64,000 nt of DNA. Origin: Parafrankia discariae (GTDB taxonomy: Bacteria; Actinomycetota; Actinomycetes; Frankiales; Frankiaceae). Below, piece by piece: positions 1-64,000 of the stretch; the first letter of the stretch is position 1; each line of letters begins with the position of its first letter. Where the stretch lies: contig NZ_KB891208.1 in the NCBI RefSeq assembly GCF_000373365.1, positions 62,001 to 126,000 on the forward strand, given 5' to 3'. A program made the position numbers and the translations under genes. The notes under the pieces are model-generated. The model ran no database searches. It was not told the origin of the DNA and worked only from the letters and a program-made list of their open reading frames with translations.

Positions 1-1067
1 AGCTCGCCGTAGATGTCGATCTGGAGCTGGCCGGCGGCGCCGTTGCCGATGCGCACCGGCCGCGACCCCCGGTAGCCCTCGAGATGGTCGAGGACGATCT
101 CGTCCAGGTCGGCGTTGCCGTCCACGCTGTACAGCACGCCCAGGCCGAGCTCGGGCGGCGCCTCCTTGCAGCGCTGCTCGAGCCAGTCCATGAACGCGGC
201 GGCCTCCTCGGTGAACCCGAGGGCCATCAGCGCGTAGGTGGTGAACGCCGCGTCGCGGATCCAGGTGTAGCGGTAGTCCCAGTTGCGCACCCCGCCCAGC
301 TCCTCCGGCAGGGAGGTGGTCGGCGCCGCGATGAGTGCCCCGGTCGGGCGGTAGACCAGCAGCTTGAGCACCAGCGCCGAGCGCAGCACCATCTCCCGCC
401 AGCGGCCGTGGTACCGGCCCCGGCGCACCCACGTCTGCCAGTACTCCAGCGTCCGGGAGAACAGGTTGTCGGCCTCGCCGGGCTGCAGCGGGCGGATCCG
501 GGAGTCCCATTCGAGGAGGATGTCGGCCGTCTCGCCCATCGCCAGCTCGAAGTCGCAGGTGACCGCGGTGCCCTCGATCCGCAGCGGCAGCGCCGTGCGC
601 AGCACGAGGGTGCCGGTGGCCGACTCGAAGACCGCGCCGGCGCCGGGTACCAGCGTCACCGTGTGGGACGCCCGCCCGTAGTCGAACCGGGGATCGCAGC
701 GCAGCCGGAACCCGGCGGTGCCGCGCACGGCGCGGGCCTGGCGGACGACCACGTGCGGCGTCTCGGTCAGGTCGTTGTCGATCGGGACCATGAAGTCGAC
801 GACCTCACCCACCGAGTGCGGAGTGAGGAAGCGGGTCATCAGGACGTTCGAGTCGGGCAGGTAGAGCTGCTTGGCCTTCGACAGCGCGCAGTGGATGCGG
901 AAGGAGCCGCCGCGCTCGGCGTCGAGCAGGCTCGCGAAGACCGACGGGCCGTCGAAGCGCTGCGGGCAGTACCAGTCGATTGTGCCGTCCGTGGCGACCA
1001 GGGCCACGGTGCGCAGGTCGCCGATGACCGCGTGCTCCTCGATCGGCGGGTAGTCGGATGCGGGCAT
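1..1067 (-). CDS. Glycoside hydrolase family 15 protein (glucoamylase/trehalase type), C-terminus cut by window edge
   Basis: Starts at ATG 1067, preceded by GGAGG about 6 nt upstream; about 355 codons lie in the window and the reading frame runs off the left edge. The N-terminus (IEEHAVIGDLRTVALV, then DGTIDWYCPQRFD) matches the N-terminal beta-sandwich of bacterial GH15 proteins. RNWDYRYTWIRDA near residues 260-275 is the substrate-binding signature at the start of the (alpha/alpha)6 barrel. The family hydrolyses alpha-glucosidic bonds in maltodextrins or trehalose, in the cytoplasm here as no signal peptide is seen. The catalytic glutamates lie mostly in the missing half. The exact substrate cannot be told. 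Confidence 0.93.
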   Translation of the reverse strand, partial: MPASDYPPIEEHAVIGDLRTVALVATDGTIDWYCPQRFDGPSVFASLLDAERGGSFRIHCALSKAKQLYLPDSNVLMTRFLTPHSVGEVVDFMVPIDNDLTETPHVVVRQARAVRGTAGFRLRCDPRFDYGRASHTVTLVPGAGAVFESATGTLVLRTALPLRIEGTAVTCDFELAMGETADILLEWDSRIRPLQPGEADNLFSRTLEYWQTWVRRGRYHGRWREMVLRSALVLKLLVYRPTGALIAAPTTSLPEELGGVRNWDYRYTWIRDAAFTTYALMALGFTEEAAAFMDWLEQRCKEAPPELGLGVLYSVDGNADLDEIVLDHLEGYRGSRPVRIGNGAAGQLQIDIYGE

Positions 1068-1457
1068 GCGGACCTCCGCGGGTCGGGATGTCCGGGCGCG
1101 GCCGGAGGACGGGCCTTGCGGGAAGCCCCCGGGCGGGCGGTGTGTCGTCCCGGGGCGTGGTCACTGCGGCCCACTTCGGCGTGGTCAGCCGAAGGTATCC
1201 CAGCGGGCAGGCCATCCCGCCCGCCCCACCGGGCCGGCGGCCACCGCCGAAAGTGCCCCCCACTACCCGATCGGGGTAGCCCGGGAGCAGCCCGGCACGG
1301 CGGGCTCCGGGTGGGCGTCCCGGGGCGGAAGTCCCTGTTCTGACGGTGAAGTCGCCTGCGTGGCGACCGGCGCGCGACCGGGGCGCGGCGGGCCGTCCAA
1401 CGGGCTGTGGAGGGTCTCGGGTGCCCGGCGCCTGGGCGGGCGCCCTACGATCGCGCC
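1068..1457. other. Intergenic region between divergent genes
   Basis: 390 nt separating the GH15 gene from the repeat-rich gene. It holds the Shine-Dalgarno of the former and the -10 of the latter. No RNA gene or further coding sequence is supported. Confidence 0.6.
1446..1451 (+). promoter_or_regulatory. Putative -10 hexamer TACGAT of a leaderless transcript
   Basis: TACGAT ends 6 nt before ATG 1458 and no Shine-Dalgarno precedes that ATG, so transcription probably starts at or next to the start codon. No clear -35 is visible. Confidence 0.5.
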
Positions 1458-2969
1458 ATGACCGAGCAGCTGCCGACCATCGCGGACGGTCGAGCCAGCC
1501 TTGTCATGTTCGCCCGTGGCGACCGGGTCTTCCCGGTGGACGATCTTGGCGGCGGGGTGTGGTCTCGTCGTGGCACGGTGCTGTCCGTGCATCCGGCGTC
1601 ACAGGAGGAGGCGCGCCCGGTCGGCGGCGGTGTCCGCGTCGACGCGGCGTCCTCGGCCGCGCCGTCGACCGCCCGGGCGACGGTGCTGTGGGACGACGGC
1701 TCCGCGGAGGTTCTCGCCGAGGACAAGCTCTGCCTGGTCTACGACCAGGAGGCCCCGGTGGGCATCCGGGTGGTCACGATGGAGATGAGTCAGCCCTTCG
1801 ACGTCGTCGACCACGGCGGCCACGTCGTCCTCGTGCTGCGCGAGGGGCTGCTGGCCGCGGCGGACGTCGTCGCGCTGCGCGCCCGGCTCGGCCGGGTGCG
1901 CGCGGCGCTGGCCCCGGGGCCCGGTGACGCCGCGACGGCGGCGGAGATCCGTCGCCGCGACCTGAGCCTGCTGAACGCGCTGATAGCCGAGCTCACCGGC
2001 CCGCCGCCGGACGACCTCCCGCACCCGGACACCGCGCGGCTCGGTCCCACACGCCTCGACCCCACACGCCTTGATCCCGCGCGGCTCGACCCCGCCGGCC
2101 TGGACGCCGCCCGCCTCGACGCCGCGGCCCGGCTGGAGGCCGCCCGCCGGGACATCGCCCGCCTGGACGCCGCCCGCCTGAGCGTCGCCCGTGCCGACGC
2201 GGCTCGTGATGCGGCCCGAGCTGATGCGGCCCGTGCTGACACCGTCCGAGCCGACGCCGTTCGCGCCGAGGTCGGGGTCGCGCGAGCCCCCGGGCGTCCT
2301 GAGGTCGCCGTCGGGCGGCCCGAGGTGGCCGTGGGGCGGCCCGAGGTGGCCGTGGGGCGGCCCGAGGTGGCCGTGGGGCGGCCCGAGGTGGCCGTGGGGC
2401 GCCCCGAGGTCCCCATGGGTGTTCCCGGCGGTGCCATCGGAACCGGCGGCGCCACCGGGCGTCCCGGCGGTGGACGTCCGCCGGCGGTGCGGCGCCCCGA
2501 CGTGCTCGTCGCGGGCTCCGGCCCGGGGCGTCCCGCGGCGGCGGGAAGCCAGGACGTGACGGTCGGGAGCCCCGGTGGGGACCCGCCGGTCACCGAGGCG
2601 GGACGCGCGGTGGAGCCGGCCCGGCGCGAGGCGCCGCGGCCCGATGTCTTCGTCGGGCGTGCCGACCCGGCGCGGTCGGACACCGACCGGTCCGGCCCCG
2701 GGCGGTCGGACCCTGGGCGTTCGGAGGCCGCGCGCCTGGAGATGGCACGGGCGGAGGCACTGCGGGCCGAGATGCAGCGGGCTGAACTGCAGCGGGCTGA
2801 ACTGCAACGGGCCGAGATGCAGCGGGCCGAGGCGATGCGGGCGGAAGCCGCCCGCGTCGAGGTGGCCCGCGCCGACGCCGTGCGGGCTGACCGGGCGCGT
2901 CCCGACGTGGTGGTGGGAACGCCCGGCCGGCCGCCCGCCGGACCGCCGTCGGGATACCCGCTGCGGTGA
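1458..2969 (+). CDS. Hypothetical repeat-rich protein
   Basis: 503 aa from ATG 1458; upstream in-frame starts would read through the probable promoter. Residues 1-190 look globular (MFARGDRVFPVDD, then a VLWDDGSAEVL segment) and resemble no family I can name. From about residue 195 a period-five pattern built on ARLDP/ARLDA/ARADA begins, followed by six tandem GRPEVAV heptads (residues 279-320). The end is an RAEMQRAELQ-type charged repeat, probably helical. It has no signal peptide or membrane segment. The period-five stretch loosely recalls pentapeptide repeats, but the residue before each Leu is Arg rather than Asp/Asn, so that assignment is weak. Function unknown. Confidence 0.75.
   Translation: MTEQLPTIADGRASLVMFARGDRVFPVDDLGGGVWSRRGTVLSVHPASQEEARPVGGGVRVDAASSAAPSTARATVLWDDGSAEVLAEDKLCLVYDQEAPVGIRVVTMEMSQPFDVVDHGGHVVLVLREGLLAAADVVALRARLGRVRAALAPGPGDAATAAEIRRRDLSLLNALIAELTGPPPDDLPHPDTARLGPTRLDPTRLDPARLDPAGLDAARLDAAARLEAARRDIARLDAARLSVARADAARDAARADAARADTVRADAVRAEVGVARAPGRPEVAVGRPEVAVGRPEVAVGRPEVAVGRPEVAVGRPEVPMGVPGGAIGTGGATGRPGGGRPPAVRRPDVLVAGSGPGRPAAAGSQDVTVGSPGGDPPVTEAGRAVEPARREAPRPDVFVGRADPARSDTDRSGPGRSDPGRSEAARLEMARAEALRAEMQRAELQRAELQRAEMQRAEAMRAEAARVEVARADAVRADRARPDVVVGTPGRPPAGPPSGYPLR
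2292..2417 (+). repeat. Six tandem 21-bp repeats inside a coding region
   Basis: Each unit encodes GRPEVAV. Central units are almost identical at the DNA level and the last unit has diverged to GRPEVPM. The in-frame 21-bp length means copy number can change without breaking the gene. Confidence 0.9.
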
Positions 2970-3022
2970 CGGACGGCGCCTGCCGGTCGCCGAGGCTCGC
3001 CGGGACGCCGCCCGGTGGGGAC

Positions 3023-3223
3023 TCAGGAGGTCGAGTACGGCCCCGGACGCACACCTGGGCCGTAGGCGTTGCTGCCGTTCATGCCGGCCCGCGGCTGTTC
3101 GGTCATGGCCTGGCTGACCTTGGACGCGATCGCCTCGGTGAGACGGATCGCCTGGGTGAGCGAGAGGTTCAGAACGATCTCGCTGTCATCGGTCATCGCG
3201 AAGCGCACCGACACATCCGCCAT
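3023..3223 (-). CDS. Small hypothetical protein (66 aa)
   Basis: Starts at ATG 3223 behind AGAGGAAAG, a good Shine-Dalgarno; the longer open frame upstream has no such signal. The first 45 residues (MADVSVRFAMTDDSEIVLNL, then a TQAIRLTEAIASKV helix) look like a compact beta-beta-alpha fold, and the last 20 are a Gly/Pro/Ser tail. It converges with the repeat-rich gene. No family recognised. Confidence 0.65.
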   Translation of the reverse strand: MADVSVRFAMTDDSEIVLNLSLTQAIRLTEAIASKVSQAMTEQPRAGMNGSNAYGPGVRPGPYSTS

Positions 3224-3671
3224 GCTCTTTCCTCTCAGTCCTGGTCCCCCGGACACCCGTGGCCGGTGACCGATCGTGTCGAGGAGACCCGTCAGGGGCT
3301 CCCCGTCTCCGCGGCCAAGGGACGTGGTGACCGATCCACGATCCCCGATCGGATTGTCGGGGCGTGCGTGACCCCCCTCGTTCGCCGGTGTGGTGCTGCT
3401 GCTAGCTACCGTCGGCGTGGACTTTCGGTGACTACCCATGTCGAAATGTCTCCCCCGTGCCGGCCTCACTTCGCCGAGACCTTCTCTCGGTGATGGTGTC
3501 ACTTCATGGTGTCGCCGGCTGTAGGGGGACTTTCCGGCAAAGGTGACATGAGACACGGCTGTGGTCTCTTTCTGGGCCCCGCCGTCCGCCGACGGGCCGA
3601 CCGGCGTGGTGGCGAGCGGCTCCCGTCAACCGCTTCCGGCCCGGACGGCGGCCTGGGTGGGGCCTGTCCCG
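3224..3671. other. Intergenic region
   Basis: 448 nt between two minus-strand genes, somewhat less GC-rich around 3360-3540. It probably holds the promoter of the 66-aa gene. No RNA gene or credible open frame seen. Confidence 0.55.
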
Positions 3672-5306
3672 TCAGATCCAGCCGGGGAACCACATACGTA
3701 TTCGCCAAGATGAATAAGGAATCACCTCGGCGGCCAGGATCGGGTAGAAGTAGGCGAACAACAGGACCACGATCACCGTGTACACGCCGACGGACAGCGC
3801 GCCGGCGAGCCGCCTGGTCTCGGACGCCTCGCGCGGCCCGAGGGCCAGCCCCGCCATCGCCGTCAGGCCCAGCACCAGGAACGGCAGTGAGGGCAGCGCG
3901 TAGAAGAAGAACATCGTCCGGCTGGGGAACAGCAGCCAGGGCAGGAACGCCGAGCCGAAACCGACGAGCACCAGCGCCGCCCGCCAGTCACGGGCGCGCA
4001 CCCACAGCGCCAGCGAGCCGACCAGCGCCGCCGTCCCACCCCACCAGACGGCCGGGTTGCCCAGCGCGATGACCTCCCGCGAGCAGCCGTTGACGGCGGT
4101 GCAGCCCTCGGCGCCGTACGCCGGGGAGCTGTAGAAGTAGGCGATCGGCCGGCCGAGCACCAGCCAGCTCATCGGGGCCGACCGGAACGGGTGCGAGTCG
4201 GACAGGCCCTCGTGGAAGTGCAGCACCTCCATCTGGTAGTCCCACCAGCCGTGCCAGGCGTCGAGGAAACCGGGCCCGTACCGGTCGCGGTACCAGCCGC
4301 CGTCGGTGACGAACCAGCCCGTCCAGGTCGCCAGGAACGTCACGATCGGCAGCAGGACACAGCCCGTCAGCCACCCGGGCAGGTCGCGGCGCAGGGCGCC
4401 CAGCACGGGGGAGTGGGCGCCGGCCGTGCGGCGGGCACCGACGTCCCAAGCCAGCGCGAGCGCGGCGAAGCCGACGATCGTGTACAGCGCGCTCCACTTG
4501 ACCCCCATGGAGGCACCGAGGGCGACGCCCATCGCCAGCCGCCACGGGCGCAGGCCGAGCCGGGGACCGAACCGCAGGTCGGCCCGCGTCGGGCCGGCAC
4601 CGGCACCGGAGTCGGCTCCGGAGCCGCCGCCGGCCGCGGCCCGGTCGAGGCGGTCGGCGAGTCGGCGCCGGCCGTCGTCGCGGTCGAGCACCAGGCAGGC
4701 CAGCGCGATGACGATGCCCGTCATCAGGAAGATGTCGAGGATGCCGATCCGGCTCTGCACGAACTCCAGCCCGTCCATGGAGAGCAGCAGGCCGGCGAAG
4801 CAGCCGAGCACCGTCGAGCGGAACATCCGGCGGGCCGCGCGGGCGAGCACCAGCACCGCCAGCGTGCCCGCGAGCGCGGAGGAGAAGCGCCAGCCCAGCT
4901 CGGGGCTGCCGTGCGGGGTGCCCGCGCAGTCGACGTAGCCGAACAGCCACTGCGACGCGGCCATGAGCCACTTGCCGAACGGCGGATGGACCACGTAGGC
5001 GGGCCCGTCGCAGGTCTTCGAGTTGATCTCGTACCCGGCGGTCATCAGACCCCAGGCGTCCTTGACGTAGTAGACCTCGTCGAAGTAGAGCCCGCGGGGC
5101 TCGGTGATCCGCCAGAACCGCAGGATCCCGGCGGTCACCGCGACGAACAGGGGCGCCAGCCAGCCGACGGCGCGGTCGCCGGGCATCGGCGGGCACAGCC
5201 GCTCACGCGGCGTGCGGCCGGATCTGGCGGCAGTGGCCGGTTCCGGGCGGCTGCGCTCCGATGCGCCGGTCTCGGAACGGGGGAGGTGCGCCGTCGTCGC
5301 CGTCAC
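3672..5306 (-). CDS. Dolichyl-phosphate-mannose--protein mannosyltransferase (PMT family)
   Basis: 544 aa. This polytopic membrane enzyme transfers mannose from a polyprenyl-phosphate donor to Ser/Thr of proteins being exported. LYFDEVYYV near residue 76 holds the Asp-Glu pair of the first external loop typical of GT39, and HPPFGKWL near 105 is the next conserved motif. About ten hydrophobic segments follow, with a charged, Gly-rich cytoplasmic loop around residues 205-245. Start chosen at GTG 5306: it lies 7 nt after a TACCCT -10 element, and longer starts would cross the divergent rsmI gene. ATG 5186 is an alternative. The pmt/rsmI divergent pair is common in actinobacteria. Confidence 0.93.
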   Translation of the reverse strand: MTATTAHLPRSETGASERSRPEPATAARSGRTPRERLCPPMPGDRAVGWLAPLFVAVTAGILRFWRITEPRGLYFDEVYYVKDAWGLMTAGYEINSKTCDGPAYVVHPPFGKWLMAASQWLFGYVDCAGTPHGSPELGWRFSSALAGTLAVLVLARAARRMFRSTVLGCFAGLLLSMDGLEFVQSRIGILDIFLMTGIVIALACLVLDRDDGRRRLADRLDRAAAGGGSGADSGAGAGPTRADLRFGPRLGLRPWRLAMGVALGASMGVKWSALYTIVGFAALALAWDVGARRTAGAHSPVLGALRRDLPGWLTGCVLLPIVTFLATWTGWFVTDGGWYRDRYGPGFLDAWHGWWDYQMEVLHFHEGLSDSHPFRSAPMSWLVLGRPIAYFYSSPAYGAEGCTAVNGCSREVIALGNPAVWWGGTAALVGSLALWVRARDWRAALVLVGFGSAFLPWLLFPSRTMFFFYALPSLPFLVLGLTAMAGLALGPREASETRRLAGALSVGVYTVIVVLLFAYFYPILAAEVIPYSSWRIRMWFPGWI

Positions 5307-5313
5307 ACCGATC

Positions 5314-5319
5314 AGGGTA
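5314..5319 (-). promoter_or_regulatory. Putative -10 hexamer TACCCT (leaderless) of the mannosyltransferase gene
   Basis: On the minus strand TACCCT is followed by 7 nt and then GTG 5306. No Shine-Dalgarno is present. Confidence 0.5.
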
Positions 5320-5334
5320 GGTCCTGCCCCCTGG

Positions 5335-5340
5335 CAGACT
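5335..5340 (+). promoter_or_regulatory. Putative -10 hexamer CAGACT (leaderless) of rsmI
   Basis: CAGACT, one mismatch from TANNNT, ends 6 nt before GTG 5347, with no Shine-Dalgarno. Its distance from the opposing TACCCT is 15 nt, so the two promoters nearly abut. Confidence 0.4.
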
Positions 5341-5346
5341 GGTCGG

Positions 5347-6357
5347 GTGTCCGGGACCCTCGTGCTGTGCGGTGCCCCGATCGGCGACGTTCGCGACGCG
5401 AGCCCGCGGCTCGGTGAGGTGCTCGCGAGCGCCGACGTGATCGCCGCGGAGGACACCCGCCGGGTACGCCGCCTCGCGCACGCGCTCGGGATCACGATCA
5501 CGGGGCGGGTCGTCTCCTGCTATGACGCGGTCGAGGGCGCCCGCGCCGAGATGCTCACCGAGCAGCTGCTCGCCGGGCGCACCGTCGCGCTCGTCACGGA
5601 CGCGGGCATGCCCGCGGTCTCCGATCCGGGCTACCGGGTCGTCGCGGCGGCGGCCGCGGCCGGGGTGGCGATCACCGTGGTTCCCGGGCCGTCGGCGGTC
5701 ACGGCGGCGCTGGCCGTCAGCGGGCTGCCCTCGGACCGCTGGACCTTCGAGGGCTTCCTGCCCCGTAAGGCGGGGGAACGCCGCTCACGGCTGCGCGGGC
5801 TCGCGGCGGAGAGCCGGACAATGGTCTTCCTGGAGTCGCCGCACCGGCTGGGCGCGTCGCTACGCGACCTGGCCGAGGCCTTCGGTGGGCCGCGCCGGGC
5901 GACGCTGTGCCGCGAGCTCACGAAGACCTGGGAGGAGATCGTCCGGACAGACCTGGCCGGCCTGGTCGACTGGGCCGGCGACGGGCGCACCGTCCGCGGT
6001 GAGTTCACCCTGGTGATCGCCGGTGACGCGAGCGCCGGGCCCGCCCGGGTGGGCGGAGCGAGCGTGCCAGCTGGCGCGCGCTGGGCAGGGCTGGGGCCGT
6101 ACAAGGCCGGTGCCGGTGCCGGTGCCGGTGCCGGTGCCGAGGCCGGGCCGGGGGCTGGTCTGGCGGCGCCCGCTCAGGCCGGGCCGGAGGCGCTCGCCGC
6201 GGCGGTGGCCCGTCTGACGGCGGGTGGCATGCCGGCGCGGGACGCACGTAAGGCGGTGGCCGCCGAGTACTCCCTGTCACCCCGGGAGGTGTACGCGGCC
6301 GTGATCGCCGCCCGCGACTCGGAACGGACAGAGACCCCGGGAACAGCCGACGGGTGA
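5347..6357 (+). CDS. rsmI: 16S rRNA (cytidine(1402)-2'-O)-methyltransferase RsmI
   Basis: 336 aa. This SAM-dependent enzyme of the tetrapyrrole-methylase fold 2'-O-methylates C1402 in the decoding centre of 16S rRNA. Seen: GAPIGDVRDASPR near residue 10, AEDTR near 36 and VTDAGMPAVSDPG near 82, all family signatures. The C-terminal RsmI domain (LTAGGMPARDARKAVAAEY) is intact. Between them is an (Ala-Gly)n linker from a hexanucleotide repeat. GTG 5347 is chosen because it sits 6 nt after a -10-like hexamer and gives the canonical N-terminus; frames further upstream overlap the divergent gene. Confidence 0.97.
   Translation: MSGTLVLCGAPIGDVRDASPRLGEVLASADVIAAEDTRRVRRLAHALGITITGRVVSCYDAVEGARAEMLTEQLLAGRTVALVTDAGMPAVSDPGYRVVAAAAAAGVAITVVPGPSAVTAALAVSGLPSDRWTFEGFLPRKAGERRSRLRGLAAESRTMVFLESPHRLGASLRDLAEAFGGPRRATLCRELTKTWEEIVRTDLAGLVDWAGDGRTVRGEFTLVIAGDASAGPARVGGASVPAGARWAGLGPYKAGAGAGAGAGAEAGPGAGLAAPAQAGPEALAAAVARLTAGGMPARDARKAVAAEYSLSPREVYAAVIAARDSERTETPGTADG
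6106..6138 (+). repeat. Hexanucleotide GCCGGT microsatellite inside rsmI
   Basis: Five GCCGGT units plus GCC encode Ala-Gly dipeptides in the linker between the catalytic and C-terminal domains. Slippage by whole units would change linker length without a frameshift. Confidence 0.9.
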
Positions 6358-7072
6358 GCCGCCCCGGCCCGCCCGGGTGACCGGTGCGTCGGTGCGGAAC
6401 TCGCACTTCGGGGCGGTGATTCCTGGCGATGTCTGCCGTGCAGTGCCGCCCGCACGGACCATGAGGGCGTGGAGCCGCGTCGTGCCGCGGCAGGTCTTTT
6501 CTCATCTGTGGTCTCGGTGTGGAATTCCTTCCGCTTGGCCGTACCGGGGGACCGGCGGTCTCGTACGGTTACCGTGCCCCCCAGACGTTCAGCAACCGTT
6601 CCGGCGTCCGTTCGACAGCGCCTACCCGACCGCGTGCATCCGACGGCATCCCTCAGACCGGACGTCCACATCCTCCCTACGAGTATCCATTGGCGAGGCG
6701 GAGTGGTCGGGGTACGATAGCCACTCTGCCAGGCATGGATTATCGGCTGTGTGTCAAATTCCGAAAATCTGGCTGTCGGTGGCTCTGGCTGTTAGTGGCT
6801 CTGGCTGTTGGCGGCTCTGGCTGTCACGGGCTGTAGCCGTCGGCCGGCCGTCAATGCTTGCTTTATGTCAAGAAAAATCGGCGGAATCAGAGGAATCAGT
6901 TTGAAAGCATCCTGATGAATGCATCCCGCCTGCGCCCGCCGAACCGGGCTGCCCCGGTGGGAGTGCTCTCAACGGGGGGGTGCACATTCTGTCAACGGGT
7001 TCCAAGCCGCTGGCCGCCAGCAGGCGACAGCTCCCGTGAACCCGGCCGTCCATCTTCTGGAGCTGGCTGCAG
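6358..7072. other. Long intergenic region with short tandem repeats
   Basis: 715 nt with lower GC than its surroundings, especially 6840-6925. It contains the 16-bp repeats at 6779-6826 and a weak Shine-Dalgarno (GGAG) about 11 nt before the downstream gene. Open frames here lack codon bias and ribosome binding sites. It marks the left border of the accessory region. Confidence 0.6.
6779..6826 (+). repeat. Three tandem 16-bp repeats, plus a partial copy
   Basis: Units run GTGGCTCTGGCTGTTA with 1-4 changes per copy, and a partial copy precedes at about 6769. The 16-bp period would shift a reading frame, so the array is unlikely to be coding. Confidence 0.85.
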
Positions 7073-8710
7073 ATGCATCAGAGCATCATCGAGGACGAGG
7101 CAAGACCGGACGGCCCCGCGCGGAATTCGCGTGGCGCGGGCCGCCGGGTGGGGCGGCGTGACCGGCGCAGGCGTGACCGCGCGGTCCGAACCGCCAGACG
7201 CAAGATCCTGGTATCCGCTCTCTGCCTCCTTGTCGTGGTCGGCGGGACGACCGGCGCGATCCTGCACTCCGCGCTCGGAGGCGACGACGCGGGTGGGAAG
7301 CCCATCCAGCTGGCCGACACCGAGCCGCGGTACCAGAACGGTGTGAACTTCCTTCCGAACCCTGGCTTCGAGAACACGGTGGCGGGCTGGTCGGTCGGGC
7401 CATCCGAGAGCTCTCGCCTGTCCCCGACGGTGCCCGGCCGCAGCGGGTCCGGCGCGGCGGTCGTCACGGCCAGGGCCCGGGTACCCGCCATCACCCTGAC
7501 CGACACTCCGGACGCCGTGCCCTGGACCGGCGCCAGGCTGACCTATCTCGGCGCCGTCTGGGTGCGCACGACCGCCCCGGGCACCCGCGTCCAGCTGAGG
7601 CTGACCGAGCTCGACGGTGCCCGCACGGCCGCGCGCACCCTGACCAACGTCACCCTGAACGATGCCACCTGGCGAAAGATCGAGGTCTCCCTGCGGGCGA
7701 CAGCCACGGGCCACCGGCTGGACTTCGCGGTCGTCGCCGACCGGCTTCCCAGCGGCCAGTTCCTCTACGCGGACGATGCGTCCCTTCTCATCGGGAAGCC
7801 GTCATCGCCAGCCCCGACGGGGCCGGCGGCGACCACGGGCGGCCAGCCGAGCACGTCCCCGCCGGTGAGCGCCAGCCCGCGGCCTGGCACGAGCGCGACT
7901 CCCAGCGCGCCGACGAGTGGGCAACCGCGCCCGAGCACGGCGCCGCCCGCACCGGGTGGGTCAGGTATCACGCCGATCCCGGCCGGCATGCCCAACGCGA
8001 GCACCACCGGCGTCCGGGCGGGGACGTCGCTGACCCTCCTCTCCGGTGACCAGCGCATCACCCGCGCGGGAACGGTGATCGAGAACAGAGATGTGCGCGG
8101 GTGCATCCGAGTGGAGGCCGACAACGTCGTCATCCGGAACTCCCGGATCTCCTGCCGGTCGTCGGGTTCCGCAGTGATCAAAAACCTCGGGCGGAACCTG
8201 CTGGTCGAGGACGTCACCATCGACGGGCAGGGTGCCTCGAACTCCGGCATGTCGACCGCCGACTTCACCGCTCGCCGGGTGAACATCTCGAACACGATCG
8301 ACGGCTTCTTCGTTAACGACAACATCCTCATCGAGAACTCGTACGTTCATCATCTCGCCCAGACCCCGTCCAGCCACAACGACGCGGTACAGACCACCGG
8401 CGGCAGCAACATCGTGCTGCGCCACAACACTCTGATTCCCATCAACGAGACGACCGGCGAGTCGAGTAACGCCGGCTACATGTTCGGGCAGAACATCGGG
8501 CCGATCTCGCGGGTTGTCTTCGACGGCAACTTCATCAACGGCGGCGGCTTCACCCTCAACGGGGCCGGTGACGTGACCTTCGTGAACAACCGGTTCGGCC
8601 GCAACTGCCTGTACGGGATCAAGGCGTTCAAGGGAAGCCAGGTGAAGTTCGACCAGTCCAACATCTGGGCCGACACCGGCCGCCCGGTGAACGACGACCC
8701 CAAATGCTGA
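7073..8710 (+). CDS. Membrane-anchored or secreted protein with carbohydrate-binding-like and right-handed beta-helix domains
   Basis: 545 aa. An Arg-rich N-terminus is followed by a hydrophobic segment (ILVSALCLLVVVGGTTGAIL, about residues 45-64), an uncleaved anchor or signal. Residues 85-240 start with NFLPNPGFENTVAGW and read like a CBM4/9-type beta-sandwich. A Pro/Ser/Thr linker covers about 240-300. The last 240 residues have repeated short NxxIxNSxI/VxFxxN strands (VVIRNSRISC, ILIENSYVHH, NIVLRHNTLI) typical of right-handed beta-helix (pectate-lyase-like) proteins. A role in binding, trimming or organising cell-surface polysaccharide is inferred from this and from the adjacent exopolysaccharide genes. 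Catalytic residues cannot be assigned. Confidence 0.85.
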   Translation: MHQSIIEDEARPDGPARNSRGAGRRVGRRDRRRRDRAVRTARRKILVSALCLLVVVGGTTGAILHSALGGDDAGGKPIQLADTEPRYQNGVNFLPNPGFENTVAGWSVGPSESSRLSPTVPGRSGSGAAVVTARARVPAITLTDTPDAVPWTGARLTYLGAVWVRTTAPGTRVQLRLTELDGARTAARTLTNVTLNDATWRKIEVSLRATATGHRLDFAVVADRLPSGQFLYADDASLLIGKPSSPAPTGPAATTGGQPSTSPPVSASPRPGTSATPSAPTSGQPRPSTAPPAPGGSGITPIPAGMPNASTTGVRAGTSLTLLSGDQRITRAGTVIENRDVRGCIRVEADNVVIRNSRISCRSSGSAVIKNLGRNLLVEDVTIDGQGASNSGMSTADFTARRVNISNTIDGFFVNDNILIENSYVHHLAQTPSSHNDAVQTTGGSNIVLRHNTLIPINETTGESSNAGYMFGQNIGPISRVVFDGNFINGGGFTLNGAGDVTFVNNRFGRNCLYGIKAFKGSQVKFDQSNIWADTGRPVNDDPKC

Positions 8711-8717
8711 GGTGACC

Positions 8718-8736
8718 GGGGGGCCGACGGCCCCCC
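8718..8736. terminator. Hairpin terminator, first of two
   Basis: Eight-bp G/C stem (GGGGGGCC / GGCCCCCC) with a 3-nt loop, 8 nt after the stop of the beta-helix gene. Confidence 0.7.
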
Positions 8737-8755
8737 GATCCCCCACTCGTACGGA

Positions 8756-8789
8756 TCCGTGGGTCCCGGTCGCGACCGGGACCCACGGA
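8756..8789. terminator. 34-bp perfect palindrome, bidirectional terminator
   Basis: Perfect inverted repeat centred between 8772 and 8773, in the gap between the convergent beta-helix and MelC1-like genes. It can end transcription from either side. Confidence 0.75.
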
Positions 8790-8837
8790 CAACTGCGTCT
8801 GGCCGCTGCTCGGCACGGCGGCTCGCTGCAGCGAATC

Positions 8838-9197
8838 TCAGAGAATGAGGAGCGTCCGGTCGCCTTCGACCAGGGCAGCGACCAGTGACCTCACGTCCGC
8901 GAACTCGTGGTGCGGGAAGACGTGAGACAGGTATCGGGTGGGGCTGTCCCGATGAATCTGCACGTGGTTCAACTGCCGCCCGTCGACGGTGACGACGAGA
9001 TCACTGGGGCTCTCGGCGATCTGTACTGCTCGCCCGCCGATCCTGAGATCCTTGATCTGGCCCGATCGGAAGGACCGCAGGGGATCCGCGGTGGCGGCCT
9101 CCACCTCGGTCGGCCGTGTGGCGACGAACCCGGTGGCGGCCAGCACACCCGCGACTCCGGCGCTGCTCAGCACCCGCCGGCGTGACATCTCGGTCAT
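8838..9197 (-). CDS. melC1: Tyrosinase cofactor / copper chaperone (MelC1 family)
   Basis: 119 aa from ATG 9197, preceded by GGGGGAG. A twin-arginine signal (SRRRVLSSAGVAGVLAATG) targets the protein to the Tat pathway. The mature part (DGRQLNHVQIHRDS, YLSHVFPHHEF) matches the MelC1 family, whose members bind apo-tyrosinase, deliver copper and carry the signal-less tyrosinase out through Tat. It lies 10 nt downstream of the tyrosinase gene in one operon. In the classical Streptomyces melC operon the chaperone gene comes first, so the order here is reversed. Confidence 0.9.
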   Translation of the reverse strand: MTEMSRRRVLSSAGVAGVLAATGFVATRPTEVEAATADPLRSFRSGQIKDLRIGGRAVQIAESPSDLVVTVDGRQLNHVQIHRDSPTRYLSHVFPHHEFADVRSLVAALVEGDRTLLIL

Positions 9198-9207
9198 GTC
9201 TCTCCCC

Positions 9208-10110
9208 CTACGCGTAGCTGTAGCCGAGCGTGGTGATGTCGAGCAACGAGGCGGGCGTGACCCCGGACGTGGCAAGACCCAGCAGCGCGTCGTTCAGGTT
9301 GTGGCCCGTCGGCCCGCCGGTGACCGGGAGGTAGTCGGTAGCGTGCCCGGACGCCTGCCATATCGACCAGATCCGGTCGACGTTCGAGTGATGCAGCCAG
9401 AAGATCGGATCGTTCGGGGACGTGCTGACGCCCATGTCGCCGCCGACCCACCGATGCACCCGGCCATGCATCCTGGCCTGGGTGGATGACTCGCCGGCGT
9501 GCCGGAGGAAGCCCTCTATCCGGTTACGGAAACTCGGGCTCGTGCTCTGGGAGTCGATCCAGGGCGAATGATCGTACTGTGACTCGGTGAGGCAGTCGGC
9601 GACGTCCGCCTGAGTCGGCAGGGTTGTCGCGCCGGTGTCCACCGCGAACTTCCGGATGAGTCCAACCCTTGAACGGGGGACGAGCTGATTCGTCGAGCTG
9701 TTCAGGATGATCGCCTGCCAGCTGACGAACGGTCCGTCCTGTACATACCAGCCGTTGCTCTGTAAACCGTTCCCGCCGAAGTAATCTGCCGTCCAGATCA
9801 GAGCCTGCTTCGGGTCGGGGAGCGCGGCGTCGGCCTCCCACGGCCAGTAAGGAATTCCGAAATCGGGCAGGACTGTGGCGAGCGCGGATTCGAACTCGAG
9901 GAGTGACTGGCGGTGCCAGGGCAGGAACGACGGTCCCTTGTGCGCGGCGTTCCGTACGGCCTGTGAGGACGGTGTGAAAGTCATCATCGCGGTGTGGTGC
10001 CGGGTCACGAACTGGTCGTAGACACCTGACTGCTTCAGGGTGTTCAGCGCGTCGGTGAACGCCTGGACCTCGGTCGGACTGAGTGCGTAGATACTTCGAC
10101 GAACAGGCAC
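9208..10110 (-). CDS. melC2: Tyrosinase (type-3 copper monooxygenase)
   Basis: 300 aa. It oxidises monophenols and o-diphenols to o-quinones. CuA ligands are visible as H38/H39 (TRHHTAMM), H57 and H66 (PWHRQ). CuB ligands are H215 and H219 (HGRVHRW) and H241 in FWLHHSNVDRIW, after the SPNDP motif. Length and spacing match Streptomyces MelC2. GTG 10110 is preceded by a purine-rich GAGGGGGGAAGG and gives the family N-terminus; the longer open frame to 10323 has no homologous features. The protein has no signal peptide, as expected if the adjacent MelC1-like protein carries it. Confidence 0.96.
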   Translation of the reverse strand: MPVRRSIYALSPTEVQAFTDALNTLKQSGVYDQFVTRHHTAMMTFTPSSQAVRNAAHKGPSFLPWHRQSLLEFESALATVLPDFGIPYWPWEADAALPDPKQALIWTADYFGGNGLQSNGWYVQDGPFVSWQAIILNSSTNQLVPRSRVGLIRKFAVDTGATTLPTQADVADCLTESQYDHSPWIDSQSTSPSFRNRIEGFLRHAGESSTQARMHGRVHRWVGGDMGVSTSPNDPIFWLHHSNVDRIWSIWQASGHATDYLPVTGGPTGHNLNDALLGLATSGVTPASLLDITTLGYSYA

Positions 10111-10947
10111 GTAACCTTCCCCCCTCGCCGCCGCGCTCACTGGGCGCGGCGGCGCATTCCTGTGAACGACTCGACGCCGTGACCTGCGATGGCCCCTCGG
10201 CACCGGGCCGGTCGATGTCGGATATCCGACGCCGGCCGACTGGTTCCCGGAAGCCGCCGTCGCTGTCCACGCCACCGACCCGGCGGCGGGTGTTCCCGAC
10301 GCCGGCTTCCCCTGTGCCCACACGCATCCCGGCTGCCGCCCGCCTTCTCGATCCCCCGCCGGTCCGTGGCGGCCGGGGACCGGGCAACTCGCTGCCGGTC
10401 GACCGGATGCAGGACCGGCATCGGATTGCTGAATGATGGAGGCGTTGCGACCTTCATGCTTTGAACCCTGTCTGCGTGAGAGTCGTCACCAGTTTAAGCG
10501 CATGCCGGAGGGCGTAGCTACAAATTGGCTTGAATTCTTTCCGGAAACCGTCTAGGCACTCTCCGTGCCGGTGCCGCTACATTATGGTGGGCTGGTGAAT
10601 GGGTGCCGTGGCAGATCTTCCTTCGTGGCAGTCGATTCGGCTCGTCAGGTGTCGGTCCGACTGTCGGAGGCGAGGTCGAGGTGCCACTTTCGGATTCCTG
10701 TCGTCTAGCAAACAAATTCTGACGACAAGCAAGCAATCGGCATCCGATGGCGCGCCCGGGTCATCGGAGCAGGCGCGGCCGCGCCTGCTCCCGCAAGCGT
10801 CCACGTAGCTGCTCCGGAAGATCTCCCGTCGAGGTAGTACCGTTCGACGAGATGGGTCGGGGACATCCCGGAATTCTCGTATCTCGGTGTCCCACCCCGT
10901 TATGCTCGACCCTGCCCGCTATCAGGGCTATAACTAGGGGGAAAGTC
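10111..10947. other. Divergent intergenic region with a palindrome
   Basis: 837 nt between the tyrosinase and the first gene of the exopolysaccharide cluster. Apart from the 26-bp palindrome at 10766-10791 and a less GC-rich stretch around 10440-10560, nothing is recognisable. It should hold promoters for both directions. Confidence 0.6.
10766..10791. promoter_or_regulatory. 26-bp perfect palindrome (operator or hairpin)
   Basis: Perfect inverted repeat, GC-only except one A/T pair, centred between 10778 and 10779 and 157 nt upstream of the cluster's first start codon. It could be an operator, a leader hairpin or a terminator. Confidence 0.5.
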
Positions 10948-12054
10948 ATGAAGGTGGAGGTTTCGTCCGCGTCGGGCGATCTTGTCTCCATCGGTGTGCG
11001 TGGCCTGAGGGGAGCGGAAGAGGCGTACTTCCGTTCCTCGGGCGTAGAGCTTGCCGAGACGGCGAACGCCGGCCTGACCGCCACGCTGACAATCGCCATG
11101 CGGCGCGGCATGACTCTGGAGTGCGCGGGGCCGATCAGCGAGGTGCTGGCCGCCCGGGTGGACGACTACCAGGCGCTGATGTCGCGGTGGTATCCCGCCC
11201 TCGAGCCGGTACAGGTGCTGACCGGGACCGCTCGCTCGGCCCGGCCGGCGGGGGCCGAGACCTTCTGCTTCTTCTCCGGCGGGGTCGACAGCTTCTACAC
11301 GCTCCTGCGCAACATCGACAGGGTGGACGCGGTCGTCTACGTGCATGGATTCGACGTCGCTCTGAAGGACGCCGAGCTGCGACGAGTCGTTTCCGGCAGC
11401 CTGCGCCGGACGGTGGAGAGCCTCGGCAAGGAGCTGATCGAGCTTGAGACCGACCTGCGCGCGCTGTCGGATCCGCACGTCAGCTGGCCCGCCTACGTCT
11501 CGTCCGGGCTCGCCACCGTCGCGCACCTGCTGTCCCGGCGGTTCGGTCGCGCGCTGGTCGCCGGGACTCTCGCCTACCACGAGCTGCAGCCGCTCGCCTC
11601 ACACCCGCTCACCGATCCGTTGCTGTCCAGCGACCAGATCGCGATCGAGCACGACGGATGTGACGCCACCCGCCAGGAGAAGGTCGCCTTCATCGCGAGG
11701 CACCCGGTCGTCCGGCAGAACCTGAGGGTCTGCTGGGAGAACCCGGGCGGCGACTTCAACTGCGGCCGGTGCGAGAAGTGCCTGCGCACGATGCTCGCCC
11801 TGGAGTCCCTCGGCGTGCTCGGCGAGTTCACCTGCTTCCCGTCCGGTCTTGATCCGGATGTCGTGCGGCGGGTTGACCTCCCCGGCCGAGGCCCCCGGCA
11901 CTGGGCGGTCGTGAACCTGCGGGAACTTCGCCGGGCGAACCGTGACCCCGTGCTCGTCAGGGCGCTTGCCGAGGCGATCGCGAGGTCCGACGCACGGCGG
12001 GTGCACCGGCTCGTGCGGCGGCGGGCCCCGCGCGGCCGGGCCGCGACGACCTGA
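10948..12054 (+). CDS. PP-loop ATPase-family protein of unknown substrate
   Basis: 368 aa from ATG 10948 behind AGGGGGAAAG. FCFFSGGVDSFYT (SGGVDS at residues 110-115) is the ATP-pyrophosphatase loop of the QueC/asparagine-synthetase/NAD-synthetase superfamily, which adenylates a carboxyl or carbonyl group before amidation or thiolation. C272, C275 and C278 in CGRCEKC form a likely metal site like that at the C-terminus of QueC. The 100-residue N-terminal region is not recognised. It is the first gene of the cluster, 57 nt before a pyruvyltransferase. No other queuosine gene is nearby, so a role in making an amidated or otherwise nitrogen-modified sugar is inferred, not shown. Confidence 0.8.
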   Translation: MKVEVSSASGDLVSIGVRGLRGAEEAYFRSSGVELAETANAGLTATLTIAMRRGMTLECAGPISEVLAARVDDYQALMSRWYPALEPVQVLTGTARSARPAGAETFCFFSGGVDSFYTLLRNIDRVDAVVYVHGFDVALKDAELRRVVSGSLRRTVESLGKELIELETDLRALSDPHVSWPAYVSSGLATVAHLLSRRFGRALVAGTLAYHELQPLASHPLTDPLLSSDQIAIEHDGCDATRQEKVAFIARHPVVRQNLRVCWENPGGDFNCGRCEKCLRTMLALESLGVLGEFTCFPSGLDPDVVRRVDLPGRGPRHWAVVNLRELRRANRDPVLVRALAEAIARSDARRVHRLVRRRAPRGRAATT

Positions 12055-12111
12055 CGCGGTGCTGTACCGACGGACCATCCGGGGATTACGGGACGCTGGG
12101 GGACGCGAGTA

Positions 12112-13173
12112 ATGACGGAGGCCGCGACAGGGGTCCCGTACGCCTCGACGGCAGCGGTCGCATCCACTGCCCGCCTGATCGAGAGCCTGTCGACGCGGGC
12201 CACGGCCGCCGTCGCCGACCTGCTGCCGCCGGGGACGACCGACGTGGCGCTCCTCGACTTCCCGTACCACCGCAACAGCGGTGACTCGGCCATCTGGCTC
12301 GGCGTACGCCAGATTCTCCGACAGCTGGGAGTAAGAGTCGCCTACGTCGCGGACACCGCGCGCTACCGGCCGGACCGGTTACGGGAGGCACTGCCGGAGG
12401 GGCCTGTCCTGTTACTCGGCGGGGGGAATTTCGGTGACCTCTGGCCGGGGCATCAGGAGCTCCGGGTCCGGGTCCTGCGTGACTTCCCGGACCGTACCGT
12501 GATCCAACTTCCGCAGAGTATTTCCTTCCGTAGTCGGACGGCGCTTTCCGAGGCCCAACGCGTGACCGCGGCCCATCCGAATTTCACTCTCATGGTCCGT
12601 GAACGGCGTAGCCTTTTGTTCGCCACCGAGAACTTCGATGTGCCGCTCGTGTTAGCGCCAGACTCGGCCCTGGCCAACGGCCCACTGAGACCGCCGCGGC
12701 CGGTACGTCCCGACGGCGTGCTGTGCCTTGCCCGCGATGACGTCGAGGGCACCGGAGCCATCGCGGGCGTGGCCGGCCCCGGAATACGTCGGGCCGACTG
12801 GGGAATACGCGGCCTTCCCGCGGCGCGGTGGCAATCGGCAAAAGTGCTGCCGAAACTCGAGCGGCATGCCCTGGGCCGGAGTCCGGATGGGCACCGGGCG
12901 GCCCGCCCCGCGCTGCACGCGGCCTATGAAACAATGGCTACGGTAAGCGTTGAAACAGCGACGAGCCTCCTGTGTACCGCGCGTTATGTGGTGACCGACC
13001 GGTTGCACGCGCACATTCTCTGCCTGCTTCTCGGTATCCCACACTCGGTGTTTGACAACAGTTACGGAAAGGTCAGCGGGACCTTCGAGGCGTGGACCTC
13101 GGGCAGCGACCTCGTGCACTGGGCGACCAGTGCGGACGAGGCCCTGGAGAGATGTCGGGAGTTCGCGCCGTGA
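12112..13173 (+). CDS. Polysaccharide pyruvyl transferase family protein
   Basis: 353 aa. The family transfers enolpyruvate from PEP to hydroxyls of lipid-linked sugars to make a ketal, adding negative charge to exopolysaccharides. Seen: YHRNSGDSAIW near residue 52, GGGNFGDLWPGHQ near 103, and DRLHAHILCLLLGIP in the C-terminal half, all typical of PF04230 (ExoV/EpsO type). ATG 12112 follows GGGGGACGCGAG. Its stop overlaps the next start by 4 nt (GTGA), so the two genes are probably translationally coupled. Confidence 0.9.
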   Translation: MTEAATGVPYASTAAVASTARLIESLSTRATAAVADLLPPGTTDVALLDFPYHRNSGDSAIWLGVRQILRQLGVRVAYVADTARYRPDRLREALPEGPVLLLGGGNFGDLWPGHQELRVRVLRDFPDRTVIQLPQSISFRSRTALSEAQRVTAAHPNFTLMVRERRSLLFATENFDVPLVLAPDSALANGPLRPPRPVRPDGVLCLARDDVEGTGAIAGVAGPGIRRADWGIRGLPAARWQSAKVLPKLERHALGRSPDGHRAARPALHAAYETMATVSVETATSLLCTARYVVTDRLHAHILCLLLGIPHSVFDNSYGKVSGTFEAWTSGSDLVHWATSADEALERCREFAP

Positions 13174-14306
13174 CCGCCCCACCGCGACGCGGCGTCGGTG
13201 CTCGCGCGGACACCGCCGCTCGCGCCGACACCGCCAATACGGGCCGTGAGTCACGGCCGGTCGTGGAGGTGCTCCTGAGCCGGGGCCTCGACCCCTACGA
13301 CTGGGAACGTCGGCACGCCCGAGGCGAGGTCCCGGACGTCTGGCCGTACGGGCTGAACAGGCTTGCCGACCACGGCTTTCGAACCAGCGGTTCGCTGCCG
13401 GCGGTGAGCCACCGGGCGCCGGGCGCGAGGGTCACCCGCGCGCTGGGGGGCTTCGAGTGGCGGGAGGTCGCCGCGCGTCGGATCGACGCGGCGGCGGAGG
13501 CGGTGCTGTGCTGGGACGAACGGGCCGGGGTACCGGCTGCCTCGATGGAGCGGTGGCGGGGCGGCCGGCCGGTCGCCACCGGCGTCATCTGGCTGACCGA
13601 TCCGGTGGGCCGGCCGCGGGGGGCACTGGCGCTGGCACCCCGCGCGCTACGTTCGGCCCAGCTGGTCTGGGTGCTGTCGAGTGCCCAGCTCCCGGTGCTC
13701 CGGGACGCCCTGGGGGTCGCCGAACGCAGACTCGCCCATCTGCCCTTCGGTATCGACGCGGACTTCTTCCGGCCGGCCGAAACCGATTCGGTACCCGGCC
13801 TGGTGGTCAGCGTCGGAAACGACCGGCACCGGGACCACGACACGCTTCTCGCCGCCATCGCGGACGCGGCCGGAAAAGTCGCCGGGCTGCGCCTGGAACT
13901 GGTGACCGGTCGAGAGGTGACGATTCCGGAAACGCTCGGGAAACGACACCCGAGAATGAACCACGCCGATCTTGTTGATCTCTATTCCCGAGCCTCCGCC
14001 GTGGTGGTGGCGCTGCGTCCGAACCTACATGTCAGTGGCATCAGTGTCGTTCTCGAGGCGATGGCATCGGGCCGCCCCGTCGTGGTAACCGAAACCTCGG
14101 GGATGTCCGACTACGTCGATCACGGGCGGACCGGACTGCTCGTTCCGCCGGGTGATTCCAGTGCCCTCGCCGCGGAGCTGGCGGGGCTCCTGCTCGACCC
14201 CGACCGGGCGGCGGAGATCGGGCGGGCCGGCCGCCAGGCGGTCGAGGAGACGTTCAACACCGGTGCGCAGGCGGGTCGGTTGGCTGGCCTGCTGCGAGGG
14301 ATGTGA
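13170..14306 (+). CDS. Glycosyltransferase, GT4-like
   Basis: 378 aa with two Rossmann-like halves. The C-terminal half carries the GT-B donor-site pattern: GISVVLEAMASGRPVV with the conserved Glu, then GLLVPPGDSSALA. VVSVGNDRHRDHDTLL corresponds to the start of the second domain. GTG 13170 is chosen for its GTGA overlap with the upstream stop and GGGAG 9 nt before it; ATG 13152 is an alternative. Probably a cytoplasmic or membrane-peripheral enzyme building the repeat unit. Donor and acceptor unknown. Confidence 0.88.
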   Translation: MTAPPRRGVGARADTAARADTANTGRESRPVVEVLLSRGLDPYDWERRHARGEVPDVWPYGLNRLADHGFRTSGSLPAVSHRAPGARVTRALGGFEWREVAARRIDAAAEAVLCWDERAGVPAASMERWRGGRPVATGVIWLTDPVGRPRGALALAPRALRSAQLVWVLSSAQLPVLRDALGVAERRLAHLPFGIDADFFRPAETDSVPGLVVSVGNDRHRDHDTLLAAIADAAGKVAGLRLELVTGREVTIPETLGKRHPRMNHADLVDLYSRASAVVVALRPNLHVSGISVVLEAMASGRPVVVTETSGMSDYVDHGRTGLLVPPGDSSALAAELAGLLLDPDRAAEIGRAGRQAVEETFNTGAQAGRLAGLLRGM

Positions 14307-14467
14307 TCTGCCGGGCCGGAGGAGAAGACCGGAGGGCGTGTGACGGCGCCGTCCTTACGAGGCACGGGAGGAACACGGACCCGCTGGGCCCGACGACGTG
14401 CCGAAAGGCGATCGGAACATCTGCCGTCGGTGAGCGCCGGCGGCGTGGGAGGGGAGGGAACGCTCAG

Positions 14468-15310
14468 ATGGATATATGGCAGATCATGCGCATCACCATT
14501 CGGCGCTGGTACGTGTTCCTGGTGGTTGTGGCACTGGGGATCGCCGCGGCCCTGGTCACCACTTCGGGAGTGAAGCCGCAGTACTCCGCGGCCATGGACG
14601 CCTTCGTCAACGCCCCGCCGAGCCGGTCGAGTGCGCCGACCGGCAGCGTGGAGAACTCCGGCGGCGTCGGCTTCGCCGGCTCGCTGGAGGAACGCGCCAT
14701 GGACGCCGACGCGTCCCGCGCGCAGATCCACAAGCTGGGCCTTCTCCCCACTTACAAGGTCAGCTGGACCAGAGCCAAGCTGGTCCTGTCGGTCAGCGTG
14801 ACGGGCCCGACGCCCGACCTGGCCCGGCGCACCGTCGAGGAGGTCGTCGCGATGGCGAACCGGCACCTCGTCGCGCACCAGGCCAGCGCCGGCGTAGCTG
14901 ATCCGGGCGCACAGTACTCGATCATGCCGGCGGCCGAGGGGGCCAACCTCTCACCCGCCCAGTACCCGGGTCGTTCCCGCCAGCGGATCGTCATCGGCGT
15001 CGTCGCGCTCGCCGCGGCGGTGGGCCTCGCGGTGGCGCTGGACGGCCTCGTCGCCGCCCGCCGTCGCGCCGCGGCCGGTGGAACCCGCCGGCCCGACAGC
15101 CCGCCGGACGCCGGATCACCACGGAGCCCGCTGGTTCTGGAGCCGGATCCGCTGGCCGCGCCGCTGTACGGCAGGGACGCCTCGGAGCGGGCCATACCGG
15201 GGCACGAGACCGCGGCGGTCAACGAGGACACGGTGACCATTCGGACGGGCGGCCGACTCGGAGCGGGGCCCGTCCCGCCGGACCTCGACCGAAGCGGCCG
15301 CCCGCGGTGA
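14468..15310 (+). CDS. Wzz/capsular chain-length determinant-like membrane protein
   Basis: 280 aa from ATG 14468. Topology is that of polysaccharide co-polymerases: membrane segments at about residues 18-37 (WYVFLVVVALGIAAALVTT) and 172-192 (IVIGVVALAAAVGLAVALDG) flank an extracytoplasmic domain of about 130 residues. This domain is shorter than in enterobacterial Wzz. The C-terminal 85-residue cytoplasmic tail has no kinase motif. Its stop overlaps the start of the polymerase gene by 4 nt, fitting a shared role in chain-length control. Confidence 0.82.
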   Translation: MDIWQIMRITIRRWYVFLVVVALGIAAALVTTSGVKPQYSAAMDAFVNAPPSRSSAPTGSVENSGGVGFAGSLEERAMDADASRAQIHKLGLLPTYKVSWTRAKLVLSVSVTGPTPDLARRTVEEVVAMANRHLVAHQASAGVADPGAQYSIMPAAEGANLSPAQYPGRSRQRIVIGVVALAAAVGLAVALDGLVAARRRAAAGGTRRPDSPPDAGSPRSPLVLEPDPLAAPLYGRDASERAIPGHETAAVNEDTVTIRTGGRLGAGPVPPDLDRSGRPR

Positions 15311-16737
15311 CGATGCCCGGACAGGCGGCGCTGCGGACGGTGGCGGCGCTCCCGATCGCCCGGTGGCGGCCGGACGCGGTGAGCATGCTGACACTCCTCG
15401 GCGTGCTGCTGTTCGTCATCCCGGCGCGCAACACCCTGCAGTCGCTCGGCGCCGCGGGCCGGCCGGTGTTCCTGCTCGGCCTGGTGCTGGCCGGCGCCTG
15501 GCTGTGCACCTGGCTGCATCCCGGCCTGGTCCGCCGTGACCGCCAGCCGGTCCGGAGCCTGTTGCTCATCTATCTGGGCGCGCTGCTCGCCGCCTATGTG
15601 GCCGGTCAGCGCCGCGGGCTCGACGGGGTGGAGTCCCGTGCCTCGGACCGGTCCATCCTGGCCGTTCTGGCGCTCGTCGGCATCGCGCTCGCGGCAGCCG
15701 ACGGAATCCCCTCGCGGGCCCGGCTCGAGGTCCTGATCTCGCGCATCGTGTCCTTCGGGGCCGTGATGGCGCTGTTCGGAATCGTCCAGTACCTGACGCA
15801 CGAGGACTACAGCAGGTACCTGCGGCTTCCCGGGTTCGTGATGTGGTCCCCGGCGCTGGAGTCCGTCTCACGGGGGGGCGGCACCTCCCGGGTCGCCGGC
15901 ACGGCGTCGCACTACATCGAGTTCGGGGTGGTCGTCGCCATGATCGTCCCGCTGGCGCTGTACCGGACTTTTCACGCTGTCACCAGGGGTGCCCGGCAGC
16001 GTGCCGCCGGGGCGCTGGTGCTGACCGCGGCGGCCGCCCCTCTCTCCGTCTCCCGGACGGCGATCATCGGGCTTGGCTGCGTGCTGCTGGTCCAGAGCGT
16101 CGTGTGGAGCTGGCGGCGGCGGTTCAACGTGTTCGTCTGGCTGGTGATCGGGGTCGGCGCGTTCGGTGCCACCGTGCCCGGCGTGCTCGGCACGCTGCGC
16201 AGTCTGTTCCTGAACTACAAGACCGATCCCAGCTATCAGGGACGGATCGCGGACTACGCGGTCGCGCAGGCCTACATCAGCGAGCGGCCGTGGTTCGGGC
16301 GCGGGCCGGGCACCTTCATCCCGGCGAAGTACTTCTTCCTCGACAACCAGTACCTCGGGACCATCCTCACCTCCGGATACGTGGGTCTGGCCGCGCTCGT
16401 CATCGTCATGCTCGGCGGGATCACGATGGCGTTCGGCGTGGCCCGGCGCGCCGCCGACGCGGCGACCCGGGAGCTGGCCCAGGCCCTCGCCGCGATGCTC
16501 GTCGCCGTCGCGGCGGCCTCGTACAGCTTCGACTCACTGTCGTTCCCGGCCTTCGCCGGCCTGTTCTACCTGACGCTGGGTGTCACCGGCGCGTTGTGGC
16601 GACTCGAACAGCGGCCCGTGCCCACACCGGCCGGGCCTGCCGCGAGGGCACCCGTCCAGGGGCGGGGCCCGCGCGGTGACCAGCAAAGCGTGGCGGAGCT
16701 GGTCCCGGCCGCCCGGCAGCCCGCCGGCATCGCGTGA
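15307..16737 (+). CDS. O-antigen polymerase/ligase family (Wzy-like) membrane protein
   Basis: 476 aa with about 11 hydrophobic segments. RPWFGRGPGTF followed by DNQYLGTILTSGYVGLAAL is the pattern of the Wzy_C/O-antigen-ligase family around its large external loop. These proteins polymerise lipid-linked repeat units at the outer face of the membrane. GTG 15307 lies in a GTGA overlap with the chain-length gene. The C-terminal 50 residues are a disordered Pro/Ala tail. Confidence 0.88.
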   Translation: MTMPGQAALRTVAALPIARWRPDAVSMLTLLGVLLFVIPARNTLQSLGAAGRPVFLLGLVLAGAWLCTWLHPGLVRRDRQPVRSLLLIYLGALLAAYVAGQRRGLDGVESRASDRSILAVLALVGIALAAADGIPSRARLEVLISRIVSFGAVMALFGIVQYLTHEDYSRYLRLPGFVMWSPALESVSRGGGTSRVAGTASHYIEFGVVVAMIVPLALYRTFHAVTRGARQRAAGALVLTAAAAPLSVSRTAIIGLGCVLLVQSVVWSWRRRFNVFVWLVIGVGAFGATVPGVLGTLRSLFLNYKTDPSYQGRIADYAVAQAYISERPWFGRGPGTFIPAKYFFLDNQYLGTILTSGYVGLAALVIVMLGGITMAFGVARRAADAATRELAQALAAMLVAVAAASYSFDSLSFPAFAGLFYLTLGVTGALWRLEQRPVPTPAGPAARAPVQGRGPRGDQQSVAELVPAARQPAGIA

Positions 16738-16743
16738 ACCAAC

Positions 16744-16782
16744 GCCGTGAGGGCCGAACCGGGGTACGCCGGCCCTCGCGGC
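16744..16782. terminator. Hairpin terminator between convergent genes
   Basis: Thirteen-nt arms 16744-16756 and 16770-16782, with one G-T wobble, just after the polymerase stop and before the end of the opposing glycosyltransferase gene. Confidence 0.7.
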
Positions 16783-16789
16783 ACCGGCC

Positions 16790-17986
16790 TCACGCCGGCT
16801 GGGCCGCGGGCCGCCGCGTCCGCTCCGGACCGCCGCCAAGAGTGAAGTCCAGCAACTCCACATGACGGGCCGGCCAGCTGTTCGCCGTGACGAACCGGTG
16901 GCGTTCCGCTTCGGTCACCTCTGGCCAGCCGCGGACCTCCCGGAACGCGGCCACCGGATCGTCGCCCGGCGCCAGCAGCCTGACCCGCGGTCCCATGCCC
17001 CGGACCGGGGTCAGGTCGCTCGCCAGGACGGGCCGCCCCGCCGCCAGGTACTCGTACAGCTTGATTGGATCCATCGCCTCCGTCAGCGAGGTCACCCGGT
17101 GCGGTAGCAGGCACACATCCGCTGCGGCGATCAGCCCGGTGACGGCCGGCCGGGGGAGATGGCCTGGCAGGACCACCGAGGGCAACGCCCGCAGCGGGGC
17201 GGCGTGCCGCTCGTCCTTGACGGGCCCGGCGAGTATCACCGTGCTCTCCGTCGCCAGCCGGGCGACCATGTCGACGTCGAGCCGGTCGTCGACGGTGCCC
17301 GCGTAGACGCACCACGGCCGGGGCAGGCCCGCGGTCAGCGCGGGTGCCGGCGGCAGCCGCTCCCACTCGGCGGGATCGACGCCGTTGTGGACGACCAGTG
17401 AGCCTCCGGTGGGAGCGAGCCGCCGGCGCAGCGACTCCGACACCGCGACCACCGGCCGCCGCCGGCGACGGATCTCGGCGTAGGCCTCCTGGAACGCAGG
17501 GTGCCAGCGTTCGAGCGGGGGGTAGGTCGCCCAGTCGTCACGGGCGAAGTAGACGACCGAGTCGGCCCATTCCAACTCGGCGAGCCCCGCCAGCAGCGGG
17601 TACGTCGTGACGACCACGGGCCGTTCGCAGCGGGCCTGCTCCGCGGCCCGTCGCAGCACCCGGTCGTAGCGCCGGTAGGTGTGGCGCAGCATCGCGGGCG
17701 AGACCGGGTCCTCGCGACGCCAGCGGCGCGCGGACACGACGTAGCGGTCCGGCCTGCTCGTCGGTGGAACGGCCACCACCGGGTCGCCCTTCGCCAACGC
17801 TGTCACCCGGCTGCGGAACGGCTCGGCGACGAGCAGCCGTCGCACCCGCGGCGACTGCATCAGGGTGAGCAGGACGCGGTCCGGAGGCCGCATGTACGAG
17901 CGGATCGCCATGTCCCGCAGCGTCTCCCTGGACAGGGTGAACACGACGTCGCGCGCGGGGGCGGAGCGGGGGTCGGGCTCGGGCAT
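16790..17986 (-). CDS. Glycosyltransferase, GT-B fold
   Basis: 398 aa from ATG 17986 behind GGAGGAA. The second half shows VYAGTVDDRLDVD (start of the donor domain), AADVCLLPHRV and MDPIKLYEYLAAGRPVLA, the Glu-containing donor signature of GT1/GT4 enzymes such as TuaH or PslH. The N-terminal half (ARDDWATYPPLER) is also like that group. It lies 20 nt downstream of the flippase gene on the same strand, so the two are likely cotranscribed. Confidence 0.88.
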   Translation of the reverse strand: MPEPDPRSAPARDVVFTLSRETLRDMAIRSYMRPPDRVLLTLMQSPRVRRLLVAEPFRSRVTALAKGDPVVAVPPTSRPDRYVVSARRWRREDPVSPAMLRHTYRRYDRVLRRAAEQARCERPVVVTTYPLLAGLAELEWADSVVYFARDDWATYPPLERWHPAFQEAYAEIRRRRRPVVAVSESLRRRLAPTGGSLVVHNGVDPAEWERLPPAPALTAGLPRPWCVYAGTVDDRLDVDMVARLATESTVILAGPVKDERHAAPLRALPSVVLPGHLPRPAVTGLIAAADVCLLPHRVTSLTEAMDPIKLYEYLAAGRPVLASDLTPVRGMGPRVRLLAPGDDPVAAFREVRGWPEVTEAERHRFVTANSWPARHVELLDFTLGGGPERTRRPAAQPA

Positions 17987-18006
17987 GGTCGGTTCCTCCG
18001 TCGAGA

Positions 18007-19677
18007 TCAACGAGACCGCCGGTGTGGCCGTCGGCGTCGGGCACCGTGCTCGGCCGCCGCCGCGAGCGGCCACTGATCCTGGGGCGGGACGGATCCGGGA
18101 GCCGGGCTGTCGGACGGCCCCTGACCCGGCCCCTGACCCGGCGTCGGCCCGCGCTTTCCGCGCAGCACGCCGCGCAGCTGGCGCCGGCAGGTCGGCATGG
18201 CCGAGACGACAGCCACATACGCCGCCGCGCCGGCCGTCCCCGCGGTGACGAGCTCGGCGATCGGGGGCAGGTTCACCACCGCCCGCACCCCGGCGGTCAC
18301 CGCGGCGAGCACCGCGCTGGCGAGGACGGCCGGCGCGATCGAGGTCGCGACGTCCGCCAGCCTCACCGGTGTGTCGCGGGTGGCGCTGGCAAGCATCGGG
18401 ATGGCGGTCACCACGGAGGCGATGCTGACGGCCCAGGCGACGCCCACCGGCCCCCAGGGCAATCCCAGGAAGAACGAGGCCACGGTGAGCGGACGGGTCA
18501 CCGCGGCGACCTTGAGCATCTCGTCGGCCCGGTCTCGCGAGACCCACAGCCAGGTCGCCGTCGAGCTGATCGCCTGGGCGAATCCGGCGATCGCCAGCAC
18601 TCTGAAGATCGGCACGACCCCGCTCCACGGCGCGCCCAGCAGGCCGGTGACGAACACGTCGGCGAGCAGCGCCATCAGCACGACCAGTGGCAGAGCGAGC
18701 AGCGCCACGGTGAACACGGCGGCGCGGTAGTAGTCGCGGAACCGGTCCGGCTGGTCGTGGAGCCTGGACAGGGTGGGGATCGCGACCATGTTGACCGGCT
18801 GGTTGACCTGCTGCAGCGGGAGCAGGAGCAGCGCGTACGCACGGGAGTAGAGGCCGAGGGCCGCCGGCCCGGCGAACCGGCCCACCAGGACGTTGTCGGC
18901 GTTGCGGCTGACGTACCCGAGCAGGCCGGAGCCGGCGACGCTGCCGCCGAAGCGCAGCATCGGCGCGAGGCCGTCCGCGCGGGCCGGTCGGCTCGGCCGC
19001 CAGTCGCAGGCCGTCCAGACGAGGACCGCCCGGGCGAGGGCCGCCGAGGTCGGCATGAGCGCCAGCGACCAGTAGCCGGCCCCCAGCGACGCGAGAGTGA
19101 TGGCCACGACGATGCTGGTAGTCCGGCCGATCATGTCGCGGGCCGCGACGGAGCCGAACTTCATCTGCCGTTGGAGCAGCGCCTGGTGTTGGACGAGGGC
19201 GCCGGTGATCAGGTACGACGGCGCGACGACGAGGGTGATTCCGACGAGCTCGTCGTGCCCGTAGAACAGGGCGATCAGCGGGCTGGCCGCGGCCAGCGCG
19301 ACCGCGAGGCTGAACCCGACCACGACGTTGACCCAGAACAGCGCGCTGACCTGACTGTGCGTGATCGTCTTGCGCTGGATGACGGCCTGGGAGAGCCCGA
19401 GGTCCGTCAGCTGATCAGCGAGGGCTGAGATCGCCAGCACCATCCCGACGAGGCCGTAGGCGTCCGGTGACAGCAGCCGGGCCAGAACAATCGTTGAGCC
19501 GAATTGAGTGAACAATCGCCAGATTTGGGCGCCGGCCGTCGCCGCCACACCTCTCCGGGACCGCCCGGCAAGGCCCCGGTTCAGTTCCGAGGTGTCGAGC
19601 CAGCGTCCTTGCTTTCCGTCTAAGAATGCTTGTCGGCGAGCAGATCGCGACGCCGGTTCGGTGCGGGATTTCGCCAC
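18007..19677 (-). CDS. Polysaccharide flippase (WzxC/TuaB-like, MOP superfamily)
   Basis: 556 aa with 12-14 hydrophobic segments. STIVLARLLSPDAYGLVGMV and DLGLSQAVIQRKTITHSQV are signature stretches of the WzxC/TuaB group, which flips undecaprenyl-linked repeat units across the membrane. GTG 19677 is chosen, with AGCGGAAAG about 10 nt upstream. A Gly/Pro/Arg tail follows the last membrane segment. The divergent neighbour starts 199 nt away, so a shared control region is likely. Confidence 0.93.
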   Translation of the reverse strand: MAKSRTEPASRSARRQAFLDGKQGRWLDTSELNRGLAGRSRRGVAATAGAQIWRLFTQFGSTIVLARLLSPDAYGLVGMVLAISALADQLTDLGLSQAVIQRKTITHSQVSALFWVNVVVGFSLAVALAAASPLIALFYGHDELVGITLVVAPSYLITGALVQHQALLQRQMKFGSVAARDMIGRTTSIVVAITLASLGAGYWSLALMPTSAALARAVLVWTACDWRPSRPARADGLAPMLRFGGSVAGSGLLGYVSRNADNVLVGRFAGPAALGLYSRAYALLLLPLQQVNQPVNMVAIPTLSRLHDQPDRFRDYYRAAVFTVALLALPLVVLMALLADVFVTGLLGAPWSGVVPIFRVLAIAGFAQAISSTATWLWVSRDRADEMLKVAAVTRPLTVASFFLGLPWGPVGVAWAVSIASVVTAIPMLASATRDTPVRLADVATSIAPAVLASAVLAAVTAGVRAVVNLPPIAELVTAGTAGAAAYVAVVSAMPTCRRQLRGVLRGKRGPTPGQGPGQGPSDSPAPGSVPPQDQWPLAAAAEHGARRRRPHRRSR

Positions 19678-19786
19678 AGACGATCAAGCTTTCCGCTAAA
19701 ACGCATGGTCAGGGCACTGTACCCTGATGCGTTGACCGACCTGGCCGCCCGGTTCATCTCGAGTTCCCCAAAGGGCCGGACGGATC

Positions 19787-19807
19787 GAACAAAATCTGTT
19801 CTAGTAT
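19787..19807 (+). promoter_or_regulatory. Inverted repeat GAACA-N5-TGTTC abutting a putative -10 (TAGTAT)
   Basis: The 15-bp repeat occupies 19787-19801 and TAGTAT 19802-19807, about 70 nt upstream of the plus-strand glycosyltransferase start, in the divergent region. It resembles a transcription-factor operator overlapping the core promoter. No -35 consensus is obvious. Spacing (5 nt) differs from the actinobacterial LexA box. Confidence 0.4.
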
Positions 19808-19875
19808 GTCGTCAGTGGGTGACGTGTCCAGCGGCGGCGCTCATCGCAGGTTCACTTGGTCAATCTGGGGGAGCA

Positions 19876-21213
19876 GTGACGTTGAGTAATCGCGTGCTGA
19901 TCATAGTGCAGAACCTGCCGGTACCGCTCGACCGGCGGGTCTGGTTGGAATGCCAGGCCCTGGTGGGCGCCGGTTACGAGGTGCGGGTCATATGCCCCAA
20001 GGGGCCGGGTGACCCGGGCTATGAGCTACTCGATGATGTACACCTCTACAAGTATGAGCCGTACGTCGCCACGTCCGGCGTAATCTCATATATGAAAGAG
20101 TTTTTTGTCTGCTGGATGCGTACTGCCCGACTGGCGCGCAAGGTCTACCGGGAACGCGGCTTCGACGTTATCCAGGTGTGCAATCCGCCGGACACCTACG
20201 CGTTGCTCGCGTTACTCTATCGGCGGCGTGGTGTGCGCCTTGTGTACGACCAGCACGACCTATGCCCGGAGGTCTACAAGTCGCGCTTCGAGCGCCCGTC
20301 GCGGATTCTGCTCGCCTTCCTTTTCGCGCTCGAACGCATCACTTACGGGCTGTCGCACCACGTCATCTCCACCAATAACTCCTACCGGGAGATCGCGATC
20401 CGCCGTGGCGGCCGGACCAGGCAGGACACGACGGTCGTGCGCAGCGGCCCGGACACCGATCGGATGCGGCCCGGCGCCGTCCACCCGGAACTGCGGGAAG
20501 GCCGCGAGTTTCTGCTCTGCTATCTCGGGGTGATGGGCCCGCAGGACGGAGTGGACAACGCGCTGCGTGCCCTCGACATCCTCGTCCACCAGCGCGGCCG
20601 CACCGACGTCCACCTGGCCCTGCTCGGTTTCGGTGACTGCTATGACGATCTGCGCGCGCTCGCCACGGAGCTGGATCTCGACGACCACGTGACCTTCACC
20701 GGTCGCGCGGACCACGAGATGATCGACAAATACCTCTCGACCGCCGACCTGGCGGTCGGACCGGACCCGATGAACCCGCTCAACAACGTGTCGACCATGA
20801 ACAAGACCATGGAATACATGGCCTACGGCCTGCCCGTGGTCACGTTCGATCTCGTCGAGACCAGGGTCACCGCCGCGGACATCGCGGAATACGTCGAACC
20901 CGGCGACATCGACGGGTTCGCCGCCGCGATCGAGCGTCTGCTCGATGACCCGGAGCGGCGGGCCGACCTGTCCAAGCGGGGCCGGCAGCGCGCGGTCGAG
21001 GTGCTGGACTGGAGCCTGCAGGTCCCCGGTTACGTGGATGTCTTCGACCGCATCACCGGGCGGGAGCGCTCGGCCGGCGAGCGGGTCCGCCCGAGGACGG
21101 TTGACTGCGCCGTCCCGGCGCCGCGCCGCCGAGGGCAGACCGGCTCCAACCCGCCGGCGACGGCATCTGGCGGCCACCACGAGGGTGACGAGCTCAGATC
21201 GGCGACGGGGTGA
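19876..21213 (+). CDS. Glycosyltransferase family 4 protein
   Basis: 445 aa. VLIIVQNLPVPLDRRVW near the start, DVIQVCNPPDTYALLALLY and RLVYDQHDLCPEVYKSRF belong to a GT4 subgroup common in actinobacterial exopolysaccharide clusters. The donor-site region is NKTMEYMAYGLPVVTFD. The Shine-Dalgarno GGGGGAG lies only 2 nt before GTG 19876 but 8 nt before TTG 19882, so the true start may be the TTG. First gene of a five-gene operon in which each junction is a 4-nt overlap. Confidence 0.9.
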   Translation: MTLSNRVLIIVQNLPVPLDRRVWLECQALVGAGYEVRVICPKGPGDPGYELLDDVHLYKYEPYVATSGVISYMKEFFVCWMRTARLARKVYRERGFDVIQVCNPPDTYALLALLYRRRGVRLVYDQHDLCPEVYKSRFERPSRILLAFLFALERITYGLSHHVISTNNSYREIAIRRGGRTRQDTTVVRSGPDTDRMRPGAVHPELREGREFLLCYLGVMGPQDGVDNALRALDILVHQRGRTDVHLALLGFGDCYDDLRALATELDLDDHVTFTGRADHEMIDKYLSTADLAVGPDPMNPLNNVSTMNKTMEYMAYGLPVVTFDLVETRVTAADIAEYVEPGDIDGFAAAIERLLDDPERRADLSKRGRQRAVEVLDWSLQVPGYVDVFDRITGRERSAGERVRPRTVDCAVPAPRRRGQTGSNPPATASGGHHEGDELRSATG

Positions 21214-22133
21214 CGGCACCGCTCTCCGTGGGTTCCGCCCCGGCACCGCACGGCGCCGGTGATGTCCCCGCCAGTGTCGTCCTGGCCAGCGTCGTCGTGC
21301 CGGCGCACAACGAGGAGTCCGTCATCGGACGGTGCCTCGCGGCGCTCAGTGCCGGGCTGCCCGTCGGAGCGCTCGACGTGATCGTGGTGTGCAACGGATG
21401 TACGGACGGCACCGCCGCGGCCGCCCGTGCCCGTGGCGTCCGGGTGATCGAGACGGATCGAGCGAACAAGGCGGCCGCCCTGAACACCGGGGACGCGGCG
21501 GCCATGGCCTTCCCGCGCTTCTATGTCGACGCCGACGTGGAGGTCGCCGGATCGGCGCTGCTTGAGGTCGCCGCCGTCCTGCGCACGGGGGCGGCGCTCG
21601 CCGCGGCGCCCGCGCTGCGTCCGTGCATGACCGGGGTGGCCCGGCCCGTCCGCGACTACTACCGGATCTGGATGCGTCTGCCCTATGTCGCCGACGGGCA
21701 CGTGGGCTCCGGGGTCGTCGGTGTCGGCGATGTCGGGCGGAAGCGTTTCGCCCGCTTTCCCGAGGCCATCGCCGACGATCTGTACCTCTACCACCAGTTC
21801 AGCGCGGAGGAACGGGTCACGGTGGACTCCGTCCACTTCACTGTCTATCCCGCGAGAACAGTGCGGGATTTCGTCCGGAGGAAGGTCCGGGTGTACGCCG
21901 GGAACATCGAGCTCCGCAATCGTGGGCTGGTGCCCGTGGAGAACCGGAACACCGGCGGCGCGTCCTGGCTGTCCGTCGTCGCCGCCGATCGCCGGCTGCT
22001 CACCGCAGCCCCCGCCTACCTCGCCATCTCGGCGGTGGCGAAGCTGCTGGCCGTCCGGAAGGTCCGCCGCGGCGACCTCGGTTCCTGGGAGCGTGACGAC
22101 AGCAGCCGGCGCCTTCCTGAGGAGACGACGTGA
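21210..22133 (+). CDS. Glycosyltransferase family 2 protein
   Basis: 307 aa, GT-A fold. [18 protein letters not shown] is the nucleotide-binding start, [13 protein letters not shown] the second strand, and FYVDADVEV holds the metal-binding DAD motif. The end has a weakly hydrophobic stretch ([16 protein letters not shown]), perhaps membrane-associated. Start and stop overlap neighbours by GTGA. Probably adds one sugar to the lipid-linked repeat unit. Confidence 0.9.
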
Positions 22134-22759
22134 CCAGGGTTCTCGGCTTTCTCCGTTCCCTGCTCGACGCCCGCGCACTGCTGCACTCACTGCGGATCCT
22201 CCACTTCTACAACTACTCGCATGTCCAGCAGGTCCGCCGGATGACGATCGAACGGGGTGTCCGCCTGGCGCCGAACGTCTCCGTCCGGAACGGGGAGCGG
22301 GTGGAGATACGGGCGTTCGCCCACATCGGTGAGCGGGTTTCGCTGTGGGCCGGTGACCGCACTGGCCGGATCGAGATCGGCGAGCACTCCCTGATCGGGC
22401 CGGGCACGTTTCTCACGGCCGCGAACTACGAGACGCTGCCGGACATCGTCATCGACAGCCAGCCGAAGCGGGAGGCGGACATCGTCATCGGCAACGACGT
22501 GTGGGTCGGCGCCAACTCGGTGGTTCTCCCAGGCGTGACGATAGGCGACAGCACGATTGTCGGCGCCGGTTCTGTCGTCACGAAGTCGTTGCCCGCGGGA
22601 GCGTTGGCCGCGGGTGTTCCGGCGAAGGTCATCGGGAGGCGCGGAGAGTCGGCCCGTTCCGGCCATGCCGTCCAGGCGGACCGGCCTGGGCGGAATGACC
22701 GTACCGACGCGGACGGCACCGGGCGGCGCTCCGGCTCCCACCCGGCGGGTGGGCAGTGA
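22130..22759 (+). CDS. Hexapeptide-repeat acyltransferase (LbetaH; acetyltransferase-like)
   Basis: 209 aa. The left-handed beta-helix is visible as repeated I/V-G-x-x-x units: [40 protein letters not shown] and [20 protein letters not shown], ending in the usual [10 protein letters not shown]. Such enzymes O-acetylate or otherwise acylate sugars using acyl-CoA. A disordered tail of about 35 residues follows. It is translationally coupled to both neighbours, suggesting an acetylated polymer. Confidence 0.9.
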
Positions 22760-23790
22760 CCGTCGAGGTGTCCGTGTTGATCGTGTCCTACAACACCGCG
22801 GAGCTGACGGTTCGGTGCCTACAGTCCGTCCTGGCTGAGCCGCCCGGGGCCGAAACAGAGATCATCGTTGTCGACAACGCCTCGACGGACGGATCACCGG
22901 ACGCCATCCGGGACGTGTTCCCGTCGGTGCGGCTGATCGAATCGGCGACGAACCTCGGATTCGGCCGCGCGGTCAACCTGGCGGCCTCCCACGCCAGCGG
23001 GGACTTCCTGCTCCTGCTGAACCCCGACGCCGTCGTCCTGGAGGGGGCGATCACCGAGATCCTCACCTTCGCCCGCCGGAACCCGGCCTGCGGGCTCTAC
23101 GGTGGGCGGACGCTGCGGCCGGACGGATCGGTCGATCCGAGCTCCTGCTGGGGGGCACCCAGCCTGTGGAGCCTGGTGTGCTTCGGGGTCGGCCTGTCGA
23201 CGATGTTCCGCGGATCGAGGATCTTCGATCCGGAGTCCCTCGGGCGCTGGCAGCGCGACAGCGTCCGCGAGGTCGGTGTCGTCACCGGATGCCTGCTGCT
23301 GGTCGGACGCGGCCTCTTCGAACGGCTGGGCGGGTTCGACCCCAGGTTCTTCATGTACGGAGAGGACACCGACCTGTCGATGCGGGCACGGGCCGCCGGC
23401 TACTGCCCCACGATCGTCCCGACCGCGACGATCGTGCACCACGTCGGGGCCTCGTCCTCGAACTGGGCGGCCAAGCACGTGCTCGTCCTGCGCGGGAAGA
23501 CCACGCTGGTGCGGAAGCACTGGACGGGGCGGCGGCAGCGGCTCTGCCTGGCGATGATCGTGCTGGGGGTGGCGCTGCGGGCCCTGGCCGATCTGGGGTC
23601 GGGGCTGGCCCGCGGGCGGCCGCGGGCGCGGGCGAGCGACTGGCGCGCGCTCTGGGGCCGGCGGCGGGACTGGTGGCCCGGCTACCCCCCGTACTCCGAG
23701 CCCACGGGCGGCGTCCCCAGCCAGTCGGGCGTTCCGCCCGAGCTCGCATCCGGCACGGTTCACCCGTCCCGACATCTGACGAGGCCATGA
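22756..23790 (+). CDS. Glycosyltransferase family 2, rhamnosyltransferase-like
   Basis: 344 aa. [39 protein letters not shown] and LLLNPDAVV are the standard motif series of GT2 enzymes near the WbbL/rhamnosyltransferase group. [19 protein letters not shown] is the acceptor-side motif with the catalytic-base region. A possible amphipathic or membrane helix lies near residue 265. GTG 22756 overlaps the previous stop. The sugar donor is not determined. Confidence 0.9.
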
Positions 23791-24386
23791 GCAGTTCGCT
23801 ACCCGAGCGGTCCCTCGACCTGTGGCGCAGGGCCCGCAGCCGGGCCTTCACCCGGTTCCTGACCGGGTCGTTCGGGGCGCTGGGCCCGCGTACCGACATC
23901 GAGCCGCCGTTCCGGCTTTACGGCGCTCGCTGGATGTCGATCGGCGCCGGCGTCCATGTGGGCCCCGGCTCGTGGTTCCAGGTGATCGGCGGAGACGGCG
24001 AGCCGGCGGCGCCGGTGATCCGAATCGGCGCGGGCTCGTCGTTCGTCGGGTGGTGCACGCTGTCGGCCGTGCGCGGCATCACGATCGGGGACAGAGCGAT
24101 GTTCGCGCGTGGCGTCTACGTGGCCGACCATGACCACGCCTACCGGGCGGCCGGCGTCGCGATCCGGGACCAGGGCCACACGGGCGTCGCCCCGGTGGTG
24201 ATCGGCGACGGCGCCTGGCTGGGCCAGAACTGTGTGGTCACCGCTGGCTCGAAGATCGGCCGCGGCGCCGTCGTCGGCGCGAACAGCGTCGTGAAGGGGG
24301 TCGTGCCCGACTTCAGTCTCGCGGTGGGCGCGCCCGCCCGGGTTGTCCGGAGCTGGGCGCCGCACGACGTCCCGAGCCGGCCGTGA
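23787..24386 (+). CDS. Hexapeptide-repeat acyltransferase, WbbJ/maltose-O-acetyltransferase-like
   Basis: 199 aa from ATG 23787 (ATGA overlap). Hexapeptide turns are visible (MSIGAGVHVGPGSWFQV, IRIGAGSSFVG, VVIGDGAWLGQNCVVTAG, KIGRGAVVGANSVV), with the ADHDHAY segment carrying the catalytic-type His, and the ending VGAPARVVRSW. It is the second acyltransferase of the operon and diverged from the first, so the two may modify different sugars. Confidence 0.9.
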   Translation: MSSSLPERSLDLWRRARSRAFTRFLTGSFGALGPRTDIEPPFRLYGARWMSIGAGVHVGPGSWFQVIGGDGEPAAPVIRIGAGSSFVGWCTLSAVRGITIGDRAMFARGVYVADHDHAYRAAGVAIRDQGHTGVAPVVIGDGAWLGQNCVVTAGSKIGRGAVVGANSVVKGVVPDFSLAVGAPARVVRSWAPHDVPSRP

Positions 24387-24404
24387 GGCCGGGCCGCGAC
24401 TCGG

Positions 24405-25019
24405 TCAGCCCGGGTCCGCGTCCCCGCGGCCGGCGACCGCGGCCGGCGCGATCTCCACTGGGCTCACGTCGGCCAGCGACGGGTGGTGCCGGTCTCGATC
24501 GGATATCACGGCCTCGCGCAACGGGACGGGCCACCGCACGCCTAGGACCGGGTCGGCAAGATTCACAAAGACGTAGCTGTCGTACCGGTCGGCACTCCAG
24601 TGCTCGTTGACGCTGTACAGATAGTAGGTGTCGTCCTCGATCGTCTGATAGGAGTTCGCGACCCCCCGTGGCAGGAAGACGGCTCGGTTCCGGTCGAGCT
24701 CGACGGTGACGACGGTTCCGAAGTTCTTCCCGGACCGCAGATCGACGTAGGCGCAGAAGACGCGGCCCTTGACCACCGATATGTACTTGTCCCAGGGCTC
24801 GGCGTGAAAGCCCCGTGTCACGCCTGAATTTTTATTGTAGGAAAGACTGTTCTGGACGGCCTGGAAGCTTGCCGGAATCCCTGCGTCGACAAGCTTGGCG
24901 TGGTGGAACTTCTCCTGGAACCAGCCGCGCTCATCCTCGATGGACGTAACATCGAACACAAAAAGGCCCGGAATCTCGGTCGTGGAGCCGGTGAACTGCG
25001 TGGTAGCCAGGACGGCCAC
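24405..25019 (-). CDS. dTDP-4-dehydrorhamnose 3,5-epimerase-like protein (RmlC cupin)
   Basis: 204 aa from GTG 25019 behind GAGGGAG. GVTRGFHAEPWDKYISV aligns with the RmlC active-site strand: H72 matches the catalytic base and K78 the substrate-binding Lys, though they are six rather than the usual ten residues apart. YYLYSVNEHW may hold the acid Tyr. The family epimerises 4-keto-6-deoxysugars. No rmlA, rmlB or rmlD partner is nearby, so the substrate must be made elsewhere and may not be rhamnose. It converges with the acyltransferase gene at an 18-nt gap. Confidence 0.85.
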   Translation of the reverse strand: MAVLATTQFTGSTTEIPGLFVFDVTSIEDERGWFQEKFHHAKLVDAGIPASFQAVQNSLSYNKNSGVTRGFHAEPWDKYISVVKGRVFCAYVDLRSGKNFGTVVTVELDRNRAVFLPRGVANSYQTIEDDTYYLYSVNEHWSADRYDSYVFVNLADPVLGVRWPVPLREAVISDRDRHHPSLADVSPVEIAPAAVAGRGDADPG

Positions 25020-25589
25020 GGAAGATCTCCCTCTTGCGTCCGGTACCCGGAGAGCCGGAGAACCCGATGGGTTTCTCGGCGGCCGGACACTCCGATACAC
25101 GGAAGTATGGACGGCATGAATCTGCGGTCGATGTCGGACCTGCGCCGGCGGTCCCCGGCTTGGCCTGGTGGACGGCGCGGCGGGCGGCGGGAGCTGGGCA
25201 GCAAGGATGAGGCGAGGAGGTGCCGCGCCACTGCGCATGACCGCGGACCCGGTAGTCGTCGAGGTCGGTTGAGCGACACCTCGGCGGCCGACATCCGCGT
25301 GCTGAACTATATCAGCCCCCACTCGCTTCGTCGTGGTCCTTCGGTGCGTGTGGCGGGTGGCTTAGATCTCTTCTGGGCGCGATGTCGACCATGGGATGAA
25401 GTGTCGGCTGCCCACGGGTGAACCCGGTTCACTTGGATGCCCCGCCGGAACGGAGCGATGCTTGGAGAATGTCGGCCATGACCTCCTGGCGAGGGCGTGG
25501 TGATGTCTGGCCGGGCCGATCGCTGAACCGCCCCGGCAGCGTGCGCCGCCCGGCTGGGAGGCCGGCCGCCCGCATGGCCCCGGAGAGCC

Positions 25590-25613
25590 GGGTGCGGGGT
25601 GCTGGGTGCGGGG
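25590..25613 (+). repeat. G-tract array (possible G-quadruplex)
   Basis: Four tracts of 3-4 G separated by 3, 4 and 3 nt, formed by a near-duplicate GGGTGCGGGGTGC unit. It lies about 235 nt before the downstream gene. Confidence 0.5.
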
Positions 25614-25832
25614 TGCGGAATCTTCTCTCATCGGCCCACCGGAATTCGGGACGGGTGCCCGGGTGTTTGCGCGCGCCGCGCCGCGCCGATTTTCGGCGTA
25701 CCGTCACGCGACGTCGGCTGACTTCTTCCGGCTGGCCGCTCCGGCCGCGTCCGGCGATTTCCCGTGGGGAGTGGTCGGGGAACGTGAAACAGAGCACGTC
25801 TCGACCGGTCCGCGGCCACCTGCGCGGCCCTC

Positions 25833-25838
25833 TACAGT
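25833..25838 (+). promoter_or_regulatory. Putative -10 hexamer TACAGT (leaderless)
   Basis: TACAGT ends 7 nt before GTG 25846 and no Shine-Dalgarno is present. Confidence 0.5.
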
Positions 25839-25845
25839 CACGAGT

Positions 25846-26394
25846 GTGATCACAGACGCACAACAGGCACGGTCGCGGTGGCGGCGTGCGCTGCGCTCCG
25901 GGGCGCTCTGTGCCGCGGTTCTGGTCGCCGTGCTGAACATGCGAATGATCGTCTTCCCGAGGATCGACAAGCCTCGTCCCGTGGACGCGATCTTCATGCT
26001 TGGGGGCCCGGGCGAACGACGGGACAAGGCCGTCGAACTGGCCAGGTCCGGCATAGCACCGGTTCTGGTGGTCTCGATGCCCGGCACCTGGCGGTGCCCC
26101 GACGCGGCCGAGATCGGCCGGGACATCCAGGTCATCTGCTTCTGGCCGGACCCGGTGACCACCCAGGGCGAGGCTCGCGAAGCTGGCCGGCTGGCCAGGA
26201 TCCACGGTTGGCGCTCGATCCTGTTCGTCACGGACCGCTCCCAGGACAGCCGGGCCAGGCTGCGCATCGAGCGCTGCTATGACGGCGAGGTCCTGGTGGA
26301 CGCGGTCAGTACCCCCTGGCGGCAGTGGCCGTATCTGTTCGCCTACCAGACCGCGGCGTCCGTGAAGGCGTTCGTCTGGCAGCGTGGCTGCTGA
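25846..26394 (+). CDS. YdcF/ElyC-like DUF218 membrane protein (paralogue A)
   Basis: 182 aa. One N-terminal membrane segment (residues about 16-35) is followed by a DUF218 domain: VDAIFMLGGPGERRDKAVEL, VLVVSMPG, TTQGEAREAGRLARIHGW and ILFVTDRSQDSRARL. Members act in envelope polysaccharide or lipid-carrier metabolism, but their reaction is not well defined. GTG 25846 is chosen from the -10 spacing; the longer open frame has no start signal. It shares the ending WPYxxAYxxA..KA..xQRGC with the convergent downstream gene, so the two are duplicates. Confidence 0.85.
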   Translation: MITDAQQARSRWRRALRSGALCAAVLVAVLNMRMIVFPRIDKPRPVDAIFMLGGPGERRDKAVELARSGIAPVLVVSMPGTWRCPDAAEIGRDIQVICFWPDPVTTQGEAREAGRLARIHGWRSILFVTDRSQDSRARLRIERCYDGEVLVDAVSTPWRQWPYLFAYQTAASVKAFVWQRGC

Positions 26395-26466
26395 TCGACA
26401 GGTAGCCCGGCGGCCCCCGCTGCCGAGATCGACGGGCCGGCAGTGCTCTGCCGAGACCAGCGGAAA

Positions 26467-27138
26467 TCAGCAGCCCCGCTGGAAGATCAGCGCCTTGCCC
26501 ATCGCGGCCCACTCGTAGGCGATCATGTACGGCCACATGATTCTCGGTGGTGCCACCGGGCTCATGAGTACCTGTCCCGAGTAACAACGCCCCAACCGGA
26601 GCCGGGCGCGGGTCGTCTGGCTGGTCGAGGTGATCACGAGCACCGACCGCCAGCCGTACCGCGCGGCCGCGGCGGCCACCCAGCGTGACTCGCCCTGGGT
26701 GGTCAGCGGATCCGGGGCGAAGCAGATCACCTCGACGTTCGGGATGGTCGGCGGGCACGGGTCGTCCGAGGTGGGTACCGAGACGGCCAGCGTCGACGCG
26801 TACCCGGCCACGGCCAGGCTCACCGCGTGTTCGAGGCGGCCCGGGCTGCCGGCGAACATCACGATGGCGTCGACCGGCGCGGGGGAGTCCCGCCGGGGAT
26901 GGACGAACAGCCGGACGGTCGCGCCGAGGAACATGATGCTCAGGACCCCGAGGACCCCGAGGACGGTGGTGCGCCGCCTCCCGCGGCCCTGGGCCCGACC
27001 GTCCGTCGGCCGCCCACGACCGTCCGTCGGCTGACCGTGGCCTGCCCGCGCCCGTCCGCGGCGGGCCGGCGGCCGTCCGCGGGCCCCCCAGGGGTCCTCG
27101 CCCGTCCGAGGTGAGCGTGGTGCGGGTGGTGCCGACAT
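26467..27138 (-). CDS. YdcF/ElyC-like DUF218 membrane protein (paralogue B)
   Basis: 223 aa from ATG 27138 behind GAGGGGGATC. An Arg/Pro/Gly-rich cytoplasmic leader of about 55 residues precedes one membrane segment (TVLGVLGVLSIMFLGATVRL). The DUF218 domain shows VDAIVMFAGSPGRLEHAVSL, DPLTTQGESRWVAAAAARYG and VLVITSTSQTTRARL. It pairs convergently with paralogue A, 72 nt apart, and lies 11 nt downstream of the binding-fold protein on the same strand, probably as one operon. Confidence 0.85.
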   Translation of the reverse strand: MSAPPAPRSPRTGEDPWGARGRPPARRGRARAGHGQPTDGRGRPTDGRAQGRGRRRTTVLGVLGVLSIMFLGATVRLFVHPRRDSPAPVDAIVMFAGSPGRLEHAVSLAVAGYASTLAVSVPTSDDPCPPTIPNVEVICFAPDPLTTQGESRWVAAAAARYGWRSVLVITSTSQTTRARLRLGRCYSGQVLMSPVAPPRIMWPYMIAYEWAAMGKALIFQRGC

Positions 27139-27149
27139 CGCGATCCCCC

Positions 27150-28523
27150 TCAGCCCGGCCAGCCGGCCGGCCGGCCGGCGTCGGCATCCTGACCGGACGG
27201 CCCGACGGAGGGCCCGTCCGGAGCGGGCGAGGCCGGCCAGCGCGCGCCGAAGCCGCCGCCCAGCCCGGGCCGCGGCCGGCCCAGGCCGAACGGGCGAGAC
27301 GAGCCGAACGGACCGGTCGGGGCGTCCTGGGCGGGCAGCGGCAGGGTCGGCTCCGGGCCCGGGCCCGGGCCGGTGGCCGTCCGCTCGTCGGCCGGGGCGT
27401 CCGTGGCCCCGGCCGCGGGCCGCGGGTCGGCCTCGACGTCCACCCCGCCCGGCGGCGGGGCGTTCCAGCGCGGATGGTGGAACGGCGCGCGCGCCGCCTC
27501 GCGGGGCCAGACCGTCCAGGACGCGCCGGACTGCCACTGGACGATCGGGACCTGATGGCCGACCTGGAGCCCGGTCACCTCGTCGAGTCGGAAGCGGCCC
27601 AGCATGGTCGTGGTGTCGAGGCCGCGGGCGGCGGCCAGCAGCGAGGCGTCGCCGACACCGCCGCAGTGGCGGATGCAGCGCCCCAGGATCAGCCCCGCCA
27701 CGTACGCCCAGGCGGCGGTCGCCGTCGGCGGGACGCCGTGCAGCGCGGCGAAGTCGGCGGAGAACTCCCGCGCGGTCGGGCCCGTGCCGACCTCGGCGAC
27801 GCTGTCCGGGGCCCAGCTGGCCGGGGCCAGCAGGCCCTCTCGCAGCGCGCCCAGCGTGGCCGTGGCCTCGGCGCTCACCGCGGTGGAGAACGCGGCGGCC
27901 CGCCACGAGCGGCGCAGCAGCACGTTCGCGATCTCCAGCTCGTCGTCGGCCCCGCCGTGCACGATGAGGACGTCCGCCGGCGGGAGCAGGCGGGCGGTCT
28001 GCGCGCCGCGGCCGGGCGGGAACACGTTGGAGGTGACCTCGTACCCCTGGGAACGGGCCGCGGCCCTGGTCACCGAGGTCAGTTCGACCGCGAGATCCCC
28101 CGAGGCCAGCAGCGCGACCCGGCGGGCGTGACGGTCCACCGAGCGGATCGCCGAGAGCACCCCGCGCGGCCAGGTGGAGGTCGGCGCGGCCACGTTGACG
28201 ACGTGCGGGAACGACTGGCGCATGAAACGGGTGGACGGGGCGCCGGCGTTGAACACGACCCGGCCCGCCGCGCCGAGCGCGCCGAGCGCCGCGCGCGGGC
28301 CGACCGGGCCGAAGACGGCGGCGGGCTCGGCCGCCGCGGCCGAGCGCATCGCGCCGACCGGGTCGGGGTGGGCGTCGTAGGCCGTCACGCCCACTTCGTC
28401 CCAGGGTGGCGGCAGCCGTTCGTCACGTGCCCACAGTGTCATTCCGCGCAGCGCCGCCAGGCCAAGGGCGGCGTCCGGTCCGGTCAGCGGCGTGACCAGC
28501 GCGACGGGGAGCGGAGTCGTCAT
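27150..28523 (-). CDS. Type-1 periplasmic-binding-fold protein (LivJ/Peripla_BP_6-like) without signal peptide
   Basis: 457 aa from ATG 28523, with GAAGGAG about 27 nt upstream and no closer Shine-Dalgarno. The chain begins directly with the first beta strand of the fold (LPVALVTPLTGPDAALG). GPVGPRAALGALGAAGRVVF and RRVALLASGDLAVELTSVTR fit the branched-chain-amino-acid/amide-binding family. No signal peptide, lipobox or transmembrane segment is seen, so it may act in the cytoplasm as a ligand sensor, or the true start may differ. The last 110 residues are a Pro/Gly-rich tail. No ABC permease is linked. Confidence 0.75.
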   Translation of the reverse strand: MTTPLPVALVTPLTGPDAALGLAALRGMTLWARDERLPPPWDEVGVTAYDAHPDPVGAMRSAAAAEPAAVFGPVGPRAALGALGAAGRVVFNAGAPSTRFMRQSFPHVVNVAAPTSTWPRGVLSAIRSVDRHARRVALLASGDLAVELTSVTRAAARSQGYEVTSNVFPPGRGAQTARLLPPADVLIVHGGADDELEIANVLLRRSWRAAAFSTAVSAEATATLGALREGLLAPASWAPDSVAEVGTGPTAREFSADFAALHGVPPTATAAWAYVAGLILGRCIRHCGGVGDASLLAAARGLDTTTMLGRFRLDEVTGLQVGHQVPIVQWQSGASWTVWPREAARAPFHHPRWNAPPPGGVDVEADPRPAAGATDAPADERTATGPGPGPEPTLPLPAQDAPTGPFGSSRPFGLGRPRPGLGGGFGARWPASPAPDGPSVGPSGQDADAGRPAGWPG

Positions 28524-28597
28524 CGGCAGAAACCCGTGAGGTCAAGCACTCCTTCAGAATCCCACGCCCGTCGGGGCGGTACACCCGGCGGGAGTCC

Positions 28598-28603
28598 TAG
28601 GAT
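28598..28603 (+). promoter_or_regulatory. Candidate -10 (TAGGAT) for tatD
   Basis: TAGGAT lies 55 nt before the tatD start and would give a short leader carrying GAAGGAG. No clear -35. Confidence 0.3.
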
Positions 28604-28658
28604 CTGCGGTGGGCAAGGGGATGTCGGCGGGTGCGTTCTCGGGTGAAGGAGCTGTCGG

Positions 28659-29483
28659 GTGGCGAGGAACTCCGGACGTGTCGGTGACCCGCCACCGCCG
28701 CCCGAGCCGCTGCCCGTCCCGGCGGTCGACGCGCACTGCCATCTCGACCTGATGGGCACCCCGGTGGCCGAGGCCATCGCCGCGGCCCGCGCGGTCGGCA
28801 TCACCCGGATGGTCTCCGTCGGTGTCGACCTGCCGACCAGCCGCTGGCAGGCCGAGATCGCCGCGGCCAACCCGGAGGTCCGCGCGGCGGTGGCGATCCA
28901 CCCCAACGCGGCCGCGAGCGGCGTCGACGAGGAGACGTTCGCGGCGATCACGGCGCTCGCCCGGCTGGACGGCGTCGGCGCCGTCGGCGAGACCGGGCTC
29001 GACTACTACCGCACGCCCCCGGAGCAGCACGCCGCCCAGCAGGCGAGCTTCCGCCGGCACATCGCCATCGCCAAGGAGACCGGTCGGGCCCTGATGATCC
29101 ACGACCGGGAGGCGCACGACGACACGCTGCGCATCCTGGCCGAGGAGGGCGCGCCCGAGCGGGTCGTGTTCCACGCCTTCTCCGGCGACGCGGAGATGGC
29201 CAAGATCTGCGCCGACGCCGGGTACGTGATGTCCTTCGCCGGCAACGTCACCTTCAAGAACGCCCAGGAGCTGCGCGACGCCGCCGCGGTGGTGCCCGCC
29301 GAGCTCCTGCTGGTCGAGACCGACGCGCCGTATCTCACCCCGGTCCCGTGGCGCGGGCGGCCCGGCGGCCCGTACCTGGTGCCGCTCACCCTGCGGCTGC
29401 TCGCGCAGACCCGCGGCGAGGCCGTGGACGAGCTCGCCGCCCAGGTCGCCGCCAATGCGGAACGGACGTTCGGGCCCTGGTAG
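28659..29483 (+). CDS. tatD: TatD family metal-dependent deoxyribonuclease
   Basis: 274 aa. TIM-barrel amidohydrolase-like nuclease with 3'-5' DNase activity in its characterised relatives. Metal ligands are visible: VDAHCHLDL (HxH), GETGLDY (Glu), [10 protein letters not shown] (His), FHAFSGD (His) and [14 protein letters not shown] (Asp). GTG 28659 follows GAAGGAG at normal spacing. The tatD-rsmA order is conserved in many bacteria, and the rsmA frame begins around the tatD stop. Confidence 0.96.
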
Positions 29484-30370
29484 CGACCGAGGCGCTGCTC
29501 TCGCCGGCCGACATCCGGGAGCTGGCCCACGCCCTCGACCTGCGGCCGACGAAGCGCCGGGGCCAGAACTTCCTGGTGGACCCGAACACGGTCCGCCGGC
29601 TTGTGCGTCTGGCCGGGATCGGCCCGGACGACGTCGCCCTCGAGGTGGGCCCCGGGCTGGGCTCGCTCACGCTCGGCCTGGTCGCCGAGGCGGCGGCGGT
29701 GGCCGCGGTCGAGGTGGACCCGGTGCTCGCCGCCGCGCTGCCCGTCACCGCCGCGGCCCGGCTGCCGGCGGAGGTGGCCGCCCGGCTGCACGTCGTCGAG
29801 GCGGACGGCCTGCGGGTCGAACCGGCCGACCTGCCGCCGGCGGTCGCCGCGCCGACGGTGCTGGCGGCGAACCTGCCGTACAACGTGGCCGTCCCGCTGC
29901 TGCTCGGCCTGCTGGAGCGGTTCCCGTCGATTCAGCGGGGCCTGGTGATGGTGCAGGCCGAGGTCGCCGACCGCCTCACCTCGCCACCCGGCGGCCGGAT
30001 CTACGGCGTGCCGAGCGTGAAACTGGCCTGGTACGCCGAGGCCCGCCCGGCCGGCGCCGTGCCCCGCCCGGTGTTCTGGCCGCAGCCCAACGTGGACTCC
30101 GGCCTCGTCGCCTTCACCCGGCGCCCCGCCCCACCGGCGGACGCCGGGCTGCGCCGCGAGGTCTTCGCGGCCGTCGACGCGGCCTTCGCCCAACGGCGCA
30201 AGACGCTGCGGACGGCGCTCGCCCCCTGGGCCGGCTCGCCGGCCCGGGCCGAGCTGCTCGCCCGCGCGGCCGGGGTGGATCCGGGCGCCCGCGGCGAGAC
30301 CCTCGACGTGGCGGCCTTCGCCCGGCTGGCCCAGCAGGCCCGCCTCCACCCGGTCGACCAGCCCGCCTGA
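29477..30370 (+). CDS. rsmA: 16S rRNA (adenine(1518)-N6/adenine(1519)-N6)-dimethyltransferase RsmA (KsgA)
   Basis: About 297 aa. It dimethylates two adenosines in the 3'-terminal hairpin of 16S rRNA using SAM. Seen: [11 protein letters not shown], the SAM loop [11 protein letters not shown] and the catalytic NLPYNVAVP, then a complete C-terminal domain. Homology expects a start near [13 protein letters not shown], but no ATG, GTG or TTG lies there. The only upstream in-frame start is GTG 29348, inside tatD (136-nt overlap); the next downstream is GTG 29576, which removes RGQNFL. I give CTG 29477, just before the tatD stop, as provisional. The start is unresolved. Confidence 0.9.
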
Positions 30371-30437
30371 CCCGCTGGCCCCGCTGGCCGACCAGCCCGT
30401 CTGGCGGCCGGCCGGACCTGCCGAGTAGCCGGACCGG

Positions 30438-31457
30438 TCAGCCGACGCCGATCGCGCGGCGGGCGCCGGCGAGGACGGGGTGGGCGCGCTCGCGGGCCTT
30501 CTCCGCGCCGGCGGCGAGGATCGCGTCCAGCTCGCTGCCCGGGGCGACCAGCTCGTCGTAGCGGGCCCGTAGCGGGGTCAGCCAGGCGTCCAGCGTCTCG
30601 AACAGGGCGTTCTTCAGCTCGCCCCAGCCGGTGCCGCCCTGCTCGAGGCGGACCCGCATGTCCTTGACCGCCTCCGGGTCGGCGAAGTTCTCGTAGATCT
30701 GGAAGGCGGCGGAGGAGTCCGGGTCCTTCGGCGCCTCGACCGGCGTGCTGTCGCTGCGGATGCCGCGCACCAGCTTGCGCAGCTGGGACGGCGGCGCGAA
30801 CAGCGGAATCGTGTTCCCGTAGGACTTGCTCATCTTCCGGCCGTCGGTGCCGGGCATCGTCCGCGCGTTGACGCCGGACGGCAGCACCGCCTCGGGGATC
30901 TTCAGACTGAACACGTCGCCGTAGAGGTGGTTGAACGAGCCGGCGATGTCGGCGGCGATCTCCAGGTGCTGCGACTGGTCCTGGCCGACGGGGACGACGT
31001 CCGCGCCCATGACCAGGATGTCGACGGCCATCAGGATGGGGTAGTTGAACAGCCCCATGTTGACGCCGGAGTCGAGGTCGGCGACGCCGTTCTCCGCGTT
31101 GCGGTCACGGGCCGCCTTGTAGGCGTGCGCCCGGTTCATCAGGCCCTTGCCCGTGACGCAGGACAGGATCCAGGTCAGCTCGAAGATCTCCGGGACGTCG
31201 GACTGCCGGTAGAAGACCGTGCGCTCCGGGTCGAGGCCGAGCGTGATCCAGGTGGCGGCGACGGACCGGGTGTAGGCGGCGAACTTCGCCCGGTCCCGGA
31301 TGGAGGTCAGGGCGTGGTAGTCGGCGATGAAGTAGATCGACTCGTACGTCGCCGCCAGGTCGAGGGCTGGGCGGATCGCCCCGATGTAGTTGCCCAGGTG
31401 CGGATCGCCGGTCGGCTTGATGCCGGTGAGCGAGACCCGTGGCCGGTCCTGCGTCAT
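30438..31457 (-). CDS. trpS: Tryptophanyl-tRNA synthetase
   Basis: 339 aa, normal for the class Ic enzyme that charges tRNA-Trp. KPTGDPHLGNYIGA contains the HIGH-type ATP motif and GRKMSKSYGN the KMSKS loop. DQSQHLEIAADIA and AHAYKAA are further conserved stretches. ATG 31457 lies 8 nt after a TAGAAT -10 and has no Shine-Dalgarno, so the mRNA is probably leaderless. It converges with rsmA. Confidence 0.97.
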   Translation of the reverse strand: MTQDRPRVSLTGIKPTGDPHLGNYIGAIRPALDLAATYESIYFIADYHALTSIRDRAKFAAYTRSVAATWITLGLDPERTVFYRQSDVPEIFELTWILSCVTGKGLMNRAHAYKAARDRNAENGVADLDSGVNMGLFNYPILMAVDILVMGADVVPVGQDQSQHLEIAADIAGSFNHLYGDVFSLKIPEAVLPSGVNARTMPGTDGRKMSKSYGNTIPLFAPPSQLRKLVRGIRSDSTPVEAPKDPDSSAAFQIYENFADPEAVKDMRVRLEQGGTGWGELKNALFETLDAWLTPLRARYDELVAPGSELDAILAAGAEKARERAHPVLAGARRAIGVG

Positions 31458-31465
31458 GTCGGGTG

Positions 31466-31471
31466 ATTCTA
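31466..31471 (-). promoter_or_regulatory. Putative -10 hexamer TAGAAT (leaderless) of trpS
   Basis: On the minus strand TAGAAT is followed by 8 nt and then ATG 31457. Confidence 0.55.
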
Positions 31472-31538
31472 CGGCCCACCCGTTCCCGCCCTCCCCGCCC
31501 GCGCCCGCGGGGCGGCCCGGACTCCTGCCGGGCCGATG

Positions 31539-31580
31539 CGCGGCGGCCGGGTGAGCCCATGGGCTCACCCGGCCGCCGCG
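31539..31580. terminator. 42-bp perfect palindrome, terminator after prs
   Basis: Every base from 31539 to 31580 pairs about the centre 31559/31560. It lies 56 nt past the prs stop and upstream of trpS, so it probably ends prs transcription and insulates trpS. No U-tract follows, which is common in GC-rich actinobacteria. Confidence 0.75.
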
Positions 31581-31635
31581 GTCGTGCCGGCCGGTGCCGG
31601 CAGGGCCGGGCCCCGCAGGGCCGGAGCCGGCAGGG

Positions 31636-32610
31636 TCAGGCGTCGCCGCCGAACAGGCCGGTCACCGAGCCGTCCTCGAAGACGGCCTTGATGGCGGCGG
31701 CGATCAGCGGCGCGATCGACAGTTCGGTGATCTTGTCGAGTCGGGCCTCGCTGGGCAGCGGCAGCGTGTTGGTGAGGACGACCTCGCTGATCTCGGAGTT
31801 CTTCAGCCGGTCGGCGGCCGGGCCGGACAGCACGCCGTGCGTCGCCGCGGCGATCACGTCAGTCGCGCCGTGTTCCTTGAGGGACTCCGCGGCCTTCGTG
31901 ATCGTCCCGGCGGTGTCGATCATGTCGTCCACGATCACGCAGGTGCGCCCGCGGACCTCGCCGACCACGTCGAACATCTTGACCTGGTTCGGGACGTTCG
32001 GGTCGCGGCGCTTGTGGATGATCGCCAGCGGGCAGCCGAGCCGGTCGGTCCACCGCTCCGCGACGCGCACCCGGCCGGAGTCGGGCGCCACGACGGTCAC
32101 CTCGGACGTGTCGAGCTTGCTCTCGATGTAGTCGGCGAGCAGCGGCAGCGCGAACAGGTGGTCCACCGGGCCGTCGAAGAACCCCTGGATCTGGGCGGTG
32201 TGCAGGTCGACGGACATCAGCCGGTGCGCGCCGGCGGCCTTGAACAGGTCGGCGACGAGGCGGGCCGAGATCGGCTCGCGGCCGCGGTGCTTCTTGTCCT
32301 GGCGGGCGTACGGGTAGAACGGGGCGACGACGGTGATGCGCTTGGCGCTGGCGCGCTTGAGCGCGTCGACCATGATGAGCTGCTCCATCAGCCAGGTGTT
32401 CACCGGCGCGGTGTGGCACTGGAGCACGAAGGCGTCACACCCGCGGACGGACTCCTCGAAGCGGACGAAGATCTCGCCACTGGCGAACTCGTACGCGTTC
32501 GTGGGGACCGGCTGCACGTCGAGGGCCCGGGCCACCTCGGCCGCGAGCTCCGGGTGGGAACGCCCCGCGAAGAGCATCAGGTTCCGCCGGTTCTCGGTCT
32601 GGTATCCCAC
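31636..32610 (-). CDS. prs: Ribose-phosphate pyrophosphokinase (PRPP synthetase)
   Basis: 324 aa. It makes PRPP from ribose-5-phosphate and ATP for nucleotide, His and Trp synthesis. Seen: FASGEIFVRFEESVRG near the N-terminus, YPYARQDKKHRGREPISARL (ATP-binding flexible loop region), VDLHTAQIQGFF and the PRPP-binding CVIVDDMIDTAGTI. GTG 32610 is preceded by GAGGAGAT, an excellent Shine-Dalgarno. The glmU-prs order is conserved in actinobacteria. Confidence 0.97.
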   Translation of the reverse strand: MGYQTENRRNLMLFAGRSHPELAAEVARALDVQPVPTNAYEFASGEIFVRFEESVRGCDAFVLQCHTAPVNTWLMEQLIMVDALKRASAKRITVVAPFYPYARQDKKHRGREPISARLVADLFKAAGAHRLMSVDLHTAQIQGFFDGPVDHLFALPLLADYIESKLDTSEVTVVAPDSGRVRVAERWTDRLGCPLAIIHKRRDPNVPNQVKMFDVVGEVRGRTCVIVDDMIDTAGTITKAAESLKEHGATDVIAAATHGVLSGPAADRLKNSEISEVVLTNTLPLPSEARLDKITELSIAPLIAAAIKAVFEDGSVTGLFGGDA

Positions 32611-33045
32611 CGTTATCTCCTCAAGGCATGACTGGCGGCTCTGACAGGCGGCCCGTGACACGGACGGTTGCGGACGTGGACCGTTGATGTGTTCATCCGC
32701 GGTGACTCGGCCGGCTGGATCGGCCGAATCGGCTGACTTGTCTGCTGGTCGCGGTGGTCGTCGGGGGCCGGGCGGCGACGGGCGACGGGCGGGTACCCGT
32801 CACGCCGGGGCCTGGGCTGGGGTCACTGCCTGGTCAGGTCAGATCTACCCGTTCCGCCCGGACGTGGCGCGGGCGGCCGGGAACGAGCGACTCGGGATCA
32901 GGCGTCCCCTCCAACGCGGCAGACTGGGTCGGACGGTGTCCATAGCCGCAGAGCAGCCCACCTGCGGCCAAACCGTTTCTACGTTCGGCCTCGCACGGCG
33001 GAAACGCCAGCGATACCGGGGCCCGGGGCTGGGCTGTGGCTCAAC
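32611..33045. other. Intergenic region between glmU and prs
   Basis: 435 nt between two minus-strand genes. It probably contains a separate prs promoter. No RNA gene, coding sequence or clear terminator recognised. Confidence 0.55.
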
Positions 33046-34584
33046 TCACGTGCCTGGCGGCTCGGGCTGGCCGGGCTCGTTCGTGGTCGGCTCTGGTGCG
33101 GTCGGTTCAGATGTGGTGGGTTCAAGTGTGGTCGGCCTGGTCGTGCCTGTCTCCTGCTGGCCGGCGCGTCGTGCGGCCTGCGCGGCCGGGCTGTCGGGCC
33201 GGCGGCGCAGCACCCAGCCCGGCACGTTGCGCTGCCGGCCCTCCCTGATCGCGAGCGCCCCCGGTGGGACGTCCTCCCTGATGACGGCGCCGGCGCCGGT
33301 GTAGGCGCCGTCCCCCACGGTCACCGGGGCGACCAGCATCGTGTCGCTGCCGATCCGGACGTCCGAGCCGATCACCGTGCGGTGCTTGGCCACCCCGTCG
33401 TAGTTGACGAACACCGTGGTGCAGCCGATGTTGCTGCGCTCGCCGACCACCGCGTCGCCCACATAGGCGAGATGCGGGACCTTGGACTCGTCGCCTATGT
33501 CGGCGGCCTTCGTCTCGACGAAGGCGCCGATCTTGCCGCTGCGGCCGAGCCTCGTTCCCGCGCGCAGATGGGCGAACGGCCCGACGACGGAGCCGGCCCC
33601 GACCTCGGCGCCGTCGGTCACCGAGCTGACCACCCGTGCTCCCGGGCCGACGACCGTGTCGACGAGGGTGCAGTCCGGGCCGACCTCCGCCCCGGTGGCG
33701 ATCGTCGTGGTTCCGCGCAGGTGCGTGTTCGGCCAGACGGTCGTGTCCGGCTCCAGGGCGACGTCGACGTCGATCCAGGTGGTGGCCGGGTCGACGATCG
33801 TGGCCCCGCCGAGCATCGCGGCCCGGGTGATCCGCTCCCGCAGCGCGCGGCCGGCCTCGCTGAGCTGGACCCGGTCGTTGACCCCGCCGGCCTCGGCCGC
33901 GTCGGCGACCACGTGCGCCCCGACCGGTTGCCCGTCCGCGACGAGCAGGCCGATCACGTCGGTCAGGTACTCCTCGCCCTGCGCGTTGTCGGTGGTGAGC
34001 CGCTTGAGCGCGGACTGCAGCAGCTCGACGTCGAACACGTAGACGCCGGTGTTGATCTCCGTTATCGCGGCGGTCGCGGGGTCGGCGTCCCGCTGCTCGA
34101 CGATCGCCCGCACCTGGCCACCGTCGCCGCGCACGACGCGGCCGTACCCGGTCGGGTCGGGGACGACGGCCGACAGGACGGTGGCCGCCGCGCCCCGCGA
34201 CCGGTGCCGCTCGACGAGGCCGGTGACGGTTTCGCTGGTCAGCAGGGGGGTGTCGCCGGGCAGCACGACGACGGACGCGTCGGGCGGGAGGTCGGCCAGG
34301 GCCGTCAGCGCGACGCGCACGGCGTGGCCCGTCCCGCCCTGGTGCTCCTGGACGACGGTGCTGACGTGCGGCGCCCGCCGCGCCAGCATGGCCGCGACCT
34401 GCTCGCGCCCGTGACCGACGACGACGACCGCCCGGGACGCCCCGACCGGCTCGGCGGCGCGGAGCACGTGTTCGAGCAGGGTCAGACCGGCGAGGCGATG
34501 CAGGACCTTCGGGGTACCCGAACGCATTCGCCGCCCCTCGCCCGCCGCCAGGACGATGACAGCCGCCGGACGTGGCTCAGTCAC
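33046..34584 (-). CDS. glmU: Bifunctional UDP-GlcNAc pyrophosphorylase / glucosamine-1-phosphate N-acetyltransferase
   Basis: 512 aa. It performs the last two steps of UDP-GlcNAc synthesis. The N-terminal uridylyltransferase begins [20 protein letters not shown]. The C-terminal left-handed beta-helix has [33 protein letters not shown] (substrate Tyr region) and [13 protein letters not shown] Pro/Thr-rich tail of about 50 residues extends past the usual end. GTG 34584 follows GGGAGC. A tRNA-Gln gene lies upstream on the same strand. Confidence 0.97.
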
Positions 34585-34814
34585 ACGAGCTCCCGCAATC
34601 TCGATGGACCTGGCCGGCCCGCGGAGGGTGAGGCATCGGCTGTCAGCCTACCGAAGAGGCACTCCACCCTCGGCGACGGTGGGTGACTCCGGGCGGTCCG
34701 CCCAGCGTGTGGAGATGGGAGTGGCAAAGAGGGAAATCTTTTGACTGGACGTTGGCGCGAAAGTTAAGGACGCCGTCTTGTCGATATAATTTCAAACACC
34801 CGCGACTGCTTGTG

Positions 34815-34886
34815 CTCCGCCGCCACGACTCGAACGTGGACTAAGAGAACCAAAATCTCCTGTGCTGCCGATTACACTACGGCGGA
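34815..34886 (-). tRNA. tRNA-Gln (anticodon TTG)
   Basis: 72 nt fold into a full cloverleaf on the minus strand: acceptor TCCGCCG/CGGCGGA, anticodon stem GGAGA/TCTCT with loop TTTTGGT (anticodon TTG, reads CAA), T-arm CCACG-TTCGAGT-CGTGG and discriminator G. The 3' CCA is not encoded. Confidence 0.97.
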
Positions 34887-35366
34887 CCGCGGGTAAAACA
34901 GGGTTACTGTCGCGCCCACTCTACCATCGTGCCCGGCAACGGAAGAAATGTCCGTGGGTCCTCCGGCGAGCGTCCGTGGTCCCCCTGGTGTTCTCTGTGG
35001 ATCAGGGCTTGTCCCGGACCCGACTCTCGCTGGAGCGGTGCGGGTACGTCGCGGCACGTAACCGCCTACCGGCCGGGGTCGCGAGGTGCATTCGTGTTGT
35101 GTTCGCGTGAACACTCTCGCCGTGATCGACCGATCCGGACGCAAGGTGATGATCCTGTCGCGAGGGGTGTTGGCGCGGAGGAGAGTGGAATCCCGTGGAT
35201 CGGGAAAGATGCCATCCGTCGCGTGGCGGCCGTCGGCGTGGGCTGGACGGTCCGGCCCGTTTGCGTGGCGGACGCCGTGAATGGTGCCCGTTGTCATCCA
35301 GGCGGGTTAACGTGGCGACCAGAGGGTCGGCAGTGAGCGGCCCACCGCGACGGACGGGATGAAGCA
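34887..35366. other. Intergenic region between tRNA-Gln and desaturase
   Basis: 480 nt between divergent transcription units. It must contain the tRNA promoter at its left end and the desaturase promoter at its right. No supported gene inside. Confidence 0.55.
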
Positions 35367-36386
35367 ATGACCGCTACCGACACGGTGAAAGCGACCGAAA
35401 CCAGGCATCAGGACTCGTCGGCGGCTGGAGGTGACCAGCCCGTCGCGGATGCCGGCGGGGCCGCGTCGCCGCGGGCCGAGCCGCACACCACCGCACCACG
35501 CTCCATGTCCCGGGCCCGCGGCGAACAGCTCGTGCTCGTGGCGACGATCCTGTTTCCGTTCGTGGCCCTTGTCGCGGCGGTTCCGTTGTTGTGGGACCAC
35601 TGGATCTCCTGGCGGGACGTCATACTCGCGGCGGTGATGTACGCGATCACCGGCCACGGCGTCACCGTCGGATTCCACCGCTATTTCACCCACCGGGGTT
35701 TCAAGGCCGCCAAGCCGGTGCGGGCCGCGCTCGCCATCGCCGGCAACATGGCCATTGAGGGCCCGGTGATCCGCTGGGTGGCCGACCATCGCCGGCACCA
35801 CGCCTTCAGCGACGCCGACGGCGACCCGCACTCACCGTGGCGCTACGGGACCGGCCCCGCCGCCCTCGCCCGCGGGCTCTGGCACGCCCACGTCGGCTGG
35901 CTCTTCGACGTCGAACAGACCGACCAGCGCCGCTACGCCCCCGACCTGCTGGACGACCCGATGATCGTGCGGGTGAGCCGCTCGTTCGCGCTCTGCGCCT
36001 TCGTCAGCCTCGCCCTGCCCGCGGTCGTCGGCGGGCTGTGGGGGGGTTCGTTCGAGGCGGCCCTGCAGGCCTTCTTCTGGGCCTCGCTCGTCCGGGTGGC
36101 GCTGCTGCACCACGTGACCTGGTCGGTCAACAGCATCTGCCACGTCATGGGCTCCCGGCCCTACCGCTCCCGCGACCGTTCGGGCAACGTGTGGCCGCTG
36201 GCCCTGCTGTCCATGGGCGAGTCCTGGCACAACCTGCACCACGCCGAGCCGACCTCGGCCCGCCACGGCGTCCGCCCCTGGCAGATCGACACCAGCTTCT
36301 ACGTGATCAGAACCCTGGAGATCCTCGGCCTGGCCCGGGACGTCCGCTGGCCCGACCCCGCCCGCCTGGCCGCCAAGCGCGTCTGA
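35367..36386 (+). CDS. Acyl-CoA/fatty-acid delta-9 desaturase (membrane di-iron type)
   Basis: 339 aa. It introduces a cis double bond into saturated acyl chains with an oxygen-activating di-iron centre. The three His boxes are present: HRYFTH at residues 104-109, HRRHH at 141-145 and HNLHH near 290. Hydrophobic pairs flank them (VATILFPFVALVAAVPLLW and the segment near 195). The 50-residue N-terminus is disordered. ATG 35367 follows GGGATGAAG. It should help control membrane fluidity; an electron donor is not encoded nearby. Confidence 0.95.
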   Translation: MTATDTVKATETRHQDSSAAGGDQPVADAGGAASPRAEPHTTAPRSMSRARGEQLVLVATILFPFVALVAAVPLLWDHWISWRDVILAAVMYAITGHGVTVGFHRYFTHRGFKAAKPVRAALAIAGNMAIEGPVIRWVADHRRHHAFSDADGDPHSPWRYGTGPAALARGLWHAHVGWLFDVEQTDQRRYAPDLLDDPMIVRVSRSFALCAFVSLALPAVVGGLWGGSFEAALQAFFWASLVRVALLHHVTWSVNSICHVMGSRPYRSRDRSGNVWPLALLSMGESWHNLHHAEPTSARHGVRPWQIDTSFYVIRTLEILGLARDVRWPDPARLAAKRV

Positions 36387-36440
36387 CTCCGTCGCCGACC
36401 CCCGCCACCGACCCAGGCCCCGCCACCGACCCAGGCTTCG

Positions 36441-36460
36441 CCACCGGCTCCGGCCGGTGG
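36441..36460. terminator. Hairpin between convergent desaturase and ABC-F genes
   Basis: Eight-bp stem CCACCGGC/GCCGGTGG with a 4-nt loop, next to short tandem CGCCACCGACCCAGG-type repeats at about 36400-36440. Confidence 0.6.
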
Positions 36461-36506
36461 CTCCGGGGCCCGACTCACCGCCCGGGCCCCGGGCCGGGCC
36501 GGGGGC

Positions 36507-38375
36507 CTATTCGAGGCTGGAGGCCAGGGCCAGCCACTGCTCCTCGACGCCGTCCTTCTCACTGGTGAGCGCCCGGAGCTCGGCGTCGAGGGTGAGGATG
36601 CGCTCGTGGTCGGTGGCGGCCTCGGCCAGCGCCTTGTGGAGCTCGGTCTCGCGGCGTCCCAGTTTCTCGAGGGTCCGTTCCAGCCGGGCCAGCTCCTTGC
36701 GGGCCGCGCGCAGCTCACCCGAGCTCAGCGCCGGCCGCGTGTCCGGCCCGCCCGCCGCCGGCCCGGAGCCCGCCGCCGAGCCGCCCGGCCCGGCCGCGCC
36801 CCCCACGCCGCCGCCCGTGGCGGTGGACCCACCCGGACCGGTGGACCCACCCGGACCGGTCGTCCCGGAGCCGGGGGCGGCGCCCGCCGCCGCCCGCCGG
36901 GCCAGGTACTCCTCGACGCCGCCGGGCAGCATCCGGATCCGCTCGTCACCCAGCAGAGCCCACACGACGTCGCAGGTCCGCTCCAGGAAGTAGCGGTCGT
37001 GGCTGACGACGACGAGGGTCCCGGGCCAGGAGTCGAGCAGGTCCTCCAGCGCGGTCAGCGTGTCGGTGTCGAGGTCGTTCGTGGGCTCGTCCAGGAGCAG
37101 GACGTTCGGGCGTCCCATCAGCAGACGCAGGAGCTGCAGGCGGCGGCGCTCTCCGCCGGAGAGGTCACGCACCCTCGTCCACTGCCGGCTCGAGGGCAGG
37201 CCGAACTGCTCGAGCATCTGGCCGGCGGTGCGCTCCCGGCCGCGTTCCACCGCCAGGATCCGGGCGACCTGCTCGACCGCCTCAAGGGCCCGCAGGTCGC
37301 CGGGCAGCTCGGTGACCTCCTGGGACAGGATCGCCGGGCGCACGCTCGCCCCGCGGCGGACCCGCCCCGCGCTCGGTTCGAGGGTGCCGATGAGTAGCCG
37401 TAGCAGCGAGGTCTTGCCGGCGCCGTTCACGCCGACCAGGCCGATCCGGTCGCCGGGGCCGAGCCGCCAGGTCACGTCGCGCAGCAGCGTGCGGTCACCG
37501 ACGGTGAGGTCGACGTCCTCGGCGTCGTAGACGTCCTTGCCCAGCCGGGACGCCGCGAAGGTGCGCAGTTCGAGGCTGTCGCGCGCCGGCGGCTCGTCGG
37601 CGATCAGTGCGTTGGCGGCGTCGATGCGGAACCGGGGCTTGCTGGTGCGGGCCGGGGGGCCGCGGCGCAGCCAGGCCAGCTCCTTGCGCAGCAGGTTCTG
37701 CCGCCGGGCCTCGGTCGCGTCGGCGCGCCGGGCGCGCTCCGCCCGGGCGAGCACGTAGGCGGAGTAGCCGCCCTCGTAGGCGTCGACCCGGCCGTCGACG
37801 ACCTCCCACACCCGATCGCACACCTCGTCGAGGAACCACCGGTCGTGGGTGGCGACGATCAGCGCGCCGCGCCGGGTGGCGAGGTGGCGCGCGAGCCAGG
37901 CGACGCCCTCGACGTCGAGATGGTTCGTCGGCTCGTCGAGGATCAGCAGGTCGAGGTCGAGCACGAGCAGGCGGGCCAGCGCGACGCGGCGGCGCTCGCC
38001 ACCGGACATCGGCCCGGTCTCGTCGTCGAGCCGGTCGATCAGGCCGAGACCGGTGAGGACGGCCCGCTGCCGCGGGTCGGCCGCCCAGACATGGTCGGGG
38101 ACGTCCCCGACGACGGCCGAGCGGACGGTGCCGCCGGGCAGCGAGTCGGCCTGCGAGAGGGCGCCGACCCGGGTGCCGCCGGCGTGCACGACCCGACCCG
38201 AGTCCGGCGGCTGGGTGCCCGAGATGATGTTGAGGAGGGTCGACTTGCCGGCCCCGTTGCGGCCGACCACGCCGATCCGTTCACCGAGGTCGAGCCCGAG
38301 GCCGACCCCGTCGAGCAGCGTGCGGGTACCGTGCGCCGCCGAGACGCTCTCCAACGAGACGACGACCGGGCTCAC
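36507..38375 (-). CDS. ABC-F family ATPase, Uup-like translation-associated protein
   Basis: 622 aa with two ATP-binding cassettes and no membrane segments. Walker A: GRNGAGKSTLL and GVNGAGKTSLL. Signature and Walker B: MSGGERRRVALARLL with LLILDEPTNHLD, and LSGGERRRLQLLRLL with VLLLDEPTNDLD. A Gly/Pro/Ser linker of about 55 residues precedes a C-terminal coiled coil (LERTLEKLGRRETELHKAL), the arrangement of Uup. ABC-F proteins act on the ribosome or in antibiotic resistance; domain layout favours a housekeeping role. GTG 38375 follows GGGGAG. Confidence 0.93.
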   Translation of the reverse strand: MSPVVVSLESVSAAHGTRTLLDGVGLGLDLGERIGVVGRNGAGKSTLLNIISGTQPPDSGRVVHAGGTRVGALSQADSLPGGTVRSAVVGDVPDHVWAADPRQRAVLTGLGLIDRLDDETGPMSGGERRRVALARLLVLDLDLLILDEPTNHLDVEGVAWLARHLATRRGALIVATHDRWFLDEVCDRVWEVVDGRVDAYEGGYSAYVLARAERARRADATEARRQNLLRKELAWLRRGPPARTSKPRFRIDAANALIADEPPARDSLELRTFAASRLGKDVYDAEDVDLTVGDRTLLRDVTWRLGPGDRIGLVGVNGAGKTSLLRLLIGTLEPSAGRVRRGASVRPAILSQEVTELPGDLRALEAVEQVARILAVERGRERTAGQMLEQFGLPSSRQWTRVRDLSGGERRRLQLLRLLMGRPNVLLLDEPTNDLDTDTLTALEDLLDSWPGTLVVVSHDRYFLERTCDVVWALLGDERIRMLPGGVEEYLARRAAAGAAPGSGTTGPGGSTGPGGSTATGGGVGGAAGPGGSAAGSGPAAGGPDTRPALSSGELRAARKELARLERTLEKLGRRETELHKALAEAATDHERILTLDAELRALTSEKDGVEEQWLALASSLE

Positions 38376-38451
38376 CGGAGCTCCCCGGGGACGACGACGC
38401 GACGACCGACCGCCACCGGAAGGGCGCTCCGCGCGACCTGGCTGGCTCTTC

Positions 38452-39609
38452 TTACGATATGGACGGTTCCTCCCGTGATCTGGACGGTTCCCCGGCTGGG
38501 CCGGCCAGGTCCTCCGGGCCGATCACCCGCGCTCCGGCGACCGGGCCGTGGGCCCGCCGCACGGCGCGCGCGACGCCCATGCCGGCGAGGCTCGCGGCGA
38601 GCGAGACGCTCGCCGCCGCGTCGCGGGCGAGGAACGCGCAGGTCGGCCCGGAGCCGCTGACGATCGCGCCGATCGCGCCCAGCTCCAGCCCGCTCTCCAG
38701 CACCCGGCGCAGCGACGGGCGCAGCCGCAGCGCGGCCGGCTGAAGATCATTGGTCAGGGCGGCGCCGAGCTCCGCCGGGTCCCCGCCGCGCAGGGCGCTC
38801 AGGACGGCGTCCGCGGGCGTCGGCCCGGTGCGCAGCCTCCCCTCGGCGAGCCGGTCGAACTCGGCGTAGACGGCGGGCGTCGACAGACCGCCGTCGGCGA
38901 GCGCGAACACCCAGTGGTACTCGCCGCGGCCGAGGACGTCGGTGAGCTGCTCGCCGCGGCCGGTGCCCAGCGCCGTCCCACCGGTGAGCGGGAACGGGAC
39001 GTCACTGCCCAGCCGGGCCGCCAGCGCGACGAGGGTGTCGCGGTCGAGGCCCGCGCCCCACAGCGTGTCGCAGGCGAGCAGGGCGGCGGCCGCGTCCGCG
39101 CTGCCGCCGGCCATCCCGGCGGCGACCGGGATGCCCTTCGTCAGCGTCAGGTGGACGGCCTCGCCGCGGATCCCGGCGGCCTCGGCGACCAGGTAGGCGG
39201 CGCGGACGGCCAGGTTGTCCTTGCCGGTCGGCACCACCGAGACGGACGGCTCGACGCCGGTGTCACCCGGGGAACCGCCCGGGCCGGCGCCGGCGTCGTC
39301 CGCGTCGTCCGACGCCGCCGGCCGCGCGCCCTCGCCGGCGACGCCGACCGTGACCGCGATCGGGTCCTCGTCGGTGAACACCGGGCCGGCGCCGTCGGGC
39401 CCGGCGAGTGACTCGACGGGGACCGACGTCGCGGTGATGTCGTCGTACAGCCCGACGGCCTGCAGGATCGTCGTCACCTCGTGGTACCCGTCGGGCCGAC
39501 GCGGGCCCACCCCGAGGTGCAGGTTGACCTTGGCGGGCGCGCGAACGGTGACGGTCGGCAGGGGGCGGCCGGGTTCGGTGGCGCGTCGACCCGGATGCGA
39601 TCGAGGCAA
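38452..39609 (-). CDS. ispE: 4-diphosphocytidyl-2-C-methyl-D-erythritol kinase
   Basis: 385 aa; GHMP kinase of the MEP isoprenoid pathway. VRAPAKVNLHLGVGPRRPDG holds the N-terminal catalytic-Lys region, PVAAGMAGGSADAAAALLA the ATP loop and IVSGSGPTCAFLA the third motif. An acidic, Gly/Pro-rich insert of about 60 residues (near 65-130) makes it longer than the roughly 290-320 usual. TTG 39609 is preceded by AAGGAG at good spacing. It lies 76 nt upstream of the ABC-F gene, probably in one operon. Confidence 0.96.
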   Translation of the reverse strand: MPRSHPGRRATEPGRPLPTVTVRAPAKVNLHLGVGPRRPDGYHEVTTILQAVGLYDDITATSVPVESLAGPDGAGPVFTDEDPIAVTVGVAGEGARPAASDDADDAGAGPGGSPGDTGVEPSVSVVPTGKDNLAVRAAYLVAEAAGIRGEAVHLTLTKGIPVAAGMAGGSADAAAALLACDTLWGAGLDRDTLVALAARLGSDVPFPLTGGTALGTGRGEQLTDVLGRGEYHWVFALADGGLSTPAVYAEFDRLAEGRLRTGPTPADAVLSALRGGDPAELGAALTNDLQPAALRLRPSLRRVLESGLELGAIGAIVSGSGPTCAFLARDAAASVSLAASLAGMGVARAVRRAHGPVAGARVIGPEDLAGPAGEPSRSREEPSIS

Positions 39610-39973
39610 CGGACGCTCCTTGGCTCAGGCGTCGCTCGCGGCGAGCGCGCTCGGCATGGCCGGTGTTGGTTCGGCATGGCCGGTGTTGGTCACCGGGGCC
39701 CGCGCGCGGCGTAGGGGCCCGTGCTCAACTTATCGGTCGCGGCGGCGGAGCGGCTCTTGCGCTCGGTCGGTTCTGGCGCCTCCGGGTGCGTGCCGGCGTA
39801 CCGGCCCGTTCCAGCCAGGACGTGGCGGGGACGTATTAGCCCGGGCGGGGCGGGTACTCCGTTGGGGGGAACGGCACCGGTGACCCTCCCGGCCACACCG
39901 GGCGCGCCGCGCGGCCTCGGGCCGCCAGGCGCCGCCGGCCGGGCGCGGGCACCGTGACGCGGGAGGAGCAGCG
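39610..39973. other. Divergent intergenic region
   Basis: 364 nt between ispE and the Asp23-family operon, including a perfect 20-bp duplication at 39651-39690. It must hold promoters for both directions. No gene seen inside. Confidence 0.6.
39651..39690 (+). repeat. Perfect tandem duplication of 20 bp
   Basis: Two identical copies of TCGGCATGGCCGGTGTTGGT lie head to tail, 42 nt upstream of the ispE start. Confidence 0.95.
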
Positions 39974-40528
39974 ATGACGACCACCACGCGGACACAGGGC
40001 GCGGAGATGGGCACCGCCCAGGGCCCGGGCGAGGGCCGCCCCGGCGGGACGGGGCCCGACCGGGCCCGGTCGGCGGACGGACACCGGAACGGCACGGCCG
40101 AGCGGTCCACCGCCCCCGCCCGGCGGGCCTCCACCGAACTGGTGACGGCGCAGGGCCGGACGGCGATCGCCGACTCCGTGGTCCGCAAGATCGCCGGCGT
40201 CGCGACCAGGGAGGTGTCCGGGGTCCACGACCTCGGAACCGGCGGCAGCCGGGCGATGGGCACCTTCCGGGCACGGCTGCCGGGAACCAGCCCCAGTGTG
40301 TCGCGGGGCGTCTCGGTCGAGGTGGGCGAACGGCAGGCCGCGATCGACCTGGACGTCGTCTGCGAGTACGGCGTCTCGATCGTCGACCTCTCGCAGGCGG
40401 TCCGCCGCAACGTCGTCGACTCGGTCGAGCAGATGACCGGCCTGGAGGTCACCGAGGTCAACATCGCCGTGGACGACGTCTACATCGGCGAGGACGAGCC
40501 GGCGGAGGCCCCGCCACGGGTCCGTTGA
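39974..40528 (+). CDS. Asp23/Gls24 family envelope stress protein
   Basis: 184 aa. The domain starts at about residue 60 (GRTAIADSVVRKIAGVATRE) and continues with GVHDLG, VSVEVGERQAAIDLDVVCEY and VEQMTGLEVTEVNIAVDDVY, all family hallmarks. The first 55 residues are disordered. In Gram-positives such proteins gather at the membrane through AmaP. First gene of a seven-gene set; it overlaps the next by 4 nt. Confidence 0.92.
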   Translation: MTTTTRTQGAEMGTAQGPGEGRPGGTGPDRARSADGHRNGTAERSTAPARRASTELVTAQGRTAIADSVVRKIAGVATREVSGVHDLGTGGSRAMGTFRARLPGTSPSVSRGVSVEVGERQAAIDLDVVCEYGVSIVDLSQAVRRNVVDSVEQMTGLEVTEVNIAVDDVYIGEDEPAEAPPRVR

Positions 40529-40911
40529 CCGCGCGGGTACCAGTCCACCCGGCACCAGCCGACCCGCCCGGCCTGGTCGACGTGCCCGTGCCGGCCGAAG
40601 GCACGGACGCCGAACTCCTGGACGAGGTGGCCGCGCGGGTGCGGGCCTGCCCGGACGTCGTCCGGCTGGTCGGTCGACCGACCTCGGGCGGCACGCCCCA
40701 CAACGGCGTGGCGCCGGAGGACGGCGTGGCGCCGGGGGACGGGCCGGCGGCGATCACGGTTCGCGTCGTCTGTCGCTTCGGGCCGACCATGGTCGAACTC
40801 GCGGCGCAGGTCCGGGCGGCGGTGGCCCTCGCGGCCCCGGACTGCCCCCGGATCGACGTGATCATCGACGATCTCGAGGTCGACGTCCCGGCCTGGGCCG
40901 GTGTCATCTGA
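40525..40911 (+). CDS. Small Asp23-operon protein of unknown function
   Basis: 128 aa. AITVRVVCRFGPTMVELAAQ followed by RIDVIIDDLEVD resembles the second half of the Asp23 fold (beta strand, helix, strand), so it may be a degenerate Asp23 paralogue. A Gly/Pro-rich insert lies at about residues 52-75. GTGA start overlap with the gene upstream and an 11-nt overlap with the next indicate coupled translation. Confidence 0.75.
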   Translation: MTARVPVHPAPADPPGLVDVPVPAEGTDAELLDEVAARVRACPDVVRLVGRPTSGGTPHNGVAPEDGVAPGDGPAAITVRVVCRFGPTMVELAAQVRAAVALAAPDCPRIDVIIDDLEVDVPAWAGVI

Positions 40912-41269
40912 CCCCGGGGCCGCGCGGTCGCGGGCGGCCCGGCGGCGGTTCATCCTCGACAACCACCCGGACCGTGGCGGCGATCCCGAGGCCTTCCAGG
41001 CCGGTCTGCGGGCGTTCACCACGACCGACACGACCCGCGCGGGCGCTGTGACCTTCTACCGACGGCGCGGCCCGTTCGGCCGGGCCCGGGCCCGGCTCGC
41101 CCGCGGGGCGGACGCGAACCGGTGGATCGCGAACTGGCGGGCCCGGGCCGCGAACTGGAAGGTCGAGGCCACCCGGCCGAGACTGGCAATCAGACTGACG
41201 CGGCGCGCCGGGGGCGGCACGCGCCGGTCCGGAGCGGGCGGCACGCCAGGTCACCGGCGCTGTCGGTGA
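40901..41269 (+). CDS. Small basic protein with a J-domain-like HPD motif
   Basis: 122 aa from GTG 40901. RRRFILDNHPDRGGDPEAFQ reads like helix II, the HPD loop and the start of helix III of a J-domain, closest in style to the short Pam18-like J-proteins, but helix I and most of helix III are missing. The rest is very Arg-rich. If functional it would contact an Hsp70 partner; no dnaK is in the window. Its place within the Asp23 operon is the main clue. Confidence 0.65.
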   Translation: MSSDPGAARSRAARRRFILDNHPDRGGDPEAFQAGLRAFTTTDTTRAGAVTFYRRRGPFGRARARLARGADANRWIANWRARAANWKVEATRPRLAIRLTRRAGGGTRRSGAGGTPGHRRCR

Positions 41270-41320
41270 GAGTGGGCGGCGCGCCGGGTTGCCCGCGTCG
41301 CCGGTGAGGGAGGACCTCGG

Positions 41321-41560
41321 ATGCGATCAAGTGCGCTCGGACTGATCGCCGGGCTCGTCGCGGGCCTCGCGCTCGCGTTCGGCGGGTTCGGCGAGTTCCT
41401 GATCGTCCTGCTCTTCGGGGCCATCGGCCTGATCGTCGGGAAGTTCGCCGACGGCGAGATCGACCTCAGCCGGTTCGACCGGGGCCGGTTCGACCAGTCG
41501 CGGCCGGGCCGGGACCGCGGCCGGTTCCCCGGCGGCGGCCGGCGCCGGGACCAGCCGTGA
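41321..41560 (+). CDS. Small membrane protein, DUF2273-like
   Basis: 79 aa. Two adjoining hydrophobic stretches (LGLIAGLVAGLALAFGGFG and EFLIVLLFGAIGLIVGKFAD) make a hairpin, followed by an Arg/Gly-rich cytoplasmic tail. This is the layout of the small DUF2273 proteins that accompany Asp23 and AmaP. Its end overlaps the next start by 4 nt. Confidence 0.75.
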   Translation: MRSSALGLIAGLVAGLALAFGGFGEFLIVLLFGAIGLIVGKFADGEIDLSRFDRGRFDQSRPGRDRGRFPGGGRRRDQP

Positions 41561-42066
41561 ACCCCGAGCATCCCGGCGGCGACAACCCGGGACGGCTGCT
41601 GGTCGCCGAGCGGGTCGTGGCGAAGATCGCCGCGATCGCCGCCGCCGACGTGGAGGCTGTCGGGGGCCCGCCGCCCCGGGCCGCGACCAGGGTCGCCGCG
41701 TTCCTGCGCGACGGCTCGCCCGGTGGTCGTCCGCGACCGGGCTGGCGGGGGGCGGGCTGGCGGCGGGCCGGTCACGGCGGCGCCCGGCGCCGTCCCGGCA
41801 CCGGGCACGGCGCTCGGCCCGGCGACGGGCCCGGAGATCGGCCGGGTGGCCGGCCCGAGGTGACGGCGCGGGTGGTGGACGGCGCGGCCTGGGTGTCGCT
41901 GACGCTGTCGATCGCCTACCCGGCCCCGGTGAGCCAGACCGCGCAGGCCGTCCGGGACAGGGTGCGTGAACGGGTGGCCGCGCTGGCCGGGCTGCCCGTC
42001 GCGCGCATCGACATCGACATCCCGCTGTTGTCCGCGGGGGTGGGGTGCTCCGGTGCCGGGCGGTGA
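41557..42066 (+). CDS. Second Asp23/Gls24 family protein
   Basis: 169 aa from GTG 41557. RLLVAERVVAKIAAIAAADV and then VTARVVDGAAWVSLTLSIAY and VAALAGLPVARIDIDIPLL outline the Asp23 domain. It is split by a 50-residue Arg/Gly/Pro insert at about 50-100, which looks disordered. It differs strongly from the first Asp23 protein of the operon, so the two may have separate partners. Confidence 0.8.
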   Translation: MNPEHPGGDNPGRLLVAERVVAKIAAIAAADVEAVGGPPPRAATRVAAFLRDGSPGGRPRPGWRGAGWRRAGHGGARRRPGTGHGARPGDGPGDRPGGRPEVTARVVDGAAWVSLTLSIAYPAPVSQTAQAVRDRVRERVAALAGLPVARIDIDIPLLSAGVGCSGAGR

Positions 42067-42173
42067 CCCCGCGTGTCAGTGTGGCCGCTCGTGGGCAGGC
42101 CGAACGGTGCCGGTTGTTCTGTCCGTGCCGCTGACCGGCGGTTCGAACCCCCTCGGCGCGGGAGGGAGGCACC

Positions 42174-42938
42174 ATGCGGGCCGGTAACCGTATCCTCGCG
42201 GCGTTCGTGGCGGCGGTGCTCGCCGCGGCAGGTGTCATCGCGCTGGTGGAGATCATCGTCGCCGCGGGTGGGCACGGTCCAGCCCTGGTGGACTGGCCCG
42301 CCTGGTCCGCGCGTCTCGGTGACTGGTCGTGGTCGAGCGGGGCCGTCCGGCTGGTCGGGGTGTGCGCGGTGCTCGCCGGCGCGGGCGTGCTGTTCGGCTG
42401 CGTCCGGCTGGGCGTGCGGCCGCGGCTGCGGACCCGTACGACCACGCCCGGCGCGGCGGTGTTCGTCTCCCGCCGGGCGCTCGCGCGGGCGTTGCGGCAG
42501 AGCGTGCTCACCGTCGACGGGATCACGGCCGCCTCGGTCCGGGTGCGCCGCCGCCGCGCCGTGGTCCGGGCCCGGCTGCGGCCGCGGACGTCCACCGGCG
42601 CGGTGCTCGAGGCCCGGGCGCGGCTGGCGCGCCGGGTGGAGTCGTTCGACCTGCTGCGCCCGCCGCGGCTGACGGTCACGGCGAGCTCCGAGCGCCGGCG
42701 CTCGGGCCGCGGGCTCGTCGCCCCCTCGACGCCGACGACGCCGACGGCGCCGGTGGCGCCCACGTCGGTCGGCCCTGCGTCGGCGTCGACGTCGTCCTCA
42801 CCGGTGTCGCCCGAGCCCGCGGCCGTCGCGGGGCCGACCGTGCCCGGTGCCTGGCGTGCCTCGCCGGCCGCGGTGGCGCCGGGCTCGAAACGCGAGGCCG
42901 GCACCACCCGCTCCGGGACGCCCGGGGGCCGGCGATGA
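42174..42938 (+). CDS. Membrane protein of the Asp23 operon (DUF6286-like)
   Basis: 254 aa. Two membrane segments (ILAAFVAAVLAAAGVIALVE and VRLVGVCAVLAGAGVLFGCV) precede a cytoplasmic domain with VSRRALARALRQSVLTVDGI and ASVRVRRRRAVVRARLRPRT. The order matches proteins found beside Asp23 and AmaP in Streptomyces. The final 80 residues are Ser/Pro/Ala-rich. Its stop overlaps the next start (ATGA). Confidence 0.75.
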   Translation: MRAGNRILAAFVAAVLAAAGVIALVEIIVAAGGHGPALVDWPAWSARLGDWSWSSGAVRLVGVCAVLAGAGVLFGCVRLGVRPRLRTRTTTPGAAVFVSRRALARALRQSVLTVDGITAASVRVRRRRAVVRARLRPRTSTGAVLEARARLARRVESFDLLRPPRLTVTASSERRRSGRGLVAPSTPTTPTAPVAPTSVGPASASTSSSPVSPEPAAVAGPTVPGAWRASPAAVAPGSKREAGTTRSGTPGGRR

Positions 42939-43582
42939 GCCGCGGCGGTGCCGCGGCGCGGCACGCGGCTCCGCCGGCCGGCGCCCGCTCACCCGCGCCG
43001 GCCCGCGCGTTCATCCCGGTGGTGGACCGTTGGAACCAGATCCTGCTCGGGCTGGTCGGCCTGCTGCTGCTGGGTGGCGGAGTGCTGGTCCTGCTGGCCG
43101 GCTCGGGCCTGTTCGGCCCGGCCCTCGCCGACCGGCCCGTGCTCAGCGGGGATGTCCACTCCTTCGCGGCGCGCCACGGGTGGTTCTGGCCGGTCGTGGG
43201 GACGGCCGCCGGCGTGGTGACCCTGCTCGCCGTCGGATGGCTGGTCGCCCAGGCGCGGACGAGCCGGCTCCGTGGCCTCTATGTGACCGACGACGAGGTC
43301 GGCGGGGTGCACCTCGACACCTCCGCGCTCGCCGACGCCGTCGCGGCGGACCTGGTCGTGAACCCCCTGGTGCACGCGGTGCGGGTGGTCGTGCGCGGGC
43401 GGCCGCGCCGGCCGGTGCTGCAACTGGCCGTCGAGGCGGACGCCGGGGCGGACATCCGCGCGGTCCGCTCCGATCTCGAGGAGCGGGTGCTGCCGAGGGC
43501 GCGCCGCGCGGTGGGGCGCCCCGATCTCGGCGCCGAGATCGATCTCGCCGTGCACGCCGGCCTGCCGGCCAGGGTGCGCTGA
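42935..43582 (+). CDS. amaP: AmaP-like alkaline shock response membrane anchor protein
   Basis: 215 aa. Two membrane segments (LLGLVGLLLLGGGVLVLLAG near residue 35 and VVGTAAGVVTLLAVGWLVA near 88) are separated by a short loop. The C-terminal domain (GGVHLDTSALADAVAADLVV, then LQLAVEADAGADIRAV and RSDLEERVLPRARRAVG) is of the AmaP/Asp23-like type. AmaP anchors Asp23 at the membrane in staphylococci. Last gene of the operon. Confidence 0.75.
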   Translation: MSRGGAAARHAAPPAGARSPAPARAFIPVVDRWNQILLGLVGLLLLGGGVLVLLAGSGLFGPALADRPVLSGDVHSFAARHGWFWPVVGTAAGVVTLLAVGWLVAQARTSRLRGLYVTDDEVGGVHLDTSALADAVAADLVVNPLVHAVRVVVRGRPRRPVLQLAVEADAGADIRAVRSDLEERVLPRARRAVGRPDLGAEIDLAVHAGLPARVR

Positions 43583-43895
43583 CGCCGTCCGGCGCCGGCC
43601 CCGGGCGGCCCGGAGCCGGCGCCGGACGGGTGGGCCGGCGGGCGGACCGCCCGGGGAGTTCGCGCGCCTTCGCGAGCCGGGCGGGGGGAGCCGTGGTGGC
43701 CAGGTTGGGGCGACACGACACCTGTCGGGTGTTGACAGCCAAGCTTCCGGTACTGTTGAGGACCGCGTCCATGATGGCGCGGCCCCGCCGTCCGGCGCTG
43801 TGCCACTTTTCGCCGCTGAGTCACCGTCCGCTGGTGATCGGCGGTCGGTGACCGCCAGGCGCCGAGTTCACATTGCTGAAAGGATGAGCGCCCCC
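43583..43895. other. Upstream region of rplY
   Basis: 313 nt after the Asp23 operon. A TTGACA at 43732-43737 and TGTTGA at 43754-43759 are 16 nt apart and could be a promoter for rplY. TACTGT at 43751 is an alternative -10 but sits too close. No gene seen. Confidence 0.45.
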
Positions 43896-44522
43896 ATGTC
43901 CGAGGTCCGCATCGCCGCGGAGCCGCGCACCGAGTTCGGGAAGGGCGGGGCTCGTCGCACCCGCCGGGCCGGCAAGGTCCCGGCTGTTCTCTACGGTCAC
44001 GGCCAGCCGCCGCGCCACATCGCGCTGCCCGCTCACGATCTGCTGCACGCGTTCAAGACCGACGCCGGCACCAACGTCCTGTTGACGCTGGAGCTGTCGG
44101 GCCAGACGGAGCTGGCGCTGCCCAAGGAGGTCCAGCGCCACCCGATCCGGGGCAGCTACGAGCATGTCGACCTGGTCCTGGTCAACCGGGGCGAGCACGT
44201 CTCGGTCGAGGTCGCGCTCGTCCTCGTCGGAGAGGCCGACCCCGACACCCTGGTCGACCAGCAGGTCACGGCGCTGTCGGTGAAGGCCGACGCGGCGTCG
44301 CTGCCGGACCGGATCGAGGTCGACATCACCGGCCTCGAGGCGGGTCACGGCATCACGGCCGCCCAGCTGGAGCTGCCGCAGGGTGTCGAGCTCGAGGCCG
44401 ACGGGGAGCTCGTCGTCGTCCAGGGCCTGGCCAAGCGCACGGTCGCCCAGATGGAAGCCGATCTCGGTGAGACCGCCGAGGGCACTGAGGGCACGGCCGC
44501 CGACTCGGCCGCCTCGGCCTGA
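43896..44522 (+). CDS. rplY: 50S ribosomal protein L25 (Ctc form)
   Basis: 208 aa. The 5S-rRNA-binding N-terminal domain begins [20 protein letters not shown] and the beta-barrel C-terminal TL5/Ctc domain follows ([27 protein letters not shown]). ATG 43896 gives the family N-terminus MSEVRI; ATG 43884 is possible, but AAAGG touches it directly. An acidic Ala/Glu tail ends the protein. The rplY-pth order is conserved. Confidence 0.95.
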
Positions 44523-44539
44523 TCTGTTCCGGCGAACGG

Positions 44540-45127
44540 ATGGAAGCCCCTGCCGATGACGGGCCCTGGCTCGTCGTCGGCCTAGGCAATCCGGGCGAGA
44601 GCTATGCCGGGAACCGGCACAACGTCGGTTTCATGGTGGTGGACCTGTTGGCCGAGCGCACCGGCGCCCGGCTGCGGTCCCACCGCTCGCGGGCCGAGAT
44701 CGACCAGGTGCGCCTCGCCGGGCGCTCGGTCGTTCTCGCCAGGCCGCGGACGTTCATGAACGTCTCAGGCCCGCCGGTGGCCGCCGTCCGGGCGTTCTAC
44801 AAGATCGACGTTTCCCGGGTGATCGTCGTTCATGACGAACTGGACATCCCGTTCGACGCCATCCGCCTCAAGCGCGGCGGGGGGGACAACGGCCACAACG
44901 GGTTGCGCTCGATCACCTCGTCGCTGGGCTCGCGGGACTACCTGCGGGTCCGGGTGGGGATCGGTCGCCCGCCCGGCCGGATGGACCCGGCGGACTTCGT
45001 CCTGCGCGACTTCAGCCCGGTCGAGCGCAAGGCGCTCCCACTGCTCGTCGACAATGCGGCGGATGCCGTCGAGTCGCTGCTCCAGGAGGAGCTCGCGGCC
45101 GTACAGAACCGCTTCCACGCCGGCTGA
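44540..45127 (+). CDS. pth: Peptidyl-tRNA hydrolase
   Basis: 195 aa. It frees tRNA from peptidyl-tRNAs that drop off the ribosome. [20 protein letters not shown] carries the catalytic His; [19 protein letters not shown] (catalytic Asp) and [13 protein letters not shown] (catalytic/substrate Asn residues) are intact. The start is 17 nt after rplY, so the two are cotranscribed. Confidence 0.97.
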
Positions 45128-45236
45128 CGCGCCTGCGCGGGCGGGCGCGGAAGCGCGCTGGCCGGGCGGTGTCGGTGATGTTCCGCTGTGCGGATCCGGG
45201 TAGGTTGGGCCGCCACGTGATCGAGAGGATCGAGCG

Positions 45237-45890
45237 ATGCTCGCGCTGACGCCGGGCCGCCCCGTCGAGGGCAGCGCCTACACGGTGGTCGCCCTCGGCG
45301 CGCACGCGGACGACGTGGAGATCGGCGCCGGCGGCACGATCGCGCAGATGATCGCCGCCCATCCGGACAGTGTGGTCCACTGGGTGGTCTTCTCCGGCAG
45401 TGGTGAGCGGGGTTCCGAGGCGGAGGCGAGCGCGCGCGAGCTGCTCGGCCCGTCCCTGGGTTCGCTGCACCTGCACGAGGTGCGGGACGGTTTCCTCCCC
45501 CGGGAGTGGAGCGGGGTCAAGGAGATGCTGCTGCAGATCTCCCGGCAGGTCACCCCGGACATCGTCTTCGCGCCCTCGCTCGGTGACGCCCATCAGGACC
45601 ACCGCATGCTGGCCGAACTGGCCTGGCAGGCCTTCCGCGGCGCGCTGATCCTCGGCTACGAGATCCCCAAGTGGGAGAGCGACCGTGGCGCCCCGAGCCT
45701 CTACGTACCGGTGTCCGAGGAGGTGGTGGCGGCCAAGGTGGAGCATCTCCAGCGGCACTTCAGCAGCCAGCACGACCGGATCTGGTTCGACGAGGAGACC
45801 TTCCGCGCCACGATGCGGCTGCGTGGCATCGAGTGCGGCAGCCGCTACGCGGAGGCGTTCGACGCCCGCAAGCTGACCCTGGCCTGGTGA
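45237..45890 (+). CDS. PIG-L/LmbE family deacetylase
   Basis: 217 aa. A zinc-dependent N-deacetylase fold: ALGAHADDVEIGAGGT is the AHPDD-type metal motif and GDAHQDHRM the HxxH-type one. Relatives remove N-acetyl groups from GlcNAc conjugates (mycothiol, bacillithiol, lipid sugars); the substrate here is unknown. ATG 45237 follows AGAGGA. It lies at the border of the second polysaccharide region, so an envelope sugar is plausible. A terminator hairpin includes its stop codon. Confidence 0.9.
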   Translation: MLALTPGRPVEGSAYTVVALGAHADDVEIGAGGTIAQMIAAHPDSVVHWVVFSGSGERGSEAEASARELLGPSLGSLHLHEVRDGFLPREWSGVKEMLLQISRQVTPDIVFAPSLGDAHQDHRMLAELAWQAFRGALILGYEIPKWESDRGAPSLYVPVSEEVVAAKVEHLQRHFSSQHDRIWFDEETFRATMRLRGIECGSRYAEAFDARKLTLAW

Positions 45891-45901
45891 CCAGGCCAGG
45901 G
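45877..45901 (+). terminator. Hairpin whose 3-nt loop is the stop codon
   Basis: Eleven-bp arms 45877-45887 and 45891-45901 flank TGA 45888-45890, the stop of the PIG-L gene. It is followed by CTGTTT. Confidence 0.7.
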
Positions 45902-45977
45902 CTGTTTCGGATGGCCTGCTTTCAGGCGATCCGACCCCAGGCGATCCGCCGAGCCCAGGCGATCCGAGCCCGGTTCG

Positions 45978-46004
45978 CCTGAGCTCGGGTGGCCCGAGCT
46001 CAGG
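45978..46004 (-). terminator. Hairpin overlapping the end of the minus-strand glycosyltransferase
   Basis: Twelve-bp perfect arms 45978-45989 and 45993-46004 with a 3-nt loop. The stop codon at 46000-46002 lies within the upstream arm. Between the two hairpins are three CAGGCGATCCG direct repeats. Confidence 0.65.
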
Positions 46005-47226
46005 TGGCTCGAGCCGTGGCCGCCTCGGCGCGCCCGGCCAGCATGTCCCGGATCCGGTCGATGAGCGTCGAATGGTCGAGCTCGCGCAGGACGAACTCGC
46101 GCCCGGCCGTCCCGACCTCCGCGGCCAGCCAGGGGTTGTCCAGCAGGCCGCAGACGGCGTCCGCGAACGCGCCCGGATCGTCGGCGACGAGCAGGTGCTC
46201 GCCCGGACGCCAGCCCAGGCCGCGGCTGCCGGTCGGGGTGCTGACGACCGGCGTCCCGGCGGACATCGCCTCGATCGCCTTGATGTTCACCCCGGAACCG
46301 GAACGCATCGGGTTCACCGACACGGTCGCCCCGGCCACGTAGCCGAGCACGCTGGGCACGTCGGTGTGCAGCTCCACGCCCTCGAAGCCGGCCAGCCACC
46401 CGGCCAGGCCGTCCTCGGGACGGCGGCCGACGACCTGCAGGACGGCCGCCGGGTGGCGCACCCGGATCGTGGGCCAGCAGCCGCCCAGGAACCAGCGCAG
46501 CGCCTCGATGTTGGTGGGTGTGTCCAGCGAGCCGACGAAGACCAGGCGCTCGCCGGCCCGCTCCGTGTCCGCGACGCCGCCGGCCGCGCGGACCCCGGCG
46601 ACCGTGCTGGCCGGCAGGAACGGCGGCAGATGGAACGTCGGGACGCTCGCCCGCCCCCGGCGCCACTCGTGGTCCTCCACCGAGATGTCCGCGATGGCGT
46701 TCACCAGCGGCGAGTGGTGCATGGCCTGCTCGGCGAGCCGCATCCGGTGGTACTCGAGCTCGTAGACGACCGCGCGGGGGCCCGTGGAGTTCCGGGCCAG
46801 GACCCGGAAGAACTCCGAGTCGATGTTGTGCGCGCGCACCAGGTGCGGAAGCCGCCAGATCCGGGCGATCTCCTCGCCGAGATGCGACGTCCGACAGCTG
46901 TAGCTGATGACGGCGTCGGCGCGCGGCGGGGTGTGCTCCAGGGCCCGGCGCAGCGGGCCGACCGGGCGGGACGCGTGGGTGAACGGTCGCGGTGAGAGGT
47001 GGGCCAGGGGGCTGTCGTCCCGGGGGAGCCGGATGACCGCCGCGCCGGGGACGGCGTCCTCGTAGGCCGTGATGTCCAGGTCGGTGCGGGACGGCACCAG
47101 GACCTGCATCCGGATACCGGCCGCCGAGGCCGCCGTGAGGAAGCTGAAGGTCTCCACCCGCCCGCCGGCATCCGCGGGGAGGAAGGGCTCCTCGACGACG
47201 ACGATCCAGCGCTCGGAGTCGCTCAT
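46000..47226 (-). CDS. Glycosyltransferase, GT4-like (PslH/EpsH type)
   Basis: 408 aa. VVVEEPFLPADAGGRVETFS is the N-terminal loop of the PslH-like group; RLVFVGSLDTPTNIEALRWF starts the donor domain, and MRSGSGVNIKAIEAMSAGTP holds the conserved Glu region. GTPVVSTPTGSRGL follows. ATG 47226 lies 7 nt after a TACAGT -10, so the mRNA is probably leaderless. Divergent from the next glycosyltransferase, 188 nt apart. Confidence 0.9.
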   Translation of the reverse strand: MSDSERWIVVVEEPFLPADAGGRVETFSFLTAASAAGIRMQVLVPSRTDLDITAYEDAVPGAAVIRLPRDDSPLAHLSPRPFTHASRPVGPLRRALEHTPPRADAVISYSCRTSHLGEEIARIWRLPHLVRAHNIDSEFFRVLARNSTGPRAVVYELEYHRMRLAEQAMHHSPLVNAIADISVEDHEWRRGRASVPTFHLPPFLPASTVAGVRAAGGVADTERAGERLVFVGSLDTPTNIEALRWFLGGCWPTIRVRHPAAVLQVVGRRPEDGLAGWLAGFEGVELHTDVPSVLGYVAGATVSVNPMRSGSGVNIKAIEAMSAGTPVVSTPTGSRGLGWRPGEHLLVADDPGAFADAVCGLLDNPWLAAEVGTAGREFVLRELDHSTLIDRIRDMLAGRAEAATARAT

Positions 47227-47233
47227 CCGAGTA

Positions 47234-47239
47234 ACTGTA
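47234..47239 (-). promoter_or_regulatory. Putative -10 hexamer TACAGT (leaderless)
   Basis: On the minus strand TACAGT is followed by 7 nt and then ATG 47226; no Shine-Dalgarno. Confidence 0.55.
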
Positions 47240-47402
47240 GCCCCGGGGTCCGGGGCCATCCGGCAGGGGACGGACAGGGACGCCGGTGGACGTACCGGGA
47301 CGGCGGGTCCGGGCGGGGACGGACGGGATTCGCCCGGCCCGCCTTGGTGATCGCCCCGGTAAGGTGGCGGTAGCCCATTCCGTCACCTGGTAGAGGCACC
47401 GC

Positions 47403-47408
47403 TACGGT
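47403..47408 (+). promoter_or_regulatory. Putative -10 hexamer TACGGT (leaderless)
   Basis: TACGGT ends 6 nt before ATG 47415; no Shine-Dalgarno. Confidence 0.5.
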
Positions 47409-47414
47409 TGTCGC

Positions 47415-48632
47415 ATGACAGGAGCTCGTGCATTCGGGAAGGGCACCGCGATCGCGGTTCTCGGCGCGACCGCCGTGTACGGCCATGTTCTGTATCCCGC
47501 TTACATCGGGTACCGCAGTCGTGGGCTTACGCCGTCGGTCCCCGCCGAGCCGGACGTGTGGCCGGGCCTCAGCGTCGTGGTCTCCGCGTACCGCGAGTCG
47601 GCGGTCATCGGCACCAAGCTCGACGAGCTGGCCGGTACGGACTACCCCGGCCCGATGGAGATCATCGTCGTCGCCGACGACGCGGAGACGGCCACGGCCG
47701 CCCGCCGTCCCGGGGTCCGGGTCCTGTCGTCGGGAGAGCGGCTCGGCAAGGCCCGCGCGGTCAACCGTGGTGTCGCGGCGGCCAGCCACGACGTCGTGGT
47801 CCTCACCGACGCCAACGCGGTGCTCGCCCCGCACTCGCTGCGCGCCGCCGCGCGGCACTTCACCGACGAGTCCGTCGGCGCGGTCGCCGGTGAGAAGCAG
47901 GTCGACGACCCGGCCGGCGCCCAGGGCTTCTACTGGACCTTCGAGTCCTGGCTCAAGCAGCGTGAGTCCGCGACCGGCGCCACCATCGGCGTGGTCGGCG
48001 AGATGCTGGCGTTCCGCCGCAAGGCGTTCCGGCCGCTGCCGAAGGACACCGCGGTGGACGACGCCTGGCTGGCGCTCGACATTCTCGAAAGTGGTCTGCG
48101 GGTGGTCTACGAGCCCGAGGCCTACTCGATCGAGACCTCCGCGCCGGACTACGCCGCCGAGTGGGAGCGCCGCACCCGCATCGTCGCCGGCAACCTCGAC
48201 ATGCTCTGGCGGCGCCGTGCCGCGCTCGTGCCCGGCGCGCTGCCGGTCACCTCGCAGCTGTGGGGGCACCGGCTCGTCCGGTCCTCGTTCGGTCCGCTGT
48301 CGCACGTCGCGCTGGTCGCGATCAGTGTCCCGGCGGCCCGGAACAGCTGGGGTGCCCGGCTGTTCCTGCTCGGCAACGCCGCCGGTGCGGCCAGCGCCGG
48401 CGTGCTGATGCGGGGCGGGACCCCGCCCGGCCCCAGCCGCCTGGTCGCCCAGGTCTTCTTCCTGCAGGCCGTCGCGCTCGGCGGCGTCCGCCGCTTCCTG
48501 GCCCGCGACCGGCCGGCGATCTGGCCGAAGCCGGACCGCCAGCCCCTGCCGGCGCAGCCGGCGGCGCCCGGGGCCGACATCGACCCCGCCAGCGCGTCCG
48601 GGGCGGGCGCCTCCGTGTCCGCCGTGAGCTGA
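47415..48632 (+). CDS. Membrane glycosyltransferase family 2 protein
   Basis: 405 aa. An N-terminal hydrophobic segment (AIAVLGATAVYGHVLYPAYI) is followed by the GT-A domain: LSVVVSAYRESAVIGTKLDE, EIIVVADDAET, RLGKARAVNRG and VVLTDANAVL (DxN/D metal motif), then VVDDAWLALD with the ED-type catalytic region. Two or three C-terminal membrane segments follow, as in hyaluronan/cellulose-synthase-like transferases and other processive GT2 enzymes. The tail is Pro/Ala-rich. Confidence 0.88.
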   Translation: MTGARAFGKGTAIAVLGATAVYGHVLYPAYIGYRSRGLTPSVPAEPDVWPGLSVVVSAYRESAVIGTKLDELAGTDYPGPMEIIVVADDAETATAARRPGVRVLSSGERLGKARAVNRGVAAASHDVVVLTDANAVLAPHSLRAAARHFTDESVGAVAGEKQVDDPAGAQGFYWTFESWLKQRESATGATIGVVGEMLAFRRKAFRPLPKDTAVDDAWLALDILESGLRVVYEPEAYSIETSAPDYAAEWERRTRIVAGNLDMLWRRRAALVPGALPVTSQLWGHRLVRSSFGPLSHVALVAISVPAARNSWGARLFLLGNAAGAASAGVLMRGGTPPGPSRLVAQVFFLQAVALGGVRRFLARDRPAIWPKPDRQPLPAQPAAPGADIDPASASGAGASVSAVS

Positions 48633-48682
48633 CCGCCCGTCCGTCCGTGGGCTGACCGCCGTCAGCTGAGAGGAACAGACCC

Positions 48683-49702
48683 GTGCCGGACATCGCACCC
48701 GACTCGGTCGCCGACCAGGCGACGCCTGCCGGCTCCACCCCGGACAGCCCGGCTCCGGGTGGCGCCGCCGCGCCCGCCAGGGTGCCGGCCGCGCCCGCCG
48801 TACGGCCAGCCGCGGCCGGCTGGAACTTCGAGCTTCAGCTCGTCAGCTTCCACAGCCGTGGCCAGCTCGAGCAGATGTTCGCGACGCTGCCGATCGACCT
48901 GCCCGTCGTCGTCGTCGACAACGCCAGTGGCGTCGACCGGGTCGACGAGCTCCTCGCCGACCGGCCGAACGGCCGCTACATCGACTCCGGTGGCGGCAAG
49001 GGCTTCGCGAAGGCGTCCAACATGGGCATCCGCTCGTCCGCCTACGACTACGTGGTGCTGGGCAACCCGGACAGCCGACCGACCGTCGAGATCATCAGGA
49101 CCCTCGTCGCCGACCTCGAGAACGACCCCGGCCTGGTCGTGAGCGCGGCGACCATGAAGGGGCAGGACGACAGGCCCGAGCTCGGCAACGGCGGGTGGGA
49201 GCCGACTCCCCGCCGGGTGCTCCTGCACGTCCTGGGCGCGCACAAGATCGCCCCGTCGTCGGCGCTGTTCGCGCGCCCGACGCCGAACCGGCCGATGAGC
49301 CCGGAGTGGCTGACCGGGGCCTGCATGGCCGTCCGCCGGCAGTCGTTCCTGGAGCTCGGCGGCTTCGACGAGACGTTCTACGTCTACAACGAGGACATGG
49401 CCCTGGGCCGGGCGATCCGCGAGGCGGGAATGCGCCAGCGGCTGCGCACCGACCTGCTCGTCCCGCACGGCGCCGGCGGCTCCGGGGCCGGCAAGACGTG
49501 GATGCTCCAGATGCGCGGCGCCTCGATGGTCCGCTACCTGCGCAAGCACAACGCCCCGGCGCGGGTGAACGTGATGCGCTCGATGCTCGTCGCCGGCTAC
49601 GCCGGCCGGACCGTCCTCTCCCGGGCGCGTGGCCGCCGGGCCACGGCCGACGAGCACGCCGCCTACATCAAGGGCCTGCTGGTCGGTCCCCCGCCGCGCT
49701 GA
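48683..49702 (+). CDS. Glycosyltransferase family 2, rhamnosyl/galactofuranosyl-like
   Basis: 339 aa from GTG 48683 behind GAGAGGA. After a 40-residue disordered leader come LPVVVVDNASGVDRV, GGGKGFAKASNMGIR and VVLGNPDSRPT, the motif series of WbbL-like GT2 enzymes, and GGFDETFYVYNEDMALGRAI with the acceptor-side catalytic acid. No membrane segments. It lies 50 nt after the membrane glycosyltransferase and is probably cotranscribed with it. Confidence 0.88.
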   Translation: MPDIAPDSVADQATPAGSTPDSPAPGGAAAPARVPAAPAVRPAAAGWNFELQLVSFHSRGQLEQMFATLPIDLPVVVVDNASGVDRVDELLADRPNGRYIDSGGGKGFAKASNMGIRSSAYDYVVLGNPDSRPTVEIIRTLVADLENDPGLVVSAATMKGQDDRPELGNGGWEPTPRRVLLHVLGAHKIAPSSALFARPTPNRPMSPEWLTGACMAVRRQSFLELGGFDETFYVYNEDMALGRAIREAGMRQRLRTDLLVPHGAGGSGAGKTWMLQMRGASMVRYLRKHNAPARVNVMRSMLVAGYAGRTVLSRARGRRATADEHAAYIKGLLVGPPPR

Positions 49703-49759
49703 CCGCGGGGCACCGCCGGTACCGCTGACACCGACGCCCGGCTGTTCCGGAAGTCCGAG

Positions 49760-51280
49760 TCAGTACGGTGTCCGCCACCCGCGGGTGTCGACGGGAACGC
49801 CCCCGCCGGGGGTGCGCGGCCCGCCCGCCGCCGGCCCGGCCGCGCGCGGCGGAGCCGGCGGGTGCGGTGGCGCCACCGGGTGTGGCGGGAACAGTGGGGC
49901 CGTCGCCCGGCGCCGGCGGTCCAGCGCCGCGGCGAAGCGGGCGCCGGCCAGCACATACGCCAACACCCCGAGCAGGACACCCGCCGACGCCGCGAGGCCG
50001 AGCCCGGCGATCCAGGTGAGCATGGACGGGTCGTCCCCGTCCCGGCCGGCTCCGGTGGCGCCCACGGGAGAGGTGGCGGTCGCGGGCGGTGCCGGTGTCG
50101 GCAGAGCCGGGGTGGCCTCGTCGGGGGTCGCGCCGCCGGGGCTGGCGCCGCCGGCCGTGCCGCCGGTGCCAGCCGGGCCGCCGCCGGTGCGTGGACCCGG
50201 GGTGGTGAGCAGCGGGTTCGCGGCCACGAGCGGCAGCTCGGCGGTCAGCGCGGCCACCGGCTCGACCAGCCCGAAGCCGTACTGGTCGTCGCGCCCCACC
50301 GGGCCCATGTCCAGCGCGGTGCGGATCAGCCGGTTGACGACGTTCGACGCGTCCAGGTCGGGCTTCGCGGCCCGGACGAGCGCGGCCACCCCGGCGACGA
50401 TCGCCGCCGAGTTGCTGGTGCCGCCCCCGGTGTCGAGGCCGTCGGGCGACACCCTGGTCGGCACGGGAGCCCGGATGCCCGGCCCGGGCGCGGCCAGGAC
50501 GGCCTCCGGTCCCTGGACCGAGCCACCCCAGAACATCCCGCGGTAGTCCGATCCGGTCACGGCGATCACACCCGGGATGTTCGCCGGGGAGTTCACCTCG
50601 GTGTCGCCCGGCTCGGTGTTGCCGGCCGAGGCCACGACGACCACGTCGTGCGCGAGCGCGTAGCGGACCGCGCTCTCCTCCGCGCTCGTCGCCGGGCCCA
50701 CCGAGCCGAGGGACATGCTGATCACTCCGGCCCCCCTGTCGACGGCGATCCGCACCGAGCGGGCGACCTCCTCGGAGTCGGCCTCCTCGCCGGTCGAGAT
50801 CGGAAGGATCTTCGCCTCCGGCGCGACCCCCCAGACAGCGGGGTCGCCGACGTCGCCGCGGGCGGCGACCAGCCCGGCCATGGCCGTGCCGTGACCGTCG
50901 GGGTCGTCGTCGCGCAGCCCGTCGCGGGCGGCGTCCGCGCCGACCCCGGCGCCGGCGAGGAGCTGCCCGCGCAGCTTCGGATGGGTGGCGTCCACCCCAC
51001 CGTCGATGATCGCCACGATGACGCCCCGGCCGCGGCTCACCCGGTGGGCCTCGGCGAGCCGGAGGGCCTCGTGGTACCACTGCGCGTCGTCGGCGGAGAA
51101 CCCGCTCGACGGAAGCCCGCCCGTCGGGGAGCGGCCCGGCGACGCTGTGCCGGCCGGGGCGGCCGCCGCCGCCCCGGGCAGCAGTACCGCCGAGAGCACC
51201 GCGAGCAGCACCCCGCCGGCGATCCCGGTCGACGGGCGCCGCCCGGCTCGGGTCCCGCCGGCGTGGCCTCGGTGACCCAT
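49760..51280 (-). CDS. mycP: Mycosin-like subtilase (type VII secretion-associated serine protease family)
   Basis: 506 aa. A signal sequence (about residues 21-42) leads into an S8 subtilisin domain with D93 (IIDGGVDATHP), H130 (DGHGTAMAGL), oxyanion N221 (VASAGNTEPG) and S289 (GGGTSNSAAIVAG). A Gly/Pro/Ala linker and one C-terminal membrane segment (near 420-445) give the mycosin layout of a protease facing outward. ATG 51280 has only a weak Shine-Dalgarno; GTG 51283 is adjacent. No EccB-E, EsxAB or PE/PPE gene is in the window, so it stands alone among polysaccharide genes. Confidence 0.88.
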   Translation of the reverse strand: MGHRGHAGGTRAGRRPSTGIAGGVLLAVLSAVLLPGAAAAAPAGTASPGRSPTGGLPSSGFSADDAQWYHEALRLAEAHRVSRGRGVIVAIIDGGVDATHPKLRGQLLAGAGVGADAARDGLRDDDPDGHGTAMAGLVAARGDVGDPAVWGVAPEAKILPISTGEEADSEEVARSVRIAVDRGAGVISMSLGSVGPATSAEESAVRYALAHDVVVVASAGNTEPGDTEVNSPANIPGVIAVTGSDYRGMFWGGSVQGPEAVLAAPGPGIRAPVPTRVSPDGLDTGGGTSNSAAIVAGVAALVRAAKPDLDASNVVNRLIRTALDMGPVGRDDQYGFGLVEPVAALTAELPLVAANPLLTTPGPRTGGGPAGTGGTAGGASPGGATPDEATPALPTPAPPATATSPVGATGAGRDGDDPSMLTWIAGLGLAASAGVLLGVLAYVLAGARFAAALDRRRRATAPLFPPHPVAPPHPPAPPRAAGPAAGGPRTPGGGVPVDTRGWRTPY

Positions 51281-51684
51281 CACTACCTGACCTGCCTTCG
51301 GACGCTCCGCGCGGCGCGGGCCGCGGATGCACATCACGCCACGAACACGCACACACCGTGCCCGGAGGCGAGCTTTCCACATTCTCGATGTTGTGCGGCC
51401 GTTTGTCTGCGAGTCGACAGGCGGTCGGTTCACCGGGACACACGTCGGCTGTCTGGCGTGATGTAGGTCATAGCCGTACGGGGGAGGGTGGGCCGGGCGG
51501 CGGCGTCGGCCCATGCGTGGCCGACGGACCTTTGCTATGCGCAGAGTGTTCGTCGCCAGACGGACAGGAGCGCAGTGGGGCGTCACTGGCGGACACCTCG
51601 GGCCCTCTCGGTACCTTCTGAGGTCGGAGCGCAGGGCCGTCGTCGAACCCCGCGTGCCCTCGTCGAGATCGGGAGGACTCTCGG
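51281..51684. other. Divergent intergenic region
   Basis: 404 nt between the mycosin-like gene and the epimerase gene, less GC-rich at 51340-51480. It should carry promoters for both directions. No gene recognised. Confidence 0.5.
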
Positions 51685-52713
51685 ATGAAGGTGCTCGTCA
51701 CCGGCACGGAGGGCTACCTGGGCTGCCTGCTCGCCCCGGAGCTGCTGCGCGACGGCCACGAGGTGGTCGGAGTGGACACCGGCTACTACAAGTACGGCTG
51801 GCTCTACCGCGGCACGGACCGCGTCCCCTACACGCTCGACAAGGACCTGCGGGACCTCACCGTCGAGGACTTCGACGGCGTCGACGCGGTCGTGCACATG
51901 GCGGAGCTGTCGAACGACCCGCTCGGCGCGCTGGCGCCCGACGTGACCTACAAGGTGAACCACCAGGGCTCCGTGCGGCTCGCGAAGCTGGCGAAGCAGG
52001 CCGGTGTCCAGCGGTTCGTCTACATGTCCTCGTGCAGCGTCTACGGCGTCGCGACGGGCGAGGACGTCACCGAGACCTCGCCGGTCAACCCTCAGACGCC
52101 GTACGCCGAGTGCAAGGTCTACGTCGAGCGGGACGTCTCCCCGCTGGCCGACGACACCTTCTCTCCGACGTTCCTGCGCAACGCCACCGCGTACGGGGCC
52201 TCGCCGCGGATGCGCTTCGACATCGTGCTGAACAACCTGGCCGGGGTCGCCTGGACCACCTCCGAGATCGCGATGACCTCGGACGGCACTCCGTGGCGCC
52301 CGCTGGTGCACGGCCTGGACATCGCCAAGGCGATCCGGTGCGTGCTCGACGCGCCGCGCGACGTCGTCCACAACCAGGTCTTCAACGTGGGCGACAGCGC
52401 GCAGAACTACCAGGTGAAGGAGATCGCGGACGCGGTCGCCACCGTCTTCACCGGCTGCAAGCTGAGCTTCGGCGACAACGGCGGGGACAACCGCAGCTAC
52501 CGGGTGTCCTTCGACAAGATCGCCTCCCAGCTGCCGGGCTTCTCCTGCGACTGGGACGCGCACAAGGGCGCCCAGCAGCTCTACGAGGTGTTCAGCCGCA
52601 TCCAGCTCGACACCGAGACCTTCACCGGCCGCGGGCACACCCGGCTCAAGCAGCTGCAGTACCTGATCGGCACCGGCCAGGTCGACGCCGAGCTGTTCTG
52701 GACCGCCCGGTGA
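51685..52713 (+). CDS. NAD-dependent sugar epimerase/dehydratase (extended SDR)
   Basis: 342 aa. MKVLVTGTEGYLGCLLAPEL is the TGxxGYLG Rossmann motif; VYMSSCSVYG and TPYAECKVYVE give the catalytic Ser and YxxxK. FLRNATAYGASPRMRFDIVL is the substrate-side stretch. The family makes or changes 4-keto or epimerised nucleotide sugars. ATG 51685 follows GGGAGGA. It is coupled by GTGA to an RmlC-like gene and followed by a sugar C-methyltransferase, a set that suggests a branched deoxysugar. Confidence 0.92.
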   Translation: MKVLVTGTEGYLGCLLAPELLRDGHEVVGVDTGYYKYGWLYRGTDRVPYTLDKDLRDLTVEDFDGVDAVVHMAELSNDPLGALAPDVTYKVNHQGSVRLAKLAKQAGVQRFVYMSSCSVYGVATGEDVTETSPVNPQTPYAECKVYVERDVSPLADDTFSPTFLRNATAYGASPRMRFDIVLNNLAGVAWTTSEIAMTSDGTPWRPLVHGLDIAKAIRCVLDAPRDVVHNQVFNVGDSAQNYQVKEIADAVATVFTGCKLSFGDNGGDNRSYRVSFDKIASQLPGFSCDWDAHKGAQQLYEVFSRIQLDTETFTGRGHTRLKQLQYLIGTGQVDAELFWTAR

Positions 52714-53279
52714 GGCTCACCCCGACCGCCGTCGACGGCGTGACGATCGTCGACGTCGAGGCGTTCACGGACGACCGCGGCCTGTTCGCGCGCACCTTCT
52801 GCCAGGAGGAGTTCGCCGCCGCCGGGCTGGAGGTCGCCGTCGCGCAGTGCAGCGTCGCCTACAACCGCCGGGCCGGGACGATCCGCGGCCTGCACTGGGC
52901 CGGCGAGCCGGTGCGCGAGACCAAGCTGGTCCGCTGCACCCGCGGCGCCCTGCTGGACGTCGTCGTCGACAGCCGGCCCGGCTCGGCGACCTACCTGGAG
53001 CACGTGGCCGTGGAGCTGACCGCGGACAACCACCGGGCGCTGTTCATCGCCGCCGGCCTCGCGCACGGCTACCAGACCCTGGTGGACGACACCGAGGCCA
53101 CATACCAGATGAGCGTCCCGTTCACGCCCGGGCACGACCGTGGTCTGCGCTTCGACGACCCCCGGCTCGGGATCGCCTGGCCGCTGCCCGTCTCGGTGAT
53201 CTCGGAGAAGGACCGCGGCTGGCCGCTGCTGTCCGCCGACGCCCCGGAGAGCGAGCTCACCCCGCTCGGCCGGGCCTGA
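52710..53279 (+). CDS. rmlC: dTDP-4-dehydrorhamnose 3,5-epimerase family protein
   Basis: 189 aa from GTG 52710. A cupin epimerase with all key residues in standard spacing: H62 in TIRGLHWAGEP, K72 in RETKLVRC and Y132 in TYQMSVPFTPG, with the C-terminal DDPRLGIAWP. It epimerises C3 and/or C5 of a 4-keto-6-deoxy nucleotide sugar. The neighbour set (SDR upstream, C-methyltransferase downstream) makes a product other than plain rhamnose plausible. Confidence 0.92.
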   Translation: MRLTPTAVDGVTIVDVEAFTDDRGLFARTFCQEEFAAAGLEVAVAQCSVAYNRRAGTIRGLHWAGEPVRETKLVRCTRGALLDVVVDSRPGSATYLEHVAVELTADNHRALFIAAGLAHGYQTLVDDTEATYQMSVPFTPGHDRGLRFDDPRLGIAWPLPVSVISEKDRGWPLLSADAPESELTPLGRA

Positions 53280-53866
53280 ACGGGGGGTACCCGGCTTGCC
53301 GGATCAGCATCCCGGGCCCGCCGGCGGGCCCGCGCCCGACCGGAAGTCCCACGTCCGCCGGTCCCGCCGGCCCGGGGGTCCGCCGGGTCTGGGTGTTCCG
53401 GGTCTGGGACGCCCGGCGAGCTTGCGTCCGGTCAACTCCGCGCGTGTGTGACACTCACGTCACCGTGATGTGCGCCTGTCGGGGTGGCATCCGGGCACGA
53501 GGCGGGAAGCGTGGAGGAAGCGGCGAAAGCGGCCGAATCCAGTACCTGGCGTGTTCGTTCGCGACGCTGAGTAATGTGGGGGTGGTTCGGGCGGCCGGAC
53601 GGGTACGAGCGGACCACCTGGAAATCAGCCCGTTCGCACCCCGTCATGGTGATCTGGTCGGATGCGGTCGCCGGTGGGTCGGTCCGTGACCGGTCGACCG
53701 GAGGCGGCTGACGGCCGTCACGCCGACATCGTCATCATCTCGACCGAGGCCGATCCGATCCGGCCCGTCCAGTCGCCGCCAACCGAACCTCAGCCAGCCG
53801 AAGTGCAGCCAGCCGAACCGCCGCTCACCGGTCACCGCGCGCCGGTCACCTCGAACAGGGGAACGC
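53280..53866. other. Intergenic region
   Basis: 587 nt between the epimerase pair and the C-methyltransferase. Direct repeats of CAGCCAGCCGAA type lie at about 53785-53820. Open frames here do not show the codon bias of the neighbours. A promoter for the C-methyltransferase is likely. Confidence 0.5.
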
Positions 53867-55150
53867 ATGTCATCCGGAACCTCAGCAGAAGGAAGCCCGG
53901 CCGCGGGAGGCGTCGCCGCCCCGGTCACCGCCTGCCGATCGTGTGACGGGCCCGCCCCACGGCTCTTCCTGTCGCTGGGTTCCACCCCGGTCGCCAACCG
54001 GCTCGTCAAGGCGGACGCCCTCGACGCCGTGGACCCGGTCTTCCCGCTGGAGGTCGGCTTCTGCGAGCGGTGCGCGCTCGTCCAGCTGACCCACGTACTC
54101 CCCGCCGACGAGATCTTCGACGCCGACTACCCGTACTTCTCGTCGTTCTCCGACATGCTCGTCCGGCACTCCGAGAAGCACGTGATCGACCTGATCGCGA
54201 GCCGCAACCTCGGGCCGGACAGCCTGGTCGTCGAGGTCGCCAGCAACGACGGGTACCTGCTCAAGGCGTTCGTCGAGCGCGGCATCCCGGTGCTGGGCAT
54301 CGAGCCGACCCCCGGCCCGGCCGCCGCCGCGCGCAAGGCGGGCGTGCCCACCCGCGAGGAGTTCTTCGGGGCCGACCTCGCCCGCGCGCTCGTCGCCGAG
54401 GGCCTGCGGGCCGACGTCATCATCGCGAACAACGTGATGGCGCACGTCCCCGACCTCAACAGCTTCGTCGAGGGCTTCTCGATCCTGCTCGCCGACGACG
54501 GGATCGTCGACGTCGAGAACCCCGGGGTCGGCGCGCTGCTGGCGCACAACGAGTTCGACACCGTCTACCACGAGCACTTCTGCTACTTCTCCACGATCGC
54601 GGTGGACGCCCTCATGAGCCGTCACGGCCTGCGGCTCGTCGCCGTCGAGGAGTTCGCCGACCTGCACGGCGGGACGCTGCGCTGGCGGGCGCAGCACCAG
54701 GCCGCCGCCGAGCCCACCGGGTCGGTGCGGTCCGTCCTGGACGCGGAGCGCGCCGCCGGCCTCGGGACGTTCGAGCGCTACGGCAGCTTCGGCGACGACG
54801 TCCGCGTGCTGCAGGACGAGCTGACCGAGCTGCTGCGCTCGCTGAAGGCCGAGGGGAAGTCGATCGCGGCCTACGGCGCGGCGGCCAAGGGCGCCACGCT
54901 GCTGAACTCCACCGGCATCGACCACACGCTGATCGACTTCGTCGTCGACCGGAACGTGCACAAGCAGGGCAAGTACATTCCGGGCGCGCGGATCCCGATC
55001 CTCGACCCGGGCGTGCTGCTCGAGCGCCAGCCCGACTACCTGCTGCTGCTCGCGTGGAACGTGAAGAAGGAGATCATGGCCCAGCAGGAGGAGTACGCCT
55101 CCCGGGGCGGCCGCTTCATCGTGCCCGTGCCCCGTCCGGTAGTGCTCTAG
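53867..55150 (+). CDS. Sugar C-methyltransferase (TylC3/NovU type, SAM-dependent)
   Basis: 427 aa. The N-terminal zinc-binding domain has C23/C26 (CRSCDG) and C66/C69 (CERC). The SAM domain begins VVEVASNDGYLL near residue 120. YHEHFCYFS near 235-243 is the catalytic His/Glu motif of these 3-C-methyltransferases, and AYGAAAKGATLLN and IPILDPG form the C-terminal domain. These enzymes methylate C3 of 4-keto-2,6-dideoxy or related nucleotide sugars. ATG 53867 follows AGGGGAA. Confidence 0.92.
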   Translation: MSSGTSAEGSPAAGGVAAPVTACRSCDGPAPRLFLSLGSTPVANRLVKADALDAVDPVFPLEVGFCERCALVQLTHVLPADEIFDADYPYFSSFSDMLVRHSEKHVIDLIASRNLGPDSLVVEVASNDGYLLKAFVERGIPVLGIEPTPGPAAAARKAGVPTREEFFGADLARALVAEGLRADVIIANNVMAHVPDLNSFVEGFSILLADDGIVDVENPGVGALLAHNEFDTVYHEHFCYFSTIAVDALMSRHGLRLVAVEEFADLHGGTLRWRAQHQAAAEPTGSVRSVLDAERAAGLGTFERYGSFGDDVRVLQDELTELLRSLKAEGKSIAAYGAAAKGATLLNSTGIDHTLIDFVVDRNVHKQGKYIPGARIPILDPGVLLERQPDYLLLLAWNVKKEIMAQQEEYASRGGRFIVPVPRPVVL

Positions 55151-55252
55151 GAGAGCCCGACCCACCGAAGCGATGACATCAGCGTCGGCAGCCACCCGGC
55201 TGCGCCCAGCACCCCGCAGCCCGGACGTCCCCGACGTCCCGGGCGGGACGGG

Positions 55253-58200
55253 GTGTGGGGCGTGACCGATCTCGGTATGGAGCCGAGGGCCGGCGACGCG
55301 GACGACGCGGACCTCCCGCCCGAGCCGCCCGCGGGCGATGCCGACACGACGCAGTACGTGCCGCGCGCGCCGCGCCAGCCGCGGATCGTCCTGCCGGGCA
55401 CGCCCGGCCCGCGGGGCGGGGCTGGTCCCCACGGTGCCGCTGACCCCCGAGACGGGGCTGACCAGTGGGGCGGTGCTGACGGGCGGGCCGGGACGGATCC
55501 GCGTGGAACACCGGCGCGGCACCGGCCGGCTCCCGAGCCGTTCGTGGTGGAGGGCCGGTCCAGCCACCGGGACGACCGCACCCCGCCGCCCGACCGCACT
55601 TCCTCGCCTGACCGTGCTCTGCCGCCCGACCGGACTCCGCCCCCGGGCTACCGGCCGGAGGCGGGTCGCACTCCGCCCCCGGGCCGGGCCGCGCCGTCCG
55701 GGGGCACTCCGCCCCCCGGGCCTGAGCCGTACGGGCGCACCCCACCTCCCGGCGCGACCCCGTGGCCCGGCCGCGCCACGCCGCCCGCGCCCACCCCGCC
55801 GCCGGCCCGTACCCGTACCCCGCCGCCGGGCGGCGCCGCGCCGTTCGAACGGACTCCGGCCCCCGGGGGCACCCCGCCGTCCGGGCGCACGCCGCCGCCC
55901 GGCTACACCCCCCGTCCGGGCGGGACGCCCCTGCCGGGCGTCCGACCGCCGGACGGGACACCGCCGGGCCAGGGCGCGGCGCGCGCGCTGACCCCGCCGC
56001 CGGGCTGGACCCCGATGCCCCGGTACTCCGCCGGCAACACACCCGTCCCCGGCCGCACGCCGCCCCCGGGGCAGGCCGACCCCGCCGGCCGGCAGGACCA
56101 CTCGGGACAGGGCGAGCGGGGTGCCGCGCACCGGCCGGGCGGGCAGCAGCCCACGCCGTCCGGTGGCTGGACGCCGCCCGAGACCACCACCCGGATGGGT
56201 ACCGGGCCGCAGGCACCGCCCCCGCCCGGTGGCGTGGCCCGTCAGCCCACGCCACGGCCCGCTCCGTCGAACGGCTTCACGGTGGGCACACCGCTGCCGG
56301 GGCGTCCAGCCGGATCCCCGCCGCCCGGCCCCGGGCCGGCGCAGATCCCGCCACCGCACACCCCGCCACCGCACACCCCGCCGCCGCACACCCCGCCGCC
56401 GCATGGGGTGTCACCGCAGGTCTCGTCGCCGTGGACTTCGCCACCGCAGCCGCCTGTCCCGGCGCCCGGCCCGTCGCCGGCGGGCCGGCGGGGCGACGAC
56501 TTCATGCGGGTCGACGTCGCCGGCCCGGCTTCCACCCCACCCCCGTCAGCCACCCAGCGCCCGGCCGCACCGCCCTCGGCCGCACCGCCCTCGGCCACCC
56601 GGCCCGCGGCCGGCGCGGGGGAGGCGCGGCGGTCGGGGCGTGGATGGTCGGCGACGGGGCGCCGGGAGCCACGCCCACCGGGCCGTGGCGCCACCGGTGC
56701 CGGGGCTGGATCGGACCAGACCGCGCTCACCGGTCGGGTGGGTGACGGCCGGGGCCGGCAGGGCCGTGGCGCGCAGGGCCGTGGCGCGCGCCGCGGGCGG
56801 CCGGCCACCGGTGGCGGTGGCAACCCCGACATCCATTTCATCAACGCGTTCACCGACACCATCGACCTGTCGGCGCTGCGGCGCCGACTGGAGATGGAGG
56901 ACGCCGCCCCGGTTGACCAGACGGACTACATCCCGCGCCTCTACGGCCGTAACCGGCCGGAGCCCGACGCCGCCAGCACGCAGGTCATGCGGCGCTCGGG
57001 TCCCGGAACGGGGCCGGGGCAGGCCGGCGGCCGGTGGGCCGGCCCGGCCGGCCCCGGTGGAGTGGCCGAGGGCGCGGCGGCGGACGGCGCCGTCCGGGCC
57101 GGCCGGGCCCGCCACGCGCGCGGCGGTGGTTCCGGCACCGGGGCGTTGGAGGTGGCCGACCGGCGCTCGGGCGCCGGGCCGGCCGAGGCCGAGGAGGCAG
57201 TCGTAGGCGGCGGGTCGACGAAGGCGAAGGCGATCTGGACCCTCGCCGACCAGGGTGTCTCCAGCGCCACCAACGCCGCGGTCTCGCTCCTGATCGCCCG
57301 GCAGGTGAGCTCGTCCGAGTACGGCTCGTTCGCGATCGCCTACATCATCTTCTCGGTGATCATCGGGATCTCCCGGGCAGGTGGCTGCCTGCCGCTGGGC
57401 ATCTCGTACTCGGGCAAGTCGGTGTCCGCCTTCCGGTACGCGGCGGCCTCGGCCACCGGAGCGTGTCTGGTCTTCGGCGGGTTGCTGGGGATCGTGCTGG
57501 TCGGCGTCGGGGCCGTCGCCGGTGGGTCGGTCGGCTCCGCCCTCGTCGTGGTCGGCTTCGTCCTGCCCGGCCTGCTGCTCCAGGACGCCTGGCGCTACGT
57601 GTTCTTCGCGATGGGCAAACCCGTCGGCGCGTTCCTGAACGATGTGGCCTGGGCCGTGGTCCAGGTGGTCGGGCTGACGGTGCTCATCGAGCGGGGGGTG
57701 ACGGCGTCGCCGCCGATGTTGCTCGCCTGGGGCATCTCCGCGCTGGTCGCGGCCCTGCTAGGAGTCGCGCAGGCCGGTCTGTGGCCGGCGCCGTCGCGGG
57801 CGCTGGCGTGGGTCCGGGAGAACCGGGCCAACGCGGTCAACCTCTCGGCCGAGTTCGTCACCGTCCAGGGCGCGCTGCAGGCGTCGATGCTGCTCATCGG
57901 GCTGCTCAGCTCCAAGGAGACGATCGGCGCGCTGAACGGCGTGCGGACACTGCTCGGCCCGACCACCGTCATCGGCGTGGGCATCGTCAGCTTCGCGGTG
58001 CCGGAGCTGTCCCGGCGCATCGACATGTCCGTGCGGGCCCGCGAGCGCGCGGCGGTGCTGCTCACGGTGGTCGTGGTGGGCGTCGGCGGCCTGTGGAGCC
58101 TGCTGTTCATCGCGTTCCCGGCCATCGGGAAGACGCTGCTCGGCGACACCTGGCCCGGGGCGCACCACATCCTCGTGTACTCCGCGTTCCACTACGCGGG

Positions 58201-58999
58201 GACGGCCCTGCCGACCGGGCCGGCCTGCATCATGTACGCGCTCGGCCGGACCAAGATCACATTCCGGATCAACCTGTCCATGGCGCCGATGCTCTTCGCC
58301 TTCCCGATTCTCGGTCTGCTGCTCGCGGACGCCACGGGCGCGGTCGTCGGCTACAACCTCGTGTTCTGGGGCATCGCCCCGGTCTGGTGGATCCTGCTGC
58401 GCCGGATCGTCCGCGAACACGCCCGCGGACGCCCGGACGCCCACGAGGCGGCCGAGACCGCCGTCCAGCTCGGCGCACCCGAACAGATCGAGACGTTCGA
58501 GGAGATCGCGACGTCTGACCGGGCTGGGAGGTCCGATCGGGCCGGCACGTCCGACCGGGCCGGGCTGCCGAATGGGAACGTGCGGGTCGTCGAGCCCCCC
58601 GGGTCGGAGGGCCTCGGCCGCGAACGGGCCCAGGAGTCGAGGCTGCCCGCGCTCGCGCCGCCGCCTCCCGGCCGTCCGAGCCGCGGCGAGGCGGTACATG
58701 CCAGGCCGGCACACGGCGCCGAGGCGCACGGCACCCCGGCACGGGGCGGCACCGGCCCTCGCGGCGCGGATCACGGAGGCACGGGCCCTCGCGGCGCGGG
58801 CTCCGGCGGGGCGGCACAGGAGGACGTCGAGCGGACCACCGTCCTGCAGGGCCCGTCCCCGCGTGGCAGCTCGGTCGAGGTGTCGCCGCAGGCCGGCGAG
58901 CGGAACCGCCATGACCCGGAGCCACTGGACCTGCTCGAACCGGAGCGGCGTGGTGGTACCGACGAACCGCGAGGCGGCGGGCGAAACCCTGGCCGCTAG
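55253..58999 (+). CDS. Polysaccharide flippase-like membrane protein with very long Pro-rich N-terminus
   Basis: 1248 aa from GTG 55253 (GTG 55262 is an alternative). Residues 1-520 are Pro/Gly/Arg-rich with TPPPG and PPPHT repeats and are probably disordered. A short ordered piece (FINAFTDTIDLSALRRRLEM, about 525-580) follows. From about 654 to 1058 there are 11-12 membrane segments of the MOP/oligosaccharide-flippase type, starting KAIWTLADQGVSSATNAAVS and including RQVSSSEYGSFAIAY. The last 190 residues are again low-complexity. Typical flippases have 450-550 residues, so about 650 extra residues sit on the cytoplasmic N-terminal side. Confidence 0.85.
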   Translation: MWGVTDLGMEPRAGDADDADLPPEPPAGDADTTQYVPRAPRQPRIVLPGTPGPRGGAGPHGAADPRDGADQWGGADGRAGTDPRGTPARHRPAPEPFVVEGRSSHRDDRTPPPDRTSSPDRALPPDRTPPPGYRPEAGRTPPPGRAAPSGGTPPPGPEPYGRTPPPGATPWPGRATPPAPTPPPARTRTPPPGGAAPFERTPAPGGTPPSGRTPPPGYTPRPGGTPLPGVRPPDGTPPGQGAARALTPPPGWTPMPRYSAGNTPVPGRTPPPGQADPAGRQDHSGQGERGAAHRPGGQQPTPSGGWTPPETTTRMGTGPQAPPPPGGVARQPTPRPAPSNGFTVGTPLPGRPAGSPPPGPGPAQIPPPHTPPPHTPPPHTPPPHGVSPQVSSPWTSPPQPPVPAPGPSPAGRRGDDFMRVDVAGPASTPPPSATQRPAAPPSAAPPSATRPAAGAGEARRSGRGWSATGRREPRPPGRGATGAGAGSDQTALTGRVGDGRGRQGRGAQGRGARRGRPATGGGGNPDIHFINAFTDTIDLSALRRRLEMEDAAPVDQTDYIPRLYGRNRPEPDAASTQVMRRSGPGTGPGQAGGRWAGPAGPGGVAEGAAADGAVRAGRARHARGGGSGTGALEVADRRSGAGPAEAEEAVVGGGSTKAKAIWTLADQGVSSATNAAVSLLIARQVSSSEYGSFAIAYIIFSVIIGISRAGGCLPLGISYSGKSVSAFRYAAASATGACLVFGGLLGIVLVGVGAVAGGSVGSALVVVGFVLPGLLLQDAWRYVFFAMGKPVGAFLNDVAWAVVQVVGLTVLIERGVTASPPMLLAWGISALVAALLGVAQAGLWPAPSRALAWVRENRANAVNLSAEFVTVQGALQASMLLIGLLSSKETIGALNGVRTLLGPTTVIGVGIVSFAVPELSRRIDMSVRARERAAVLLTVVVVGVGGLWSLLFIAFPAIGKTLLGDTWPGAHHILVYSAFHYAGTALPTGPACIMYALGRTKITFRINLSMAPMLFAFPILGLLLADATGAVVGYNLVFWGIAPVWWILLRRIVREHARGRPDAHEAAETAVQLGAPEQIETFEEIATSDRAGRSDRAGTSDRAGLPNGNVRVVEPPGSEGLGRERAQESRLPALAPPPPGRPSRGEAVHARPAHGAEAHGTPARGGTGPRGADHGGTGPRGAGSGGAAQEDVERTTVLQGPSPRGSSVEVSPQAGERNRHDPEPLDLLEPERRGGTDEPRGGGRNPGR
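56348..56407 (+). repeat. Four tandem 15-bp repeats inside the flippase-like gene
   Basis: Units encode PPPHT three times and PPPHG once. They belong to a wider low-complexity region from about 55560 to 56420. Confidence 0.9.
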
Positions 59000-59221
59000 C
59001 CTGCGCTCACGCTATGAGTCGCTTACTTTGCGCTATCGGCTATGCTCACAAATCGGTTCCGTCAGATCTTGGCCGTGGTCCGATGACCGGGCCGGACGCT
59101 CCTGTGGGGGGCCCCAAATGACTCCGCTTCACCTGCCGCCGAGAGGGCTCGCTTCGGCGTCCGCCCAGGCGCGGCTGACCGGCACCTCGCCACGCGCCTG
59201 GCGCCCTGAGGCGGGCGCCGC

Positions 59222-60805
59222 GTGAGCCGCTCCTCTCAGCAGGGCACGGAGTCCGGCCGGGCCCCATCCGCCCCGTCGCTGATCCGCATCCTGAAGCCGC
59301 GCTGGATGGTGATCGCCATCTCGGTGGTCATCCTGGCCGCGCTGGCGATGATCGTATCCAAGCAGCAGACCGCGACGTTCCAGGCGAGCTCCCGCATCTT
59401 CCTGGACACCTCGGGCGACACTCTCGGCGCGAACTCCGTGGACGCGGGCCGCTTCGTGCAGACGCAGGCCCAGCTCGCGACGTCGACGGCCACCCTGGAC
59501 GAGATCGGCACCAAGCTGAAGATCTCCCGGGCGGACGTGGCGAGCCGGCTGAAGACGACCCCGTCGGACGAGGGCTACTTCTTCACGATCACCGGTACCG
59601 GAACCAGCGAGCAGGCCGCGATCGACTTCGTCAACGCCGCGAAGGACGCCTACACGTCCCAGCTCGGCAAGTCCGGCGCCGGAGACGGGACCATGGTCGA
59701 GGGGCTGACGCGGGCCCGTGACAGCAAGCAGGGTGAGATCGACGGTCTGATCGCCCAGCGTGATCCGGCTGTCACCAACAACACTCTCGACAATCAGATC
59801 AAGGTTCTTCAGGGCCAGGTCGGGGATCTCAACACCCTGATTCAGAAAGCCGGAGTCGGCGACGCGACGGCGGCTGGGACGATCCGGCTCGCCGAGCAGC
59901 CACGGTCGGAGGGCCAGGTCGCCCCGAGCCTGTTCCGTAACGTTCTCGTCGCGACGCTGCTCGGGCTGTTCGGCTCGGCGGCCGGGCTCTGGATCATGTA
60001 CCAGCGGCGCCCGACCATCCTCGACCCGCACAACTCGGCCGACCTGATGGGCGTGCCGCTCATCGCGGACCTGCCGGCGAGCCGGACGAGCGCGAACGCG
60101 GCGGAGACCCTGGTGTCAGCCATGTCGGCGGTGATGTCACCCACCAGCAAGGTGGTGGCCTTCACCCCGGCGTCCCGGACGGACCTCAGCTCCGAGCTGG
60201 TCGCCGCCGTCGCCGCCGCCTGGTCGGACGACCAGGGCGTGGTGCTGATCCTCGACACCTCGGCGCAGTCGGAGGTCCGCGCGTCGCTGGAGGGTCTGCC
60301 CCGGCCCACCTCGGCCGAGCTGCCCCGCTGGGCGCACGAGCCGACCTGCCTGGCCCGGTCCTCGGGCACGGGCCGCGGCCACATCCTCTACAACCGGGTG
60401 TCGCCGGCCCGGGCCGCCCGCCCGGGGGGCCTCGCGCCCATCCTGGCCGACCGCGCCCCCGTGGTGGACCTGGTCATCCTCGTCACCGCCGCGCTCGCGG
60501 ACCTGCCGATGACCGCCGCCTCGGCGATCCAGGCGGACGCCGTCGTCGTCATCACCTCGCCCGACACCAACCTCAAGGAGCTCGAGCAGGTGCCGCGCGA
60601 CTGGCCGGCGCTGGCCGAGCGGGTCGTGGGTGTCGTGCACGACGGCCGCACGGCGGTGCGCCGCAACGCGGGCGGCGCGCGCGGCTCGTCGCAGGCCGCG
60701 GTCGAGTCGATCACCTCGGCCTCGCCGGTCGGCGGGGAGGCGGCCAGCCGCGGCCCCCGCGACACCGAGGCGACCGACCGTTACGCGCGCCCCGCGAAGC
60801 GCTGA
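59222..60805 (+). CDS. Wzz-like chain-length protein with P-loop-less tyrosine-kinase-type domain
   Basis: 527 aa from GTG 59222. Membrane segments at about 29-46 (MVIAISVVILAALAMIV) and 240-260 (NVLVATLLGLFGSAAGLWIM) enclose an extracytoplasmic Wzz-type domain (residues 47-239). The cytoplasmic part follows the BY-kinase plan: VVAFTPASRTDLSSELVAAV where a Walker A loop would stand, GVVLILDTSAQSEV, and VDLVILVTAALADLP where Walker B is expected. The Lys of GKST is absent, and there is no C-terminal Tyr cluster (one Tyr in the tail). A regulatory rather than catalytic role is likely. Confidence 0.82.
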   Translation: MSRSSQQGTESGRAPSAPSLIRILKPRWMVIAISVVILAALAMIVSKQQTATFQASSRIFLDTSGDTLGANSVDAGRFVQTQAQLATSTATLDEIGTKLKISRADVASRLKTTPSDEGYFFTITGTGTSEQAAIDFVNAAKDAYTSQLGKSGAGDGTMVEGLTRARDSKQGEIDGLIAQRDPAVTNNTLDNQIKVLQGQVGDLNTLIQKAGVGDATAAGTIRLAEQPRSEGQVAPSLFRNVLVATLLGLFGSAAGLWIMYQRRPTILDPHNSADLMGVPLIADLPASRTSANAAETLVSAMSAVMSPTSKVVAFTPASRTDLSSELVAAVAAAWSDDQGVVLILDTSAQSEVRASLEGLPRPTSAELPRWAHEPTCLARSSGTGRGHILYNRVSPARAARPGGLAPILADRAPVVDLVILVTAALADLPMTAASAIQADAVVVITSPDTNLKELEQVPRDWPALAERVVGVVHDGRTAVRRNAGGARGSSQAAVESITSASPVGGEAASRGPRDTEATDRYARPAKR

Positions 60806-60978
60806 GCCAGGCACCACCGACAGCAGTAATCGGCAGCAGGCAACACAGACACCACAAGAGGCGGCCGCCACCCCGAGGTACGAAAGGACGGGTGGCGGTC
60901 AGGCCCCAGAGGCACAGCAAAAGGCACCACCCCGAAGCCCGGGGCCCACGGGCGACGGGATGCTGGACCGCACCGAAT

Positions 60979-61028
60979 GAGGGGCGGGCCGACCGGGATT
61001 TGGCAGAGTCCCGGCCGGTCCGCCCCTC
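60979..61028. terminator. Strong hairpin terminator
   Basis: Twenty-nt arms 60979-60998 and 61009-61028, with only G-T type mismatches, around a 10-nt loop. It lies 173 nt after the stop of the chain-length gene and can act in both directions. Confidence 0.75.
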
Positions 61029-61130
61029 GCTGTCTCCACCCAGGAAACCGCCGCCCAGCCAACCCCCAGCCACCCGCAACCTCGTCACTCGGGGCCACCG
61101 CGTCGGCCCCCCGCCGCCGCCCCGCGTTCT

Positions 61131-61269
61131 GAAGCGAGTTGTGTGAGCGGCGTATAAGAGCGGCTGTGGCAACTCGCTTAGCCGGTGCCCATGGCGTCGC
61201 GGGCGGGGTTCCGGGCCGAAGCGAGTCGTGTGAGCGGTGTACGGAGTGGTTCAGCCAACTCTCTTCGCC
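61131..61269. repeat. Two imperfect copies of a ~52-bp element with inverted ends
   Basis: Copies start at 61131 and 61218 with GAAGCGAGT, share GTGTGAGCGG and end near CAACTC-CTT-CGCC. In copy 1 the ends form a perfect 10-bp inverted repeat (61132-61141 and 61170-61179); in copy 2 the right arm has diverged. Confidence 0.7.
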
Positions 61270-61450
61270 GGGCCTTTGGCCGGACAGTCGTGGTTGACAG
61301 CTGGCAGGGGCCGGGGCCGCCGCCGGAGGACCGTGATCGGCAGCCCCGGGCTCGTGGGGCCGCGGGAGACCGGGCCCGCGGGAGACCGGGACTGGCGAGC
61401 CTCGCCGTCCACGGGTGGGGCCCGGAGCCCTGGGTTGTGCCTGGGCGGGG

Positions 61451-62812
61451 CTAGGCGGAGCGCTGGGCGGGTGCCAGCCGGCCGGATGGTGGCGGGCTGG
61501 GATCGGCCGGGATGCTCTCGCCGCGGCCGCGGCTCCAGCGTTCGTCCTCGGGCGTGGCGGTGAACCACGAGACCAGCAGCATGCCGAGCGCGGTCACCAC
61601 CGGGCTCAGTAGACCGCCGGACAGAATGCTGTAGAAGACGACGACCGACCCGGACAGCACGAACGACGGTGAACCGCGCACGAACATGGCCAGGACGAAT
61701 GACAGGAACGCCACCGTCCCGATCACGCCGTACTCCAGCACCAGTTTCGGGAGCAGGGCGTAGTTCAGCGGCAGACTGGTCTTCAGGAAGAACTCTATGG
61801 CGTCCCGGTCGGCGAACCCGGGGCCGGAACCGAACAGGACGGTCAGCGGATCCTTGTCCAGTGCCTCCCAGGTGCGGGTGTAGGGCTGGACGAACCGCAG
61901 GCTTCCGCTGGAGTTGTTCGACGAGGTCTCGGTCGCCCGTTGGGCGAAGATGTCGGCCGCCGGGGTGAAGCTCAGGACGAGGACGACGATGCTCACGCCG
62001 ATCAGCGCCGTGGTGGCGAACCGGGCGCCCTTGTGCACTGACAGCAGCACCAGGGCGGCGGCGAGCAGCAGGACGCCGGTTCCCGAGACGGTGGAGAGCA
62101 GGGCGAGCACGTACATCAGGTAGCGCCACCAGCTGCCGCTGCGCAGGACGCAGACGACGATGCCGAACCCGAGGAACTGCGAGCAGAAGGACGGCTCGAG
62201 ACAGATGAAGGCGTTCGACTTGTAGAGACTCGATCCGTACTGGACCGGGTAGCTGGTGTTGAACCCGTGCATCCGGAAGTCGGGCGGGATGAAGCTCAGG
62301 ACATCGGTGTACTTCCAGCCCACGAGCTGGATCGCGAACTGGAACAGCGCGACCCCGGCGAGGATCGTCGTGAGGTTCACGAACCGGTCCAGCAGCTTGG
62401 GGAACAGCGCGCGCGAGTCGGGCGGGGCGAGCCCGAAGCACAGCGGGATGTAGGTGCCGAAAAGCAGGATGAGCGAGGTGAGGGCCGTGTCGTCGAGCTC
62501 GCGTAGAAAGGACACCAGGGCGGCCGCGCAACAGGCGGTCATGGCGAGCAGGTAGGCGCGCAGGCGGCCGACGTTCACCTGGAGGTCGCCGCGGCTCATC
62601 ATCACGATCACGCCGCCGATGGTGATCGGCAGGATGAGCTGGAGCTGGGCGCCCGCCACGGGGATGGCGAGTCGCTGCAGGAAGATGTTGCAGAACAGCA
62701 GGACCGTCAGGGCCTTGAGGATCCGCGCGTTCTCCGGGCGCCGGTCGACGGCCTCCGAGGTGGGGATCACCCACGAGCGTGGAATCCTCGTGGTGAGGGT
62801 GGTGGTGACCAC
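61451..62812 (-). CDS. O-antigen polymerase/ligase-like membrane protein
   Basis: 453 aa with about 11 hydrophobic segments. A long extracytoplasmic loop (residues about 285-345) ends in DPLTVLFGSGPGFADRDAIE, the usual position and style of the Wzy/WaaL signature before LVLEYGVIGTVAFL. Probably the polymerase for the second polymer. GTG 62812 is used; upstream GGGGGCGGGAAC is a weak ribosome binding site. It converges with the chain-length gene and diverges from the right-edge gene. Confidence 0.82.
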   Translation of the reverse strand: MVTTTLTTRIPRSWVIPTSEAVDRRPENARILKALTVLLFCNIFLQRLAIPVAGAQLQLILPITIGGVIVMMSRGDLQVNVGRLRAYLLAMTACCAAALVSFLRELDDTALTSLILLFGTYIPLCFGLAPPDSRALFPKLLDRFVNLTTILAGVALFQFAIQLVGWKYTDVLSFIPPDFRMHGFNTSYPVQYGSSLYKSNAFICLEPSFCSQFLGFGIVVCVLRSGSWWRYLMYVLALLSTVSGTGVLLLAAALVLLSVHKGARFATTALIGVSIVVLVLSFTPAADIFAQRATETSSNNSSGSLRFVQPYTRTWEALDKDPLTVLFGSGPGFADRDAIEFFLKTSLPLNYALLPKLVLEYGVIGTVAFLSFVLAMFVRGSPSFVLSGSVVVFYSILSGGLLSPVVTALGMLLVSWFTATPEDERWSRGRGESIPADPSPPPSGRLAPAQRSA

Positions 62813-63256
62813 CAGTTCCCGCCCCCGTTCCTACCGCGTCGGATGTCTCGCCCGCGCCGTCGTCCTTGGTCGGGACGACCGCGTCAACGCCGCCGTCCAC
62901 CGGGTACGGCCGGTCGTCTCTCGCACTGCCGGGCCGCTTCGGGGGCCGGTCGGCCCCACCCCGTTGGTTGGTACACCACCGATTGGTCCGCCCCGGGTCG
63001 TGCGGGGGGTGCGGACGGAGGGTCAGTGGTCGGCGGTGTTCTCCCACCCGAGGATCTGGTGTCGGCTCGGGGCGACAGTGTATCCGTGGGCGGATTGCCC
63101 GCTCGTGCGGGCCGCTCCGGCCCTACGCCACCGGGTATCGTTAGTAAACCTCACGTGGCGTCATGGTTACGACAGGTGGTTGTCGGGGAGCATGTCGTAT
63201 TGATCTAGCGGGCCCGTGAATAATGAACGAGTAGCAAGAGACACAAGGAACTGACC
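62813..63256. other. Divergent intergenic region
   Basis: 444 nt, with lower GC at 63140-63256 where the promoter of the right-edge gene should lie. No gene recognised. Confidence 0.5.
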
Positions 63257-64000
63257 ATGATGCGTGCCGCGCCGGGGAACCGGCCGGGCTCGCACCCCGT
63301 TGGCCGGTCAGCGAGCCGGATGCGGGCAGGTCGTGTGGCCACGTCGGCGCGGGCGCGGCCGAGCGGAACGCGACCGGGGGCGGAACCGGCCCGGGGGCGA
63401 AACGTGACCGAGGGCGGAACGCGACCGGGATCACGGCACTGCGGCACCGCGATGCTCCGGCGGCCGCAGGTCCATCAGACACAGTCACCAGGGCGCGGGC
63501 GGCGCGTCGTCGACGGAGGTGGGGGCGTGGAACATCGCCGTGGGGATGCCGGCGATCCAGGTTCTTCGTCCGGCGAGGGACCACCGAGGGATCGGCCCGA
63601 CGGCCACGACGGTGATGCCCGGGTGCCTGGTTCGGGGAGCGAGGGCCGTCGCGGCCCGGGCTCCAAGTGGGCGGCGGGTCCCGCCGGCGGCCAGCCGCGG
63701 CGCCGGCGCCGCGTCCTGCTGCTGGGGGGTATCGGCGCGGCGATGGCCGTGGTTCTGCTGGCCGTCGGGATCGTCGTACTGACCGGTGGGGAGGACGAGC
63801 CCCCGACCACACATCCGACGACCGGTGGCGTGAGCTGGGTCTCCGGCGCGAACGCCAACCCGCCGAACGACCTCGCCGGCTGGGAGGAGTGGATCGGCCG
63901 GCCCACCGACATCGCGATGGTCTTCACGGCCCGGACGAACTGGCAGACCATCACCCAGGCCGACTGGCCGATGTCCGACTTCCGCCCCGAGACCTACCCG
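63257..64000 (+). CDS. Membrane-anchored extracytoplasmic protein, possibly a GH26-like glycosidase; cut by window edge
   Basis: 248 codons in the window, frame open at the right edge. Start uncertain: ATG 63257 has AAGGAA at normal spacing; GTG 63527 has GGAGGTGGGG. The N-terminal part is basic and Gly/Pro-rich, followed by one membrane segment (LLLGGIGAAMAVVLLAVGIV). The external part begins VSWVSGANANPPNDLAGWEE, WIGRPTDIAMVFTARTNWQT, which reads like the start of secreted GH26-type hydrolases found with exopolysaccharide genes. Too little is present to confirm a catalytic domain. Confidence 0.65.
   Translation, partial: MMRAAPGNRPGSHPVGRSASRMRAGRVATSARARPSGTRPGAEPARGRNVTEGGTRPGSRHCGTAMLRRPQVHQTQSPGRGRRVVDGGGGVEHRRGDAGDPGSSSGEGPPRDRPDGHDGDARVPGSGSEGRRGPGSKWAAGPAGGQPRRRRRVLLLGGIGAAMAVVLLAVGIVVLTGGEDEPPTTHPTTGGVSWVSGANANPPNDLAGWEEWIGRPTDIAMVFTARTNWQTITQADWPMSDFRPETYP

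Follow-up and report, generated by a model that had tools for sequence, protein, structure and literature searches.

A clade of QueC-superfamily PP-loop proteins paired with ketal pyruvyl transferases: candidate tailoring enzymes of surface glycans

What an ATP pyrophosphatase of the QueC superfamily would do beside polysaccharide genes is the question raised by a stretch of 64,000 nucleotides from Parafrankia discariae (contig NZ_KB891208.1, positions 62,001 to 126,000; hereafter the window). The gene concerned (10948–12054, plus strand, as are all its features below) is intact, starts with an ATG at 10948 just 3' of the purine-rich AGGGGGAAAG, and encodes a PP-loop protein of 368 residues that was placed in a new clade of the QueC superfamily from its ORF, start codon, structure model and tree. 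An N-terminal beta/alpha domain (residues 1–101; 10948–11250), delimited by the secondary structure of the model, is followed by the SGGVDS PP-loop (residues 110–115; 11275–11292) and, towards the C-terminus, by a four-cysteine zinc motif, C262-x9-C272-GR-C275-EK-C278 (11731–11781). Between these lie S218-H219-P220 (11599–11607), which by eye occupies approximately the place of the YPDC and TxTTHP substrate loops of QueC and QatC, respectively, and T241-R242-x-E244-K245 (11668–11682), judged by eye to be the likely counterpart of their TKxE. The initial annotation had described an unassigned PP-loop enzyme with SGGVDS and CGRCEKC motifs, and unassigned it is: the protein reached no Pfam, NCBIfam or PADLOC family, and its score against QueC (PF06508) was 12.6 bits, below the Pfam cut-off of 22. 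Close relatives were found in P. soli (96% identity) and P. colletiae (79%). The P. colletiae assembly has two copies of the gene, each at a contig end (L002 and L003), probably because assembly split or repeated a single locus. Upstream in the window lies a divergent gene (9208–10323, minus strand) that by eye resembles a tyrosinase-type copper oxidase.

The gene was also said to be the first of an exopolysaccharide cluster, which is right because polysaccharide genes follow it. After a gap of 57 bp comes an intact polysaccharide (ketal) pyruvyl transferase gene (12112–13173, plus strand), EpsO-like by eye, whose product matched PF04230 (E 3.6e-27; 96.4 bits vs. a cut-off of 25.3) and the solved structure of Pyruvyl transferase 1 (5ax7; 6.1e-43) and has both the GGGNFGDL motif and an intact RLH motif at residue 297. 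On sequence evidence this gene encodes a genuine pyruvyl transferase. Next on the same strand are a GT4-type glycosyltransferase gene (13092–14306), with its true start probably downstream of 13173, and a stretch (14303–16737) with a weak Wzz-like match, below the cut-off, and then Wzy/O-antigen-ligase-like genes; further 3' are more glycosyltransferase genes and one for a hexapeptide-repeat protein. Enzymes of the EpsO/WcuL type in PF04230 add pyruvate ketals, which bear a carboxyl group, on lipid-linked units, and EpsO of B. subtilis has been assigned to the 3,4-pyruvylation of galactose on such a unit (PMC11447030). The genome of P. discariae has one copy each of the PP-loop and pyruvyl transferase genes.

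Relatives of the PP-loop protein were collected from GTDB genomes, plasmids and IMG/VR, and 42 members were aligned. The clade comprises at least 40 proteins, from Actinomycetota, Alphaproteobacteria, Cyanobacteria, Bacillota, haloarchaea and phage contigs. A maximum-likelihood tree held its 40 family rows together against QatC plus QueC with a support of 100/99, and in profile comparisons the family matched QueC at E 1.7e-11 and QatC at 7.9e-11, as against 1.1e-17 between QatC and QueC. Residues G112, D114, R242, C262, N271, C272, C275 and C278 were invariant in all 42 aligned members, with K277 nearly so; a loop of the SGGxDS type was found by pattern in the window protein and in 41 of the 42, and the HP of the SHP site was kept in 30. 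Given these invariant residues, the family members are probably active enzymes. In four Acidimicrobiia members (L061, L067, L029 and L071) the C-terminus is also extended by a long stretch that, read by eye, looks like the end of a GT-B glycosyltransferase.

The recognition motifs of the better-known relatives were missing throughout. None of the 42 members had the YxQxHxxE, VPxRN or YPDC signatures defined for QueC (PMC13329287), and the TxTTHP and CGxCxxCxIRR motifs of QatC, present in six of six QatC proteins, were likewise found in none. Because these substrate motifs are missing while the ATP and zinc sites are retained, the family has a substrate site of its own. These results indicate a real, conserved and unnamed enzyme clade, separate from QueC and QatC. 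The genomic context agreed with the earlier statement that the gene stands apart from queuosine genes: neither queD nor queE was seen around the window gene or among the neighbours of the surveyed members, of 19 carrier genomes just one had a true QueC, and the search of the P. discariae genome for a true QueC returned none, its sole match being short and weak (2.7e-4) and falling on a PP-loop stretch on another contig. Homologues might have occurred mainly with queC, queD and queE, or had no tie to polysaccharide loci; what we found was QueC in that single genome and a link to polysaccharide loci. The suggestion in the initial annotation of a deazapurine-like modification was not supported by the motif survey: synthesis of a preQ0-like compound for the polymer would suit the superfamily fold, but with deazaguanine-recognition motifs in no member and QueC missing from 18 of the 19 genomes it is scarcely credible.

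We then compared the protein with known folds. An AlphaFold2 model built from ten sequences had a mean pLDDT of 89.5, and VIA-align placed QatC first (Z 13.9, rmsd 4.6, 286 residues aligned over residues 1–346) and QueC second (Z 12.6, rmsd 3.3, 178 residues aligned over 103–292), followed by LarE, MnmA and Cap9; nearly all top matches were PP-loop enzymes, so that the model supports a PP-loop fold. Foldseek found nothing in the PDB that matched the model below 0.001, and when solved structures were searched with the single protein sequence, only antibody chains and other noise came up; a profile search of the same structures had QatC as its best match (0.0023). The alignment with QatC spans residues 1–346, but the N-terminal domain matched QatC at a profile E of 0.89 and modelled poorly alone (pLDDT 63.6), and we do not claim it as a domain common to both. 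LarE and MnmA among these matches would suit sulphur transfer of the LarE/TtuA type to a glycan or cofactor; yet the family has no invariant cysteines beyond the four of the zinc-type motif, and the annotated neighbourhoods showed no sulphur-carrier gene, which makes such a role very improbable.

The rank of QatC as top fold match, the phage-borne copies described below and the patchy distribution of the family would also be expected of an anti-phage defence enzyme, a QatC relative lying by chance in variable polysaccharide loci and prophages. We regard this as quite improbable: the window protein had no PADLOC match, the QatC motifs are missing from every member, no qatA, qatB or qatD occurred in the neighbour lists of the window gene and the surveyed members, and the constant partner is a pyruvyl transferase. 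A TatD DNase gene (PF01026) does lie in the window (28659–29483), but 16 kb from the PP-loop gene and with no qat genes nearby; the TatD gene of locus L037 adjoins a methionyl-tRNA-synthetase-like ORF (metG by eye), again with no qatA or qatB near, and a Qat-like link via TatD was rejected.

The association with PF04230 pyruvyl transferases, which the initial annotation had proposed, was borne out across phyla. A PF04230 gene adjoins the PP-loop gene in Parafrankia, Gemmobacter (divergent), Azospirillum, two Gloeothece and Priestia, is also a neighbour in genomes G417, G578 and G609, and lies two genes away in Pseudobutyrivibrio; in G347 the two are fused in one frame of 967 residues, with the PF04230 domain behind the PP-loop domain. 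Among the 14 genomes from two surveys that held both genes, the two lay within 7 kb in seven (expected 0.09; P about 1e-12) and within 1.5 kb in five (expected 0.03), the expectation being that of random placement, a model that ignores a possible pull of both genes to polysaccharide loci. The G347 fusion and the Azospirillum plasmid, where no other polysaccharide gene was found within 10 kb of the pair, speak for a linkage beyond such a common pull; the Azospirillum case also shows that the pair can stand alone. The proposed tie to Wzy genes held locally, in the window cluster and near the members of contigs L049 and L050, but not for the Azospirillum pair. Three Parafrankia species had both genes and three had neither, and in the tree the PF04230-linked members were spread over four deep clades. 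Association with a pyruvyl transferase gene is a conserved trait, and the same two genes turn up together again in distantly related bacteria; together with the invariant residues and the pLDDT of 89.5, this recurrence makes the observation more than chance. Our literature search for PP-loop proteins with polysaccharide pyruvyl transferases found nothing.

The link is not universal. In the other seven of the 14 genomes the two genes were not near each other, and it was missing also in Nostoc and several actinobacterial genomes; no PF04230 gene was found on the plasmid of the haloarchaeal members, nor anywhere in one Acidimicrobiales genome with three PP-loop copies. The substrate is therefore not always a ketal made by the neighbouring gene. 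Conversely, most EpsO-like PF04230 genes on plasmids were without a PP-loop gene (about 13 of 88 records with one). Two further arrangements were seen: Priestia plasmids carry two tandem PP-loop copies (L016, 9662–10870 and 11061–12266) beside the pyruvyl transferase gene, and in Gemmobacter and haloarchaea members repeatedly have an ATP-grasp or carboxylate-amine ligase gene nearby (L011, 11253–12425; L015, 11108–12316; L047, 10004–11209).

Our main reading, to which we give a probability of about 0.5, is that we have a zinc-binding PP-loop enzyme that tailors surface glycans as one half of a conserved two-gene module, the other half being a ketal pyruvyl transferase, and that it would form an amide on a carboxyl group. 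The pair probably puts an unrecorded chemical decoration on surface sugars. In the QueC superfamily, ATP makes an adenylate of a carboxyl or amide carbonyl, from which ammonia or an amine displaces AMP (PMC13329287, PMC13279940). By analogy, ATP would bind at the SGGVDS loop, the enzyme would adenylate, in the cytoplasm, a carboxyl group carried by a sugar precursor or a lipid-linked repeat unit, and transfer of ammonia (or an amine) would yield the amide, with release of AMP and pyrophosphate; the zinc site would be structural, as in QueC. Amidation, one of the modifications named in the initial annotation, is for a carboxyl group the leading and a plausible guess, and an amide on a carboxyl group is the most likely product, as far as chemistry can be read from the superfamily. 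The carboxyl amidated is perhaps the one added by the pyruvyl transferase: the partner-installed pyruvate ketal would be the most economical target, and pyruvylation followed by amidation the simplest joint pathway; alternatively, a uronic acid would be amidated or an N-acetyl group amidinated. Amidated pyruvate ketals have no mention in a review of the field (PMC6801904). More tentative, and on balance doubtful, is the full proposal that the undescribed decoration is the conversion of the pyruvate-ketal carboxyl to an amide (or to a nitrile, via a second ATP-dependent step as in QueC) with loss of its negative charge, and that phages carry the second enzyme alone and thereby change the receptor for their tail fibres.

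Two other chemistries were considered. In the first, the enzyme would act like WbpG/NASAT and turn a sugar's N-acetyl group into an acetamidino group, and the pyruvyl transferase would supply a second, independent decoration. The neighbourhood is of the same type, NASATs being PP-loop, zinc-binding enzymes of LPS loci (PMC10607449); however, the repeated pairing and the fusion with a pyruvyl transferase would be left unexplained, no CxxC or tetracysteine motif was found upstream of the PP-loop in any of the 42 members, and the cysteines follow the loop instead. We consider this reading unlikely, and by the same order of motifs the WbpG-type amidotransferases, named for comparison in the initial annotation, are not the closest kind. 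In the second, an amine other than ammonia (an amino acid, amino alcohol or protein amine) would be ligated to the carboxyl. Cap9, of the same superfamily, joins carboxy-deazaguanine to the N-terminal glycine of a partner protein (PMC13279940), and some members have ATP-grasp or carboxylate-amine ligase genes nearby, which points the same way. We give this variant a low probability. Modification of the N-terminus of the pyruvyl transferase itself was rejected, since none of six pyruvyl transferases had Gly2 and the PF04230 domain of the G347 fusion, lying behind the PP-loop domain, has no free N-terminus.

Phage-borne members bear on the surface role. On six phage-like IMG/VR contigs a member lies close to tail genes, mostly on the opposite strand: near tail-fibre genes in L051, L053 and L054, near tail-fibre and beta-helix genes in L052, near beta-helix and tail genes in L055, and near a pectate-lyase-like (spike-like) gene in L048, with a tape-measure-like match further off. 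These members are spread over at least three clades of the tree. Genes near phage tail genes commonly change the host receptor, and the position of these members fits a role on surface glycans. The tail protein of L054 shares 53.5% identity with its counterpart in Sinorhizobium phage phi2LM21, a similarity that ties its phage to Sinorhizobium phages; megablast of the L052 flanks against plasmids gave nothing. All phage-borne members stem from IMG/VR, and a search of a phage collection with the window protein found no relative. On two other IMG/VR contigs, L049 and L050, the PP-loop gene lies beside an O-antigen-ligase-like gene with no recognised phage gene among those tested, and these are possibly host DNA.

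Over the last two years the QueC superfamily has proved to reach beyond queuosine, to protein modification in CBASS and a role in Qat defence, and the present clade points to a further use in the tailoring of surface glycans. The clade lies outside PF06508 and is therefore not mentioned in the published network of that family. If our reading is true, it describes a two-gene module for a new polysaccharide decoration, in carriers that include plant-associated bacteria (Azospirillum, Parafrankia), and suggests that phages alter host receptors by the same chemistry.

The closest analogues of the phage-borne members are the serotype-conversion genes of phages (gtr, oac), which modify the host surface and are phage-borne near the tail fibre; the putative surface modification and the location would be alike, but gtr and oac encode glycosyl- and acetyltransferases rather than a PP-loop enzyme. 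With QueC the family shares the SGGxDS loop, the Rossmann-like core and the C-terminal zinc motif, C(x)8CxxCxxC in QueC and C(x)9CxxCxxC in the window protein, but QueC lacks the N-terminal domain of about 100 residues. QatC resembles the family in its PP-loop core, in the HP near the substrate loop of most members, in additional N- and C-terminal parts and in length; unlike QatC, the family keeps all four cysteines, lacks P-x4-TK as well as TxTTHP and CGxCxxCxIRR, and has a pyruvyl transferase where QatC has QatB as partner. The window pyruvyl transferase shares PF04230 and the RLH and GGGNFGDL motifs with EpsO/WcuL ketal pyruvyl transferases, but EpsO of B. subtilis appears not to have been described with a PP-loop partner (PMC11447030). 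Finally, WbpG/NASAT have in common with the family a PP-loop, a tetracysteine zinc site and surface-polysaccharide loci, but in NASAT the cysteines (44–82) precede the PP-loop (122–127) (PMC10607449), whereas in the family described here they come after it.
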